A DNA stretch of 64,000 nucleotides from Dichotomocladium elegans. Its lineage: Eukaryota > Mucoromycota > Mucoromycetes > Mucorales > Lichtheimiaceae. The translations under genes were made by a program, and so were the position numbers. Of the stretch, positions 1-64,000 are shown in pieces. The stretch spans positions 868,001 through 932,000 of the forward strand of contig JAIXMN010000014.1 in assembly GCA_025716815.1 (NCBI GenBank), written 5' to 3'. Position 1 is the stretch's first letter. Each line of letters starts with the position of its first letter. The notes under the pieces were generated by a model. That model saw only the letters and a program-made list of their open reading frames with translations, searched no databases and had not been told where the DNA came from.

Positions 1-1137
1 TATGCCTGTCATTGACCCGGGTCATCGCGGTATTCTTTATGGGATGCATGAGTTGAGCCCGCCCAAGCTGCCCAAAATACACCCGTATACGCGCATCCAG
101 CGGGCCCGAGAAACAAGGATGGTGCGCTTTCGGCAGATACGTGACATCGCCAAGGACCATTATGGTGACATTAACACTATCCGCGAGACCGAGGCTAGGC
201 TTGCACAGATATCCCACAGCACCGTCAATGCCACCAGGTAAAAGCTCTTCATCGAGGCCCGAGGAAGGGAATGGTCAGTTCTCAGCTGCTTTTGCAGCAG
301 TACCACCACTATCGACGCATCTCATGCAGAGAAAGTATGGGAGTGCAAAGGGTGATTGGGGGAAGTGTTGAGCCCGGAAAATACATCCATATACTACTGA
401 TAATGAGGCGCATAATTACCCATTCCATCTGAAATTTCGTCTCTCTACCTATATCCACCAGAGACAGGCCGATGCTAGATTAGTGCGGACGATACGACTC
501 AGATTCTGATGGCACACCATAAATATCATGGAAGTTGGACTGCACCCATGGCCCATTACCATGAGCCCATCCTCGGCGGGAAATACTCAACAGGCGTTCG
601 TTCAGGGTGTAGTGGATTGACGAGTACCACACGTCCCTGACCTGTGCCAAGAGTTCCAGCCCCCCAGGGTCCTTTAAGCATGTGTCCAATCCGCGACCAT
701 AGCAGTAAGTAAACCGTCCTAAAGTTAAATGCCATGGGCTTTCAAGGTGTACAAATTTAAATTGTTTAAAGTCTATGGAAGAGGTTGCAGGATTGTCTCG
801 ATCGCGGCTTTGGAAGAGAGACATGGCTGCCGTGCTCAACTTCAGGCGCATCCTCCTGAACCTCCCGGCAATGGCGAAATTCCAGAACGGTTCAAATGTG
901 CCAAGTTTCATGATGATGGTGAAAGTGACCTGACAGCTGTTAAGCTTGCAAAACGCAAGGTACAGTAACTGCTGCTTCTGCCATGAAATCACGAGTGCCT
1001 TGCTGGCGCAAGCCTGACTCCTGCAATCCCGCCTGAAGAACTTTCCGGTCTTGTTATCGCGTGGTTAAGATGCAATAAGCAAGATCGTCGAGTCACTCTC
1101 CATTAGATGAACAAAGGGCAGGTAGCCTATAGCTGAG
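1..1137 (+). pseudogene. Fanzor-type nuclease pseudogene, copy 1 (5' end outside window)
   Basis: This is the 3' two thirds of a Fanzor gene, a eukaryotic TnpB-like protein family of RNA-guided nucleases often found in mobile elements. The window opens just before the first RuvC motif, whose Asp-Pro-Gly is readable near base 13. The frame is open to a TAA at 239-241, where copy 2 has a Tyr codon. Downstream the homology continues through several frameshifts. In the zinc ribbon only the first Cys is clear. The last RuvC motif (Trp-Lys-Arg-Asp followed by Ala-Ala-Val-Leu-Asn-Phe) is still legible near 810-850 in another frame. Nucleotide similarity to copy 2 continues past its stop and ends near 1137. 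The protein cannot be made from this copy. Family assignment rests on motifs and on alignment with copies 2 and 3. Confidence 0.85.
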
Positions 1138-1302
1138 CGGGGTGGGGAAAGAGCAGTACATCCCGCTGTGTGATAACAAATAGTCTTGAATTGACAATTT
1201 TCATGTTTTGCATATTGGATATGATGTAACGCTTTGAAGTTTGGTAAAAGAAAAGATTAGGCTATAAGCGCAAGAAACCTCGAAATTAGTGGATGCAATG
1301 CT

Positions 1303-2560
1303 TTAGAAAAGCGATGAGACTGGGTCAAGTTCAACAATATCCTTGCAAGATTCTTCTTTCCTTGGCTTTACTGGCCGAGGCTTCAGCAATTCGTCAAGTG
1401 GCGTTCTCATTCTCTTCTCATATATATAGCTTTCATGGGATTCCTTCAAGGCTGTGATGGCATCATGCGCACGCTTGAGCAATTCCTACGAAGCGGATAA
1501 GTAATACTTATCGGACGGTCATGCGCAGGGCACTACCTTCAATCCTAGAAGAAAGTCCACAACCTCCAGAATCGCTCTCCTGTTCTCCGGACATTTGTCG
1601 ACCTTCACTTTGCTGTGTCATTCAAATGAAATGAACTCTCCTTGGTTGACAGGACGCATTATCCATAGCCGGATAAAGTCGTCTAATGACAGTTATCAAT
1701 TGTTTCTTAGACAATGATAATAAAAGATTTTCTTTGTTACTTTTGGAACTCGAGTGTAAGAATATCATCCATCAATGACGCATCGACATCACGATACACG
1801 ACAAATATTTTCTTAAGCATTGTAAAGCAGCCGAACGCGCCCTTATATGGTCGAAAACATGTCGACCTTTGTCTCTAGTGCTGTATGGGCTCGGTGCCTC
1901 AAGTAGAAGGACTTCGATACCAGATAATTTGGTATATACAGCAGCATACGCATCGTTCTTTGCCTGTTTCCAAAGCTCTAGAGGGGTCGCCCCTAATTGG
2001 AAATCGTACGCCAGACAAGGATTGCCAGTCGCAGCGAGCTTTATGAGCGGCGATATCGCATAATGGCAGTAGGTGATTTCTGATTCACGCAAACCACATG
2101 CGTGGTTGTTGTTGTGAATGTTTTCCGAGCTATCGAGAGAAGAATGAATGAAGCTTGCAATACCTGGATAATAACAAAAGAAAATTTACAAGACGTAAAA
2201 AATAAAAAATCCGCGAGGTCGTTGCGTAAATATTTTTGTCGTAGATCTCCGGAAGACGGGCAACGGAATATATCAAAGATGAGCTATCCTCAGTCCCTTA
2301 TTCAAAATGGAATATCAATGATATGCATACGTCTAATACTATACGAACATACATATTGATCTGAGGATATGATGCTTGTTATATATGGCTTCCATGACAG
2401 CCAATCGAAATTCGGCAATGGTGCCTCGTATGTGATCTGATTGTATACTTGTTCAGGTAAGTCTTTTTGTTTGGAAATACGATGGCCGAACTGCATGATC
2501 CCGTATTCCTCAAATCTTGCTCATGTCAACATCGCTATACATGCATTTTACTTACGTATA
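1303..2560 (-). pseudogene. Unrecognised multi-exon gene or remnant X1
   Basis: I do not recognise the product. On the minus strand a coding-like frame runs from about 2170 to 1772 and includes the segment LELWKQAKNDAYAAVY. After a break there is an exon ending in FLLGLK near 1537, then a 51-nt intron (1486-1536, GT-AG), then a final exon of 60 codons that ends VSSLF and stops at 1303-1305. Another possible upstream exon lies at about 2496-2345. A TGA at about 1772 interrupts the simplest reading, so this is either a decayed gene or one with introns I could not place. A diverged copy of its last exon and intron lies in the opposite orientation at 4480-4760. It sits in a repeat-rich block, so a mobile or multicopy fungal family is likely, but this is inference. 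Confidence 0.45.
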
Positions 2561-4480
2561 TTATACACATACTTGTAGCAGTGTGAGTTGTTGAAATCCG
2601 CATTAGCCATGAAACTGTGTCGTAGTCCTCCTGTTCATGACACTGCGCTTACACAGCCAGTAGCGAGCAGAACTACTGTTCATCCAACACTTCCCGCAAG
2701 TACGTCTTGATGCCCTGACTTCTTCCGTCTCACATCTACCCAATCGGTGATTTCCTCTTAATGAAGGAGGAGGGAACAATCGCCCGGAATAATAACTACG
2801 GATGGAGAGTGGCAGAGAAGCGATGTCAACGGCTAACCTTTGTTCCGTCGAAGCTAACCTGGTCCATCCTAACGCGCATAAAAAAGAAATGTTTTTATTC
2901 AATAAAGAGCATCCCGTCTCAAAAAATCGATTTTGACCGATTGATTGTTATACCTGACAATTCTCTACACAACAACACAAACTGGCAAACCCACGTTCAG
3001 GGGCCAGATTGACCTAAATTTAATATGTGAGTAACAAGCATTCGATAACAAGATCCTTTCTGATCTCACCTCTGCGCTTCCCGATGTGGATCGTGAATTG
3101 CTGCCGGTGGTTCTGTTTGCGGTTCTGCTCATTAGAGATTCTCGCTATGTCTTAAATAAGCTTACCTTTCATCGCGCACCGTCCCCAACTGCTTCTTATG
3201 TACCCTAACCTCATCACCTTGGAGCATGAATGAGACCAAGCGCGCTCCCAGAGTAATAGACACATAGATGCAGATTATGGTGTTCTTTCATTCCAAATCT
3301 GTCGCAACTGTTCGTAAAACTGCTACTCTCGCCGATAATGATGTCTCCATGTAAGGTAGTTCTAAAGTAATAGTTGTTACTAACCATATTTATGAGAAAC
3401 CAAAATAACCTTACGCTATCGTAGCAGCATTCTATTCTTAAGTTGGTCTACTTTCTTGCACATTGCCTTTTCGCAGGACCTGGTTGAATATTGCCGCTTC
3501 ACGCTGCTTGCTTCGCCAGCAAAGAGCGATACGGACTTCGACATGTGCTCAACTGCATTAATCTCAGACTACCAGCTACTATTAGTATCTCAGTTTCTGT
3601 GGTATGGCCATCACTTACAATGAATCTCTTCGAAATCTTGAATACAACCCGAGTTGCTCAGCTTTTTCGATGTTCTGCCGTTTGAGTAGAATCAGATCCT
3701 TCTTAATTTTATCCAATAATGAAACGATTTCTGTTCCAGAATGTTCTGCTTCATATGCAGAACATTCCTGCAGCGCTATATTCGTTGGGCCATGATACCG
3801 AAATATACATGGCGTAATAAGTGTGATAACGTGAACACATGCTGGCAGATACAGGATTTTCAAGAAGAAGTTTGCCTCAAGGATTTAGCTGTTCGTCACC
3901 GTATTTTTGATTGTCGGCAATCTGCAGCGCTGAATTTGGCCGCCAGCGGCAGTTGAATTCGTCTCCCCCAGCTTTGTTGTCCGCCATCATTTCGAAGATC
4001 GACGCCACATACATGATTTTCAAGAAGTTTGCCACAAGAAAACCTATACGATCTATAATAAACTTTGTGGCAAACTTCTTGAAAATCCTGTATTTTAGGA
4101 GAAAAGAGAAACTGGCAGATGATTGAAACACATAAATTCTCCGGCGTTTCTAATGATAGTCCGGTTCTCGCGGTTACAAGCCATCTTTTTGCAGGATGTC
4201 TTCCGTCTTTACTATCAATGCATTTAAAAGGGTTGTGCAAGGAAGTTTATGTCCCCGCTTATTAACAACAAAAACACTGATTGTGCTACCAGGTTGAGAT
4301 TTCCGCCGGATGCACAACAACCAAGAAATGCCGCTCTATGTTTGCAACCATCCTGTTGCGATCTTGACAGCCAGAGGGAAGGTTCTTCTTCGTCTGCTTG
4401 GCAGCTTCCTGGCTGTCTAGCTAGGCTACTGACGCATACAGCGTTGCTCAGGCTCCCAAGAGTTAAGAAAGGTGCTTCTT
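2561..4480. other. Repeat-rich spacer without an assignable gene
   Basis: No gene was assigned. Coding-like stretches occur on the minus strand at about 3863-3490, shifting frame near 3620 and ending in a stop near 3495, which suggests the remains of another gene. Two similar Ser/Gly-type segments (4379-4405 and 4467-4495) form a short direct repeat. The hairpin at 4009-4093 is listed separately. Confidence 0.4.
3849..4093. repeat. Hairpin-forming inverted repeat with an extra direct copy
   Basis: Bases 4009-4037 and 4065-4093 are inverted copies of each other (29 nt, one mismatch seen) separated by 27 nt. A third, slightly longer variant of the same arm lies in direct orientation at about 3849-3880. 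The arrangement resembles the end of a small inverted-repeat (MITE-like) element. No coding capacity was seen inside it. Confidence 0.7.
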
Positions 4481-4760
4481 CGCCTGCTGGGCAAGGGTGC
4501 AATACATGGAATTAAGGTAGTGGCTTGCCCATAACCGCCGAAAAAGTATTACTTACCTTTATCGTAGAAATTGGCCAAGCGCATGACGGCGCCGCAGCCT
4601 TAAGATTCCGATGAGGAATATATGCACGAGAAGAGAACGAGAACATCGCTCACGAATTGCTGAATCCTCAGCCGGTAAAGCCGAAAAAGGAAGCATCTTG
4701 CAAGGATATTGTCGAATTTGATCCAGTTTCATCACTTTTTTGGAGCATTGCATTCCGTCT
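4480..4760 (+). pseudogene. 3' end of a decayed paralogue X2, inverted relative to X1
   Basis: This plus-strand segment matches the last exon and last intron of X1 (1303-1537) in inverted orientation. The intron is again exactly 51 nt (4517-4567, GTAGTG to CGTAG), and the C-terminal coding segment ending VSSLF is conserved. Two indels break the exon near 4600-4625, and the terminal stop has changed to a Trp codon. Upstream of 4500 no similarity to X1 was seen. The product is unknown. Similarity extends about 100 nt into the 3' flank, to near 4865. Confidence 0.6.
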
Positions 4761-4870
4761 TTTCGAACTTTTTTGCGCATGTCCCGACTTTTTCTGTTAC
4801 CCAACTTTAAAAATGTTACATTTTATCCAATATGGAAAGCATGCAAATTATATTATTATATTGCCCTTCT

Positions 4871-6561
4871 ATCCAGACAATCATTGAATTTAGCATAGAA
4901 TATCTTCATAATCCACGAATATCTCCAAGAGGTGTTTGCCTGGCAGCTATTTGAAGTATCCTATATTTGCATTTGTTTTTCATCGTCAACATGAAGTAAG
5001 GCGCCAATCTGTTCTGGGATGTACAACTTTGTTGCAATAAGAGATTGGTAGTGGAGGAAGCAATAGTTTACCTTTAACGCTTGGATGGTCCCAGGCCCTC
5101 GGGACACAAGATTAAAGAGCTACTGGATTAGTAACAACATTCACCGCTATGAGGCTGGCGGATTTATCCAAGTCTCCTAATGGATGATAGGTGAAAGGTC
5201 GATGTCTCATTTAGCTACATCGCGACATATTGTACCAATTCACATTCTGTAGTGGGTCTGTCATTCATGTAATTACGAGGGCTACATATATACAAAAGGA
5301 GTAGTCATTTGACCGGTTTCCGCTATAGTTAAATATTGTTACCGACCAAATTGACGTACGAGAAAGGTCGATATGTATGTGTGTCACCGGTGTTTTGAAT
5401 ATATCGATATCCTAAGAATTTTAGCGAGATGTTATAGTGAATCTAAGTATGTCTCAAGCTTTGTATATAGGATAATGTCTCGACTATATCGAAACCAAAG
5501 CGAGATATATCGTCAGATAACTTTTTGGTGTGTATTGCTACTCCTGCCGCTGCGTGCACATGTATCATCGGGATCAACTGTCAACCCCTTATTAAATCGG
5601 AGAATCCGCGTACGTGTTCTCATTTAGTATCCTCGCTTTTGGATCACCGAGCGTGTATGGGTAGCACGCTACTAGACACAAGAATCTCATTTGAACATGA
5701 TTAAACCCAGCATGCATTACTTCTAAGCAATGTGCCATATGCACGCTCTTACCCGTAGCTTTAGCACCGTCAATGTATATCATACGTGTACAATAACGGA
5801 TGATTCTCCGCATCAACGGTTTATTTACATTTTCATGCAGCTTCATATAAAACGGTCTGGAACCCAAATATTTAGCTCAGATAATCAAAGTACTTCTGCT
5901 GACTCGTAATATAAGATGTCACTATGTTGAAAACAAAGTAATTCCATTGATATATACACCAGAACATCTTCCGAGAGACGCAGCAAATAATATATGGATG
6001 CACAGAATGATGAGCAAAAAAAGAAAATGAACATGTCTCCCAGTGTGTGTATCTGGTCGATCCCAAACTAAGGAGACTCTTTTTTCCACTTTGATGGCAG
6101 ATCACAAAGCTGTAGTTCTGTCGAAATCTTCCTCGCGTGGATGCCGTTAGAAGATTTAAATGTGAAAAGTGTGCTTCTTCGTACTACCACTTACACAGAT
6201 GTGACAAAGTTTATCGCTGCTGCTTGTCCAAATCGGCCAAATAAAGACCTCTCATCTCTGTACTTGGTGCAACGAGATCAGAGAGGGTTTGTAATTTAGA
6301 AAGTTGGACTCTTCTGGATAGAATGACAGCCGGATGCTTGTGATACCCTTCGGAAAGCGCCCCCGGGACAAGACACATGAGTTGGCGTGCGTGATGCGTG
6401 CGTGCGCGTGTATGCGTGCGGTGGTTTTCCGCTCTTTCTCTGACACTCGAGCAGCGCCTCCCCCTTGAATGCTTTCTATCTCTTTCATTATTTACATTTC
6501 TCGTTGTTCTTAATTTTGGACGCGAAGCTGAAGGAGTCCCACCACTGACTTCAATAATCTT
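4871..6561. other. Long spacer before the kinesin gene
   Basis: No gene could be assigned. A minus-strand frame at 5867-5592 has a coding-like look and contains GAKATGKS, which resembles a P-loop, but it has no clear start, partners or family. The last 250 bases, with pyrimidine-rich tracts, are the likely promoter and 5' UTR of the kinesin. Confidence 0.4.
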
Positions 6562-9500
6562 ATGACTTCAACAGCCGTGAGGTACTTGTACTTATTCGGG
6601 TTACAATCCTGTCATTTCATTCATGCTTTAGATTGTCATTTCCTTGTTCTACTAGGGTGGCGTTGCGTGTTCGCCCACTGACTCAAAAAGAACAGCTCAG
6701 CAATTGCACAGAATGCCTCTCTTACATTCCGAACGAACCCCAGATCCTAATCGGCACCGATAAATCATTTACTTATGACTACGTCTTTGATACAAAGACA
6801 GACCAGAACAACGTCTATGAAACTGCTGCTGCACCGCTAGTGCAGAAATTGATGGATGGGTGAGATCATCTATATTTTGGCTTATTCTTTTGGTAGTTAC
6901 ATGCTCATCTAATTGTTTTCTTTTTTTCCTATGCACGCATCTTTGTAGCTTCAATGCAACTATACTTGCTTATGGGTACGCATACTTTATCCGGAGACTC
7001 AGAACGCACTTGATGGCTGACAATTTATTAGTCAGACAGGGTCTGGAAAAACATATAGCATGGGTACCGGTTTAGAGAACAGTGGCAGCTCACAGCACGC
7101 AGGTAAGCATGATGAACAAATCATTATATTCGTTATTCTGATACGTTTTTCCCTCAGGTATTGTTCCTCGTTGTATTTCTGAGCTCTTCGAGAAGCTAGA
7201 TGCACGCGCAGAACGAGAACCAGGCTATTCCTTTGAAATCTATGTCTCATTTCTGGAATTGTACAATGAGGAGCTTGTTGACCTACTAAACCCCACAAGT
7301 ACTACCCAGAAACGTAAAAGTACCAATGGGACTATTACCGGCACAACAGAGGTCACCATACGAGAAGATACTGCTGGAAACATATACTGGAGCGGGGTTA
7401 AGGAGGAGCGATGCTTTAGCCCTGAAGAGCTTTTAGGGTATTGCATTATAAGCTTCTGTATGCAACTGCTGAGATCCTTACCCCTTCCCCTTTAGTTTAC
7501 TTGCAAAAGGCTCCTTGTGTCGGACGACCGCATCTACTGATATGAATGCTGTATCTTCACGTTCCCATGCAATATTCTCCGTGATATTGCGACAACAAGA
7601 ACCTGATGGGGACAGGACCAAGTCCTTGACGAGCAAATTCCATTTCGTGGATTTGGCTGGATCCGAACGGGTAACACTGAGATCGTCTCCTTCTCGTCTC
7701 CTCGATGTATGCTAATCCCAAAATAGTTGAAGCGAACAAATGCTCAGGGTGACCGTGCAAGGGAAGGAATAGCTATCAATGCCGGCCTGCTCGCTCTAGG
7801 CAATGTTATTTCTGCACTTGGAGACGAAACGAGACGTCCTACCCATGTCCCTTACAGAGACTCAAAGCTGACTCGCCTCCTCCAAGATTCACTCGGTGGC
7901 AATAGCCAGACGCTTATGCTTGCCTGTGTATCGCCAGCAGACATTAACTTCATGGAGACATTGAATACGTTGAAATATGCGAACCGTGCCCGTAACATCA
8001 AAAACCGTGTCACTGTAAACCAAGACTTTGCTGGGAGCTCAATTGAGGTTAACCAGCTTAAGGCACTAGTAGGGCGCCTTCGAATGGAGATCGCTGCCCT
8101 CCGTGCAGAATCATCCGGATCTGCAGAACTGTCTTCAAACACAGACCAAGTTCATGCTCTAAAAAACGAAAACAAACGGCTACGAGATCGCATCGATGAC
8201 ATGTCGGCTGAGCTAATTCAGACATCCAGTGAACGCGATATGCTATTGATGGAGCGTGAACTGGGCGAAATTGTAGCAGATACACTGCAGCAGCAGGAGC
8301 AAAAGCAAGAGCAGGGCAGGAGTAATACATATATGGAAAATGTTCATCCCCTCATTATCCAATATCAAAAGAAAATACAAGACCTGACAAACGAGCTTGC
8401 CGATACACGTGATCGACTCACTTTTTTCGAGGATATAAAACCAACCATACAAGCTATGGCACTTACGAAAGCCAGCATTTCTGGAACCTTTTCTGGCGCG
8501 AACAACAGGTCCCGGATTGAGCCAAGCATATCTTCCAGACGCAGACGTGTCCGTCGCCGACGCGGCGGACGCGTTAGTGCATCGTCTAGCAGCAACACAG
8601 CATCCAAAAAGGCCGGAGATTTAGAGAAGAAGAATATGTCAACAACCATTTTTCCTGATGCTGATGAAGACGAAGGTTTTGTAAACGACATTCAAGACGA
8701 GGATATCCGTAGAGAAGTCAAAGACAGCATTGCGAAGGCACGTGAGGAAATCCGAAAGGGAATGGAGGTACTGGAGCTCATAAAGGTAAAGTATAATTCT
8801 CATGTACAAGTCTTCATTTATAACAAGCAGGGTCTAAACTTCTTCTTACTAGCCATCGGATGAAACAGCGAAGGCATGGGAGGATGAACTTCAGGAATTC
8901 GAGGAAAAGGAACGTCAGATCCATATGAACCGAGATTTGTCTGATGAAGGTACTTATTCAGCATTAACGTCACCGACCTACGAACAACATTTCCTTCATA
9001 ATGAGAGCGATATTATGGATGACCTTGAAGATTTGGTATGTAAAGCCATTTTACATAGAGAAGAGTGATCTAAAGACGGTTTAAACTGTTTTATATACAG
9101 GCTGTACCGGCATGGGAGAATTCAGCAAAATTAAAATTATCATCCCGCTCAGCCACAAACCAGACACTTGATGGCAGCAACACCTTAATAGCATCAGCTG
9201 ACAAATATAACCCTCAGCTAGTGCGGATACTTCACCAGATTCAAGCAGACATCAAAGTGAAGGAGGATCTGGTTTCTCACCTGGAAAAATCAGAGACCGA
9301 ATATATATTTATGCGCCGGAAGTTTGACGATAAGATCTCTCATCTTCAGGCGCAATTAGCAGAGCTGCAGCGCGAAAGAGACTCGGCTGTAGACCGCACA
9401 AAAACCCGCCTCAGGTCGAAGTCCGACGTCTCCGTTCAGCAAAAGGAAAAGCAGCAACTCAATGAAATACGAAATGCGTATGAAGCAAAAACAAAACTCT

Positions 9501-11656
9501 TACTCTCTGAAATTCAAGACCTTCGACGCAAGTATGCTCAAATGACCTCGGCAATGCAAGCTACGCGCAACCAAAATGAAACGCTGCTCCGTTCGCTTCG
9601 CGCCAATGTGGATTCTTTACAGGTTGAAAAAAAGCGGATGGTGAAGCGAATGAAAGTCGAAACAGAACGAGTTCGAGAACAAATGTGTACTCAAGAACGA
9701 AAAATTCACCAGCTTCAACGGCAGCAGGCAGAAGCTACGATGGCTAAGCGTCGGCTAGAACGTGAGCATGAGACGCAAAAGATGATGCTCAAAAAACGAA
9801 ACGAGGAGATCCTTGTCAGTCACAGTCAACTTAAGCAAATGATTAATATCCTGAAGAAAGCCGTACGTGAAGGTGGTATGCTTGATGAGCGTCTTTTGAG
9901 CCGAGTTTCGCACATTATTGGTGGCAATTTTGCGATTGTCGCACGAGGCGGGTTCGGCTTCAACAATCAAAATCGGATGGGTCGCAAGAAAGTGAATGCC
10001 ATTCCGGTGCAAGTACGCGCAAAACGAAAGAAGCAGCTGCTAGATAAGGCCTTGAGCCAATACATTCAGGGCAAACAAGCAATTGTGGAGATGGAGCAAC
10101 TTCTCGTGAGACGCGAGCGGCTAGCTGCAGAGAAGATTGAACTCCTTGACGAACGCAAACACATCTTCTTTGCAGAGAAAGAAAATGCGGAATCAACCGG
10201 CATGCCTATGGACATGATGGCCATCGAGCTGATGGATGAGCGGATAGATCTCATGTCAGCCGAGATATCATATCTATCTGCACGAATACGATCGTTGCAG
10301 TCGGAAGCTGCAGGAGAATCTATGGAAGATGAGAACCAGACACCTGTAAATATTCGCGCCGAAAAGCACGTTACATTTGCCGACGAGATCGTAGCCGATT
10401 CTGCGCCTACTGATGAATGGGCCGATATGGATGCATTTGAGGAGCAATTCAGCGTCCCAAGCTGCGCTGCACCAGAGGTCGCCTACGATGTTACCCTTAA
10501 AATTCTCAAATCCCTAGAAGCTGACGAATCTAAACGAATTGCCCAGGTCCTTGTAGACGATATCATGGTCCTTCGGATGAACGAGTTCAATCGCCAAGTT
10601 GCTCACCAGAACCTCGAAAAGACTGTTATGGACCTGAGACGAACGCTTATTGTCATGAAACGCGCCGCAATCGCAACCACTGTTGAAAACGAACGTCGTA
10701 TTCGTAAACTTGAAGAAAGCTTTAATGGCTCGGATGACTGCGACAAAACTCTTATGGACACGAAAATCGAAGATTACATCAACAGCGGTAACACCATCTT
10801 CGACAAGATATATGAGGATGGTCTGAGAGGTTTGATAGTCGATTCCGAAGTCGAAATGGAATACGCTCTAGGCAGTGATCCACAGGATGGTCCGCTTAGG
10901 CCAAGCATAGAGTCGCCCTTTGATGAATGCGCTAGTCATACGCCAATGCTTCCTGAGAAAGCACCCCAATCACTCAAGCAGAATCGTGACATTACCCCAT
11001 CACCGGATCGTTTCCTGAACATGATTCAGAAAAGACTTTCATGGCAACAACAGTCAGGGGGTTCAGACTCACCCGTACCGATTACTATGATTAGTCCTGC
11101 AGAATTTGCTCGTTACGCTACTGATAGAGACTCATCCACGTCCTCAATTCGAAGTGGACATCTTCGCCGAAACTCCCTCCCGTCCGATTATTCTTCAACT
11201 CAATCACAGCGGTCTTGGAATAACATACTTTCAAATACCAGTCAAGGTCCTTCGCATAAAGCCCTCCAGCACCTTCCGATACATGAACAGTTGCCTTCGG
11301 AAGACGATGATCATGCTGTAAATCCTATCCCCAGCCTCAGGGACAGTGTCGTCTCCCACTCGGACTATAATTTTCAACCCCCTCTTCCACCTTCGTCCCC
11401 ACTTGCTGTGTATTCATCGACGCCATCGACGCCGAAGCAGTATAAGCGCCACACAATGCCGGTGTATTTGCCTACAATGACTCAAGACCGACCGACGACT
11501 CCTGCAACAAATGGTGGCGATGTCTTTGCTCGACTTTCTCAAACGCCGACAAGAGCGTCACGTGCCAAACAGCGCCATAGCAGCAGCAGCGTGGAAGATC
11601 TTAAAAAACAGTGGGATGGCGTGGCTCGGGAGGAAATGACAAGTCCCTTTTATTGA
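6562..11656 (+). CDS. Kinesin-4 family motor (KIF4-like)
   Basis: Nine exons join into an uninterrupted 1524-residue protein: 6562-6581, 6656-6859, 6949-6975, 7032-7102, 7158-7437, 7496-7670, 7727-8785, 8853-9035 and 9101-11656. All introns are GT-AG. The N-terminal third is a plus-end-type motor domain. It has the P-loop GQTGSGKT at about residues 84-91, switch I around SSRSHAIF, switch II DLAGSER, and the microtubule-binding stretch [20 protein letters not shown]. The segment [20 protein letters not shown] is characteristic of the kinesin-4/KIF21 group. Long coiled coils follow, then a Ser/Pro-rich tail. A very basic patch ([11 protein letters not shown]) near residue 530 could bind nucleic acid or act as a nuclear signal, as in chromokinesins. 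The likely role is spindle or chromosome-arm transport. The first exon codes only six full codons, so that start is a little less certain. Confidence 0.95.
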
Positions 11657-12394
11657 TACCCTATTCCTTTTTTCGTATTCCTTTCAATATCGCCACCAGT
11701 AATCTCGACATCTCGTGTTTTATAGGACGGTGTTTATTATTATCTAAAAGTCGTGTACAATTCTTATTTCATCATATCACTGGCGCCCCCTTCTATTATA
11801 CTGTAGTTGACAGAGTAAGAAAACGGCAATATCGAGATATACTATTAGCAATTTGGATCCGATATCGTAACATCCATATGCTCAAGAAAACGATTGCTGT
11901 TGCAAAGACAAAGAAGCATGGCCAAGGGACATTATATTCGGTTTTTGCGATTGCGGTGTCACGTGGGTTGGCCCATAGTCTACAGGATTTTTCCTAGCCA
12001 TTCAGCCAGTTGAACTTTTTGTTTGCGGGTTATGAAAATAGTTTAGCGGCTGGGTAGCATATTAAATTGCGTGATGGCACAAATATCATTTGACATTCTT
12101 GAAGATGACTTTGCAGAGCCAATACAGGAGTATCTATTAGTAATAACGCCTGTTGGCTGACTCAGTCACCCAGTCAGACTATGTTCAGTGTGGCACGGGC
12201 AGCGACTCCAGACGACCAGAGCTGTAGTCTCACAAGAAGTGATGATTTGTGATAGAAATGCCACAGAACCTTGCGCGCGGCATAAATGCGACTGATCATT
12301 GGTCATCTTTCGATCAATTGACAACTCAAGTTTTACTATATATATGGGCTACCGGCCTCAGATTACGTGTCCCTTCCTTTCCTTTGTACCGATC
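11657..12394. other. Spacer between the kinesin and Fanzor copy 2
   Basis: This holds the kinesin 3' UTR and the 5' flank of Fanzor copy 2. A TATATATA run at about 12338-12345 lies some 50 bases before the Fanzor ATG and could be its TATA box. No terminal inverted repeat or target-site duplication marking the left end of the Fanzor element was found. Confidence 0.4.
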
Positions 12395-14600
12395 ATGGCC
12401 GACGCCAAGACCAGGGTCATCAAGACCTCTTTAAGGTCTATTGGGTGGAAGCAGCAGTATCTGGAGAACCTGGAGAACCTGGTCCGGACTACCCACTTTC
12501 TCACCACGCACACATACCAGCTCTCGCGCTGGATCCTCCTCCACGAACTGGAACGCGGCCATGACTTCAACCCCTGCGAGCTCATCGGTCAAGCATTCTT
12601 CTATGAAGTTTTCCTCAGTCTGGCCGGTAGGAAGTTCATGCGCGAGAAGGTCAAGCCGTCGACCAAGACTATTAGGACCCTCATAAAGACACACCTCGAA
12701 GGCTACTCGAAGGCTGCCAACATTGAGCCTGGACAACATCCCGACATGTCCCAGGTCGCAGCCTATGTCAGCACCGAGATCATGACTGCCTACAAGGTTA
12801 ATGTCCAGCAGCGGTTTGGCGAATGTTTACGGCGCGTTGTCAACAGTCTGTTGAACGCGCGTCAGCGGAAGGAAGCTATACGCAAAGAAATGGTTAGCAG
12901 CGATGAACACGAGTTCCGCCAGGTCTGTGAGGAGAGAATCTGGAAGCCAGCCCGTCAAATCAAGGAGGCACTGCGACGCAGAAACCCGAATCACAGCAAT
13001 CTCACACCGGAAGCCCATCTCATCCTCGCTGAACTGTCACCGATCCTTCAAGCGTACGACGACACTTATAAGTTCGCCAAAGATGACATCTACTATGATG
13101 TGAAGAAATCTCCAGGAAAACGTCTCAATGCTTTTATCAGCTCTGCAAGTTCCTAGAGACGAGGGATGCAAAGTCAGTCCAGTGTTTTCCTCTCCGGACT
13201 TCTTGGATTCCATGCCACATCCACATCGACACGCGAATCCTCTGCCAGCATATATCAAGGCAGGCATCCACTAAAGACCCACCGATTGAGAAGACATGGG
13301 GGAAGGTACTTGACCTCAAGTCCAAGACATTCAAGGATAGGCATGACAGGAGGTTTCTTTGAAGCAATACAAACAGACGGAGTGTCTGTATCAATCATAC
13401 TCAAGACCCCTGAGGCAAAGAAGAACCTTAGTTGTAAGCGAACCCGGACTGATACCGGTGATATCATAACCGATGACAGTGCTCTGGAGCCCGAACGCTT
13501 ACATTGCCGACAGCATGAGGAACAAGGGCGCTCGGAGGGATCAGAGCAAGAACAATCACTCCGCAGACTGTTCCTACATTCATGACATCCCACATGACGA
13601 GCTGCAAGAGACCGAGGGCAAGTGTCTTCTCATTGATCCAGGCCGTCGCGATCTCCATTATGGGATGCATGAGTTGAGCACGCCCGAGCTCCCTAAAATA
13701 CACCGGTATACACGCAACCAGCGCGCCCGAGAAACACGGATGGTACGATTTCGTCAGATACGCGACACTGCCAAGGATCGCTATGATAACAAAAACAGCA
13801 TCCGCAAGGCCGAGACTAGGCTTGCACAGATATGCCACAGCACCGTCAATGCCGCCCGGTACAAGCTCTACGTCGAGCCCCGCGCAAGGGAGTGGTCACT
13901 GCTCAGCAGCTTTTACAGCAGAACCACCACAACCCATACGACATCGACCCATCCCGGACACAACAAGTACGGGCCGGCAAAGAGCGACTGGGGAAAGCGT
14001 CGAGCCCGAAAGATGCATCCGTATGTAGATCATGAGGCCCACAATCATCCGCTCCATCGGAAATTACGCCTCTCTGACTATATAAACCAGAAGCAGGCCG
14101 ATGCTCGATTGGTGCGCACTCTACGACGAAGATTCGGAAAGGACACCGTGCTTGTCATGGGAAACTGGTCTGCACCCATGGCCCGCTTCCACGAGCCCAT
14201 CCGCGGCAAGGGCTGGAGGGATATATTCAAGAGGCATGGGTTCAAAGTTTATTTAATAGACGAGTACCGCACCTCCGTCACCTGTCCCGAGTGCTCGAAC
14301 CGCTTGGAGACCTTCAAGCGTATTCTCAATCCACGACCATGGCAGCGAATAAAGCGTCCTGAGATCAAATGCCACGGGCTTCTAAGGTGTACAAACCCAA
14401 ATTGTTTGAAGTCCATGGAATTCTCTCGCTCGCGGCTTTGGAACCGAGACACAGCAGCGGTACTCAACTTTCGGCACATCCTCTTGAGCCTCCGGACCAA
14501 CGGGGAGATCCCAGAGCGATTCCGACATGCCAAGGCCACTGCAGCAGCAGCAACAGCAGCAGACAAGAAGAACTTTCCGGCCCTGTTATCGCAGGGTTAA
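12395..14600 (+). pseudogene. Fanzor-type nuclease, copy 2, best preserved but frameshifted
   Basis: This is a eukaryotic homologue of TnpB, the RNA-guided DNA nuclease family. The start ATG at 12395 is shared with copy 3. The first frame runs about 250 codons (an N-terminal region unlike prokaryotic TnpB). Homology then changes frame near 13145, near 13350 (one extra T compared with copy 3) and between about 13450 and 13540. The segment in the second frame, CFPLRTSWIPCHIHIDTRIL, is a typical Fanzor block. From 13473 a 375-residue frame is fully open to the TAA at 14598. It contains RuvC-I (Asp at 13635-13637 in LLIDPGRRD), the segment DEYRTSVTCPEC, a second zinc-ribbon half CTNPNC, and the terminal LWNRDTAAVLNF with the RuvC-III Asp. 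This fits the family pattern Asp, then Thr-Ser, C4 zinc finger, then Arg-Asp. The full-length homology equals about 735 codons. The catalytic-half frame might still be translated, but the gene as a whole is broken. Confidence 0.9.
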
Positions 14601-14669
14601 GATGCTATAAGCAAGATGCTCAGGCCACTCTCCATTCGACGAATAGAGGGGAGGCACCCTAAAGGTGAG
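14579..14669 (+). ncRNA. Candidate omega-RNA (guide scaffold) 3' end of Fanzor copy 2
   Basis: Copies 1 and 2 align without gaps through the stop codon and for about 69 nt beyond it, to 14669 and 1137, and then similarity vanishes. Three hairpins can be drawn. CCCTG/CAGGG has a 6-nt loop (14581-14596). TGCT/AGCA lies at 14603-14613. CTCTCC/GGGGAG at 14628-14653 encloses a nested ATTC/GAAT. In TnpB and Fanzor systems the guide RNA overlaps the 3' end of the nuclease gene and runs to the element boundary, where the guide begins. The match to that layout is suggestive, but no RNA evidence is available here. Confidence 0.45.
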
Positions 14670-14827
14670 ACAACTTCGTAATTGATTTGCTATTCTGCTA
14701 ACATTCTCACGCATATATTACCTCTATCAAAATGCAAATACTACACACTGCTGGCGTAATATTCATCACCGCGTGGCGCAAACTTGATTGCAAATAATAG
14801 TACTAAGTGGGGTCTGTTCCTGAAAAA

Positions 14828-16430
14828 AAAGCATACACCATTTTCCAAAATCAAGATGTCGCACAAAAAAGTTTGGCAAATCCATCTTTATAAAAATCGT
14901 CCTTTTGACTCTTTCTCTTTTATACACTTTTCCATTCTGAAATGAGCAACCTATTTTTTCTACTGCGATGAAGAAAAGTACTCTCTGCAATCCGTTTGTT
15001 CTCACCCTGAATATCTGCGCAGCATATATTACAGAGATAACTCTGATCTTATTACCACACACATTCACAAGCGAAAGGATACAGGCATTCGGATGAAGGA
15101 AGCGGGGATCAAGCGCAGTTACACAGCATAAACTGACCAAGGCAAGGGCAGATTTTTCAAATGGATGTTTGAGAAGGTTTTGAGTGCATCAGCTGTTAGG
15201 AATCCATGTTCGTTCAGCCCAGCGATGGGCATTACAGTACGAGAAAGACCCTGAGAGCATCTTTAAGAGACCTAAAGCTAGGGGTCGTTCGCGTATTCTC
15301 AATGAAGAGCTTTATTTTATATTGCATTGATGAGAATCCATCCATTGTTCTAGAGCAGCTGATGGAGCAACTGCTTCAAAGATTGGAGAGTCTCAAAGCA
15401 TCTAAAATGAATGCTCCGTCGATTTATGAAAAACGAATGCAACTTATTAAAAATGGTTCGGTTTCAGCCTGTAGACAGGAATAGTGCTGCGAAGATCCTA
15501 CAGCACCTTGACTGGGTGCGCAGATGGGGCAGTACAGAGATCGACTTGACGAGGCTGGATTCCGTATTAATATGAAACCCAGCATCGCATGCTCCAAGAA
15601 AGGAACCCCTGCAGTGGTCACAATACCAAAGGCAAGAGCAAAAACAACCACAATCTCGGGAGCAATCTCAGCTTCAGGGATCATTAAATGTTGCTTGAGA
15701 CTCCCGCATCCACCAATCAAGAAAAGAAAGAGGGCAGGTCAATCTAAATGTATGATCAGAGGAACTGTAACTGGACATTATCTAAGCTTCCTTAAGGCTA
15801 CGATGGGATGAGATGGATAAGTATGAACATATGAAGGGGCCATTATTGGGTAATGGATAATGCACCTATCCATAAGGCTGAGGATGTAGCTAAATACATT
15901 GACTGTCCAGGATATCAATGTGCTTATCTTCCACCCTATTGGCCTGAACTCCATCTGATTGAGCAAAGTAAAAGGCAACAGGTTATCCGTCATACCCACT
16001 AGTTCCATCCTGCAACCTTCTAATATCTCGGATCCTCTGCAGATAATGATATAAGCCTAACCCAAGTGCCTTGAGAGGAGAGGATGTGGGCTTTGGGTGG
16101 GACTGTGGTTTGGCTGCACCCGCGCAATTCCCCCACCATGGCTTTGTCGAAGTGCTTTTGTCTTCGTCTACTTCCTCTGTTGCTTTCCCTGATGCTTCTG
16201 CCGCTGGTGTTTTTGCTGGTCCGTCGTCGTCCCTCCCCGTTCTTTCTTCCAACCCTTCCGCCGTCAATGCGCAACAGCACCGGCTTCTTCCTTCCCTCCC
16301 TTTTCCGCCATTGTTACCGCAATGCCACACCTAGCTACCTTCGTGGTAAGTTGAAGAGTAAGGACTAACGGGTATATGCATGCGACAAATTTTATGTTTT
16401 TATGCGACATTTTAGAATGCGGAGAAGGGC
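14828..16430 (+). mobile_element. Decayed Tc1/mariner-family transposon, copy A
   Basis: A broken DDE transposase reads on the plus strand. The start resembles that of copy B (ATG at 14942, Met-Ser-Asn-Leu versus Met-Gly-Asn-Leu). There is a helix-turn-helix region near 15070-15270. Near 15590-15720 lies KKGTPAVVTIPKARAKTTT followed by GAISASGIIKCCLRLP, and then GTVTGHYLSFLKATM. Around 15850-15970 the DDE motif block is readable as WVMDNAPIHKAEDVAKYI and CAYLPPYWPELHLIEQ. Frameshifts and stops interrupt it many times. The left end (about 14830-14875) and right end (about 16380-16430) carry GTCGCA or TGCGAC motifs in inverted orientation, as in copy B. The element lies 160 bp after Fanzor copy 2 and directly before the ATP1 pseudogene. 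It cannot move on its own. Confidence 0.85.
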
Positions 16431-16464
16431 GGTTAAATTTTGGTCGCTATTTTATATACGCAAC

Positions 16465-18191
16465 ATGCTTAGAAGCGTTGCTCGCGCTGCCTTGTTAGCA
16501 TTGCTTCGTTCTGCCGTACGTTCATGGCCATGACAAGTGACATTCTTCGCCAGAGTTGCCTGTTTCTCCTGCCTTAGGCTCGTTTTGGATCTGCGTATTG
16601 CTGCTGTTGTCGCACGTACTTTACTCCCACCACCTCCGAGGTCCCATCTATCCTTGAGCAGCACATTTTTGACGCCACTTCCGAGGCGGACCTTCATGAA
16701 AATGATCGCGTCTTATCTATCGCTGACCGTATCGCTTGTGCCTATGGCTTGAAGAACTGCCAGGCCGAAATGTTGGTTGAGTTCTCCAACGGTTTGGAGG
16801 CAATATATAAATTTCATAAACCATTTTCATTAAGACGATTGAACCTGCGGGCATTGTAGGGCATGGCTCTTAATCTTGAGGCCGACAGCATCGGTATTGT
16901 GGACTTTGGCAACGATTGCCTGATCAAGGTGGATGACATCGTCAAGCGTACTGGTGCTCCGTGTTGTCAACGCTTTTGACAAACCCAATCGACGGCAGGG
17001 GATCCTTGGATACCGGCGGGCGCTCACGTCTTCAGGTCAAGGCCTCCTGGTTGACTCCATGGTCCCCCTATCAGCGATGGCCAGCATGTGTTGATCATTG
17101 GCGATCTTAAGACCGGAAAGACCGTCGTTGCGCTCGATACCATTCTTAATCAGAAGCACTGGAACAGCGGCTCTGATGAATCTACTGCATTTACGTCGCT
17201 GTCGGCCAGAAGTCCTCGACTATCGCCCAGATGGACAGCGTCCTTGAGGAAGATAATGCCATGAAGTGTTGTACACCATTGCGCTGCAGCCACCGCCTCC
17301 GAGGCCGCTCTCCTTTAGTATTCTTGCTCCCTTCTCCGGTGCAGCAGTTTTTGGCGGATGCTTCCGTGATAACGGCAAGCACTTCTTGATCATCCATAAC
17401 GTTTTATCCAAACAGGTCGTACCTTACCGTCATATGTACCACCTGCTTCACCGTCCTTTGGTACGTGAAGCTTACGCTGGCGGTATCCTCTATTTTCCAT
17501 TCCGTCTCCTGGAGCGTACTGCGAAGATGAACAAGAGCTTTGACTACGATTCGATGACGGCCCTTCCCATCATGCAAGCAGTACCTGCCGGAAAGAGAAG
17601 CGATAGGATTGTGTAGCAAAAACTTGTGCACGCATGAATAATCTGCGTGCATAGGGAAATCCAGGGTGCTGATGTGTCGGCCTATAATCTTATAAATGTC
17701 ATTTCCATCACTAATGAACAGATCTTCCTGAAAGCTCTTCTTCAAGAGCATCCATTCCTACCATCAACGTTCGGTCTCTTTGTCGTTCGCGCCTGCTAAC
17801 TGCTACTCAGACCAGGGACCATGAAGTAGGCCGTCGGTTCACTCAAGTTCTTATCAAGAAGATTGCTACCTCTTCTCAGTTTGGCTCTGATCCGGATGCC
17901 TGCTCGACTACGGAGTCCGTCTTATCGAACTCTTGAAGCAGCTCCAGTGTAACCCTCCCCACTTGGCTATTGAACCCCAGGACCTTAAATCGCGCTTGCT
18001 GGTGTTAACGGTTTCCTTGACCGGCTGCCTGTTGAATGGGGGGGAAGGGTTTCATCAGCCGTATTCATGCCGAGCACAAGGTTGTCCCTGAAGCAGTCCA
18101 TGCCCATGCTATTCTTTCCACAGCACTCGAGGCCAAGTTCCGTGAGATCTGCGAAAGCTATGTCAAGTTCTTTTTGTTAAAAAAAAAAAGA
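16465..18191 (+). pseudogene. ATP1: Decayed duplicate of the ATP synthase F1 alpha-subunit gene
   Basis: The remnant begins with a mitochondrial presequence-like MLRSVARAALLALLRSAVRS at 16465. It continues through recognisable alpha-subunit blocks: [59 protein letters not shown], the P-loop region [20 protein letters not shown], and the C-terminal EAKFREICESYVKFF near 18150. Stops and frameshifts are frequent, so no protein is possible. Two insertions sit cleanly between codons: 17581-17664 begins GT and ends AG, and one near 16800-16860 ends TTGTAG but begins GC. They look like retained introns, so the copy arose by DNA duplication and not from mRNA. The working ATP1 must lie elsewhere in the genome. 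Confidence 0.88.
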
Positions 18192-18391
18192 AACGCATCG
18201 TGCCCCAGTACAAACAGAAGCAATTCCTTCCCCCGCCCCCCGTTTTGATCCATTAACGCGCGCATAATCTCTCGCCGAATGAAATGAAAAAACGCGTACA
18301 TGTACCCTGAAAGTCACAAATGTTAAAGCAAAAAAAAACCTGTCTTTTTTTTTCCCTTTTGGCGATATATCCACCCCCTGCAGTACACGCC

Positions 18392-21300
18392 ATGTCTCCA
18401 TCAGGCTCCTCCAATGACACATCCAAAACAAAAGTACGAGTAAAAGACATACTCAAAAGCCATAATCGAGGGAACTATACGGCCTTTCCTCCGATTTCGC
18501 GGTTTGCGGATCGTCGCTCGAGTCATGTGCCTTTCAACCTAACGCAGACAACCCTACCTTTTGGAAAGGCGAATGGCTCAAACGCGCTCAGCAATGCTAT
18601 GCCCGAGTTTATACTCAAAAATAAGCAAAAGCAGCAGCAACGATCATTACCATCGTTTCGCGCATCGTCGTCTACACGCGCGGACAGCGACGAGAGCGAC
18701 GGCGAGGAGGTCGCCGGCCGTAGACGGACCAGAAAGCGGACACGCGTGAAGGCAGCGCTGGATTCGAGTGATGACGAGGAGCAGGAAGAGGAGGAGGAAG
18801 AGGAGGAGAACGATGACGGGATGCTCTATGTGGATGAGAACGAACGACAGGACCGTCTCAAAGATACGCTCACATCGATGAGTGACCGAGCCATCATTCT
18901 CCAAAAGCTCTTCCCAAAAAGCTCTCCCAAAAGCATACAGGAGGCGCTGGAGAAGGCCGGTGGGAGTCATGTCAAAGCCTGCCAAATTTTGTCAGGCATG
19001 AAGTCGACCGCACCGGCACCGCCACCGCCACCGTCACCAGTAGCCCAGCGGACATTCAAACGTTTGCGACAACGGCGTAAGGAATACGCATCCGAGAGCG
19101 ACGATAGCGAGGACGAAAGACGCTCGCCAGCAATGAACCACCGTGCTCAGATCGAAGAGGCTCGCAAGATGTTAAAAGCACTCCGATTCTACAACAATTG
19201 CACGACACAGGATATACAGGATGTTTGCGGCTGCGGGCTTGATCAGGCACAGAAACTCATCGATAAACGTCCGTTCAATGACATTGATGATCTGCGGGAG
19301 ACACTCCAGCAGGAGCGCGGTCTCAGTTTACGCTTTATTCAGAATTACCTTGACATGGTAGACGGTTACTCGCTTGTGGATCAGATCATCGAGGAGATTG
19401 AGGAGCTTGGCGGAAAGCTCAAGAATGCCATTGATATATGGAAGGGCGCGGCTGAAAAGGATGATGAAGAAGACGCAGGCGTGCACTTGACAAGCGTGAA
19501 TGCTGTAAATAAGGATCAATCGAGTGAAGCATATCGTGATGCTATGGAGGGATTCTTGACAGAGCAACCAAAGATTATCAATCCCGATTTTACGCTGAAG
19601 GATTACCAGATCCTTGGCATCAATTGGCTGTTGCTGCTGTACCGCAAGGGGATTTCAGGCATCCTGGCAGACGAAATGGGACTTGGAAAGACGGCTCAGG
19701 TAATCAGCTTCCTCGGTCGACTGTACGAACTTGGAAACAAAGGCCCCCATCTTATCATCGTACCAACGTCAACGCTCGATAACTGGCTTCGCGAATTTGA
19801 ACGATTCTGTCCTGACATGGACGTTGTGGGCTACTACGGCACACAGAGCGAACGAGAGGACATGCGCATAGATTTGTTGGAGGAGCTTGACTGTCAGGTC
19901 ATCGTGACCACCTACAATATTGCGACAGGTAGCAAAGAGGACCGAGGTTTTCTACGCAAGCTCAAGTGCAAGTCGATGATATTGGACGAAGGTCATATGG
20001 TCCGCAACTGCACCAGCCAACGCTACAAGCATCTCATCAGCTTGAAGACCCCATTTCGACTTTTACTGACCGGCACACCCCTCCAGAATAATCTCCAGGA
20101 GCTGGTGTCATTGCTAATGTTTATTATGCCCGACATCTTGATCGAGTATGAGGAGGAAATCCGCAAGATCTTCAAGATCAAGGTTTCCGCCAACAAGGAC
20201 TCGTCTGCACAGATTCTATCGCAGCAACGCATCAAGCGTGCCAAAAAAATGATGACCCCCTTCGTGCTCCGGCGCCGTAAAGCGGATGTACTCAAGGATT
20301 TACCCCAGAAGATGCAAGTGATTGAGCGATGCAAAATGTCCAAAAACCAACAAGAGCTCTACGATACTATTCTCAGCGAATCAAGGCAGTCGTACAAGGA
20401 AGCCATGGACACCCAGACGAAGAAAGCCAAGGGCGCTACGGATGGCCTGGAAAGATTCAAGAATATCGTTATCCAGCTACGGAAAGCCGCTGATCATCCC
20501 TTACTTTTCCGGACCATCTACAAGGACGCTACTCTGAAGAAGATGGCCAAAACTATAATGAAAGAAGAACAATACATGGACGCAAACCAAGATTATATTT
20601 ATGAGGATATGACGGTCATGTCGGACTTTGAGCTGGATAAATTATGCAAGAACCACAAGGTAGGAATGTCCCATTTCCTTCTCAAAAGATAAAGTTTTGT
20701 AACCTGTTGATATAGTCCATCTCGAGTTTTGCACTGAAAAACAACGAATGGATGGACTCGGGTAAAGTGGAGAAACTCAAGGAACTTCTACCTGCGATGA
20801 AGTCGAAGGTAAAAAAAAAAAAGACAATAGCGTTCTGCATAAACTGATGGCCTCTTCATTAAATCTCTCTTTTGTTCCCAGGGCAACAAAGTTCTCCTAT
20901 TTAGTCAGTTCACGCGACTTCTCGATATTCTAGAGCTGGTTATGGATACCCTGAATATTAAATACCTCCGACTGGATGGAGAAACGAAGTTGGCGGATAG
21001 ACAAATTCTGATCGACCAGTTCAATGAAGACAAGAGCATCGACGTCTTCCTTTTGAGTACCAAAGCAGGTGGTTTTGGCATCAATCTGACGTCAGCAAAG
21101 TAAGTTACTGGGAGATGAATGGAAACCAACATTACGATCTTATGCTCTTTTTTTTCGAATGCTAGTGTCGTTGTCCTATATGACTTGGACTTCAATCCTC
21201 AGAATGATCGGCAGGCTGAAGATCGAGCGCACCGTAAAGTTTTTCAACCCTTGCTTCTTCTTTTTTTCTGCTTGAATATGCTGACAAGTATATATGTTGA

Positions 21301-21498
21301 ACAGGCGTAGGGCAAACAAAGGACGTTACTGTGATCAAGATGATATCAGACCAGTCGATTGAAGAGCACATCCTCCACATGGCAAAATTGAAGCTTCGCC
21401 TTGATCGAAGCGTCTCGGGCCTAGGCGAGGAAGAGGGGGATGTGGAAGAAGAAAAAGAAACCATGCACAGTCTTCTAAAGACAGTCCTGCTTTCGTAA
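18392..21498 (+). CDS. FUN30: SNF2-family chromatin remodeller, FUN30/SMARCAD1 type
   Basis: Five exons (18392-20659, 20716-20808, 20882-21099, 21166-21233, 21305-21498) give 946 residues with consistent phases. The N-terminus is acidic and Ser-rich. A CUE-like ubiquitin-binding segment (about residues 163-205, [20 protein letters not shown]) precedes the two-lobed ATPase. Walker [12 protein letters not shown], is near residue 427 and the DEGH box near 531. The helicase C lobe includes [18 protein letters not shown] and [15 protein letters not shown] across exon junctions. Having a CUE plus the SNF2 core places it with yeast Fun30 and human SMARCAD1, which act in heterochromatin maintenance and DNA end resection. 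An upstream in-frame start at 18320 exists, but 18392 fits the family better. It ends 231 bp from the convergent ERV46. Confidence 0.95.
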
Positions 21499-21729
21499 AA
21501 CAGTATATATCTTTTTCATTGCATTTTCATTTTTTTTTTTTTTTGCTTGCATCACACATTCTCATTGTATTTAAACAAAATCGCAGCATAGTAACGTAGA
21601 AGCAACCTCATTTTCTGTACCTTCATGCCGATAAATATGTAGACCCCATACATGTCCCTTAGCATCATCCAGACAACAACTGAATATAAAGAGAGTAACT
21701 TTTTCTCCTTCAGGCGCGTTCATGTCAAT

Positions 21730-23348
21730 CTATAGTGTTTTTCCTAGATCCATTTTCTTCTTCAACGCGCGTTCTGCTCGATACACGATACGGTCAAAGA
21801 GTCCTGCTACTGTGAATATTCCACCCACGATGGCGCAGACACCCGTGAGGAAGCTCGTGAATGATGACCGTTCCTCGCGGTAGATGATTTGCATCGGAGA
21901 AATGTCCATGATGAAGAACACGCCTAGTAATGGAATTAGCAAAAAAAGGAGACTTCACGTTGTTGTCACTGCCACTACCAGTATTTCTCCACCCCGTCCT
22001 ATAAGCTAACGTACCTGGAAGTCCACCTGTTTGAGCACCCAACTTCCGTTCGCTCTGCGTCACCGAATACTGATATGTATATAAGGACTTGCCACTCAAT
22101 GGCAGCAGTTCTGTAGACACGATCTTTAAAAAGTATTGAAAGACGGTGCGGGCTTGGCCGGGGGGGGAAGAGGAGGAGTAAGTTTCATGGAGGAAAAAAA
22201 TTAAAGGTACATACTAGCTTACCATGATCTGTGATTTTTTCTGTTCCTGCGAGCGAGTTTGTCACTGCCGCCGTCGCAGCTGGGTTAGCGGTTGATTTGG
22301 CATCTGTTGCTTTGGATGGGTCAGGCCCAAATCGAAGGTGGTGAATCTGGTGGGACATGTCGAATGCATGGCCGTCCGGGGCGCCTTGGATGTATTGCTT
22401 AAGGTCGTGTATGTGCATATTGGTCTGCTGGAAGGATTGCCCGGGAGCAATATGGAAATTGCCTCGCACCTTGTTGACCGAGAGCTGGCCATGAATGTTA
22501 CAGCCCTCGTTGGATTGATTTTCGATCTTCTCGCGCCAATTCTCTGCGAGACACTGTTTAAACTGATCCGGGTCGCCCATCCCCCATCCCATTGCGGCAT
22601 AGGCCTGACGCACATCGTTGCACGAGTTGCAGCAGCCATCCTCCCGTGGAGATCGAGCGCCATAACAGCTTCCACACTCGTCCGCCGCTACAAAGGCTAC
22701 CTCGGCCCCATGGCTATTGTCACCAAGCTCTGTCACAACGTTGTGCGCAGTACGTACGTCAAAAGTATATCCTTTATTTTCACACGGATCCAGAGCACCA
22801 CGACGCCTCCCGCCCAACCTTACACACTTACTTTTCTCCTTCTGGGTATCGATCTTTACGCCCATCGAATCCAGTCTGACTTTATACACATCATGGGTGT
22901 AGTCACTGATATGCTCACCACTGTCGTCCATGATGTCCAGGGACAACACTTTGCATTGGGTTAATTAAAGGGGAAGAAGAGTTCACACGTCTCATCCACA
23001 CGCGCGATCTTACTGTGACATGGCATTTTGGGAAAAGTAATATTGAACTGAATATTCATCTTGTCTTTCCGACTCTTGTCTACCAGAAGCTCTGGCTCCC
23101 ACATAGAGGTTTGATACGCAAAGAGCTCCGAGAGTATAAGATACATGATGATCAATGCGCTGATGACCGTCACTGCGGTGTGGGTATAAGCATGGTCAGA
23201 ATGAGGCTCGTCTCGCCGATGTCGGAAAGGAGAGAGAGAATTCCCTACCGGTGGCGCCGGTAGTCGTCTTTACGCGAAAATCATCCAGTGTCTTGGCGTA
23301 AGCATCGAACTGGCGAAATCGCAGGAGGAACGAGCCCTGTTTCGCCAT
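21730..23348 (-). CDS. ERV46: ER-Golgi vesicle cargo receptor, ERV46/ERGIC3 family
   Basis: Five exons on the minus strand (23348-23249, 23172-23014, 22948-22223, 22152-22015, 21923-21730) give 438 residues. The short cytosolic N-terminus is followed by a membrane segment TVISALIIMYLILSELFAY. A large luminal domain opens with a beta-rich block ending MPCHMLSLDIMDDSGEH and contains a Cys-rich stretch (CGSCYGARSPREDGCCNSC). Near the end lies VFFIMDISPMQIIYREERSS, then the second membrane span SFLTGVCAIVGGIFTVAGLF and a Lys-rich tail. This is the two-span layout of the family, which cycles in COPI and COPII vesicles and retrieves cargo with ERV41. The start is supported by typical family wording around RQFDAYAKTLDDFRVKT. 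Confidence 0.94.
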
Positions 23349-23786
23349 AGTAGGTAAACGACACACACCGAAAGGGGTTGGGGAGGGTGCTCTTTTTTTT
23401 TTACGTCGCGCAGTGTTGGAGCAGGGTTGGGGGGCGCTGTGGCAGGGGAAACTAACCCATACCCCCCAAATCCGTCCCTGACCATATTCCGCCAATCAAG
23501 CCTTCCCATGGATCCGGCTTCGGCAAGTGGTTCCCTTTGCAACATTTACTTGGCATGCTCGACGCTTTAGTCTGTGGTATACTGCAAGGAAAATGTCCTC
23601 GTATGATGTCTACCCTTTGTGGATCGTAGGCAAAGGGCGGTGCCCTTTCCTGGGGGGGGAAGAATAAGCAAGCAGCTTAGTCCGCCGACTATGATTGGCT
23701 GATTTATGGAGAAACCTCTATTGGGCCGGGCAAACTGGGAAAGCGGTCGAGAAATTTCAGCGAACCGAAAAAAAACATCTATCATT
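23349..23786. promoter_or_regulatory. Divergent promoter region of ERV46 and BMT2
   Basis: The 438 bp between two divergently read start codons hold no coding signal. G- and T-runs occur at about 23393-23402 and 23650-23660. No TATA box could be placed with confidence, which is common for housekeeping genes. Confidence 0.45.
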
Positions 23787-24659
23787 ATGCCAAAGACAAA
23801 GAAAAAAGTGGTCCCCATTACGTTGCGAATAGATCAGAAAGGAGAGCGATTCAAAAAGTCATCAGCGGAGACTGCAAGGCGCATTCGACGGTTCCATGTG
23901 CTCAACAAAGAACTGGCCAAATGTCGTGCCGACAAAGCACTCGGCCATGCCACCCGTGAGAAGGAGATCTTAGCCGAAATGGAAGCCATGGGTGGCCTCG
24001 ACTGGTACCAGCGAGCATCGCAGTTGGGCCAGAGCAAGCGGCGCGGCGGTGACTCGTCAAAGTGGCTGATACAGACGATCGAGAAGAAGGGTTTAAGGAA
24101 GCCGTCGATGCGTGTCCTCGAGGTGGGGGCCGTGTCGCCCGACAACTACGCGCCCTACAAGTCATGGATCGAGGTGACACCGATCGACCTGAATCCGCAG
24201 GATCCGCGGATCAAAAAGCAGGACTTTCTGAAAATGCCGCCTAGTCGAACGTTTGATGTTGTCTCTTTAAGCCTCGTCGTCAATTTCGTGGGTGATCCGA
24301 AAGAGAGAGGTAAAAATGGGGAAGGGTTGGGAAATCCAGTAGTCAGTCATTGATGGCCCGAACCAACCGACATAGGCCAAATGCTGCTGCATACGCGCGA
24401 CTTTCTTCTCGATGGGGGTCTTCTTTTCTTGGTCCTTCCCTTGCCTTGCGTTAGCAATTCTCGCTACATGACGCACGACCATTTGCTTGCAATGATGACC
24501 GACATGGGTTACACAAAGTGCATCCACCATCACTTCTCAAGCAAGCTTGCATACTACCTTTTCCAAATTACCAATCCCGCCGCAAAATGCCCTTCTTATA
24601 AAAAGAAGATACTCTCAGACGGAGGAGGCAAAAACAATTTTGCGGTTATCATTCAGTAA
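23787..24659 (+). CDS. BMT2: 25S rRNA adenine-N1 methyltransferase BMT2
   Basis: Two exons (23787-24309 and 24376-24659) give 268 residues. The family methylates a specific adenine of large-subunit rRNA in the nucleolus using S-adenosylmethionine. Visible hallmarks are a Lys/Arg-rich N-terminus, GGLDWYQRASQLGQSKRRGG, SSKWLIQTI, the SAM-binding loop MRVLEVGAVSPDNY, TPIDLNPQDPRIKKQDFLKM, and the downstream SLSLVVNFVGDPKERG. Exon 2 holds FLVLPLPCVSNSRYMT and a conserved C-terminal block. The length is close to the usual size of the family. The ATG at 23787 is the first in frame that precedes the basic tail. It shares a promoter region with ERV46. Confidence 0.93.
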
Positions 24660-26317
24660 TCATCATAACTCATAGACCTATCTACCCATGCATTTGTACA
24701 TTACCATATTCATATTTTTTTTTTTGGAGGATTGTGAGGGGAGCATAGATTGTGTAGTTCTATATCGCAGAAATCCATCGTTAGCGGTTGTTTTATAATC
24801 CACAGATATACCATTCGTGCAATAAATAGTGAGGGAGAGATTGAGACTTGACTATTGCTACATGTACAATCACTTGGTAGCTAATAAAAAAAACTTTATT
24901 TTCAGAAGTCCTCGCGCCTGATTCATCAAACACAACAGCCGAAGCTCTCATCGCTTTCTGCACCGTCACTGGCTGAGACTACTAATAACGAATGACTCAT
25001 CAAGTTTGGCCACAACCGACGGTTGCTGTATCCCACTTGATAGGGAAAACAGAATGGGATTACAAGTATTAAACATTCATGACAGTCATTTCACAACTGG
25101 GAGATCGTCATTCTTCATAATTTACCGGCTAGCGCCTTTTTCCGGATGGGAGGGATGGACACTTTTTGATAACCAGGAAAAAGTGAACACCTCACCATCC
25201 ATCATGTAACTGAGATGAGCACGTATTTCAGATTATGCATCTTTACATAGCACTTTCAAAGAGTTAAAGGAATTACTTATCAGGGCCCAGGGTCTTTGCG
25301 CGAAGTCGGGGATCCGTCTGAATAGACTTCAATGACCATAATACAGCGATGGCAATTTCTTTCATACAATACCAATGTGAACTACTTCTTTCTCTCCTTG
25401 AGCTCATAATACGTCTATTTGAGGCTGCCAGTGTTTTTTTTTACCCTTTTAAATATCCTGGTTCCTTGCCGTCTGCAAAGCATCTGGTCCAGCTTAATTT
25501 TTTTAGGGGGGGTTGTTACGCCATCCTTTCAACGAACTCCATGTCTCGTTTGAGCCGCTCTGCCTCGGTTAACTGCAATATTTAAACTGTTCTCGCCCAA
25601 TCGCTCAATGGACCCTGTCCTAAAACTCTAGTGACTGTGCCATGCGTAAATGGATAAAGAGTTTTTAACTGTTTTGCATCAGTGTCCCTGAGTAGAGCAA
25701 ACCAGAACTCCCTTAATTACGGGCCACATTTGTATCCCGCTTGACTATCTTCCTCTATGGCATCCAAAATTCGTTTGAACAGTTCCTTTTTCTCGGCATA
25801 CATCAAGGAAAACATCGATAGTGGCATCAGCACGAGGGAATTGGCTGTCTAAAGCGCGCTTGGCAATCCGAATACAGCATCTTGACGGTTGGGTAATCCT
25901 TGAATTCCAGGCTTTGCACGGAATCTTCTTGGATTTTGGAAAACATTTTGCAGCACCACAAGCGGATGAAAAGCTTTGCCCTGGATGCTTCGTTCGTTTT
26001 CAATTAGACCCGGCGTGGCGATCAAGTGTCGTTGTGCCCTGTATTTGGATGGCAATACTTTGAGAAACAAGGGCTGCACTGCTATCTTTCAAAATCGTTG
26101 ACATTTTGGTTCTGGCTCTATACAGTGTGTTCTGCACTTCGACAACGACAGGAGGCATGTTGACTGAGCATGGTTTAATCGGCGCGTCAAGAATACTCGT
26201 TCGTTTCCCGTCGAGCCATTCGCAGCTGTAAGGGACATATTGATCTCTCTCATGCTCTCATCTACATCTTGTCAATAACTGAACCGTATTAGAATATTTT
26301 CCAAATCATAACTCACC

Positions 26318-26690
26318 CACGACGGCAGCCAGTACCAAGTTCATAATGCGGACATCAAGAAGCATGCATTTTGACATCAGATCGGTACCAATTCTGTCAT
26401 GGCTCCTGGCTTATGAGGTAGAGACGGAAAAATAAGGGATGAGAGGGTCGGTAAGATCCTCTTACCTCTTAAGAAGGCGCATCAGTGCGGCACGTGTAGA
26501 AACAGCTACAATCCACGGTAAGGTCGAAAGGGTAAGAATAACCTTACCGACCCTATCAACCCTTCTGCCCTTTACTCTTCCGTCCCAATCTCATAAGCCA
26601 GGAGCCATGACAGAATTGATACCGATCTGATGTCAAAATGCATGCTTGAGGATGTCCGCGTTGTGAACTGGGCATTGGCAGCCCCGTCGC
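26318..26690. repeat. Near-palindromic element with about 150-bp arms
   Basis: The left arm, about 26318-26465, is the inverted copy of about 26540-26690, with a spacer of roughly 75 nt. The inner part, from about 26360 to 26425 and its partner, is almost identical (only a few substitutions), while the outermost and innermost parts are more diverged. The right arm runs into the 5' coding end of a Tc1-family remnant. Transcription through it would give a long hairpin RNA. No open frame covers it. Confidence 0.8.
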
Positions 26691-26699
26691 GGCCATCGT

Positions 26700-26885
26700 A
26701 GTACAAAATAGATTGCTCATTTCAGAAATTAAAATGGGTTCAATAGAAAGCCCAAAAACCTGACTAACATTTATAGAAATGAAAGTTTCTTGAGCGACAT
26801 CTTTCGCCGTGCATGGACATTTGCTTTGCGACTTTTGACTTGCTAGGACGCGACTTCAATTTCGGAAATTGGAGGATGGCTTCTC
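26700..26885 (-). mobile_element. 5' end fragment of the Tc1/mariner family, remnant C
   Basis: On the minus strand, about 26880 to 26700 resembles the left end of copy B (48960-48770). It has the terminal GCGACTT motif, a CCCATTTTAA leader and a start codon at 26720-26718 followed by Ser-Asn-Leu, as in copy A. Only the terminal repeat and the first few codons remain. The rest of the transposase is absent. Confidence 0.6.
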
Positions 26886-29800
26886 CTTTCCCAGTCAACA
26901 TCAACAAACTCGAACATGCAGTAAGAGAAAAACATCTCCTCCACTTTTATGACAAATAAAACTCAAACTGCTTATCCCACAAGTAAACAAAACCCAAGTG
27001 TATAACGCACAAGTAAAAGTTACTCAAATCGTACGCGAGCGCCTGTTTGCTTGATACATGAATGCAGAAGTACAGTGGATGCCAAGACACTTGATTTGCC
27101 GGACGTTGTCCGGACAAAAACCAATTCAAATAATGGTGTCGGCCAAGCCAGAGAGGCAAAAATTCAGATACGGAGTTCGTTGGCGAAGTTGTGGAAAAAT
27201 GGCCAAAAAATAAGGTGGACCAGATGCTTCGCAGACGGCAAGGAAGAAGGATATTTAAAAGGGTGCCTCAAATCGGCACAGTATGAGCCCAGGAGGAGGA
27301 AGGAATAATTCATAAATGTACAGTATACCGAACAAGACTTCCGCCGCATTCCAACAATGCACAATAGTTTTCTCCGGAAAAGACATCTTAATAAATTTTC
27401 CACAAAGCACAACCAGACTCGGAAGATATATCAACGACCATATGTGTTTTCAAATGTGTATATAGAATGCTGATACGGCTATGTAATGCTACAGCAATAA
27501 GATTAATATCGGCATTGCTATGGCACTCTTAATTGTTGTTCCACTTTGAAACTATTTCATGGTATCAAATTGTAATATCTTTCTGGAAATGGCTCTTGAA
27601 AAGTAACAAGCACTTATGGTGGAAATCATCATTGCATTGGCCATACTTGACAATCAGAATAGCCATTGCAATCGTAATCCGTTTTATGAAAATATTCTTT
27701 CAATTCTTGAAAGATATTTGGGTAGAGGAAACATTTATTGCCGATATTGAACATATCTCTCCTCGATTCCAAAATCCATTTTTGCATTGATCCTTAGAAA
27801 ATCTACTTCATAACCACGTTTGATTCACATGTCTAAGATATTGCTGTGATTGTGAACATTTTGCCCAAAACACATCTCATCCACGACGGTTTTAAGTCAT
27901 ATCAGAGCTTGTATAGCCGTCTTTGATGTTCAAATGCGATAGGCGTCAAACCGAAAGAATATCCACCAAACATGCATGGATTCCATTACGAGCGAACCTG
28001 GTTTTGTGTTGATCCACCTCATTGTTCTTCTTCAACTTTGAAAGCTCGTATTGCTCGTACGACGGGGACTCAACAGGGTGTACGGGACCGGCTGGTGTTA
28101 ACATGGTACTCGCGTGCCTCTGCAATGATATTGAGAACGTTCTTGTAATTCGCAACTCCGCGACTTGCATGCTATAGCTCTACAATTATTATTTGGATTA
28201 CTCGACCATATCTCGTCTTTTGGTGGCTTAAATCATGGGCGCTGTCCAAGGGATCCTGTTTCAGCAAGCATTACCGTAAGAGAACTTCTCGTCTAAGATA
28301 GGTACTATTGGTTTTGCAATATTCTTCCTCAGTATATAGGTAAGCAATCGACTGTCGTTCCTCGCTAACAAGGTAAAGAAAGAGGTTTTCCTATCAATTC
28401 CCATGCCCTCGCTTCGCAGTACAGCAAATATCAAACTTGATCAATTGATCAGCGTTATACTCTACGGTATATCTTCCCTTCGTGCTTCCGTCTTCAGAGA
28501 TCCAGAAGTTGTTCTCACTAATGGGTACCGTTTGCGTTTCCCCTTTATCTAATGGCTAATGTTAGCAAAACTGACTTTACTGGATTAAGAAACAGAACAA
28601 TGCCATACTTTGGACCGAAGGCATATAAAAGAAAATTTGCTTCGCACTAAACGATTTCGGCTTTTTCTGCTACCTGCTGCGAACCATTCGCATGTCCAAC
28701 AAGAACTTTGAGGTTCATTGATTTATCTGTGATGATTAACACCCGCGAAGCTGCTATTAGCAAGTGAGGCTTAGAACTACCCGATAAAATTGGCAAAAGG
28801 TCTTTTATTCCAAAAACCGGGTGTAAGAGGAAGGATAAGAAGCATTGTTTTTCGGTTGTACAGAATTTAAAAAGTCGCCGCATCAACTTACTGACTGGAG
28901 TTTATCCAGTTCCGTTGCTTGTGAAATTCGGTGAATCGGTTGCTTATTTCCTGCAGGGAGCATTTGCTGTCACGTGCTGACATAAACAAGGCTCTATGCA
29001 TACCGCAATGTTCCCACTACCATTGCATGTGTTTCTTCATTATCCATAAAATAATGCAATAAAAATGAGCAGCAGAAAATATCGAATCTAGCTGGTATGC
29101 AAATACGGCGGAACATGAGCCGTGTCAAACATCACACCGCCTATCAGCCCCCGCATAACATCGCTGTATCCCTGTAATATGGATCCATTTTCTCACGGAC
29201 CAGCTAGACTAAGCCGAGTATCTTACCATCTAAATTTGTGGGCTTAACAACCCACCCAAAAATAAATAAAAAAGCCGGCGATTCCCATATCTAGCGCCAC
29301 CCGACGTCGCATCTTTCTAGAAACGGATGTATTGGGACTGGTTTACTTGTTTGTACTGTACTGCTCTTCGGTGCATGTCACGGCAACCATGATGGACAGA
29401 GATTCGGTGTCATTATGGTGAGAATTGGGCTATAGTGCACATTAATAATTGCTGTGCCCGACCGAAGATACATCTTTTTCTCTTCTCATTTACGAAAGCG
29501 CTGTCGACGTGTTGGAAACAAGCGCTCTTTGATAAACTCGGTTGAAAGAACAAGCTTGATCTCAATAGCTTTCGCATCATTGCACGACATCATGGTAAGA
29601 CACCGAGAATACCGCGTAGAAAACACCCAGATATTGGTATCTGAAGAAGAGACTCGACAAATTCGCTTTTGCAAGGCAAGATGGATAAATTCACTAATTC
29701 TCATATATCGCTTTTATAAATTTTAAAACCTATAATTCAAAGAAAGTTTTTTGCACGCGAGAAAGATATGCATCCGAGGTCCGCGGGTCAGCGGTCGTCT

Positions 29801-30271
29801 TGCCAAGCACCCATTGATCTGTTTAGCTGCAACTAGTTCAGGAGAGAACCGGTTCTTATGGTTTCATCTTGTTGGACCTGTGATGCATCATTAAGCAGAG
29901 TTGCTTACAAAGAGTATGTATACTGCACAGCAAAACTTGTAAACAACTATCGTTTCGAAAAAAAAGAAACCAACGATGATGGATGGTTATTTGCAACACA
30001 GCGAATAAGCCTATAAATAAGTAGAGTACAGTTATCATGTACAAATATAGATTGAATAGATTACAAAGAAAAGCCATAATTCCCACTTGGTATTTACTTG
30101 TTCGCAAATAACGACAGATTATTCGTGTTTTACACGTGAGGTGACATGGTCCTGGCCCGCGCCCCTCGCATTTTCCTCCTTTTCACTATCTTACAGCTGT
30201 GTACAGATGCTGCAGCACCAACAGCAAGAGCAAAGCAGCAGCCCGAAACAGAAGCTCCGCATGCTTTCAGA

Positions 30272-30279
30272 TATAAATA
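30272..30279 (+). promoter_or_regulatory. TATA box candidate of the CotH gene
   Basis: TATAAATA lies 62 bases before the likely CotH start codon, a usual spacing for a fungal TATA element with a short leader. No other strong TATA sequence is found in the preceding 150 bases. Confidence 0.5.
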
Positions 30280-30341
30280 CCTAAAGTTACCATTTCTGCC
30301 CTCCGCTTTGTCCATTGCACCTCATCAGGCATATGAATTCG

Positions 30342-32402
30342 ATGCGAGTATCCTTTGCATTGGGTTTGCTTCTCGTTGGCCTTACGGCTTCTACAAAAGC
30401 CGCCACGGTAACCTTTCGTGTCGTCGCGCCGGGTGCTTCCGAATGCCAGGTGTCTGTCAACGGCGGAGCGCCAGTGACATTGTCTGCTCAAGATCCACAG
30501 GTTCCATACTTTGTGGGGCAAACGGATGCTCCTGATCAAGCCAAATATAAGGTATGTATATGTAAACTTGTTCAAGGTGATGATATTCCTGTGTTGTTGA
30601 TCAATACACTCGTTGTAGTATATTGTCGGTGGTACTTCAGAGCCATTTGACCGCACATTAGAGGCTGGTCGAAACAGCACGCGAAATGACTTCTTTAACC
30701 GGACAGTCACTTACGCAAACATCCCAAGTTTTCCATGGCCAATCAATGAAAATGTAAGAAGGAGCAAGGAGGGAGTGAACAGAAACAAACAATTGGTGCG
30801 CATGCATGTACTTTATATTAATGTGTTTAAATGTTCAAATGGTTATAGTCTCAATGGACTCGCGGGGGTCCCAAAGCACCTATGTTTGATACAAACTATG
30901 TTCCCTCCATATTCATGACTGGGAACCCGGACGAGATGAATACCCTTGTCAAGACTGTTCCAGCAACTAGATACACAGTAAAGTTTACCTTCATTGGCCC
31001 TGAGGAAGTGCTGACCTATGAGGTATGTATGCGCATCAACGTTGTGCATTGATCATCATCCGTCAATTTAACCTCCCAACTCTCTTTTTCCCGCCATTGG
31101 GTTGACCCCACTTAGAATTGCACATTTGGTATCCACGGTGCAGGGAAAAAGCACAATAATAACAAACAAAGTTGGTTATGGTCTCTGCCCCCTGGAAAAA
31201 CGATCTACAACCGCAACTACATCAAGCTCCGGCACATGGAGGAGGACCCTACTCAAATGCGAGAAAAGCTATACGCGGACATATTAGAAGCCATGGGTGT
31301 CTATGTCGGCCAGTCAAATATCGTACGCTTCTACATCAACGGGGTTGGCTTCGGGACATTTGATATGCTCGACGACATCACCCAGTACTCGTACATTAAT
31401 GCCGTGTTCTACAATGGCAACCCACCCGCGCAGATTGGCCCATTATTTGATGGCGCTTCGGGCGCAAGCTTCCAGTACTCATCTAATCAGGACGGTTACA
31501 GCTCGTGGATTCCTAATCCGGCAAGTCCCGAGGACTACACCGCGATCGCTCCTCTCTGCGAGACGCTCAATAAAACCAACATGCTTGATGATGGCCAGGT
31601 GGCTACCCTGGGCAACATGTTTGATATCGACCGCTTCATCCGGTTCATGGTGATGGAATACCTCGCGGGCCATTGGGATGGTTACTGGATGGCCCAGACA
31701 AATGACGGTGCCTACCGGGACGGCAACATGTGGTACTACCTCGGCCAGGACTTTGATGCTACATTTGGAGTCAATCTAGGTCAGACAAAGGAATTTGTCA
31801 GTGTATCCTATACACAGTACCCCACGCTTTACCCAGGCGGAGTTATGATCAATGGCTTACTACAAAACCCGACGTGGCGCCTCAAGTTCGAGAACTACCT
31901 AAAGAATACGACCGCCGTGCTCTTTAACAACTATACGCTTACCGCCCGAGTCCTTGCCTACCAGGAGTTTCTGATGCCCGATCTTGAGTGGGACAGATCA
32001 ATCGTCCAGCAGTCGCCGGGAATCAACTTCGGATGGACATTTGATCAGGTGAAACAGAACCTCTGGCAGGGAGTGACCGCGCCAGCGGGTGGAACCACTT
32101 CACCCGGCGGCGCGAGCTGGGGCCTTCTTGAGTGGGTGGTTGCAAAAAGTGAAGCTGTTGCAAAAGAATTCAATGTCCAGATCGTGACTCATCCCGTCCT
32201 TGGCCCGTCCACTACCGCCCAACCTGCTGCTACTCCAGCAGGAAACCCATCCGCAGCTCCCGATCACAGTTCACCCTCACAGGGTAGCACGTCAACATCC
32301 TCTGCTGCATCGGCACGTCGTCTTGCATCGCCCCTTGACTCTGTTATGTCAATAATGACGATCTTCGCAACGGCTATTGCCATTGCACGATCTATGAACT
32401 AG
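30342..32402 (+). CDS. cotH: CotH-family secreted or cell-wall protein
   Basis: Four exons (30342-30551, 30619-30753, 30849-31022, 31116-32402) give 601 residues. The N-terminus is a signal peptide (MRVSFALGLLLVGLTASTKA). The body is a CotH kinase-like fold, including HNNNKQSW, KLRHMEEDPTQMREKL, EYLAGHWDGYW and the motif MAQTNDGAYRDGNMWYY. That motif closely resembles the exposed loop of Mucorales CotH invasins. GQDFDATFG supplies an Asp-rich catalytic-type loop. The C-terminus is Ser/Thr/Pro-rich and ends in a hydrophobic tail (SVMSIMTIFATAIAI), as in GPI-anchored proteins. In bacteria CotH phosphorylates spore-coat proteins. In Mucorales family members are surface proteins, some bind host receptors. 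Which role this member has cannot be told from sequence. An in-frame ATG three codons upstream (30333) is an alternative start. Confidence 0.93.
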
Positions 32403-33521
32403 GATTCTTGTTCTTCCACATCTTCTACCCCATCACTCAATCCAAAAAAAAAGGACTGTACGTAGTACTTTTTAATGTAGTAAAGACAATAGCATGTTTG
32501 ACAAAGGTTTTCATTTATTTGATAACTGCTTGTTTGTTTATTTGTTTGTCTGTCTAAACGAGGAGAGCCTGAAGCTTAGTTTGGTACCACTAGCTGTCAC
32601 TGTTGTAAACACCTGATCCTCTACGTCGCTGCGGGGCTGGCCAAAGAAGACCCATTAATATATGGGTATACTATGCATCAAACTATTGCATCTTTACAAG
32701 ATAGCTATTCTTATCAATTAGTGCTGAAATCCTACATGGATTGCTCATAATCAATCCCGTTTGCTGTGATGAGTGCGCTTCTGTAGCACAAGTGTAGCCG
32801 CTAGCGCAATATTAGGAAATTCGAATGGTTGGCTTTTTTTTTTTACTATTATGTTTATTCCAGGTGCATGAAGAGATGCGGTTGCCATGGTAAAGATGTA
32901 CCAGCATAGCATTTAACCTTTTTTAAATGAAAGAAGGCATTAGCTTGCATAGGGGGTGCGTGAAATGAACCATCTGCATTATCGGATGTAAATCAGCGTG
33001 AATGTGAACCCGAGCAAGGGGTTCCTGTGACACCGATTGGGTGCTATGCCGGCTACATGCATACCCCTCTCTTCTTTTTTAAATACAATATATACCATAA
33101 GTTAATGGAGCAATTTCGTCCTTCATCCGTACGAATCAGATCAATGCGTTCATGACCAGGTGCGGATGGGAAGGTTAGTTAGCGTGCCGCTAGGTAAATC
33201 AGTCTATTTCAAAATGAGCGTAGCCGGCATGCATGTGCATTATGTAGCGCAGAGGCTGCTTTGCTACTTTTTTGATCCTTACGAATGCTGTAAATGATCA
33301 TTAATACAAAAGAAAAGTATTTAGTCTTGATAATACTGGTTTCTTTTCTGACATGGATAATATAAGCATGCTTATATCGATAAAGATGGGGAAGGAGATA
33401 TAACGTATGAGAGGGAAAATATATGGAATAGTCATTCTGAGGTGCTTAGCAACGCACAGAAGATAAAAAGTATGAAGGAGGTAGGAGAGGGTATAATATG
33501 AGGATGAAACGCGTCGATGAT
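32403..33521. other. Intergenic spacer between CotH and the MIT-domain gene
   Basis: This is the shared 3' side of two convergent genes. It is AT-rich with several T-runs and no reading frame of note. Nothing else was recognised. Confidence 0.5.
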
Positions 33522-34498
33522 TTATCGGCTGTGGTAACCAGGAGTTTCGGCGTAGGCGGCGCTGGCCTTGGAAAGTGCACCGGCGACGGTCTGGAGCACG
33601 ACGTCAACGGTCTGGTGGATCTCATATTGACGATCTAGTTCGGCAGCCATGGCGATGCCATGCGATGCAATATTCTTTGTGCGCTCGCGGATGTGGCAAA
33701 CATCATCCACGCGCTGGAAGCTGTCTTTCGCATATGTCAAGGCAAAGTCGACAACCCCTGGATAGTGAGTGGATTAATTAGTGTGATTTCTGACATGTTT
33801 CATGATGTCAGCTTACCTGGTACTGGGCTCTTTTTCAGTACAACCGCACCGAAAACGAGTGAATTGACAAGTAAGTCGCTTAGCATTGTCCCCATGGAAG
33901 CCTTGCTGTCGAGATCCATTTCCAATGCTCTGAGATCAAGGTTTTTGGAATAGCTGATTTCTAGGATTTTAGTTTCTAAAGCCTTTTTCATGTTGGGATT
34001 ATTCTCCACTAAAGAACGTAGAAAGGTTATTTTTTTTTGTTGAACATCCCAGGATGATATTGAGGCGACCGACGGATTTGATTGAAGGGAATACTTACAT
34101 GGAAATGCCGACAACATCTTGTCGATACCCATCATGTAGAGATCAAGAGCGGCCTGGTGATGACCTGAGTGGTCCATCTCGGTAGCAATGTTGATGAGGG
34201 TGACAGCATGTTCGACCTGGTTCTTGTCCATCATGGCTGTTTCCTCGAGTTTGCCTTGTTGTTCGGCAATCGTCTGGCGCTTCCAGATATTGAACATTTT
34301 GCCGAGCATACCAGCCTGTTGGTGTGCGCCTGCACGGGGAGTCGTCGTAATAGGAGTGTTTGCGGCAACCTTCTCGTAGGGAGGAGGAGGAGGGCGGAAA
34401 TAGGTCATATCGTCGCTGCATGTGCTTCCCATTGAGCTTTTGCGATCGATTGCAGGGAGCGGGGAAGACGGCATCCACCTCGCAAGTAACGCGGACAT
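33522..34498 (-). CDS. MIT-domain protein of unknown role
   Basis: Three exons on the minus strand (34498-34099, 34008-33817, 33757-33522) give 275 residues. A Pro-rich N-terminus (YFRPPPPPYEKV) is followed by a microtubule-interacting-and-transport (MIT) helical hairpin at about residues 85-135. There the stretch VEHAVTLINIATEMDHSGHH and ALDLYMMGIDKML has the usual MIT heptad pattern. The C-terminal 140 residues are mostly helical and were not recognised. MIT domains bind the tails of ESCRT-III proteins, so a role in endosomal sorting or vesicle traffic is a fair guess, not a demonstration. The start at 34498 was chosen because the upstream in-frame sequence is hydrophobic and Phe/Leu/Ser-rich, unlike a coding N-terminus. 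Exon 2 begins at an AG that restores the frame. Confidence 0.82.
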
Positions 34499-34745
34499 GA
34501 TGATAGAGAGGGAGAGGAGAAAGAGAAAGAGTGAATGTAGAAAGACGTCAAATGAAGTGAAAAGGAAAAGAAGAGAAAGAGACACTGAAACAGGCCTCGC
34601 AACGCCCATCCAAAAAAGAGCAGTTATTATTGCCATGTAGCACGCCACGTGAAAGAGTACAAATGCGTGGCACAGCATGCTCGGCATGTGAAAAGCATAC
34701 AATTCGTTGTCGTTTTTCAATTCTTCTCGTTTTTTTTTTTCCGGA

Positions 34746-35469
34746 CTACACTAGGACATTTTCAAGGCGTCTGATATATAAGGTAAATTCGAACTGCAGG
34801 TCTTTGTGCGTCTGAACGCCTCGCGGAACAGGAAATCCGACATACGCCTCGAGCTCTTCATGATCGGCGAGGCGGAATAGCCTCTCATCGATCTCTGGAA
34901 AGAAGGTGTCACACTCAACCTTTGACCGAACGCGAGTCAGCAAAATATGCGTACAAAGGGGGTGCTCCAGTGCAAGCTTGTATATTTGGGAACCACCGAT
35001 GACAAAGACGCGATATGCATTCTTGAAAGATGCAATCGTCAACGCGTCCTCCAAGCTATGGACGAGTGTAGCACCTTCGCTTCATAATTATTAGAGATAT
35101 TGCTTTTCTTTAGTTATTGTTGCACTTCCTTTATTTCCGTTCCTCTTTCCGTAACTTTTTTTCTTCGGTGCCACAAGTAACTAACGCCTCCCCTGAGAAA
35201 AGAAAAGTAGCTTACACAGCATAGCTTCCATCGCGCGAAATGACAATGTTGATTCGGTCAGGCAGAGGGCGAAATCTTGAAGGAATCGATTCCCAGGTCA
35301 CACGACCCATAATGACACAATTCTGCTTATGATCTTTTGATTCATGTGCGACATGGGTCGTGACGTCCTTAAAGAACTGCATGTCTCTGGGGATGCGCCA
35401 TGGTAATAGACTCTTGAGACCAATGCCAAGCTCTTCTGTGGCAGCAACCACGAGCGCAAATTTTTCCAT
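34746..35469 (-). CDS. DFR1: Dihydrofolate reductase
   Basis: Two exons (35469-35216 and 35079-34746) give 195 residues, the normal size for a fungal DHFR. The enzyme reduces dihydrofolate to tetrahydrofolate with NADPH for thymidylate and purine synthesis. Hallmarks are FALVVAATEELGIG, the LPWRIPRDMQFFKDVT substrate-loop helix, NCVIMGRVTWESIPSRFRPL, INIVISRD, and, after the intron, VFVIGGSQIYKLAL (the NADPH-binding GG motif) and FFPEID. The intron is 136 nt, on the long side for this window. The gene is 247 bp from the MIT-domain gene, in the same direction, with no sign of a shared transcript. Confidence 0.95.
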
Positions 35470-37377
35470 TAGATTGCGAGTAAGCAAGCGAGCCAGCGAG
35501 CGAGGCAAGTGTGTGGGTATAGGGAAAAAAATAAATCTCGTGGCGGGGTCATCCACCTGTGTGGGTTTGCCACTGCTACCGTTTCCATATTGGGATAGAA
35601 CTTGAAATCAGGCATAACATGATCATTTTCGTACTTCATCCGTCTCTTCGCAAAACTCAAAAGATACCATCTTGTAATCCTGTCTGTTGTTCGATCGATC
35701 AATTATTATGAACGAACACAGCATACTGAGAATATCAACCAGTGGCTGTGTGTGCATGCAAACGTTAACGTCGGAATGAGATTCTTTGATTGTGAGCACG
35801 AGCTCGGTGAAAAAGTGATCGAGCTATGATTCCGGTAACACAAGGAAGGTCGTGATACTCTGCTTCTGTGCACCTTAGGAGGACAAAGATCAGCCGTACT
35901 GGCACTCATCCTATTTGAAACAATAGCTGCGACGTATATCCATTGAGTACCATCTGGAGTTTGTAAAAAAAAAAAAATTACATATAACGACTGCTGTACT
36001 CTTTTGCATTCAAGCGGTATACACCCCAAAAGACATTATATATTGTGTGTGTGAAAAGGAAACGTGTGTGTGTGTGTGATGTTCCCATACCGAAACCTTT
36101 TCTTCTGGATATATGCTGAGAATGACATAATAAAGTCATCGAATGACATTGAGTTACATCCACATATCAATTAAATGATAAAGTCATCTCTATTTAGGTT
36201 CATTGAAGACTACCATATCAAGCATCCCTGTTCTCTGTCCAGAAATAAATTGTCTGATGCTTCTTTTTCCTCACATAACTTTTCTATTACTGCAGATATT
36301 CACCAGTCAAAATTGGACAAGTGTCTTTTCTAATGTTCTTGTGACCAGATGATGGAACACAAATCTCTGCAGGCACCAGGATATGGGTAAGAGATAATCT
36401 GTTACCAGCAGCAGCTGAACGATCCGTATCACTTGGCAGTAGATAATGCTCAGGTACAAGCTAATTTTGATGACAAAGATCACGACAAAATACTCACGCT
36501 CACATCGCATACCCACCTATAATTTTAGCTAATAGCAATTCCGGATCACGTGAGTTTTACACGTAGATGATGTCCATCAATTTGAAAAAGGGTAGAAAGC
36601 CACAGGGGCTGAACAAGCCTGTCCCTCCATCTGTAATCTATAGTATACTGTGGCGGCCACCAAGAGGTACTCCTCATATAGATACATAAACTATTGTATA
36701 AGAGACGCCGGCGTATAAAACGACCATACAAAGCAAGGTCAGGATATGCATCTGCTTTATTGAGCGCTTCTTTCCATCTTTCTTTTTTGTCTAAGCGCTA
36801 ATAAGCAAAGCACGACATACCAATTCTAAATTCCATCATAAAATAGAGAACAATCAAATTCTGACTTACATGGTGTACATCAACCGCGATATCGATCCAT
36901 TCAGTATTCTGTATAACCATTCAAGAACTCATCACAATTCCACCAATTTAAAAGTGGTGATGGGCCTTTTTGCAAGGTGGGAGGGAGGATTTTATTTGAG
37001 GGCAAAAAGGGCAGCTAAGCAACATTGGACACTGGAACAGAGAGCTGTAAAGATCGATCGGTCAGTACAAGTCTACTCCGCGTCGTCTCAAGAGAGTGGG
37101 GTAGATTATTTATACATGGTTTCTTCTACGGAGGAATTTTCCAGTATAGTGACACATGATACCTTGGTACATGTCTGATAACAAACCTCGGTGGGTAACG
37201 TGCTTACTTGCAATGTTGAGGGGAATGAACGTTTCTATGAAATACATGTATAGCAAAGGAGATACTGTAAAAAGAAAAAGAAAAATACTGTTCAGAAAGT
37301 CTACGTATGATTGGTAAAAAGCAGACTAAGCTGTATATTCTATCGATGTATGTGAGTGCGTGCAGTTACTACAACCA
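35470..37377. other. 1.9-kb spacer between DFR1 and the LACTB2-like gene
   Basis: No gene was found. It contains a GT-rich microsatellite near 36060-36080 and several short AT-rich tracts. The first 200 bases hold the DFR1 promoter. The last 300 bases lie downstream of the LACTB2-like gene. Confidence 0.45.
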
Positions 37378-38417
37378 CTACAGTCGGCTGCTGCTGATAA
37401 AGAAGAACTCTTTATTCAACAAGGTGTAGACGTTCTCGTATTGATCGTTTTGGTCTGACTCGCTCCGGCTACGGTCGATTCTGCCTCTGAGCTTTCCGTC
37501 ACGCTCGAGCTTGATGAGATGTAGTGCAATGCCACGGAGATATGCCGGTTGCAATTCACCAGGTTTGTCGTCCCTTAAGAGCGTGCCGATTTCGACGGGT
37601 GTCCATGGTTTGGATCGATCCGATGCCATCAGTACAAGGATTTCGTTCTCGCGCTGCTCTCTATAAGTTATATACTCCTGAATTTTGGTCACACCTGACT
37701 CAACTACCGGACCATGGCCAGGATACAACCGCTGTGGTTGGAAGTCGAGGAGACGGTAAAGAGTATCGAGGTAGGTCTGAAGATCGCTAAAGGTTACTGT
37801 TCCATAGCCAAGGACACAGTCTCCTGTGAAAATCGCGCTCTCTTCCTCGAGCCAAAACGAACAATGGTCAGCTGTGTGACCGGGTGTGTGAATGACGAGT
37901 AGCGTTGTGTCGTCATCTATCCTGATCGCCTGTCCATCTTGGAGAAGATAGTGCGCAGGAACCGGGAAACCATCCATAAAATGCTGATGATCGTAACTTG
38001 CAGGGTCTAGCGGATATTTATGAACACGAATCCCTGCGTCCATTGCCAGCAGATCGTCCAGACCACCCCAGTGGTCAACGTGGCAGTGAGTTAGAATCAC
38101 ATCGGAAATATAGGCGTCGGGCGAGATTGATAAAAGAGATCTCTGCAGAAGTGGACCATACTCAAGCATGCCTTGGCCACAATCAATCAGAATTTTGCGG
38201 TTACCACTGCCGACAAGATAGGTGTTTGTCCCTTTATTGTGTGTATTGAATGAGCGAGTTAGAGCGATTCTTGGTCAGCTTACTATCGGACTAACGGAGT
38301 TCGTTGCAGTATACCTTGAAGAGTAAAAGAACTTGGATTGAGTCCAAGTACCCGCCACACACGGTCAGAAAGCTTTGCGAATGCCGGCAAGGGTGCTAAC
38401 TGGTTGCGCTGAAGCAT
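37378..38417 (-). CDS. Metallo-beta-lactamase-fold protein, LACTB2-like
   Basis: Two exons (38417-38315 and 38231-37378) give 318 residues. The metal-binding motif LTHCHVDHWGG is at about residues 82-91. The distal His and Asp ligands are in HTPGHTADHCSFW and IFTGDCVLGYGTVTF, with a further His in YPGHGPV. A helical C-terminal domain follows, as in human LACTB2, a mitochondrial single-strand endoribonuclease, and in other glyoxalase-II-like hydrolases. The exon junction restores GTNTYLVGSGNRKILIDCG, a conserved beta-strand pair, which supports the splice. No clear mitochondrial presequence was seen. The substrate cannot be told from sequence. Confidence 0.9.
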
Positions 38418-38911
38418 GGCAGTGGTAGAACTATGATGAAGCTGAAGAGAAGAGAGAAGAAAAAAGAAGGGAGGGGAGAATATTCACATGGGCTGCCCCA
38501 TCTATCAAAAGCATGAGGTTTCCCTGACCCGCACCTCACCTTAACCCAGCCACCCAACTGTCCGTATATGTAGCCACGCTGACAGATTGTTTTGGTGTAA
38601 AATTTGGTAATGTTGCTCCGTAAGCAAGGTTTCCTATCCTTCCTGGGAGTTTTTATTACGTACTCGCCTTCCCCCATCCCCACACTCCACCCCCGCAATT
38701 TGCCACGCGGGCGGGGTGTGATATACTGTTGGGTGTGGCGGAGTCATTTTACCTACGCAGAGGAACCTATATTGCTTAGCACATGTTCTACCTTACATAT
38801 GGAGTTTTATTCTTTTACACAATACAATACTGGGTATATACGAGTGTCTGTTTTCTTTGCAAGAAGAATAAAGACGCGAAAACAAAAGCGGATACAGAGA
38901 AGCTGACAAGT
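38418..38911. other. Promoter side of the LACTB2-like gene and 3' flank of the amine oxidase gene
   Basis: The 494 bp hold no coding signal. The two genes are read in the same direction, so this region contains the LACTB2-like promoter and the terminator of the amine oxidase transcript. Nothing else was recognised. Confidence 0.4.
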
Positions 38912-41050
38912 TTAGAGTTTGTTAGCGTTGGAGGAGCAGCATGACGAAGATAGAGGAGGGTTAGCGGCTGCATTAGTTGACTTGTTGATGGATTTGTTGG
39001 TTGGTGGGACGTCCATGGCGGGGTTAGCAATGAAGAAATTGGCGGGTTTCATCATGAAGCCACACATTTCGACGGGCATGATAGGGAAGTCTTCGACCCG
39101 GGGAAGATGGTTTATACCAAAAGTGAGCCAGAGGACAATGTCTGTATTCTCGACATTTCTGCGCTCCTTGTTGGCCCACACCTCTACGTTATCTGATCCG
39201 TCCGATTGGTTGCAATAGAAACCGCCGGCAAACATCTGGTCTTCGTTGTAAGGCGTGACCCACAGAGCTTTTTTGGCGAAGGGCGCACGATCACCGCAGA
39301 TCGAATCCTCAGCGGGATAGAATGGAATTGCATGGGGATTCATGATCTTCCAGCCCACAGGAGCCTTGGTATACGGGTGAATGCGGCTCGGGTTGATCAC
39401 CTTCCAGAATCGAGAGGTCTCATAACTGGCCTGGCACTGGGCTTCGATTGTGTCCTTGAGGATAGTTGTCTTGGCATAGAATCCGTTACCAAACTGGTTG
39501 CGGGGATGGCCTGTCGGGAAGCGCGAGCGATAAGTGTCGACCTGTGCAACCGAGTTGTTGGGGCCGTCAATCATGGGATCAATACGCATAGTGAAGAAGT
39601 GCTCATGGTGCTGAGCGTTAATCTGGGGCGCGACCATAACACCATAATCTCCCGGGGTCTCATCCTCGGCGAGGACGTGCGTGTTGAGTTGACCTGTGGC
39701 TTTGCATTCGTATTCAAAGGTGCCATCTTGATAGAAATAGTAGTAAAGGCCATAATCATAATTGGCAACAGTCACAATCTGGGATATCACAAGACGCCGC
39801 GAGCGGACGGTATGAGCACGGCCATTACGATAGTCTGTGTGTTTGAACAACAGGCCGGCATCCTCCTCGTGTAGGCAGATCGCGTTGGGTACGTGGAATG
39901 GCTTTCCGTTGTGGTCGTTAAAGACGCCATCAAAGTAGTAAATAGAGCCGAGGCAGTCGCAGCCGAGTGTCAATGAGTTGGTACACAAACCAAGACCGTA
40001 CTCTCCAACGTCAAAGGCATGCTTGCGGTGATGGGGTGAATAGGGATCAGCATAAGGGACAACCATCTCTGAAAGCGAGATACGGTAGAAGAGCGGGCGA
40101 ACCTCGTCACCATCCTTATAGTTGACATTGTGAATTACCAGACCCTCACGATAGTTCATGGAGATGCGCATATTCCACTTTTGCCAGTCAATTTCGCTAC
40201 CCCTCACCGTAAAGGAGACACCCTGGGGTTGCTGCACAATGATGGGCTTGAGATCCTTGCGGAAGTTTTCCTCACCAATAAACTCGGGCAAGAAATTGTG
40301 CCGTTGCAGAGGAATGACGGGACGGGTATATTTACTGTCTCTGGGTTTAATGCGCTCGATATCGATAACCTTCATAAGGCCAACATCTAGTGAGAGCAAA
40401 TTGTGAGAAATTCCACTCTATTCTCCCCGCCTTTCTTCGCTTTTCCCGAATTTCAACATACCAACGATGGGAACAAAGTCCAGCGGATGGGCATACTGGT
40501 TATCATCCTCGCAGGTACGCATGTACATGAGCGCTTGCATGAGACGCCGTTCGCGGCCGGGATAGTTGATGTGGCGAGCAATTGCCCAGGGGTCATTAAA
40601 GACTTGTGACATGTCCGTAATTCCGAGGGCGGCACACTCAGCTTGCACGAGAGGGTCCTTAATAACGAGCTCCTCGACCTCGAACATCTCGTCCATGGTC
40701 AGGATGGGCTGCTTATCAGGAACGTACTTCCAGCTCTTGATGCTCTCTGTGTCAAGTGAAACGACGGCCTCAAAGACCTTCATGCTGGGACGCTCGAGGA
40801 TAATTACCAAAGACTCACGCTCTAGATGGGTCACACGAGGAACAGACTTGTCCCAACCGAGATAAGACATCATGAGGTGTTTGGGGGGCTCCTTGAGGGT
40901 GATGGTGTTGAAAACGAGATTCATGGTTGGTTTGGATTTGCGGACAATTGCAGCAACCTGAACGACCTCATCAGCTGTGAGCTGATCCAGGGGATGGGCA
41001 TAAGGACGCTTCTTTGCGGCAGTGGCGGTCTTCATTTCCTTGTTAAGCAT
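38912..41050 (-). CDS. Copper amine oxidase (primary amine oxidase)
   Basis: Two exons (41050-40462 and 40386-38912) give 687 residues. The enzyme oxidises primary amines to aldehydes with release of ammonia and hydrogen peroxide. The topaquinone precursor Tyr lies in VANYDYGLYYYF near residue 405, matching the usual NYD/EY motif. Upstream, SIYYFDGVF carries the probable catalytic-base Asp. Copper-binding His residues fit NAQHHEHFF and the distal FGINHLPRVEDFPIMPVE. Length and motif positions match yeast peroxisomal amine oxidases. The C-terminus Asn-Lys-Leu is a weak variant of a type-1 peroxisomal signal, so peroxisomal location is likely but unproven. A TATATAAAG motif lies about 100 bases before the ATG. 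An internal Met at 41035 is a possible alternative start. Confidence 0.94.
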
Positions 41051-41121
41051 GACAATAGATAGCAATTAGAAAAGAGAGGTGGGATAGAAAGAAGACAGGA
41101 AGAGTGTAAAAGCAACTCGAG

Positions 41122-41238
41122 TGACAAATCACTTGAACACCCAGGCCCTTTATATATCTTTTGACAGGCACAATGATAACCGTCGATAGGGCTTTGCTAT
41201 CGTCTGAGATGATGTGGGAAAGTTTAAGTGATTTGTCA
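41122..41238. promoter_or_regulatory. Candidate regulatory inverted repeat around the amine oxidase TATA box
   Basis: A 13-nt sequence, AAGTGATTTGTCA, occurs on the minus strand at 41122-41134 and on the plus strand at 41226-41238. The two inverted sites flank the TATATAAAG at about 41149-41158. Amine oxidase genes are usually induced by amines or by nitrogen limitation, so the pair may bind a regulator. That is inference. Confidence 0.35.
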
Positions 41239-43717
41239 TTGCTAGCCTCAGACTACCCAGTGGATTCTGTTGAAGGGGTAGTAGGTGGTAACCTGGCTCA
41301 ACTAGGGCATCCCACGCAGAATATAGATGGAATTTATTGGGTATGGAGAGTTCGTTGGCATCTCTTTGACCTTTTTTAGCCTTTGGAGAAGCACCCATGC
41401 ATCTCTTCGATCCTAAAGCCATGACGGTAGTATAGTATCAAAAACACCGCTCACTCACAAGGACGACTTTCTGACAAATGCTCGACCCTTTTATGGGAAT
41501 TTTGTGACAAATGGTGTCCCGCATATGTCTATTTTGTGTCGCACAAGCGAGGATTGGGTCTGCGGAGTGGCCATCCGTTGAGGAGTCTATCATCCCATGC
41601 TTCCCTGTGAAGGAGATAGAATATTCCCGCGCCTTTTTTTTTTCTACCTTTTGTTGTAAGTTTTCTATGCTGCGAAACTGAACGAAGTGACCGGCGATAC
41701 AAAATCACGCATCCATGGTCAACATAGTGACAAATTATGTATAGAAATAGGATATGACATAGAAACCGCGTTATCCCTAGTTGAATTAATTGGCTGCTTG
41801 ATTTATTAGATTCGACCGGATCGTTTATTTTGATCAGTCTACAGTTTAAACACAAGTATGAAATCGACAACTCCCACTGGCTAAACCCCAACCTCGCGTA
41901 CATTATCGTATTAATTTTTTTCTTGGTCTGTTCTTGTTTCGGCTTATGCCTTAGATCTTTATTAGTACAAAGGGGAGCGCGATAATCTGTGCAATGTGAA
42001 GGGCATGAAAAAGAGTAGTATAATATTGGGAAGTACACTCGAAGAGATTTAACTACCCGTTACGCAGCAACTCTTGGGGTTGAGGTAGGTATGGCCTAAT
42101 CGCAGTGGTAATTGTACAGAAGAGTACAAGGGGAATCTAGTGCCTCTGATCTGACGCAGGATGGAGGCAGAGCACCTGACTTCTCGGTTAGGTATAGCAC
42201 GTTCGGCATATTTTCATCCTTTGGAAGCAAGAAAAACCTTGCCCTTTCTCTTTTCGACGACACTTACTGGTGTTCGGAATTTCGTCCGTAGCTCTTCATT
42301 TTCTTGCACAGAATGAAGTCATAACCTATAGAATACAACGCTGCAGGTGGTTTGAAAGAAAACAAAAAAATATGAAATATATAGGTAATCTCCCTGCATG
42401 TCTTAAGAATACTTGTCTCATTATGCCTTAATTACAACCAATGATATCTATGCAGGCATTAAACGTCTTAGCCAGAGAAGAAAACAGTGCCATGGAAATT
42501 CTTCTTCTAGCCCCTACAGGAGATTGTCGTGACAATCGTTGTATCTTCGCTCATATACTTGTTTATAGTTGACGTGACATGCGATGTGAAGCGTACACTG
42601 TATGTGCAGATGATATGGGTGTAATCCCGCGTGATCTGTTATACGCGAATAAATGAGGATCAGTCAGGGCGGCAAGTACAGCTACTACTACCGTTCAATA
42701 CATAGAATACATCGGTGGACATCATTGCTTTCGTGGTAAATGAGACTCCCTTCTTTGACGCTCTCCTTCTACCCTATTCTATAATAGACACTCCTAAATC
42801 ATCAAGAAGTTAGTCTCCTTTTACTTTCATCAGCATGACCTGCTGGATTTTTACCCATTGCTCGACTGATATTCTTACACTTTCATCATTCCACTCCGCA
42901 AAACAAAACACTAACTCCCCGCCCCCGCCTGCCCCCGGTTTTATTCTCTTCCCATATCAGCATGTGCTGACCCAATGCTGCAACATAGAAAAATAAGAGA
43001 CAAGAGATGACCTTCAGAAAATAGTATCACTCTCGTACTTGATTGCTTCTAAAGCTATAATCTCGCATGATTTCTTAGCAACGTAAAACCCCATATGTTA
43101 CCATTAGCAGAGCAATAAAAAGGAATGAAAACAAGGCATTTTTAGCGGGCAGCCTAAAGTCCCCTTTTGAGAGTCTCGTCGAGGGGTTTTGTTGGATGAA
43201 ATATATTGGTTGTCCCATATCCGATACAAACCTGTATGGGACATCTGGAGAAGTATCATGATATAGCGTGCTTTTTTGAGAATCGAACTACTGCATACAG
43301 TAAAAGCAGGACTACTATAAATGTGATTTACAGTACTATTGCCAAGCAGGTGCACGCAAATCAGACCAGGAGAAGGAGAAGAAGGAGCAAGACGTGTATG
43401 AGGAAGGGAACGGAGTAAGGAAGAAACAAATGAAACAGAGACAGAGGGAAAACCGATGCAAGAAGGAAGGACTCCTTTTGGGGAAGTGCCAGGCTCATTG
43501 TTCTCGTTTCTGCGGACTCGCTCGGGTAAAGAGATTCCTACTCCGGCACGCACACATACACACACACACATACACATACACACATTCTCTCTCACCTTCT
43601 CTCGCTCTCTTTATTTCGCTTGTCTCATTCTCTCTCCCTTTCTTTCTTCTTGCTCTTCCTTTTCTATCATTACCTCCCGGAAAAAAACACAGCAGCAGTT
43701 CTTGTATTCAATCCTTC
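41239..43717. other. 2.5-kb spacer before the casein kinase gene
   Basis: No gene was assigned. A minus-strand frame at 41422-41150 has a fairly coding-like composition but no family or clear splice partners. Around 41465-41555 there are several short GACAAAT and GTCGCAC motifs that resemble Tc1-family ends, but no transposase sequence accompanies them. From 43540 to 43650 the sequence is a CA-rich then pyrimidine-rich leader, probably the 5' UTR and promoter of the kinase gene. Confidence 0.4.
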
Positions 43718-45260
43718 ATGGCCGGTAACTATTCCCAATCATCGTCCTCGGCCAACCCCCTCTCGTCACATAACGTTGTCGGCGTCCACTACCGAGTCGG
43801 CAAAAAAATTGGCGAAGGCAGCTTTGGTATAATCTATGAAGGTGAGATGAACCTGCCATGCGCAAACTGGAGAGAAAGGAAGAAAGAAACAAACCATCAC
43901 AGTAACTCACGCAACTGCTTTCAAGGCACGAATCTTCTGAACAACCAACCAGTTGCTATCAAATTTGAACCTCGGAAGAGCGATGCTCCTCAATTACGTG
44001 ATGAATATCGAACTTACAAGATAATGGCAGGTTCCAGTAAGTTAACTTTCTTGCTTAACGGCTAGCCTTATACGGTCTTAACCTTCATACTGAACCACCG
44101 ACTTTCCAGCTGGGATACCGACCGCTTATTATTTCGGTCAGGAAGGCCTGCACAACATCCTAGTGATCGACTTATTAGGACCCAGCCTAGAAGATATGTT
44201 CGATATTTGCGGTCGCCGCTTCTCGACGAAAACTGTGGCTATGCTCACAAAGCAGATGGTATGGTTCCCTCACTCTCTCATCTACTCTCCGTTTCCTCTC
44301 CTGCTCCCTTTTCTTTTTCATTATACTCATGGATAATTGCAGTTGAACCGAGTACAAACAATCCATGAAAAGAACTTGATTTACCGAGATATTAAGCCTG
44401 ATAACTTCCTAATCGGCAAACCCGGCACTCAAATGGCGAACCAGATCTTCATGGTTGACTTTGGCATGGCAAAATTGTACCGTGATCCGAAGACAAAGCA
44501 GCATATCCCTTACCGCGAGCGCAAGAGTTTATCTGGCACGGCGCGATATATGAGCATAAACACTCACCTAGGTCGAGGTAATTGAATATTTCCTCCTTCA
44601 GGGAGATCTACAATGTAATGGGTGCTGACAAACGAACGGACTATAGAGCAATCTCGCCGAGATGATTTGGAGGCGCTTGGACATGTGTTTATGTATTTTC
44701 TGCGGGGGTCATTGCCATGGCAGGGTCTTAAGGCAGCCACAAACAAGCAAAAATACGAAAAGATTGGCGAAAAAAAGCAGACCACGCCTATTAAGGATTT
44801 GTGTGAAGGATATCCAGAGGAGTTTAGCATCTATCTCCAATATGTTCGCAACCTGGGCTTTGAGGAGACTCCTGATTATGACTTCTTGCGCGAGCTGTTC
44901 TCCAAAGTAATTCGTAACCTTGGCGAAGTTGACGATGGTGTGTACGACTGGATGCTACTCAATAACGGCAAGGGCTGGGAGACCCTTACCAAGCGGCAGG
45001 CATCCCGTCAGGGATTGCCTGCACCGGCCAAGAAAGTTATTGCCGAAAATCAGCGGCCCAAACATTCCCCAGAGGCGCAGGCCAAGGTGGAGATACAAGC
45101 TGATCATGTTGCGTTAGCCCAGCAACCCACCACTGGAGTTGCTCGTACTGCTCCTTCCGCTGATCCTCATATTCAGCGCGCTTCACAGGCACATCATCTA
45201 TCATCCCATCCCAAGAAACAGCGCTTATGGTCTCGTCTGACATGCGGTCTGTTCCATTAA
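43718..45260 (+). CDS. Casein kinase I (YCK/CK1-gamma type)
   Basis: Five exons (43718-43841, 43926-44036, 44110-44258, 44343-44577, 44647-45260) give 410 residues. The Ser/Thr kinase core is complete. [16 protein letters not shown] is the glycine loop, [19 protein letters not shown] holds the catalytic Lys, [12 protein letters not shown] is the catalytic loop and [11 protein letters not shown] the metal loop. [20 protein letters not shown] and [20 protein letters not shown] are CK1 signatures. Sequence wording is closest to plasma-membrane Yck1/2 kinases, which need C-terminal palmitoylated cysteines. This reading ends LTCGLFH, so either the tail differs or more 3' exons (for example the low-complexity region at 45841-46269) belong to it. 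The core call is firm and the 3' end is not. Confidence 0.93.
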
Positions 45261-45840
45261 TACGTAATTCTGCCTCATTTGCATATCCGACTCCTCTCCT
45301 CTTAGCTTGGAAGAAGAGAGTGTTCATAGGCAAAACGATGATGACCAAACTTATGCTGCATTAGATACAGAAAATCCTCTTTTTCTCACGCATGCATCCT
45401 AACACCTCCCCTCACACACACACACTTTTTCTTTGTTAATTTGCAGCGGGTTCTATATTTCTATCTCCAGCTTCCTTTAATCCCTATTTCCTGAGATATC
45501 CTTCCTTTCATATTTACCTTCCTATTCATTCCTATCATGAATTGTAAAAGAAAAAACTTTATTAGATGAAGACTTCATTTTTGGCGGCAAGGTGTAAGGT
45601 GGACTAAAACGTGACTGTCCCTAAGCGGGGATGCAGTCGAAGCTGTCTTCCCTCTCTTTCGTTCCAACGACCCCTTTTCTATCCAGCAGCGGGCCACCAA
45701 AAATAGTCGTCTACTACCCATTTCATGCCAGGTAAAGGATGGTGACCATCAGCTGCATAATTATCGCTAGATCTGATTCTTCTCTTCCCATCTCCAAGCA
45801 AATCACAATAAAAAAACTTCGGAAAGACGCGATTCTCTGA

Positions 45841-46269
45841 AGCAACAGCAACAACAACAGCAACAGCAGCAGCAGCAGCAGCAGCAGCAACGCAAACAGA
45901 ACGCCACTGGTAATTTTGGGAATGGGGGAATTCGATGCCTAGCAAGTGCATAGTTGCTCATCACACCTCAAAGGCAATAAGCCAAAAGATTCCCAGTCGC
46001 AGAATACCAACACGAACACTAACAACAATAACAACAATAACAACAACAACAACAGCAGCAGCAGCAGCAGCAAACCCAATCCGCATACGAACCATCGAGC
46101 AAATACGCCTTCATCAACAGCTACTGGTTTTAATACCCCAGCCTCGAGTAGCAATGTTCCATCGACATATCCTTTGCACCTTACTCCGCAAGCCGGCTCA
46201 GCGACGACAGCGGGCTCTAATGGTTTTAATGCATCTGCCGTGACGCAGTTTTTGAACAAACGCAAGTAA
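45841..46269 (+). other. Low-complexity (CAG/AAC repeat) coding-like region
   Basis: A CAG/CAA tract at 45841-45890 and an AAC/AGC tract at 46012-46072 lie in a stretch of reading frame. The frame from about 45946 translates to Asn, Ser and Thr runs and then ANTPSSTATGFNTPASSSNV, ending ASAVTQFLNKRK before a TAA at 46267-46269. It may be the disordered tail of the casein kinase upstream or of a separate gene. No single splice solution kept the frame across both repeats. A further coding-like stretch, KKHESQEKAWGNKGGLPSVW, is at about 46377-46436. Confidence 0.4.
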
Positions 46270-46834
46270 AGAGAGGGAAGATATATAAGTATATCTGACG
46301 GTTATCAGTTATATAGGGTTCTCGGATACATTTGCTGCATACCACGATGACTCGAATCCTGAGACTCGGCCAAAGAAGCACGAGAGCCAAGAGAAGGCCT
46401 GGGGCAATAAGGGCGGGTTGCCCTCGGTATGGGGCCAGAAAAGTAAACATGCTTGGCAATCCGACCACTACCATTTCTTTACTGATCTTATTTATTATAG
46501 GTGGTCTCATGGCGAATGGGAATGATATGCTCACTGAGCTTCTCAAGTAGAAATAAACTTCTTGGTCTAACGTGTTCAATGGAACTGGGAGTCATCAGCC
46601 TTTCAATCCATAAAGCGCAAATCTATCTATGGGGTATCAACAGATTATTTGGGTGACTCATTAGAACAGACCGTGGGTGATAATACAACCTCCCCTCCCT
46701 GAGGGACGGGATGTCTTGTCTTAGTTGTCCATAGACCACCGATAAACAAGACATTCATTCCCATACAGTTGGAGGGCCATGGAAAATACACGGTCAATCA
46801 CAGGACATGTAGAGAGCCTATGCTGTTTTACTTT

Positions 46835-48962
46835 ATTTTCAAAAATAAATGTCGTGCAAAATACAAAAAAAATGTCGCATTGAATTATATAAATTTGTCG
46901 TATCAATAGGCAAAAAGATTTCGCATCCATGGATTAAAACCTGTTAGTCAACAGAAAAACACTACTCCTCCATACGCTTTAACTTACACTCAAGGGCCCC
47001 GAAGGACCCAGGATAACTCCTGGGTAGTCCCGGCGATAACCGGGACGGAGAGACAGGACGGGAGAGCCAGCACACCAGAAGAGACAGGCGGCGGCTGCCA
47101 GGGCGCCAAACGAGGGAATGGCGGCGGCGGCGGAGGGAAGGAGCGAAATGGGGCCTGTGGTGGCAGCGAAAAAGAGCGGAAGGGTGTTCAGGAACTCCTC
47201 TCTTCCATGGCTCATCAAGCACGGGTACGATTGGTTAATCTATAAAGGACAGTGGATGTTAGTTGCAATAATCATACCGGATAAGACCATGGAAGAGAGG
47301 GTCGGGATGAAGTTGATGGAGAAAGGAGATTTCTCGGCTGTCCATTATTTGTAGGAAATCAAGGAGGAGCAGAAGAAATTTCTTTGTGATAAACGATGCT
47401 GCAATAGATACAGCGGCGGATCATATGCTCTTTTCATCGACTCACTGATCCTTTAATCGGTACAGAAGCTTGGAAACGTCCTGTATTGCATTCGAATAGT
47501 ACTTCCATAATTTCTTTGTGATGAACGATGCTGCAGTAAATACAGCGGCAGTAACTAAGCACATATGAGAATGAGAAACGAAACCTTCGATATCGCTCAG
47601 CTTTAAGCTATTGGATGCTTCGCTGATCTGTGTTATCAACAATCTCGCTTTCCAAGAACCTATTCCATTTAACTTTGCTATTGACCACTGACCAAAACTG
47701 CTCAATAGGATTGAGTTCAGACGAGTATGGTGGAAGATAAGCATATCGACATCCTCGACACTCGATGTATTCAGAGATATCCTGTGCCGTATGGATAGGC
47801 TCATTATCCATTACCATATAATGGTCATTCCTATGTTCATACTTATCCATCTCGTCCATCGTTGCCTTAAATAAGCTGAGGTGATGTACAGTTGCAGTTC
47901 CTTTGCTCCCAACTTCAGATTGACCTGCGCTCTTCATTTCTTGATTGGTGGCTGCGGGATTCTCAAGCTACATTGAATGATGCCTGATGCTGAGATTGTT
48001 CCCACAATTGGTTGACTTTGGTACTGCACCCACTGCAGGGGTCCCTTTCTTGGACCACACCATGCTGCATTTCATGTTAAAATGGAATCCAGACTCATCA
48101 AAGAAAAAAGGCAGCTTTTTGCAAGTCGATGTCGGTCCTATCCCATCTGCGCACTCAGTCAAGGCGCTCTTGGATCTTCGCAGCACTATTCCTGTCTATA
48201 GGCTGAAACCGAACCATTTTTAATGACAGTTGCATACGTTTTCATAAATCGATGGAGCGTCGTTTTAGATGCTCTGAGACCCTCAAGTCATTGGAGCAGC
48301 TACTCTAGGGCAATGGATGGGTCTTCATCAACGCATTCTAAAACAGTGCGCTTATGCTTTTCATTGAGAATACGCGAAGGGTCCCCCCGTGTTAGGTTTC
48401 TTAAAGATGCTGTCAGGGTCCCTCTCGCACTGTAATGCCCATCGCTGGGCTGAACGAATATGGAGACCTAGCAGCTGACGCACTCAAGATCTTCTCAAAC
48501 GTCCGTTTGAAAAATCTGACCTTGTCTTGATCAGTTTATGCTGTGTAACTGCGCTTGATCCCAGCTTCTTTCATCCGAATGTCTGTATCCTTTCGCTGGG
48601 GAATGCGTGTGGGATTAAGCTCAGGGTTATCTTTGCACAATATGGTACGCAGATATTCAGTGTGAGAACAAACGGATTGAAGTGAGTACATTTCCTCATC
48701 AATGGCATAGTCCATAGGTTCAAAACAGCCACGCTCATCAACGACATGACCTTGGCCGTCTTGATAGAAAATTAGGTTGCCCATTTCAGAATGTAAAATG
48801 TATAAAAGAGAAAGCGGGTCTTTCCGTGTATGTATGTAACATTCGATTTGTCATCACGCGTAAAGATTTCTGGGCAAAATGCGATTTGTATTTTTGCGAT
48901 CCTGCGACTTTAGAACTGGCAGAGTGCGACTTTGATTTTGAAAAAGAGTGTATAATGGATAT
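46835..48962 (-). mobile_element. Decayed Tc1/mariner-family transposon, copy B
   Basis: On the minus strand the transposase starts with MGNLIFYQDGQGHVVDERGC at 48784 and is open for 82 codons. It then decays through many stops. Recognisable later blocks are a helix-turn-helix region (about 48530-48430), KKLPFFFDESGFHFNMKCSM and SKKGTPAVGAVPK (about 48140-48020), and the DDE end block YMVMDNEPIHTAQDISEYIE and YLPPYSSELNPIEQFWSVVN at about 47815-47680. Imperfect inverted ends at about 46838-46930 and 48865-48962 share TTTTCAAAA followed by repeated GTCGCA-type motifs. The orientation is opposite to copy A. A hypothetical small frame lies inside its 3' part. Confidence 0.85.
46979..47345 (-). 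CDS. Small hypothetical protein (low confidence)
   Basis: Two exons (47345-47278 and 47210-46979) would give 99 residues. The product has a short polar N-terminus (MDSREISFLHQLHPDPLFHG) and a hydrophobic Ala/Leu/Phe-rich middle that could span a membrane. The proposed intron begins GTATG and ends AG but uses the second available acceptor. It falls inside the limits proposed for Tc1 copy B, which makes a genuine host gene less likely. No family was recognised. Confidence 0.25.
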
Positions 48963-49078
48963 ACCCAAGCATTTTGAATTATTAAAAAGGCGAAGCTAGC
49001 GCTCCCTTTTTGCCCGAAATTTTTCTTCTTCCTAATTTTTGAGATCTCCACGCTTTTTTTGTGATCGATCACTTGACA

Positions 49079-49238
49079 ATGTTTTCCATTGCGCGATATC
49101 AAGGAGACGAGGAAGGACAGCAGCAATCGGAGCGCACATTGGAAACGAAACAGAAACGTTTGCAGGAGCTTCGCGAAAAGGTCGATCGGAAACGAAAACT
49201 CCAAGCGCCTTCGAATGATTCAACGCCACAAGAGACGA

Positions 49239-49272
<34 letters not shown>

Positions 49273-51525
49273 CAATCAGCCTGACGAACGGAAAGAGAAG
49301 AAGCGACATAAAAAGGGAAAAAATAGCAAGAAAGGACAGTCAATAGCGCAAGGCAGCGAGGAGCCTGCTGCTGCTGCTGTTGTTGCTGCTGCGACGACGA
49401 CGTCTCCAATTGCCTCTCCGGATACGTCAAACGAAGAAACGGCAATGAACGAAAAAGAAGGCGATCTGGATATCGAAACGCGGCCGAATGAGGAAGTGGC
49501 AGCGGGCCCAGAAAAACAAGAAGACCCAGAAGATGGGATTATGGCATTCCCCGATCTCCGGGAGAGAAATGTGGAAAAGAGCAAAAACGAGATTGCGTTG
49601 CTACGCAACATGGGTATCCCTGACTGGCTGCTTTACCCCAAAGTCGTCACACCTTCTGACACTACTCCTGTGGATACATTTTCTGGACTCTCGGATCGAC
49701 TCAAAAGGCGGTGCCTTGAACTGGGAATTTCAAGTTTTTTCGCGGGTAACAGAAAAACGAGGAGAGAAAGAGAAAGGGAGAAAACTCATTGTGCGCGAAT
49801 TTAAGTTCAAATGGCCGTGATTCCTGTGTTCCTCAGACGTCAAGCTCTTTATGATACCCGAAAATCACCCGGCGATTTGTGTGTTTCTGCACCGACCGGA
49901 AGCGGCAAAACCATCTCGTATGTCTTGCCCATTGTCGATATCTTGTCTAAACGCGTTGTGACGCGGTTAAGAGCGCTGGTGGTATTGCCCACCCGTGAGC
50001 TGGCTGTGCAGGTTAAGGAGACTTTTGATGCATTCACGAAGGGAACAAACATAAAGGTATGTATCAGAAAAGAGGGAACCGTAAAGAGGATACATAATAC
50101 CATATTGACGCGACCTGTTCGCACTACAGGTCGGCGCCGCGATTGGTCAAAGCGCATTTACCCGTGAGCAGCATGCGCTTGTCGGGAAGCATACAGACAC
50201 GTAAGTATGTGAGCTTGACACGAGACGTATCACGCAGGAATAATAGTATTAACGCAGAGTGAGGATGTGATCAGATTTCGAGGAGGACAGAGTGAGGTGG
50301 ATATCCTTGTGGCGACACCAGGACGCTTGACAGAACATTTGAAGGAAACACCCAATTTTACGCTGCAACATCTGCGGTTCTTGGTGATTGACGAAGCAGA
50401 TCAACTTCTGAATCAGAGATACAATGACTGGCTTAACCAGATACTGGAAGCCACCCGACCCCGCCCCTGCGCACCTGGTACTCCATTATCCTATAAAAAA
50501 GATCACCATGGGTAAATGATAATTATCAGGCCTTGTGAGTGCCTCATATCAACGAACGCAATTTTCTCTCATAGTGTCATTGAACCCGACCTTATCGCGC
50601 CCTATTTCTTAAACTCGTTCTTTGATTTGCCACGAACAGACGTGGATCTTACCAAGGCCCCTACTGTAAGTCCTCATTGGCGTAGGGGAATGCCGACGTG
50701 TGCTGATAGACACACTCATCCTCTGCTTCTGCTTTCCTCTCAAGGTTCAAAAACTTTTGTTCTCAGCTACATTGACCAAGAATCCGGCCAAGATTGCCGG
50801 ACTTCATCTGACTGAACCGGAATACATTGCTGTACAAAACCAAAAGGGATCTGAGGGCGATACAGGACCGGAATATACTACGCCAGAGGGCCTCAAGGAG
50901 TTCATGATGGTGACTACGGCGGAACACAAGCCATTGGTTTTGCTCTATGTCCTGCATCAATTCAGCATCAAGTCCTGTCTTTGTTTTACACGGTCTGCTG
51001 AGTCCACCGCAAAGCTAAAAGCACTGGTGGAGGCGTTTGAAGGCGAGGAAACTCAACAGGGCGATAGGCTTGTGGTGTCTGACTATTCCAGTGATCTGCC
51101 CATCGCTCGGCGAAAAGCGCTGCTGGAAAAGTTCCAGCATGGCGAAATCAACGTGTAAGCGGTCTTGGAGGGAATAAGAGAGAGGAAGAAGAAGACAAAA
51201 GACTCATGTGGATTGGATTTGAAGCCTCATATGTTCTGACCTGATTGGTCGTGGTATCGATCTGGATAACGTGGATGTGGTCATCAACTATGACATACCC
51301 TGGTTCATGGACAAGTATATTCATCGTGTCGGACGGACAGCTCGTGCAGGACGTGAAGGCCGGGCCTACTCGCTCGTAGAGAATCAAGAAGCGCGAGGCT
51401 TCAAGGACATGTTGCGCAAGGCAGGACATTATCAACAAATTAAGACCTTGAAGGCAGACAAGACGAAGCTGGCTGAGATGGATGAGGATTATCAGAATGC
51501 AATGTCAAAGCTGCAAGAACAATAA
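49079..51525 (+). CDS. DBP6: DEAD-box RNA helicase DBP6/DDX51
   Basis: Seven exons (49079-49745, 49806-50056, 50130-50200, 50260-50511, 50575-50665, 50745-51154, 51225-51525) give 680 residues. The N-terminal 200 residues are charged, with an alanine run encoded by GCA repeats and Lys-rich blocks, as in nucleolar proteins. Helicase motifs appear in order: the Q-like AVIPVFLRR, motif I APTGSGKT, Ia [29 protein letters not shown], then [20 protein letters not shown] and [18 protein letters not shown]-type spacing and [15 protein letters not shown] are typical of Dbp6/DDX51. The yeast protein acts in early 60S ribosome assembly. Two splice sites (at 50259 and 50511) were chosen over nearby alternatives because only they keep the frame. 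Confidence 0.92.
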
Positions 51526-51820
51526 TAAAGGAATCTATCAGTATAGGATTTGTGTTACGCGCAGGTCATCCTGAGCAAAAAGTCTGGTAGAACTGCAGCG
51601 TCCGATGACATTCCTCGATAAGGATGAAAGTAACCACGAGGTGCGCGGGGGTCCACTTGACTTTACTGGAGGGGACAATGCATATCGTCATTGGCCCCAA
51701 ATATCAACCATCTAAAGATTTTAGTCTTCTCTCTATCTCTCAGTATCTCCACCCACCTGTTCTCTTACTAGCGAAACCTTTTTCTGTTACCGAACTCACA
51801 TACACTTGTCTACTACCGCG

Positions 51821-54800
51821 ATGAAGTTATCGTCATCGGGTACCGAAAGCGCATCGCGATACGGTGCTATCAATGGCGAAGAACCCATACGCCAGAAGCT
51901 AAAGAAGCGGGCCACCTTCCAATACGAGTGCGACCGCTCCGTCGAAAAAGATGACGAAGAGATCAGCACCGAAGACAATGACGAGTGTTCCGACTCTGAG
52001 AGTCCCAAAATGGCGCGGTTCGCCGAGAACCAAGATGACAGTGACAACAACATGTCCATTGACAGTCGGGGAATGACCCTGAAGGATCGACAAGAGGTTT
52101 GCCACAAGCACATGCCGCACTACCCAATTTAAATTCCCCTCCGTCTCCCCTCCAGCTTTCCCCATACTCATGATCGTCTGGCGCCTCCCACCTTTTCATT
52201 TTGTCAATGCCTCTTTCTAGCAAATGAACAAACGGCACCCATTCGGCTTGCCCATATGGAAGCCGGCCCTTTACAAAAAGTCGCGATCAGTCGTGAGGAA
52301 GGCGAACAAGGCACTCCATTCATACCCATCATCGTCTCCAGAACTTTTTCTGAACCCAGGCAATGCTCTATGGCTGCTCGTCTTTGGGTGGTGGCTGGCT
52401 CTTATAATGATAACTATCTCCATTGCCCTTATTCTTGTACCACCTGATGGTTATGCATACAGCCGTGTCACGCGTGAACTTGCATATTATCTCTTTTGGC
52501 CCTTTGGGCGGTATGTCGAATGTCATGGAGAGCCTTCTATCCTTTCTTCATCATCCGGCAGCAACAAGACGGCGGTGAGAAGCGATACGGGTTCGATCTA
52601 CGATGACGGCGAGACCGAGGATGAGGAAGCAGGAGTTCTTGGCGGTAGCAGCAGTAGTACCCACACCAGCACAGGCGCCAAAACCAAAAGACGAAAAGAG
52701 TTTACACGTTCCATCCTCCAAGTGCTCAAGACAGGACCAGCAGGATGCACCTATTACGTTTTGTATTTCACTGTCATCAGTAAGCCCTGAACCTACTAAC
52801 GTGACGGAGAATGGCCTTCGGTTTTGATTTATTCTGACATGTAGCTCCTGTCATGTTCACGGTCTCAGCAATCTGCTGGATGTGTGTGATCACGATACCC
52901 ATGTCCAAGCTAAATTTCTTGTTGCTACGGCATCTCCGACGCTATCCTCTGAGTCTTCGCTTCAAATCAAACCCATCGGGCCAGACAGAGCGCCCGGCTA
53001 GAATTTTGCTATGCACCTATCAAGCCATTGGATTTCAGTATTACAAGTATACCTATGACGGAATCAACATCCTGTTCATCAACCTTATACCCCTCGTCTT
53101 CTTTGTCATTCTTGACGAGTTCCTGCTCAAGCAACGCTTTCCCGACAGTGTTATAGCTGCACCTGCCACAGTCTTTGCCCTCTCACTCGCGTCGGTAATA
53201 CCATTATCCTATTTTATCGGAATGGGCATCAGCTCCGTTTCAGCTCAGTCCAGGATGGGTATTGGTGCCTTCCTCAACGCCTCATTCGGCAGGTAAGACG
53301 AGTCTTTTGAACTAGTGCTACCGACCGTGACGTAATTGAGTGCTACAGCGTTTTTCCTTCTTTGTAGCATCATCGAGATCATCTTGTATGCCGTCGCACT
53401 TATGAACGGCAAAAGCACCTTAGTTGAGGGAGCATTAATAGGATCGCTTATGGCCGGTGTCTTGTTGCTACCTGGTTGCTCGATGGTGAGCGGTAGTGTC
53501 AGACGGAAGGAGCAGAAGTTCAATGCAAAGAGTGCAGGTGAGATTTACACTCCACACACCTCACCCACAGACAGACACACACGGTTCAGACCTATATACA
53601 TTGGATGTTGATACGCAGCATGTAGAGGTCACATCTACGATGCTAATTATGGCTATCATCGGCGCCCTGACGCCAACACTCTTCTACCAATTGTTCGGAT
53701 CGGTAAGAGACTGCAAAGCATTCTAAGATGGCTCCCTCTAATTATCAGCAAATAGTTTGAGCTTCGATGCAATGGTTGCTCTGACATGGTTAAGGGAGAT
53801 TCTATCACGTGTTCTCGGTGTCACTATGATCAGATGAATCCCATCAACGACCCTGTTTATCAAAACAACGTGAAACCACTCATGTACTTTTGTGCCGCGA
53901 TCCTGCCGTCTGTATGTATGCCGCTTAACCCCCCGCCCAGCGCTTCTCGTGTCTGTGCTAATCTATACCTTCCAAGGCCTACGTGATCGGGATTGTCTTC
54001 AGTCTTCGAACACACGTAGATATGGTTTGGAAGAAACCGATTCAACATGGCTCTGAACAGGCCCTATCGTACTATCAGAAACTCATGCCGGGTCATATCA
54101 TATCCCAACTCATCCATTCTCACCACCTAAATATGAATTTCTCCGCCCATGACAGCCAGGCGCTTAAGGGATCAGTAAAAGGTAAGTCACATGTCTCGTA
54201 CTCGGACCTTCATAAAGAAAGGAGAAGTTGATACATCAACAGCTGTGTGTGACCCATGTTCAGGCCCAGAATCTGTCGCGCCCGCGCCTATGCCTGCTGG
54301 AGATCCATTGACATATGGCTATTCACGATATCCCAAAGATGATCCGAGCAGACGTGACGGCCAAGTCAGTCCTACAGCGATCGTCCGTCAGTCGCTGGGG
54401 GCAGCGTACGTGCGCGTCAATGATCCGAACGAAGACGATGAGGATGAGGACGAGGGCGTCGGGCATGACTCCCCCAACTGGAGCAAGGCCAAGAGTTTCA
54501 CTGTTCTCTTTGGATGCACTCTTCTATATTCGATCATTGCTGAGGTTTTGGTGGACACGGTGGACGAGGCGATGGGAAGTTTGCCTATGGATGAGAAATT
54601 CCTGGGCCTAACACTCTTTGCGTTGGTAAAAGAAAAGAAGAGACTCTGTTTGCTCAGCCAAATAACCTAAAAATGCATCCTGCCGTTCACAGGTTCCAAA
54701 CATTACTGAATTCATGAACGCTATGTCTTTTGCAATGTACGGAAACATTGTCCTCAGCATGGAGATCGGTTCAGCATATGCTCTTCAGGTCTGCCTACTT

Positions 54801-55157
54801 CAGATTCCTGCCATGGTTGCCTTCTCATTCTGGTATAACTGCGGAAAGGACGAGGTGTCTCGCTACAGTTTCAGGTACGCAACAAGGCTTAGCCCATGTT
54901 TATCATCGAAGATAGCATGTAACAAAATATATTATATTGTTTACATTAGTCTTGTTTTCCCCCGATGGGATGTCATATGCGTCATTTTCTCGGTTTTCTT
55001 ATTAACCTACACATACCAAGAGGGTCGATCCAACTATTTTAAAGGCTCCATCTTAATTTTGAGTTATTGCGTCTTGATGGCTGGCTTCTATTTCACGCCT
55101 CCATATACCGAAAAGGGGACGCTCATTGGAGTTAATCAGAACAAGTCTGTGCGCTAG
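51821..55157 (+). CDS. VNX1: Vacuolar cation/H+ antiporter, VNX1-type CAX
   Basis: Ten exons give 880 residues: 51821-52096, 52221-52779, 52845-53292, 53368-53537, 53626-53702, 53756-53911, 53977-54181, 54264-54625, 54693-54874 and 54950-55157. An acidic N-tail leads to a first hydrophobic block (NPGNALWLLVFGWWLALIMI) and FWPFGRYVE, as in YccF-like domains found in this subfamily. The two CAX repeats carry FGSIIEIILYAVALMNGK with PGCSMVSG, and later VPNITEFMNAMSFAMYGNIV. These are the acidic helix motifs that bind cations. A Cys-paired segment (CNGC and CSRC) sits between membrane spans. VNX1-class proteins exchange Na+, K+ or Ca2+ for H+ at the vacuolar membrane. Each exon boundary holds phase, so the model is solid, though the exact cation is unknown. 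Confidence 0.92.
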
Positions 55158-55708
55158 CGATATAGTGTGTCTCTCTCTCTTTCTCTCCGTGTGTGGTCTT
55201 ATTTCTAATGTACAGTCCACTTTATCAGCACATGATAATAACCTCTTGACCATCAGATTAGTATTAGAAAGACGATGCTCTAACAGAGTAAGCTACTCAT
55301 TAAGGACTTGCAGCGTAGATGTACATCATGGTACGGTAGTTTTAGTATGGGAGCTGTGGAAGGGTGTACTCGGCCAAGTATAGCCAAGTGTTTTTGTTGT
55401 TGTTTTGGCAGGTCTAATAAGGTGATCATGCCAATGCATTGATACTATCTCCCCCTTTAAAGACAAGTATGGCAGCTATCTGCTTTTTGAAGGCTATAGG
55501 TATCTCTCAAGATACCCACATTATAGGAATGAGCGGGAAGGGTATATACCAGATATATACATTTTCGTGTTGATGAGCTTGGGGTCAGGTCAGGTGCGGG
55601 TTAGGATATCTACGGGTTACATTGTCTGGAGCCTAAGCCGAAGCTATAGCCGAGCTTAGAGCATTGTTGTTATCTGCGCTTTGTAAAATTTGCTGTGTAT
55701 GCAAGAAA
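55158..55708. other. Spacer between convergent VNX1 and LEA2-like genes
   Basis: The 551 bp hold 3' ends of two convergent transcripts. A pyrimidine-rich CTCTCTCTCTTTCTC run lies at about 55172-55187. No gene or known RNA was seen. Confidence 0.45.
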
Positions 55709-56720
55709 TTAGCAACGGGCTTTGGTTGGGTTAGGTTCCACACTTACAGACACAGGGCAGTCGAAATTGGCACTGTTCGAGATGGTGAAGGAAATGGGTA
55801 TACCCGCGATTCGGATGGTAGGAATAACATCATAATCGACTGTCACTTTTTGCTGGGCAGATCCCGTAAGGCCGCATTTGTTGAACAGGTCGAATACGAT
55901 GGCCTGACCGGCCGCACTGGAGCCGTCCATGCTCAAGCCGAAAGGAAACTTGATCTCGGTCAGGCCCTTGCTTCTGATATGAACATCATCCAGTTCGCCT
56001 CCACCAATCTGCACATCACGGTGACCGGGATAGAATGCCTGATCGGATAAGACCGCCAACAACAACAAAGTCCGGGTCATGTCAGCAGGGCCAGTCGTAC
56101 TGCGCCTCTTCCCCCCACCAACCACACAATGCTCTTTGACCCAAAATCTACCATACCTTGGCTTCGATCTTTTCAAATGTAACCGATTCCACATTTGGGT
56201 TGTCGACCGCGATATTGAGTGTAAAATTCATGTTGATGGTGGATCCTACCCGGCTGACGGTCGGTTCGCCGTCCAGGCCGGTCATACTGACTGTCGGTTT
56301 CTTAAAGAGAGCCACCAGCACGCCCACCGCAATCAGCAAACCGAGGACGAGGAGACCAAGAATGCAACAGAAGTATCGAGCCCAGCGAGGATAGCATGTG
56401 CAGCATCCGCAACAGACCTTATCCATACACGAGCGGCGTTTCCGCCGCTCAAGCGGAATCATCATGTCCTCGTCGTCCGAGTCGTAGTGACCCGTGAGCT
56501 TAACGTCCGACATACTAGCCCGCTGTCGAGAGCCATGCCAGCCCATGGCCCGCTCAGTTTCGGTGATATCCTCAAGGGACTGACGGTTGTAATCAAAGGG
56601 GCTGGGTGGGTACGGCGACTGTTGGTGAGAAATCATGGGTGGCGGTGTTGAGTGGTGCGGTGGCAGGGGTGGTGGGGACGCTTTGTATTCCTGGTCTGTA
56701 CTGAAGCGGTTTGATGCCAT
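55709..56720 (-). CDS. LEA2-like single-span membrane protein
   Basis: Two exons (56720-56157 and 56038-55709) give 297 residues. The N-terminal half is Pro/Ser-rich and polar, then comes a Cys-rich juxtamembrane segment (CCGCCTCYPRW), one hydrophobic span (FCCILGLLVLGLLIAVGVLV) and an outer domain with INMNFTLNIAVDNPNVESVT. That last stretch is typical of late-embryogenesis-abundant group-2 and NDR1-like domains found in fungal vacuolar and plasma-membrane proteins. The function is not established. The 3' end could be cut by one further intron at GTAAGTG near 55752, in which case a last exon has been missed. It shares a promoter region with the DUF1761-like gene. Confidence 0.8.
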
Positions 56721-57115
56721 GTTGACACGCCAAAGGGAGGATAGAAAGAACAAGAAGAACGGAAAAACAAACGCCCCTCTCACTTTTTTTTTTATCAACT
56801 CTCCCGTAACCCCCCCCCCATCTGACTTGGTTTAGTTGACCGCTTCCGGGTCCCGAAGGTTTTTTTTGGGGGGGAAAAGGAAGAAGAAGAGGGGCGCAGA
56901 CGGGCTGTTGTGCCGGGTAGTGTGGATTGCGGCTGGTAGCAGGGTTTTTTTTTTTTGTTGCTTAGCCGCCTAGAACAAAAATAGATTGTGACTAAAATAG
57001 AAAATGGTTTGTTTGTTTCGCTTCTGGGCACGGACTCCGATCTTTGGGGGGGGTTGTATTGTGTCGGCCTCGCTCGAAATTTTACGTTGCATTGTTTTCC
57101 CATCCTATCTTTCGC
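56721..57115. promoter_or_regulatory. Divergent promoter between the LEA2-like and DUF1761-like genes
   Basis: The 395 bp between start codons contain homopolymer runs (C at about 56812-56820, T at about 56944-56957) and a GGGGGG block near 57045. No TATA box is obvious. Confidence 0.4.
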
Positions 57116-57688
57116 ATGACGCTCACATCCTTGAATTTCATGTCCATCGGTAATCAGAAGCCCACCGCTCGCAACATACACACACACATATATATATATG
57201 CAAACTCACCCCATTCTACTATATAGTAATCGGTGGAGCATTCCTCTACATCACCAATATTCTGATGCACTATGGTATCGTCGGCGAGCAATGGAGCAGC
57301 GCAATGAATGCTGACAAAGGCGAGCCTACGTGGTGGCGAAAGCATTCCGAGCGACGTCCGAGAACATGCGACCAACTGATCGAGTTTGGCATCTATGCAG
57401 TCCAGGTAAAATACCGTGTTTTGGCACATTACGTCCAAGCGGCTAAAAAGAAAAGGACAGACGTTCTTTGTGATGGGGATGATGAACCTCGCCGAGGTCG
57501 AGTCATACGCCCATGCTTTCCAAATGGGTATTTTCTTCTTCATTGCCCATGTCATACCAGATGTGTACCGCTCGCACGTCTGGGAAGCTCGACCATGCGA
57601 TCTCTTGGCCATCAAGCTCCTCCATGGATTCCTGAACACCGTTGGTCTGACGGTATTACTTCAGCACTTTGGATCCACCATCATCTAA
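57116..57688 (+). CDS. DUF1761-like small membrane protein
   Basis: Three exons (57116-57149, 57227-57405, 57461-57688) give 146 residues. A hydrophobic stretch VIGGAFLYITNILMHYG near residue 12 is followed by a polar loop (WWRKHSERRPRTCD). Two or more further hydrophobic segments surround the conserved HVWEARPCDLLAIKLLHGFL block. Trp-Glu-x-Arg-Pro followed by a hydrophobic helix recalls the DUF1761 family of small integral membrane proteins with no known function. The match is from memory and therefore tentative. The first exon is only 11 codons plus one base, so its start is uncertain, although its splice phase fits exon 2 exactly. Confidence 0.75.
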
Positions 57689-57742
57689 ACCTCCCCATCC
57701 CATTATCATATCTTGAATAAATCATCCGAAACAGAAAATGGG

Positions 57743-57761
57743 CACACACACACACACACAC
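57743..57761. repeat. (CA)n microsatellite
   Basis: A run of CA dinucleotides, about nine units, lies in the spacer after the DUF1761-like gene. Confidence 0.9.
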
Positions 57762-57932
57762 GCCCGATATGTATATTTCATGTCAAAACAATACTGAATA
57801 TTCATTGTTCAAACAAACACGATCTAGCTATTACGAAAATAGTACTGTACAATGTGTGTATGCGTAAGGGTGTAGGAAGTTGAGGAGCGGGGAACGTGAG
57901 AAATAGAACTATTACATACATCATTTTTTGTG

Positions 57933-59064
57933 TTAAAAGCGGATAACAAGGATGCTGACGTTATCCGTGCTAAAGTTCGCAAGAGCGTAATCTAACAGTT
58001 TCTGGCTGGCCTCTTGAGGATCCTGGATACCCTTGACCATATCCACTGCATCCTGATCTTCGCACACATCCCAGAGCTATGAAGAAGGGCGAAACGGATG
58101 TGTGTGTGAGCGGCATCCATTTCCCTTGCTTAACATCCCCCCCCCTCTTCTGGACTTACTCCATCGCATGCAAGAATCATGAAATCATCGTCGGGTGATA
58201 AACATGTTTCAGTTGTGTATGGATTACCAACAACAAACTCCTTCATCACGCAATCGCCTAGCGATCGCGTCACTGCCAGAACGCCATTCACACGATTGTT
58301 CATGATAAAACCTCCAAGATCCATGATGCGTTTTGCCTCCTGCCGGTCAGAACCCTTGTGATCATATGAAAGACGCACCGCTTTGCCTTGGCGGCTAACA
58401 GACGAAAAAAAAAGGGGATTAGCGCCTCCTTTCTGTCAGTTCATCCACACACATACACACAAAGAGAATGACACAAGAACAGGCGTTCTCTTCTCACTTA
58501 CCAAAGAACGGCGCGTGCATCACCCACATTGCCGGTATATAAGATACGCTAAATTAATCATCGTTCCGTTAGGAGAATGTAACGATGGCAAAATCGAATT
58601 ATGACAAACAACACAACATACCTCGTTCCCCTTGACCTGCGCAAACGCAACGGCCGCTGTGCAGCCTGACGACTTGCCTGGACCCTCATTAACCCGCCGA
58701 TCCGCTTCAAGGAATGCCAAATTCAAGATCTCCGGAACTGCCTTGTCTTTGTGTTGCTCTAGACATTCTGCTAGCACCTATGACATGGGGTGAGAACTCA
58801 TATTCTCTCCTTCACCCTTTCCACCCTCTCAATGTGGGATGAAACATTGCTTGCCTCATGGAAATGAAGACCACACCATTCAGCTGTGGCTTTTCCGGCG
58901 TGTCCGTCAAAGATGGCAAAGAATCCTTGCCTTGGGACAGACAAAAAATTAGTTACGTAGCAGTGGGCGTCTTCCATTGTGCGGCGACATCGGCGATTTC
59001 TATCCTCTGAGATGCCAATGGCAAAACCGGGAGCGATGATGGCTTTTTTGTTTTCGTTTGACAT
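57933..59064 (-). CDS. PP2C-family protein phosphatase
   Basis: Five exons on the minus strand (59064-58855, 58777-58622, 58548-58502, 58394-58160, 58076-57933) give 263 residues. Metal-binding and catalytic motifs of PPM/PP2C phosphatases are present: [84 protein letters not shown] and [13 protein letters not shown]. The enzyme needs Mn2+ or Mg2+ and removes phosphate from Ser/Thr residues. Its size is close to yeast Ptc1, which acts in stress-kinase pathways. Exon 1 ends at a GC donor (GAG followed by GCAAGC) instead of GT. The start at 59064 begins [20 protein letters not shown] and fits the family. Confidence 0.92.
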
Positions 59065-60079
59065 TATAGCAGATAATAATACAAGTAGCGATGAGAAAAA
59101 CGCAGAGCGAGATAGAGAAGAGTGAAGGGGAAAGGGGGACGAGAGGATTGGGGGGTGGGCGTTAAATTTCTTGAGGGAGACCGGGTTACACTCGGACGCG
59201 GGGGAGAGGGGAAAGGGCTATTGGAGTTTTCTCAGCTATTCAGCAAAATGATTTTGCATTGTGCCTTGCCATCATTGCTGCCAGCCGCCGCTGGCTACGT
59301 CGTCGTTATCATGACATCAAGAGAGGCATCAAAATCACCGCACGCTTCAGAACGCATCACTGTCAGCAGCGAGGGCAGTGTTTCTTTGTGCTTCAATGAT
59401 ATGCTTTATGAATAGGAACATTGCCAGCTACTATGCCCGCACCCCACAAAACAAAGGCTTTCCTCCATGGATGGCGATTGACGCGAGTTCCAACGCAGGA
59501 AGTTCTTCACTGTGTAATACTGTACTGGGCTTGGGATGGTACTTCGCTCATAAGTGACATATGCTGGCTATTGATCCAAGTCATATGCTGCTCAACTTGT
59601 TGCTCGATAAAGACAGAGACTACGGGCGGGATTTTCTCGCTGGCAACCTGTTGGCAGGGGAAGGGAACTAAACACTCTATGTGCTAAGAAAATCGCAGTA
59701 TGAGGACTCATGATTTCTCTGTTAATAATAAGCCCATTGGAATGCTTAGCAGAAGGTCGATCACCAAAAATGGCAGGAGGAGTGTTATCATTTGTCTAGT
59801 AGCTTCTGTTTTGAAAAGATGCTCAGGCTGGTCGCCAGCAGCATCAGTAGAAGCGTTGTTTTTTTGATCCTCGACCCACCCAGCATACCTCTTGCGCCTT
59901 ATTTACGTAATCTCAGCAAACTCTTCTCTACGTTGCACAGAACCATTATTAGACATGGACAAGGAAATGCATAAATAGTTAATGAATTTATGAGCTATCA
60001 GCATAAATATAAGTTGTCTGAGGTGCTCTTTCCTTTTTATTCCAACTCAATACTTGCCAAACCCACTACTAGATCGATA
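59065..60079. other. Spacer between the PP2C gene and Fanzor copy 3
   Basis: It holds the PP2C promoter (purine-rich, 59100-59160) and the 5' flank of Fanzor copy 3. No gene or terminal repeat was identified. A short AAAATCGCAGT at about 59690 resembles a Tc1-family end but is too short to count. Confidence 0.4.
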
Positions 60080-61947
60080 ATGGCCGAAGGCAAGGACCGC
60101 GTTGTCAATACCTCTTTGAAATCTGTTGGGTGGAAGCAGGAGTACCAGGAGAACCTGGAAAAGCTAGTACCGACTACCCAGTTTCTTACCACTCACACAT
60201 ACCAGTTGTCGCGCTGGATCCTCCTCCACAAGCTGGACCACAACCGCGACTTTGATTCCAGCGAGCTCCTCGGCCGAGCATTCTTTTATAAAGTATTCCT
60301 CAGTCTAGCCGGGAGAAAGGTCATGCGCGAGAAAGTTAAACCGTCGACCAAGGCCATTAGGACGCTCATACAGAGACACCTTGAAGATTACACGAAATCT
60401 GCCGACATTGAGCCTGGGCAACACCGCAACATATCCCAGGTAGCGGCCTATGTCAGCACTGACATCATGACAGCCTACAAAGTAATGTTCAGCTGCAATT
60501 TGGCGAGTGTTTCCGATGCGCTATCGACCCTCTGTTGAACGTATGCCAGCGGGAGGAAGCGACGCAGAAACCCTAATTTGAATAGCCTCCAGTCGGAAGC
60601 CCAGCACATCCTCGCTGAGTTATCATTGATCCTCCAAGCATACGGCGATACTGATGCGTTCGCAGAAGATGATATCTACTATGACATCAAGAATTCTTAG
60701 AGGCAAGAGGGGCAAAGTCAATCCAGTGCTTCCCTCTCCAAACTTCCTGGGTGCCGTCCCATAGGCACATCTACACGCGAATCCTCGGCCAGCATATATC
60801 AAGGCATGCATCCACAAAAGCACCATCGATCGAAAGGGCATGGGGGAAGGTACCTGACCTCAAGTCCAAGCCATTCAAGGATAGGCATGGTAGAAGGCTC
60901 TTAGAAACGGTACAAACGGATGGAGTATCTATATCAATCATACTCAAGACTCTTGACGCAAAGAGGAACCTTAGTCGCAAGCAAAATCGGGCTAATGACG
61001 ATAGTACGAGGAGCAAGGACACTCGGAGGAGGCAGAGCAAGCTCGATCACTCTGCAGACTCTTCCTACATTCACGCCATCCCACAAGACGAGTCCAAAGA
61101 CACCGAGGGAAAATGTCTTCTCATTGACTCGGGAGATCGATGTTCTTTATGGGATGAATGAGTTGAGCATGCCCGAGCTCCCCAAAATGCACCGGTATAC
61201 GCGCAACCAGCGGGCCCGAAAAACAAGGGTGGCGCGCTTTCGGCAGATACGTGATATCGCCAAGGATCGTTATGATGACGAAAACACTATCCGGGGAGGC
61301 AGAGGCTAGACTTGCACAGATATCCCACAGCACCGTCAATGCCACCAGGTAAAAGCTCTTCGTCGAGACCCGAGGAATGGAATGGTCACTTCTCAGCAAC
61401 TTTTATAGCAGTACCACCATTACCCATACGGTATCAACGCACGCCGTGCACAGAAAGTATGGGCCGACAAGGAGCGACTGGGGGAAGCGTCGAGCTCGAA
61501 AAATGCATCCATATACTACTGATCATGAGGCGCACAACTACCCGCTCCATCGGAAATTGCGTCTCTCTGCTTATATCCACCAGAGACAGGCCGATGCTAG
61601 ATGAGTGCGGACGATACGACACAGATTCGGAAGGGACACCATACTTGTCAGGGGAAATTGGGCTGCACCCATGGCCCGTTAGCATGAGCCTATACCTGCG
61701 GCAAGGATTGGCGGGAAATGTTCAAGAGACACGCGTTCAGGGTTTATTTGATTGACGAGTACAGCACCTCCGTGACCTGTCCCGAATGCTCCAGCCGCCC
61801 GGACTCCTTCAAGCGTGTCCCCCCAATCGGCGACCATGGCAGCAAGCAAAGCGTCCTGAAATTAAATGCCATGGGCTTCTAAGGTGTACAAACCTAAATT
61901 GTTTGAAGTCCATGGAAGAGGTTACGGGATTGTTTCGGCCGTGGTCG
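60080..61947 (+). pseudogene. Fanzor-type nuclease pseudogene, copy 3
   Basis: The copy starts with the same ATG context as copy 2 (Met-Ala then a charged stretch leading to TTQFLTTHTYQLSRWILLHK). It is open for about 153 codons and then shifts frame near 60490. A segment of roughly 40 nt present in copy 2 is missing near 60690. From 60751 to about 61130 the linker region, broken in copy 2, is open here and reaches RuvC-I (CLLIDSGDR). A one-base deletion then shifts frame near 61134. A TAA at 61350-61352 is shared with copy 1. The segment DEYSTSVTCPECSSRP and the second Cys pair are still legible in parts near 61760-61900. The sequence breaks off at the microsatellite at 61958 before RuvC-III. 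This copy cannot be functional, but with copy 2 it shows the ancestral layout. Confidence 0.88.
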
Positions 61948-61957
61948 TGGCGTATAC

Positions 61958-61958
61958 G

Positions 61959-61994
<36 letters not shown>
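61958..61994. repeat. (TA)n(TG)n microsatellite truncating Fanzor copy 3
   Basis: A compound TA then TG run of about 37 bases replaces the expected RuvC-III region. The Fanzor homology ends at its left edge. Confidence 0.9.
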
Positions 61995-61999
61995 GCCGG

Positions 62000-62519
62000 T
62001 TCGTCGATAATACCGACGCTATCGCTTGGCCCTTCTGGAACTTGTTCCACACAACACTGCTGTCTCCTACATACCCAGCGCGAGGATTTGAGTGTCCTCA
62101 GGCCAGCTTGTGTCAAGCTGCAAACTCAAACGAGAGATTCTCTGGACATCCCAAATCGTGTCATTATCGACCTCGTTAGCCATCAAAACTATTGACGGTG
62201 GTTGCACATGGGAGATCAGGATAGAAATACGTATCTCACGGAATCAGCGCTTGCTCTGCGCTGGGTAGCCCGTTGAACATCATATCCAAATGAAATTGTG
62301 GATTTCAATTGCCCTTCCCCCCTTTATACACTTTGACTCACCAAGCCTGCACATACCAAGACGTATCCTGGTTAGCACATGGCGATAACCAGGACAGAGA
62401 ACGGCTGGTGCCCCCGCGTAAGCAAACAGCAACTAAGTCCCGGCCCCACCGTGAGGCAGGCATCCCTTTTGAGCTCTTTCCCATAGATTCGATTCGAATT
62501 AAAAGCAAGTCGATATAAA
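62000..62519. other. Spacer between Fanzor copy 3 and the Tc1-type end
   Basis: No gene recognised. Short frames here have no family signal. It lies between the truncated Fanzor and the terminal sequence of a Tc1-family remnant. Confidence 0.4.
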
Positions 62520-62610
62520 GATTCATCATCATGCTGTAAGATTTCTGGGCAAAACCCAACTGCGATTTTGGTGATCCTGCGACTTCACCTCTGGAAAACG
62601 GTGTATATCA
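62520..62610 (-). mobile_element. Terminal fragment of the Tc1/mariner family, remnant D
   Basis: About 62540-62605, read on the minus strand, matches the end of copy B. Both have a 15-nt identical GATTTCTGGGCAAAA on the plus strand and then TGCGATTTT and GATCCTGCGACTT spaced alike, followed by a TATACAC-type outer end. The transposase is not recognisable. It lies about 600 bp after the break of Fanzor copy 3. Confidence 0.65.
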
Positions 62611-62809
62611 ACAGTAGAGTGAGCGGACGAGGCTGCATCACACGTCTATAAGCACTGATTACATGTTTTATTGACATTTTTTGTTTGTTTTTATTCTAGA
62701 TGCAGAGAGGGAGGGAAGCCGTTTAAGCGGACTTGGCAAGCTCTGATAATACATAGGAAAGAACCGCAAGTTAATCAATTGGCACAGCCGATTCGCAGGT
62801 TCCTTTTCT

Positions 62810-63898
62810 TCACAACTTACTCTCAACATCAGCAACGGCCTGATCCAAGATCTGCTGCTGGATAGACGGATCCTGGAGATCCTTGTGGATCTTTTCAATC
62901 AAGTAAGCAGCCAACTGCTTCTGCTCACGGTCGCGAAGCTGAGCCTCATGGCGGACCCATGAGTCGAGAGTGGTCTTGACCTCGTGCGCAACATCAACTT
63001 TCTGCTTCAGCACAAATGCCTCAGCCTCGAGCTGTGCAGTCTCGCGGGAGAGCTCGAACAGCGCCTTGGTAACATCGACAAGGTCCTTCATTTGACCAGC
63101 CTCGTTGATGCGCTCCTGGACAGTAGCTTTGTGCTCCTCACGAGCCTTGTTCAGGATGCTCTTGATGCGCTGTTTACACACATATATATAGATATTTATA
63201 CAAAAGGTCAGTCATTGCGCTGCATAGACCAATCACGCGGAGAACACAAAAGAAAATGACGATGCATACGTTGATATGGTCGTTAGCCATGTTGGTATAA
63301 GGCTCACGAAGGTACTTGAGAAGGACACCCAAGAGACCAGCAGTGGCAACGAGAACAAGGGTTTCCTCATTCAAGATGTAAATTTCCTTGGAAATCAATG
63401 CAGTAGCAGCACCGGTACCAATGGTCAGATAAGCAGCCTTGGCACCCATAGAGTCACCGGGAAGATTATCGAGGATGCTAGACTTCTGAGGAGCGGCTAC
63501 CAACGTCCTTATTTCAGCATTACGAAAAATCACAATGGACCTAGACTCTCTTCTTCTTTCTCGTTACCTTCAGTTTGCGTGCTGTAAAGGCGGGCACTAA
63601 AGAAAAATTCGGGCGATATTAGCAAACAATGGTGGAGTTCTCGAAAGTTAACAACAAAAAAGTGTTTTCCGCTGTACATACGCGGCCGCGACAGTAGTAC
63701 GGCGAGAAGCAGTTGTGATAGCAGGGCGAGCAGCGGTAGCTAAATGACGCGTGAAACTGGAGTTAATTCTCATCCGGATCAGTGGAATGGGAGAAATTTG
63801 ATGAGGGGCAATAACAACAATAACAATAACAAAAAAGAAATAACGAAATCGGTAGAATGCGTACCAGCGGCGCTCTTGATCAAAAGTCGGAAGGCCAT
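62810..63898 (-). CDS. ATP4: Mitochondrial ATP synthase subunit 4 (subunit b)
   Basis: Five exons (63898-63865, 63739-63682, 63596-63568, 63496-63270, 63169-62810) give 235 residues. An Arg/Ala/Ser-rich mitochondrial presequence (MAFRLLIKSAA and ATAARPAITTASRRTTVAAA) is followed by ILDNLPGDSMGAKAAYLTIG, two hydrophobic segments around ISKEIYILNEETLVLVATAG, and a long charged helix (REEHKATVQERINEAGQM onward) ending ADVESKL. This is the peripheral-stalk subunit that anchors F1 to the inner-membrane Fo sector. The splice phases all agree. Three introns lie in the first 50 codons, a usual pattern for presequence exons. A decayed copy of the alpha-subunit gene of the same complex is in this window at 16465, which appears to be coincidence. 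Confidence 0.93.
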
Positions 63899-64000
63899 AT
63901 TTGCCTAGACGAGCAATTCGGTTAGCGTCATCCTCGGGATTCTCTGCTGTGTTTCGTGAAGAAAAAAAAATATCTCACACACAGAAAACGTCTCTAGGTT

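Follow-up and report, generated by a model that had tools for sequence, protein, structure and literature searches.

A decayed Fanzor1 element of Dichotomocladium elegans and its ghost and intact relatives

The locus at 12395–14669 (+) of the window, i.e. of the whole stretch of 64,000 nucleotides from Dichotomocladium elegans that was analyzed, is the dead remnant of a transposable element with Fanzor1 as its only gene, an ordinary relic. Position 12395 is the ATG of the Fanzor N-terminal part and 14669 the point where similarity to the module of Fanzor-less ghost elements stops, the element itself running to 14800. The genome of this mucoralean fungus (family Lichtheimiaceae) harbors the dead family of the window copy (family A), an older family of ghosts (family D) and a younger family (family B). 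Our explanation as a whole, a dead family A element with Fanzor1 as its gene that would have relied on a transposase acting in trans, on a guide RNA from its own 3′ end and on homing, is considered likely.

The 375-codon open frame at 13473–14600 (+) represents the catalytic half of a Fanzor1 gene. The motifs quoted for it in the initial annotation are all present and follow the order LLIDPGRRD, IDEYRTSVTCPEC (= DEYRTSVTCPEC), CTNPNC and WNRDTAAVLNF. In phmmer searches against PDB chains the frame matched Fanzor1 of Parasitella parasitica (9cf0, E 1.5e-61) and of Spizellomyces (8gkh, E 5.4e-37) and, weakly, that of Guillardia (E 0.23). A 40-row profile composed of the sibling gene model P0001 and 38 other distinct proteins, one entered twice, recovers the three solved Fanzor1 chains with E 3.5e-197, 7e-99 and 2.8e-25, so that the Fanzor identity assigned at the outset agrees with both searches. 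Pfam returned only Cas12f1-like_TNB (E 0.0015, below the curated cut-off) for this frame. The D-E-D RuvC triad is found together with a C4 zinc ribbon then RD, the latter being the Fanzor1 motif as given in PMC3627910. In alignment A3 the P0001 columns D339, E548 and D610 vary hardly or not at all; by residue count they correspond to window codons 13635–13637, 14262–14264 and 14448–14450. The RuvC plus zinc-ribbon order that had been proposed is borne out. Among the best 120 of 291 protein matches, homologues outside Dichotomocladium come from Coemansia, Rhizopus, Pilaira, Helicostylum and others, and a phage collection searched with the locus gave no match.

When aligned to P0001, the reading starts with an N-terminal part, shifts into two other frames for its middle and closes with a C-terminal part of 94% identity across 364 residues. 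This amounts to three frameshifts, the number roughly estimated before from the window sequence. The Fanzor reading is accordingly distributed over four stop-to-stop segments (12296–13156, 13099–13362, 13157–13585 and 13470–14600; see also Table 1). The P0001 gene model begins inside the protein, and its first residues differ from the reading started at the 12395 ATG.

Table 1. Features of the window copy and its flanks (positions refer to the window).
Feature	Position	Strand	Basis
Family A Fanzor element, window copy, 2.8 kb	11983–14800	+	Similarity among copies starts and stops here
Left flank, C then TA (presumed target-site TA)	11980–11982	+	15 of the 16 independent copies of family A have C ahead of the left TA
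Left terminus common to a DDE_3 transposon	11983–12116	+	78–80% over about 137 bp to L047 and L053
N-terminal Fanzor segment (first)	12395–13156	+	Frame reading, P0001 alignment
Frameshifted middle, two frames (13099–13362, 13157–13585)	13099–13585	+	P0001 alignment
Catalytic half with RuvC and zinc ribbon, open over 375 codons	13473–14600	+	PDB phmmer, invariant or nearly invariant D/E/D columns
102-bp module overlapping the ORF end; candidate 5′ part of guide RNA	14568–14669	+	22 places outside family A; no covariation
Right end, candidate 3′ part of guide RNA, ending in right TA	14708–14802	+	Common to ghost elements
Right flank, inferred guide place	14803–14817	+	Flanks differ between copies; length taken from SpuFz1 (14–15 nt)

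Similarity among the copies of family A spans TA-CAGGATTTTTCC (TA at 11981–11982) to AATAATAG-TA (TA at 14801–14802), the element thus having TA at both ends. The window copy begins about 320 bp past the ORF 9221–11656, which we take to be kinesin-like. About 18 elements belong to the family: a query with the 5′ end gave 18 long matches at 84–100%, and one with the 3′ end at least 18 among the best 40 of 79 candidates scored. The ORFs are mostly broken in the copies read, and none of the longest open ones (722, 698 and 669 codons) contains all of the motif strings sought. Codon changes were counted in nine copies, including two from a segmental duplication (L004 and L005), with an expectation of 2.62:1. 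Private changes (N 137, S 48, omega 1.09, p 0.68 vs neutral) and shared changes (N 24, S 11, omega 0.83, p 0.58 vs neutral) alike demonstrate that the family A ORFs decay neutrally, with omega about 1. The only long ORFs in the 2.8-kb element are the Fanzor pieces, none of them a DDE transposase, and a repeat search of the window copy found no terminal inverted repeats. The missing repeats and the way the left end starts had prompted Helitron and IS607 readings, which were set aside because of the TA at both ends and the DDE_3-type terminus.

Several further Fanzor remnants were observed. At 59221–61917 (+) the window contains an older A-type copy, termed copy 3, whose left end is preceded by C-TA and whose 5′ region resembles that of ghost elements, and at 9–1189 (+) a fragment of another A-type copy including the 3′ module (about 1037–1160). 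The 5′ piece of a family B-like element lies at 14834–15965 (+), its left end about 30 bp past the end of the family A copy, and a degenerate family B-like element at 46842–48945 (−). On contig C112 of genome G000 (about 211–231 kb; L010/L031, L034), a segmental duplication contains a B-like Fanzor element with two copies of family A nested within it, and both of their 3′ regions are split by an insertion of about 2.1 kb.

A candidate for the mobilizer of family A, or for its relative, is a DDE_3 transposon represented by ten copies (91% or more) plus two short pieces. One copy (L048) has broken ORFs with matches to HTH_23 (E 6e-6) and DDE_3 (E 1e-4), another (L053) broken ORFs with a match to DDE_3 (E 4e-16), and in both the ORFs read toward a terminus that is 78–80% like the left end of family A over about 137 bp. 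The same ORFs were recognized by translation in a third (L056), where the very end is missing. The match to family A concerns the left terminus, the other end being unmatched to the right end of family A, and the transposon's ORFs are broken in the copies read. Among the open-licence PMC papers listed, none was found to describe a DDE transposon with the terminus of a Fanzor element for Mucorales.

Family D combines the element ends and the 3′ module with the lack of a Fanzor ORF. Among 40 matches to the stretch 14568–14669, which consists of 33 bp of ORF end with the stop and a further 69 bp, 22 lie outside family A, and the right end (14708–14802) is likewise common to ghost elements. As a sample, 20 places were read over 600 bp each, 12 obtained by the module search and 8 by the right-end search. 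At 16 places the module was present in full or in part, and no Fanzor coding was seen apart from the ten codons overlapping it, an absence that applies within the 600 bp, with about 170–230 bp upstream covered in 12 of the 16. A Fanzor C terminus occurs upstream at two places (L110 and L118, E below 0.001), and the right end without the module at two others (L111 and L117). Four loci read over about 3 kb each (L101, L105, L112 and L114) proved to be elements of about 0.9–1.0 kb, all without a Fanzor match (best tblastn E 0.12). They match a family A left terminus, either that of the window copy or that of L003, the module (partial in L105, from 14591 on, and in L114, from 14595 on) and the right-end sequence. 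When the best 40 left ends were combined with the best 40 right ends, at least 14 pairs within 6 kb were obtained; ten of the 14 listed measure 657–1095 bp and four 2165–3398 bp, and three of these four overlap Fanzor matches. Since its 5′ half resembles window positions 59247–59756, upstream of copy 3, family D looks like an internal-deletion product of the older Fanzor lineage to which copy 3 belongs.

In families A and D the base next to the terminal TA is conserved on one side. Among the 16 independent family A copies (18 minus one segmental duplicate and one without terminus), 15 have C and one has A before the left TA, which is itself mutated in three copies. In family D and its Fanzor-bearing older kin the base is C in 22 of 22 cases (25 places, with L105, L124 and L131 unscorable and four with mutated TA placed by eye in the alignment), giving 37 of 38 scorable copies overall. 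The base after the right TA is variable, with T 6, C 5, G 3 and A 2 in the 16 independent copies of family A and A 8, T 4, C 2 and G 1 in the 15 of 20 family D places that could be scored. A symmetric target preference would give G after the right TA; this mirror G is seen in 4 of 31 cases as against the 37 of 38 with C on the left (p 7e-14). As a control, nine independent copies of the DDE_3 transposon, whose left terminus is homologous, were scored (L052 and L153 counted with their twins), and the base before TA is G 5, A 2, C 1 and T 1. Its single C in nine differs from families A and D together (p 2.5e-7) and from family A alone (p 7e-5). As background, C precedes TA in 18% of the cases in the window. 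In family B, all 12 scorable left flanks have TA ahead of the left TA (L014 unscorable, five further stretches without the end in view), and TA follows the right one in 12 of 18. Here the left–right difference is not significant (p 0.057), and the flanking TA may reflect a preference for a palindromic TATATA target.

For Spizellomyces punctatus, the bases conserved beside the left repeat, on its upstream side, are reported as CA, at ghost loci too, and the measured TAM of SpuFz1 is CATA (PMC10432273). Based on this analogy the TAM was predicted from the left flank: that of families A and D should end in CTA, and that of family B, less surely, should be TATA. An alternative, judged less probable than not, is that the C is the first base of an extended element end and neither host DNA nor TAM. 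Its near fixation would fit, and the reading keeps its weight because no empty site was found when the left and right flanks of family A and the right flanks of family B were compared with the read loci and in one whole-genome search. In the nested case on C112, moreover, related B elements carry A and not C at the position in question; this case is ambiguous because the right flank connects to B sequence about 540 bp farther along. The mixed bases before the homologous DDE_3 terminus, however, argue against an extended end, as do the SpuFz1 elements and ghosts, where a fixed CA is found and CA plus TA is the measured TAM. We favor the C as part of a putative TAM in the flank.

The 3′ end of the element is a candidate guide RNA, judged by its position, its common retention in families A and D, its overlap with the ORF end and precedent. 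The right flanks vary between copies, and the 3′ module and right end are conserved. For SpuFz1 the guide length is reported as 14–15 nt (PMC10432273). Hairpins are predicted for the 102-bp module, with folding energy z values of −2.51 to −0.74 for four sequences; folding of the right-end 95–99 nt in eight sequences, one from family B, gave z −1.51 to 1.20. The module displays no covariation: 90.1% of cells are paired compared to 90.4% in shuffles, one two-sided change stands against 2.1 in shuffles, and 36–55% are paired when the partners are slid. An Rfam search of 11900–15000 gave nothing up to E 1. In view of these two results, the guide RNA is proposed by position and conservation only. 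Conservation within family D is 0.78–0.86 for the module together with the 140 bp that follow it, only mildly better than the 0.69–0.80 of the 160 bp upstream.

The module could instead be a transposase-binding site, a terminator or a 3′-UTR element, which appears unlikely to us. Such a role would be compatible with the lack of covariation, the mild advantage in conservation over the surroundings, and a location 39–135 bp from the element end, which makes the region larger than needed if the published scaffolds of 75–150 nt rule. It accounts less well for the overlap with the ORF end, for the joint retention of module and right end in Fanzor-less elements, and for the same retention in SpuFz1 ghosts and bacterial PATE-like elements. 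These points favor a putative guide RNA.

Because family A decays neutrally, the distinct family B appears from its codon changes to be the better candidate for activity. The initial annotation had suggested looking for intact relatives in the same genome, and family B is both intact and under purifying selection. It shares 50–57% identity with the window frame over query residues 194–311. Many copies possess a read-through frame of 737 codons, and a 639-codon ORF is present in all of the first 15 copies read. The zinc-ribbon codons are interrupted by a 69-bp GT-AG intron, its exact pattern being kept in 14 of 15, and spliced L015 yields 709 aa that include DPGRRD, DEYKTS, WNRD and both zinc knuckles. 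The right ends number at least 40 at 92–100% identity (best 40 of 341 candidates scored), and identity among copies is 98–99.6% in family B, 84–100% in family A and mostly 70–89% in family D.

As the first 15 family B copies had been picked for long frames, eight copies with shorter frames were also read. In the total of 23, shared changes, i.e. those in more than one copy, which stand in for inner branches without a tree, number N 13 and S 33 (omega 0.16, p 1.3e-9; expected 2.53:1), and private changes N 108 and S 80 (omega 0.53, p 3e-5). Transitions were weighted 4:1, and L146 was aligned over 1430 of 2196 bases. The eight shorter-frame copies alone gave N:S of 6:27 for shared and 85:55 for private changes, with five stops among the latter. 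Judged by these counts, inherited changes are strongly constrained and private ones less so, as expected of an element that spreads while its nuclease is kept in working order. A codon selection test of such kind on Fanzor copies was not found among the open-licence PMC papers listed.

That this purifying selection is due to a role in the host or to a direct contribution to transposition, and not to RNA-guided homing, is less probable than not. Selection alone does not name the function, and the biological role of Fanzor in eukaryotes is called unknown by the SpuFz1 authors (PMC10432273). Nevertheless, the at least 40 copies with closely similar right ends look more like a spreading element than one kept gene. 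That the window frame is a chance open frame or an unrelated zinc-ribbon protein, as its Pfam matches below the curated cut-offs might suggest, is refuted by the PDB phmmer, protein and profile searches and has virtually no probability left.

In the proposed mechanism, a cut-and-paste transposase that targets TA and acts in trans probably mobilized the live element, with the DDE_3 transposon as the candidate source, and the one gene of the element would have made an RNA-guided nuclease. The scaffold of the guide RNA would have come from the 3′ end (14568–14802) and the guide itself from host DNA in the flank. The nuclease would cut an emptied or not-yet-occupied site beside the left-flank motif (the TAM, predicted as ...CTA), and repair from an occupied copy would put the element back. 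In D. elegans as a whole, Fanzor might serve TA-targeted transposons as an RNA-guided homing nuclease, with family B alive and selected, the motif in the element's own left flank (CTA for family A and the ghosts, TATA for family B) and the DDE_3 transposase as mover; this broader idea is put forward tentatively and is less probable than not. If true, it would connect Fanzor in a eukaryote with one named type of transposase and give it a directly testable role. The idea becomes testable since dead, older ghost and younger selected families exist side by side, the motif predictions can be assayed and a candidate transposase is at hand.

The system was compared with published work (PMC10432273, PMC11423790, PMC3627910, PMC10711439, PMC7290912 and PMC11870625); among the open-licence PMC papers listed, none on Fanzor in Dichotomocladium was found. 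PpFz1 (9cf0; PMC11423790), likewise from Mucorales, belongs to the same family over REC, WED, RuvC and zinc ribbon. According to that paper, it is distinguished by a cyclophilin-binding insertion of about 100 residues, a 75-nt guide-RNA scaffold and the TAM ATN, whereas the elements described here have a shorter segment that is maybe an intron, a longer candidate RNA region and a predicted TAM of ...CTA or TATA. The segment in question is formed by P0001 residues 425–484 (window about 13900–14060), 60 residues at the FRI site of PpFz1, against about 30 in most other rows of A3 and 63 in the Coemansia protein P0063. An FRI (cyclophilin-binding) insertion was considered for P0001, in which one of the two contact prolines is aligned by count, and the claim was dropped because the DNA could be a short unspliced intron. 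One sentence of PMC11423790 prints the TAMs of GtFz1 and SpuFz1 in reverse order compared to the 2023 paper and to its own later text.

The relation to Fanzor1 in Tc1/mariner and other DNA transposons lies in TA-flanked carriers that may encode Fanzor only (PMC3627910). There, the paper describes terminal inverted repeats identical to those of confirmed Mariner members, while here one terminus was matched; some Mucorales Fanzor1 elements are assigned to MuDr in the same source. Family D resembles a PATE-like element of bacterial IS605 (PMC7290912) in being reduced to its ends and keeping the last bases of the nuclease ORF with the whole right end; the latter, as presented in that source, is bacterial, follows IS605 chemistry and occurs as one copy. 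Spu-1 and the ghost loci of S. punctatus are similar in having Fanzor1 as sole ORF, many Fanzor-less ghosts carrying a 3′ module and conserved bases adjoining the left end. PMC10432273 gives 30-nt inverted repeats and no transposase found for Spu-1, in contrast to the lack of such repeats, the DDE_3 transposon with a common left terminus and the conserved C before TA in D. elegans. As ghost elements and a left-flank motif have already been published for Spizellomyces, family D and the C-TA motif are of the same kind and do not constitute a new one.
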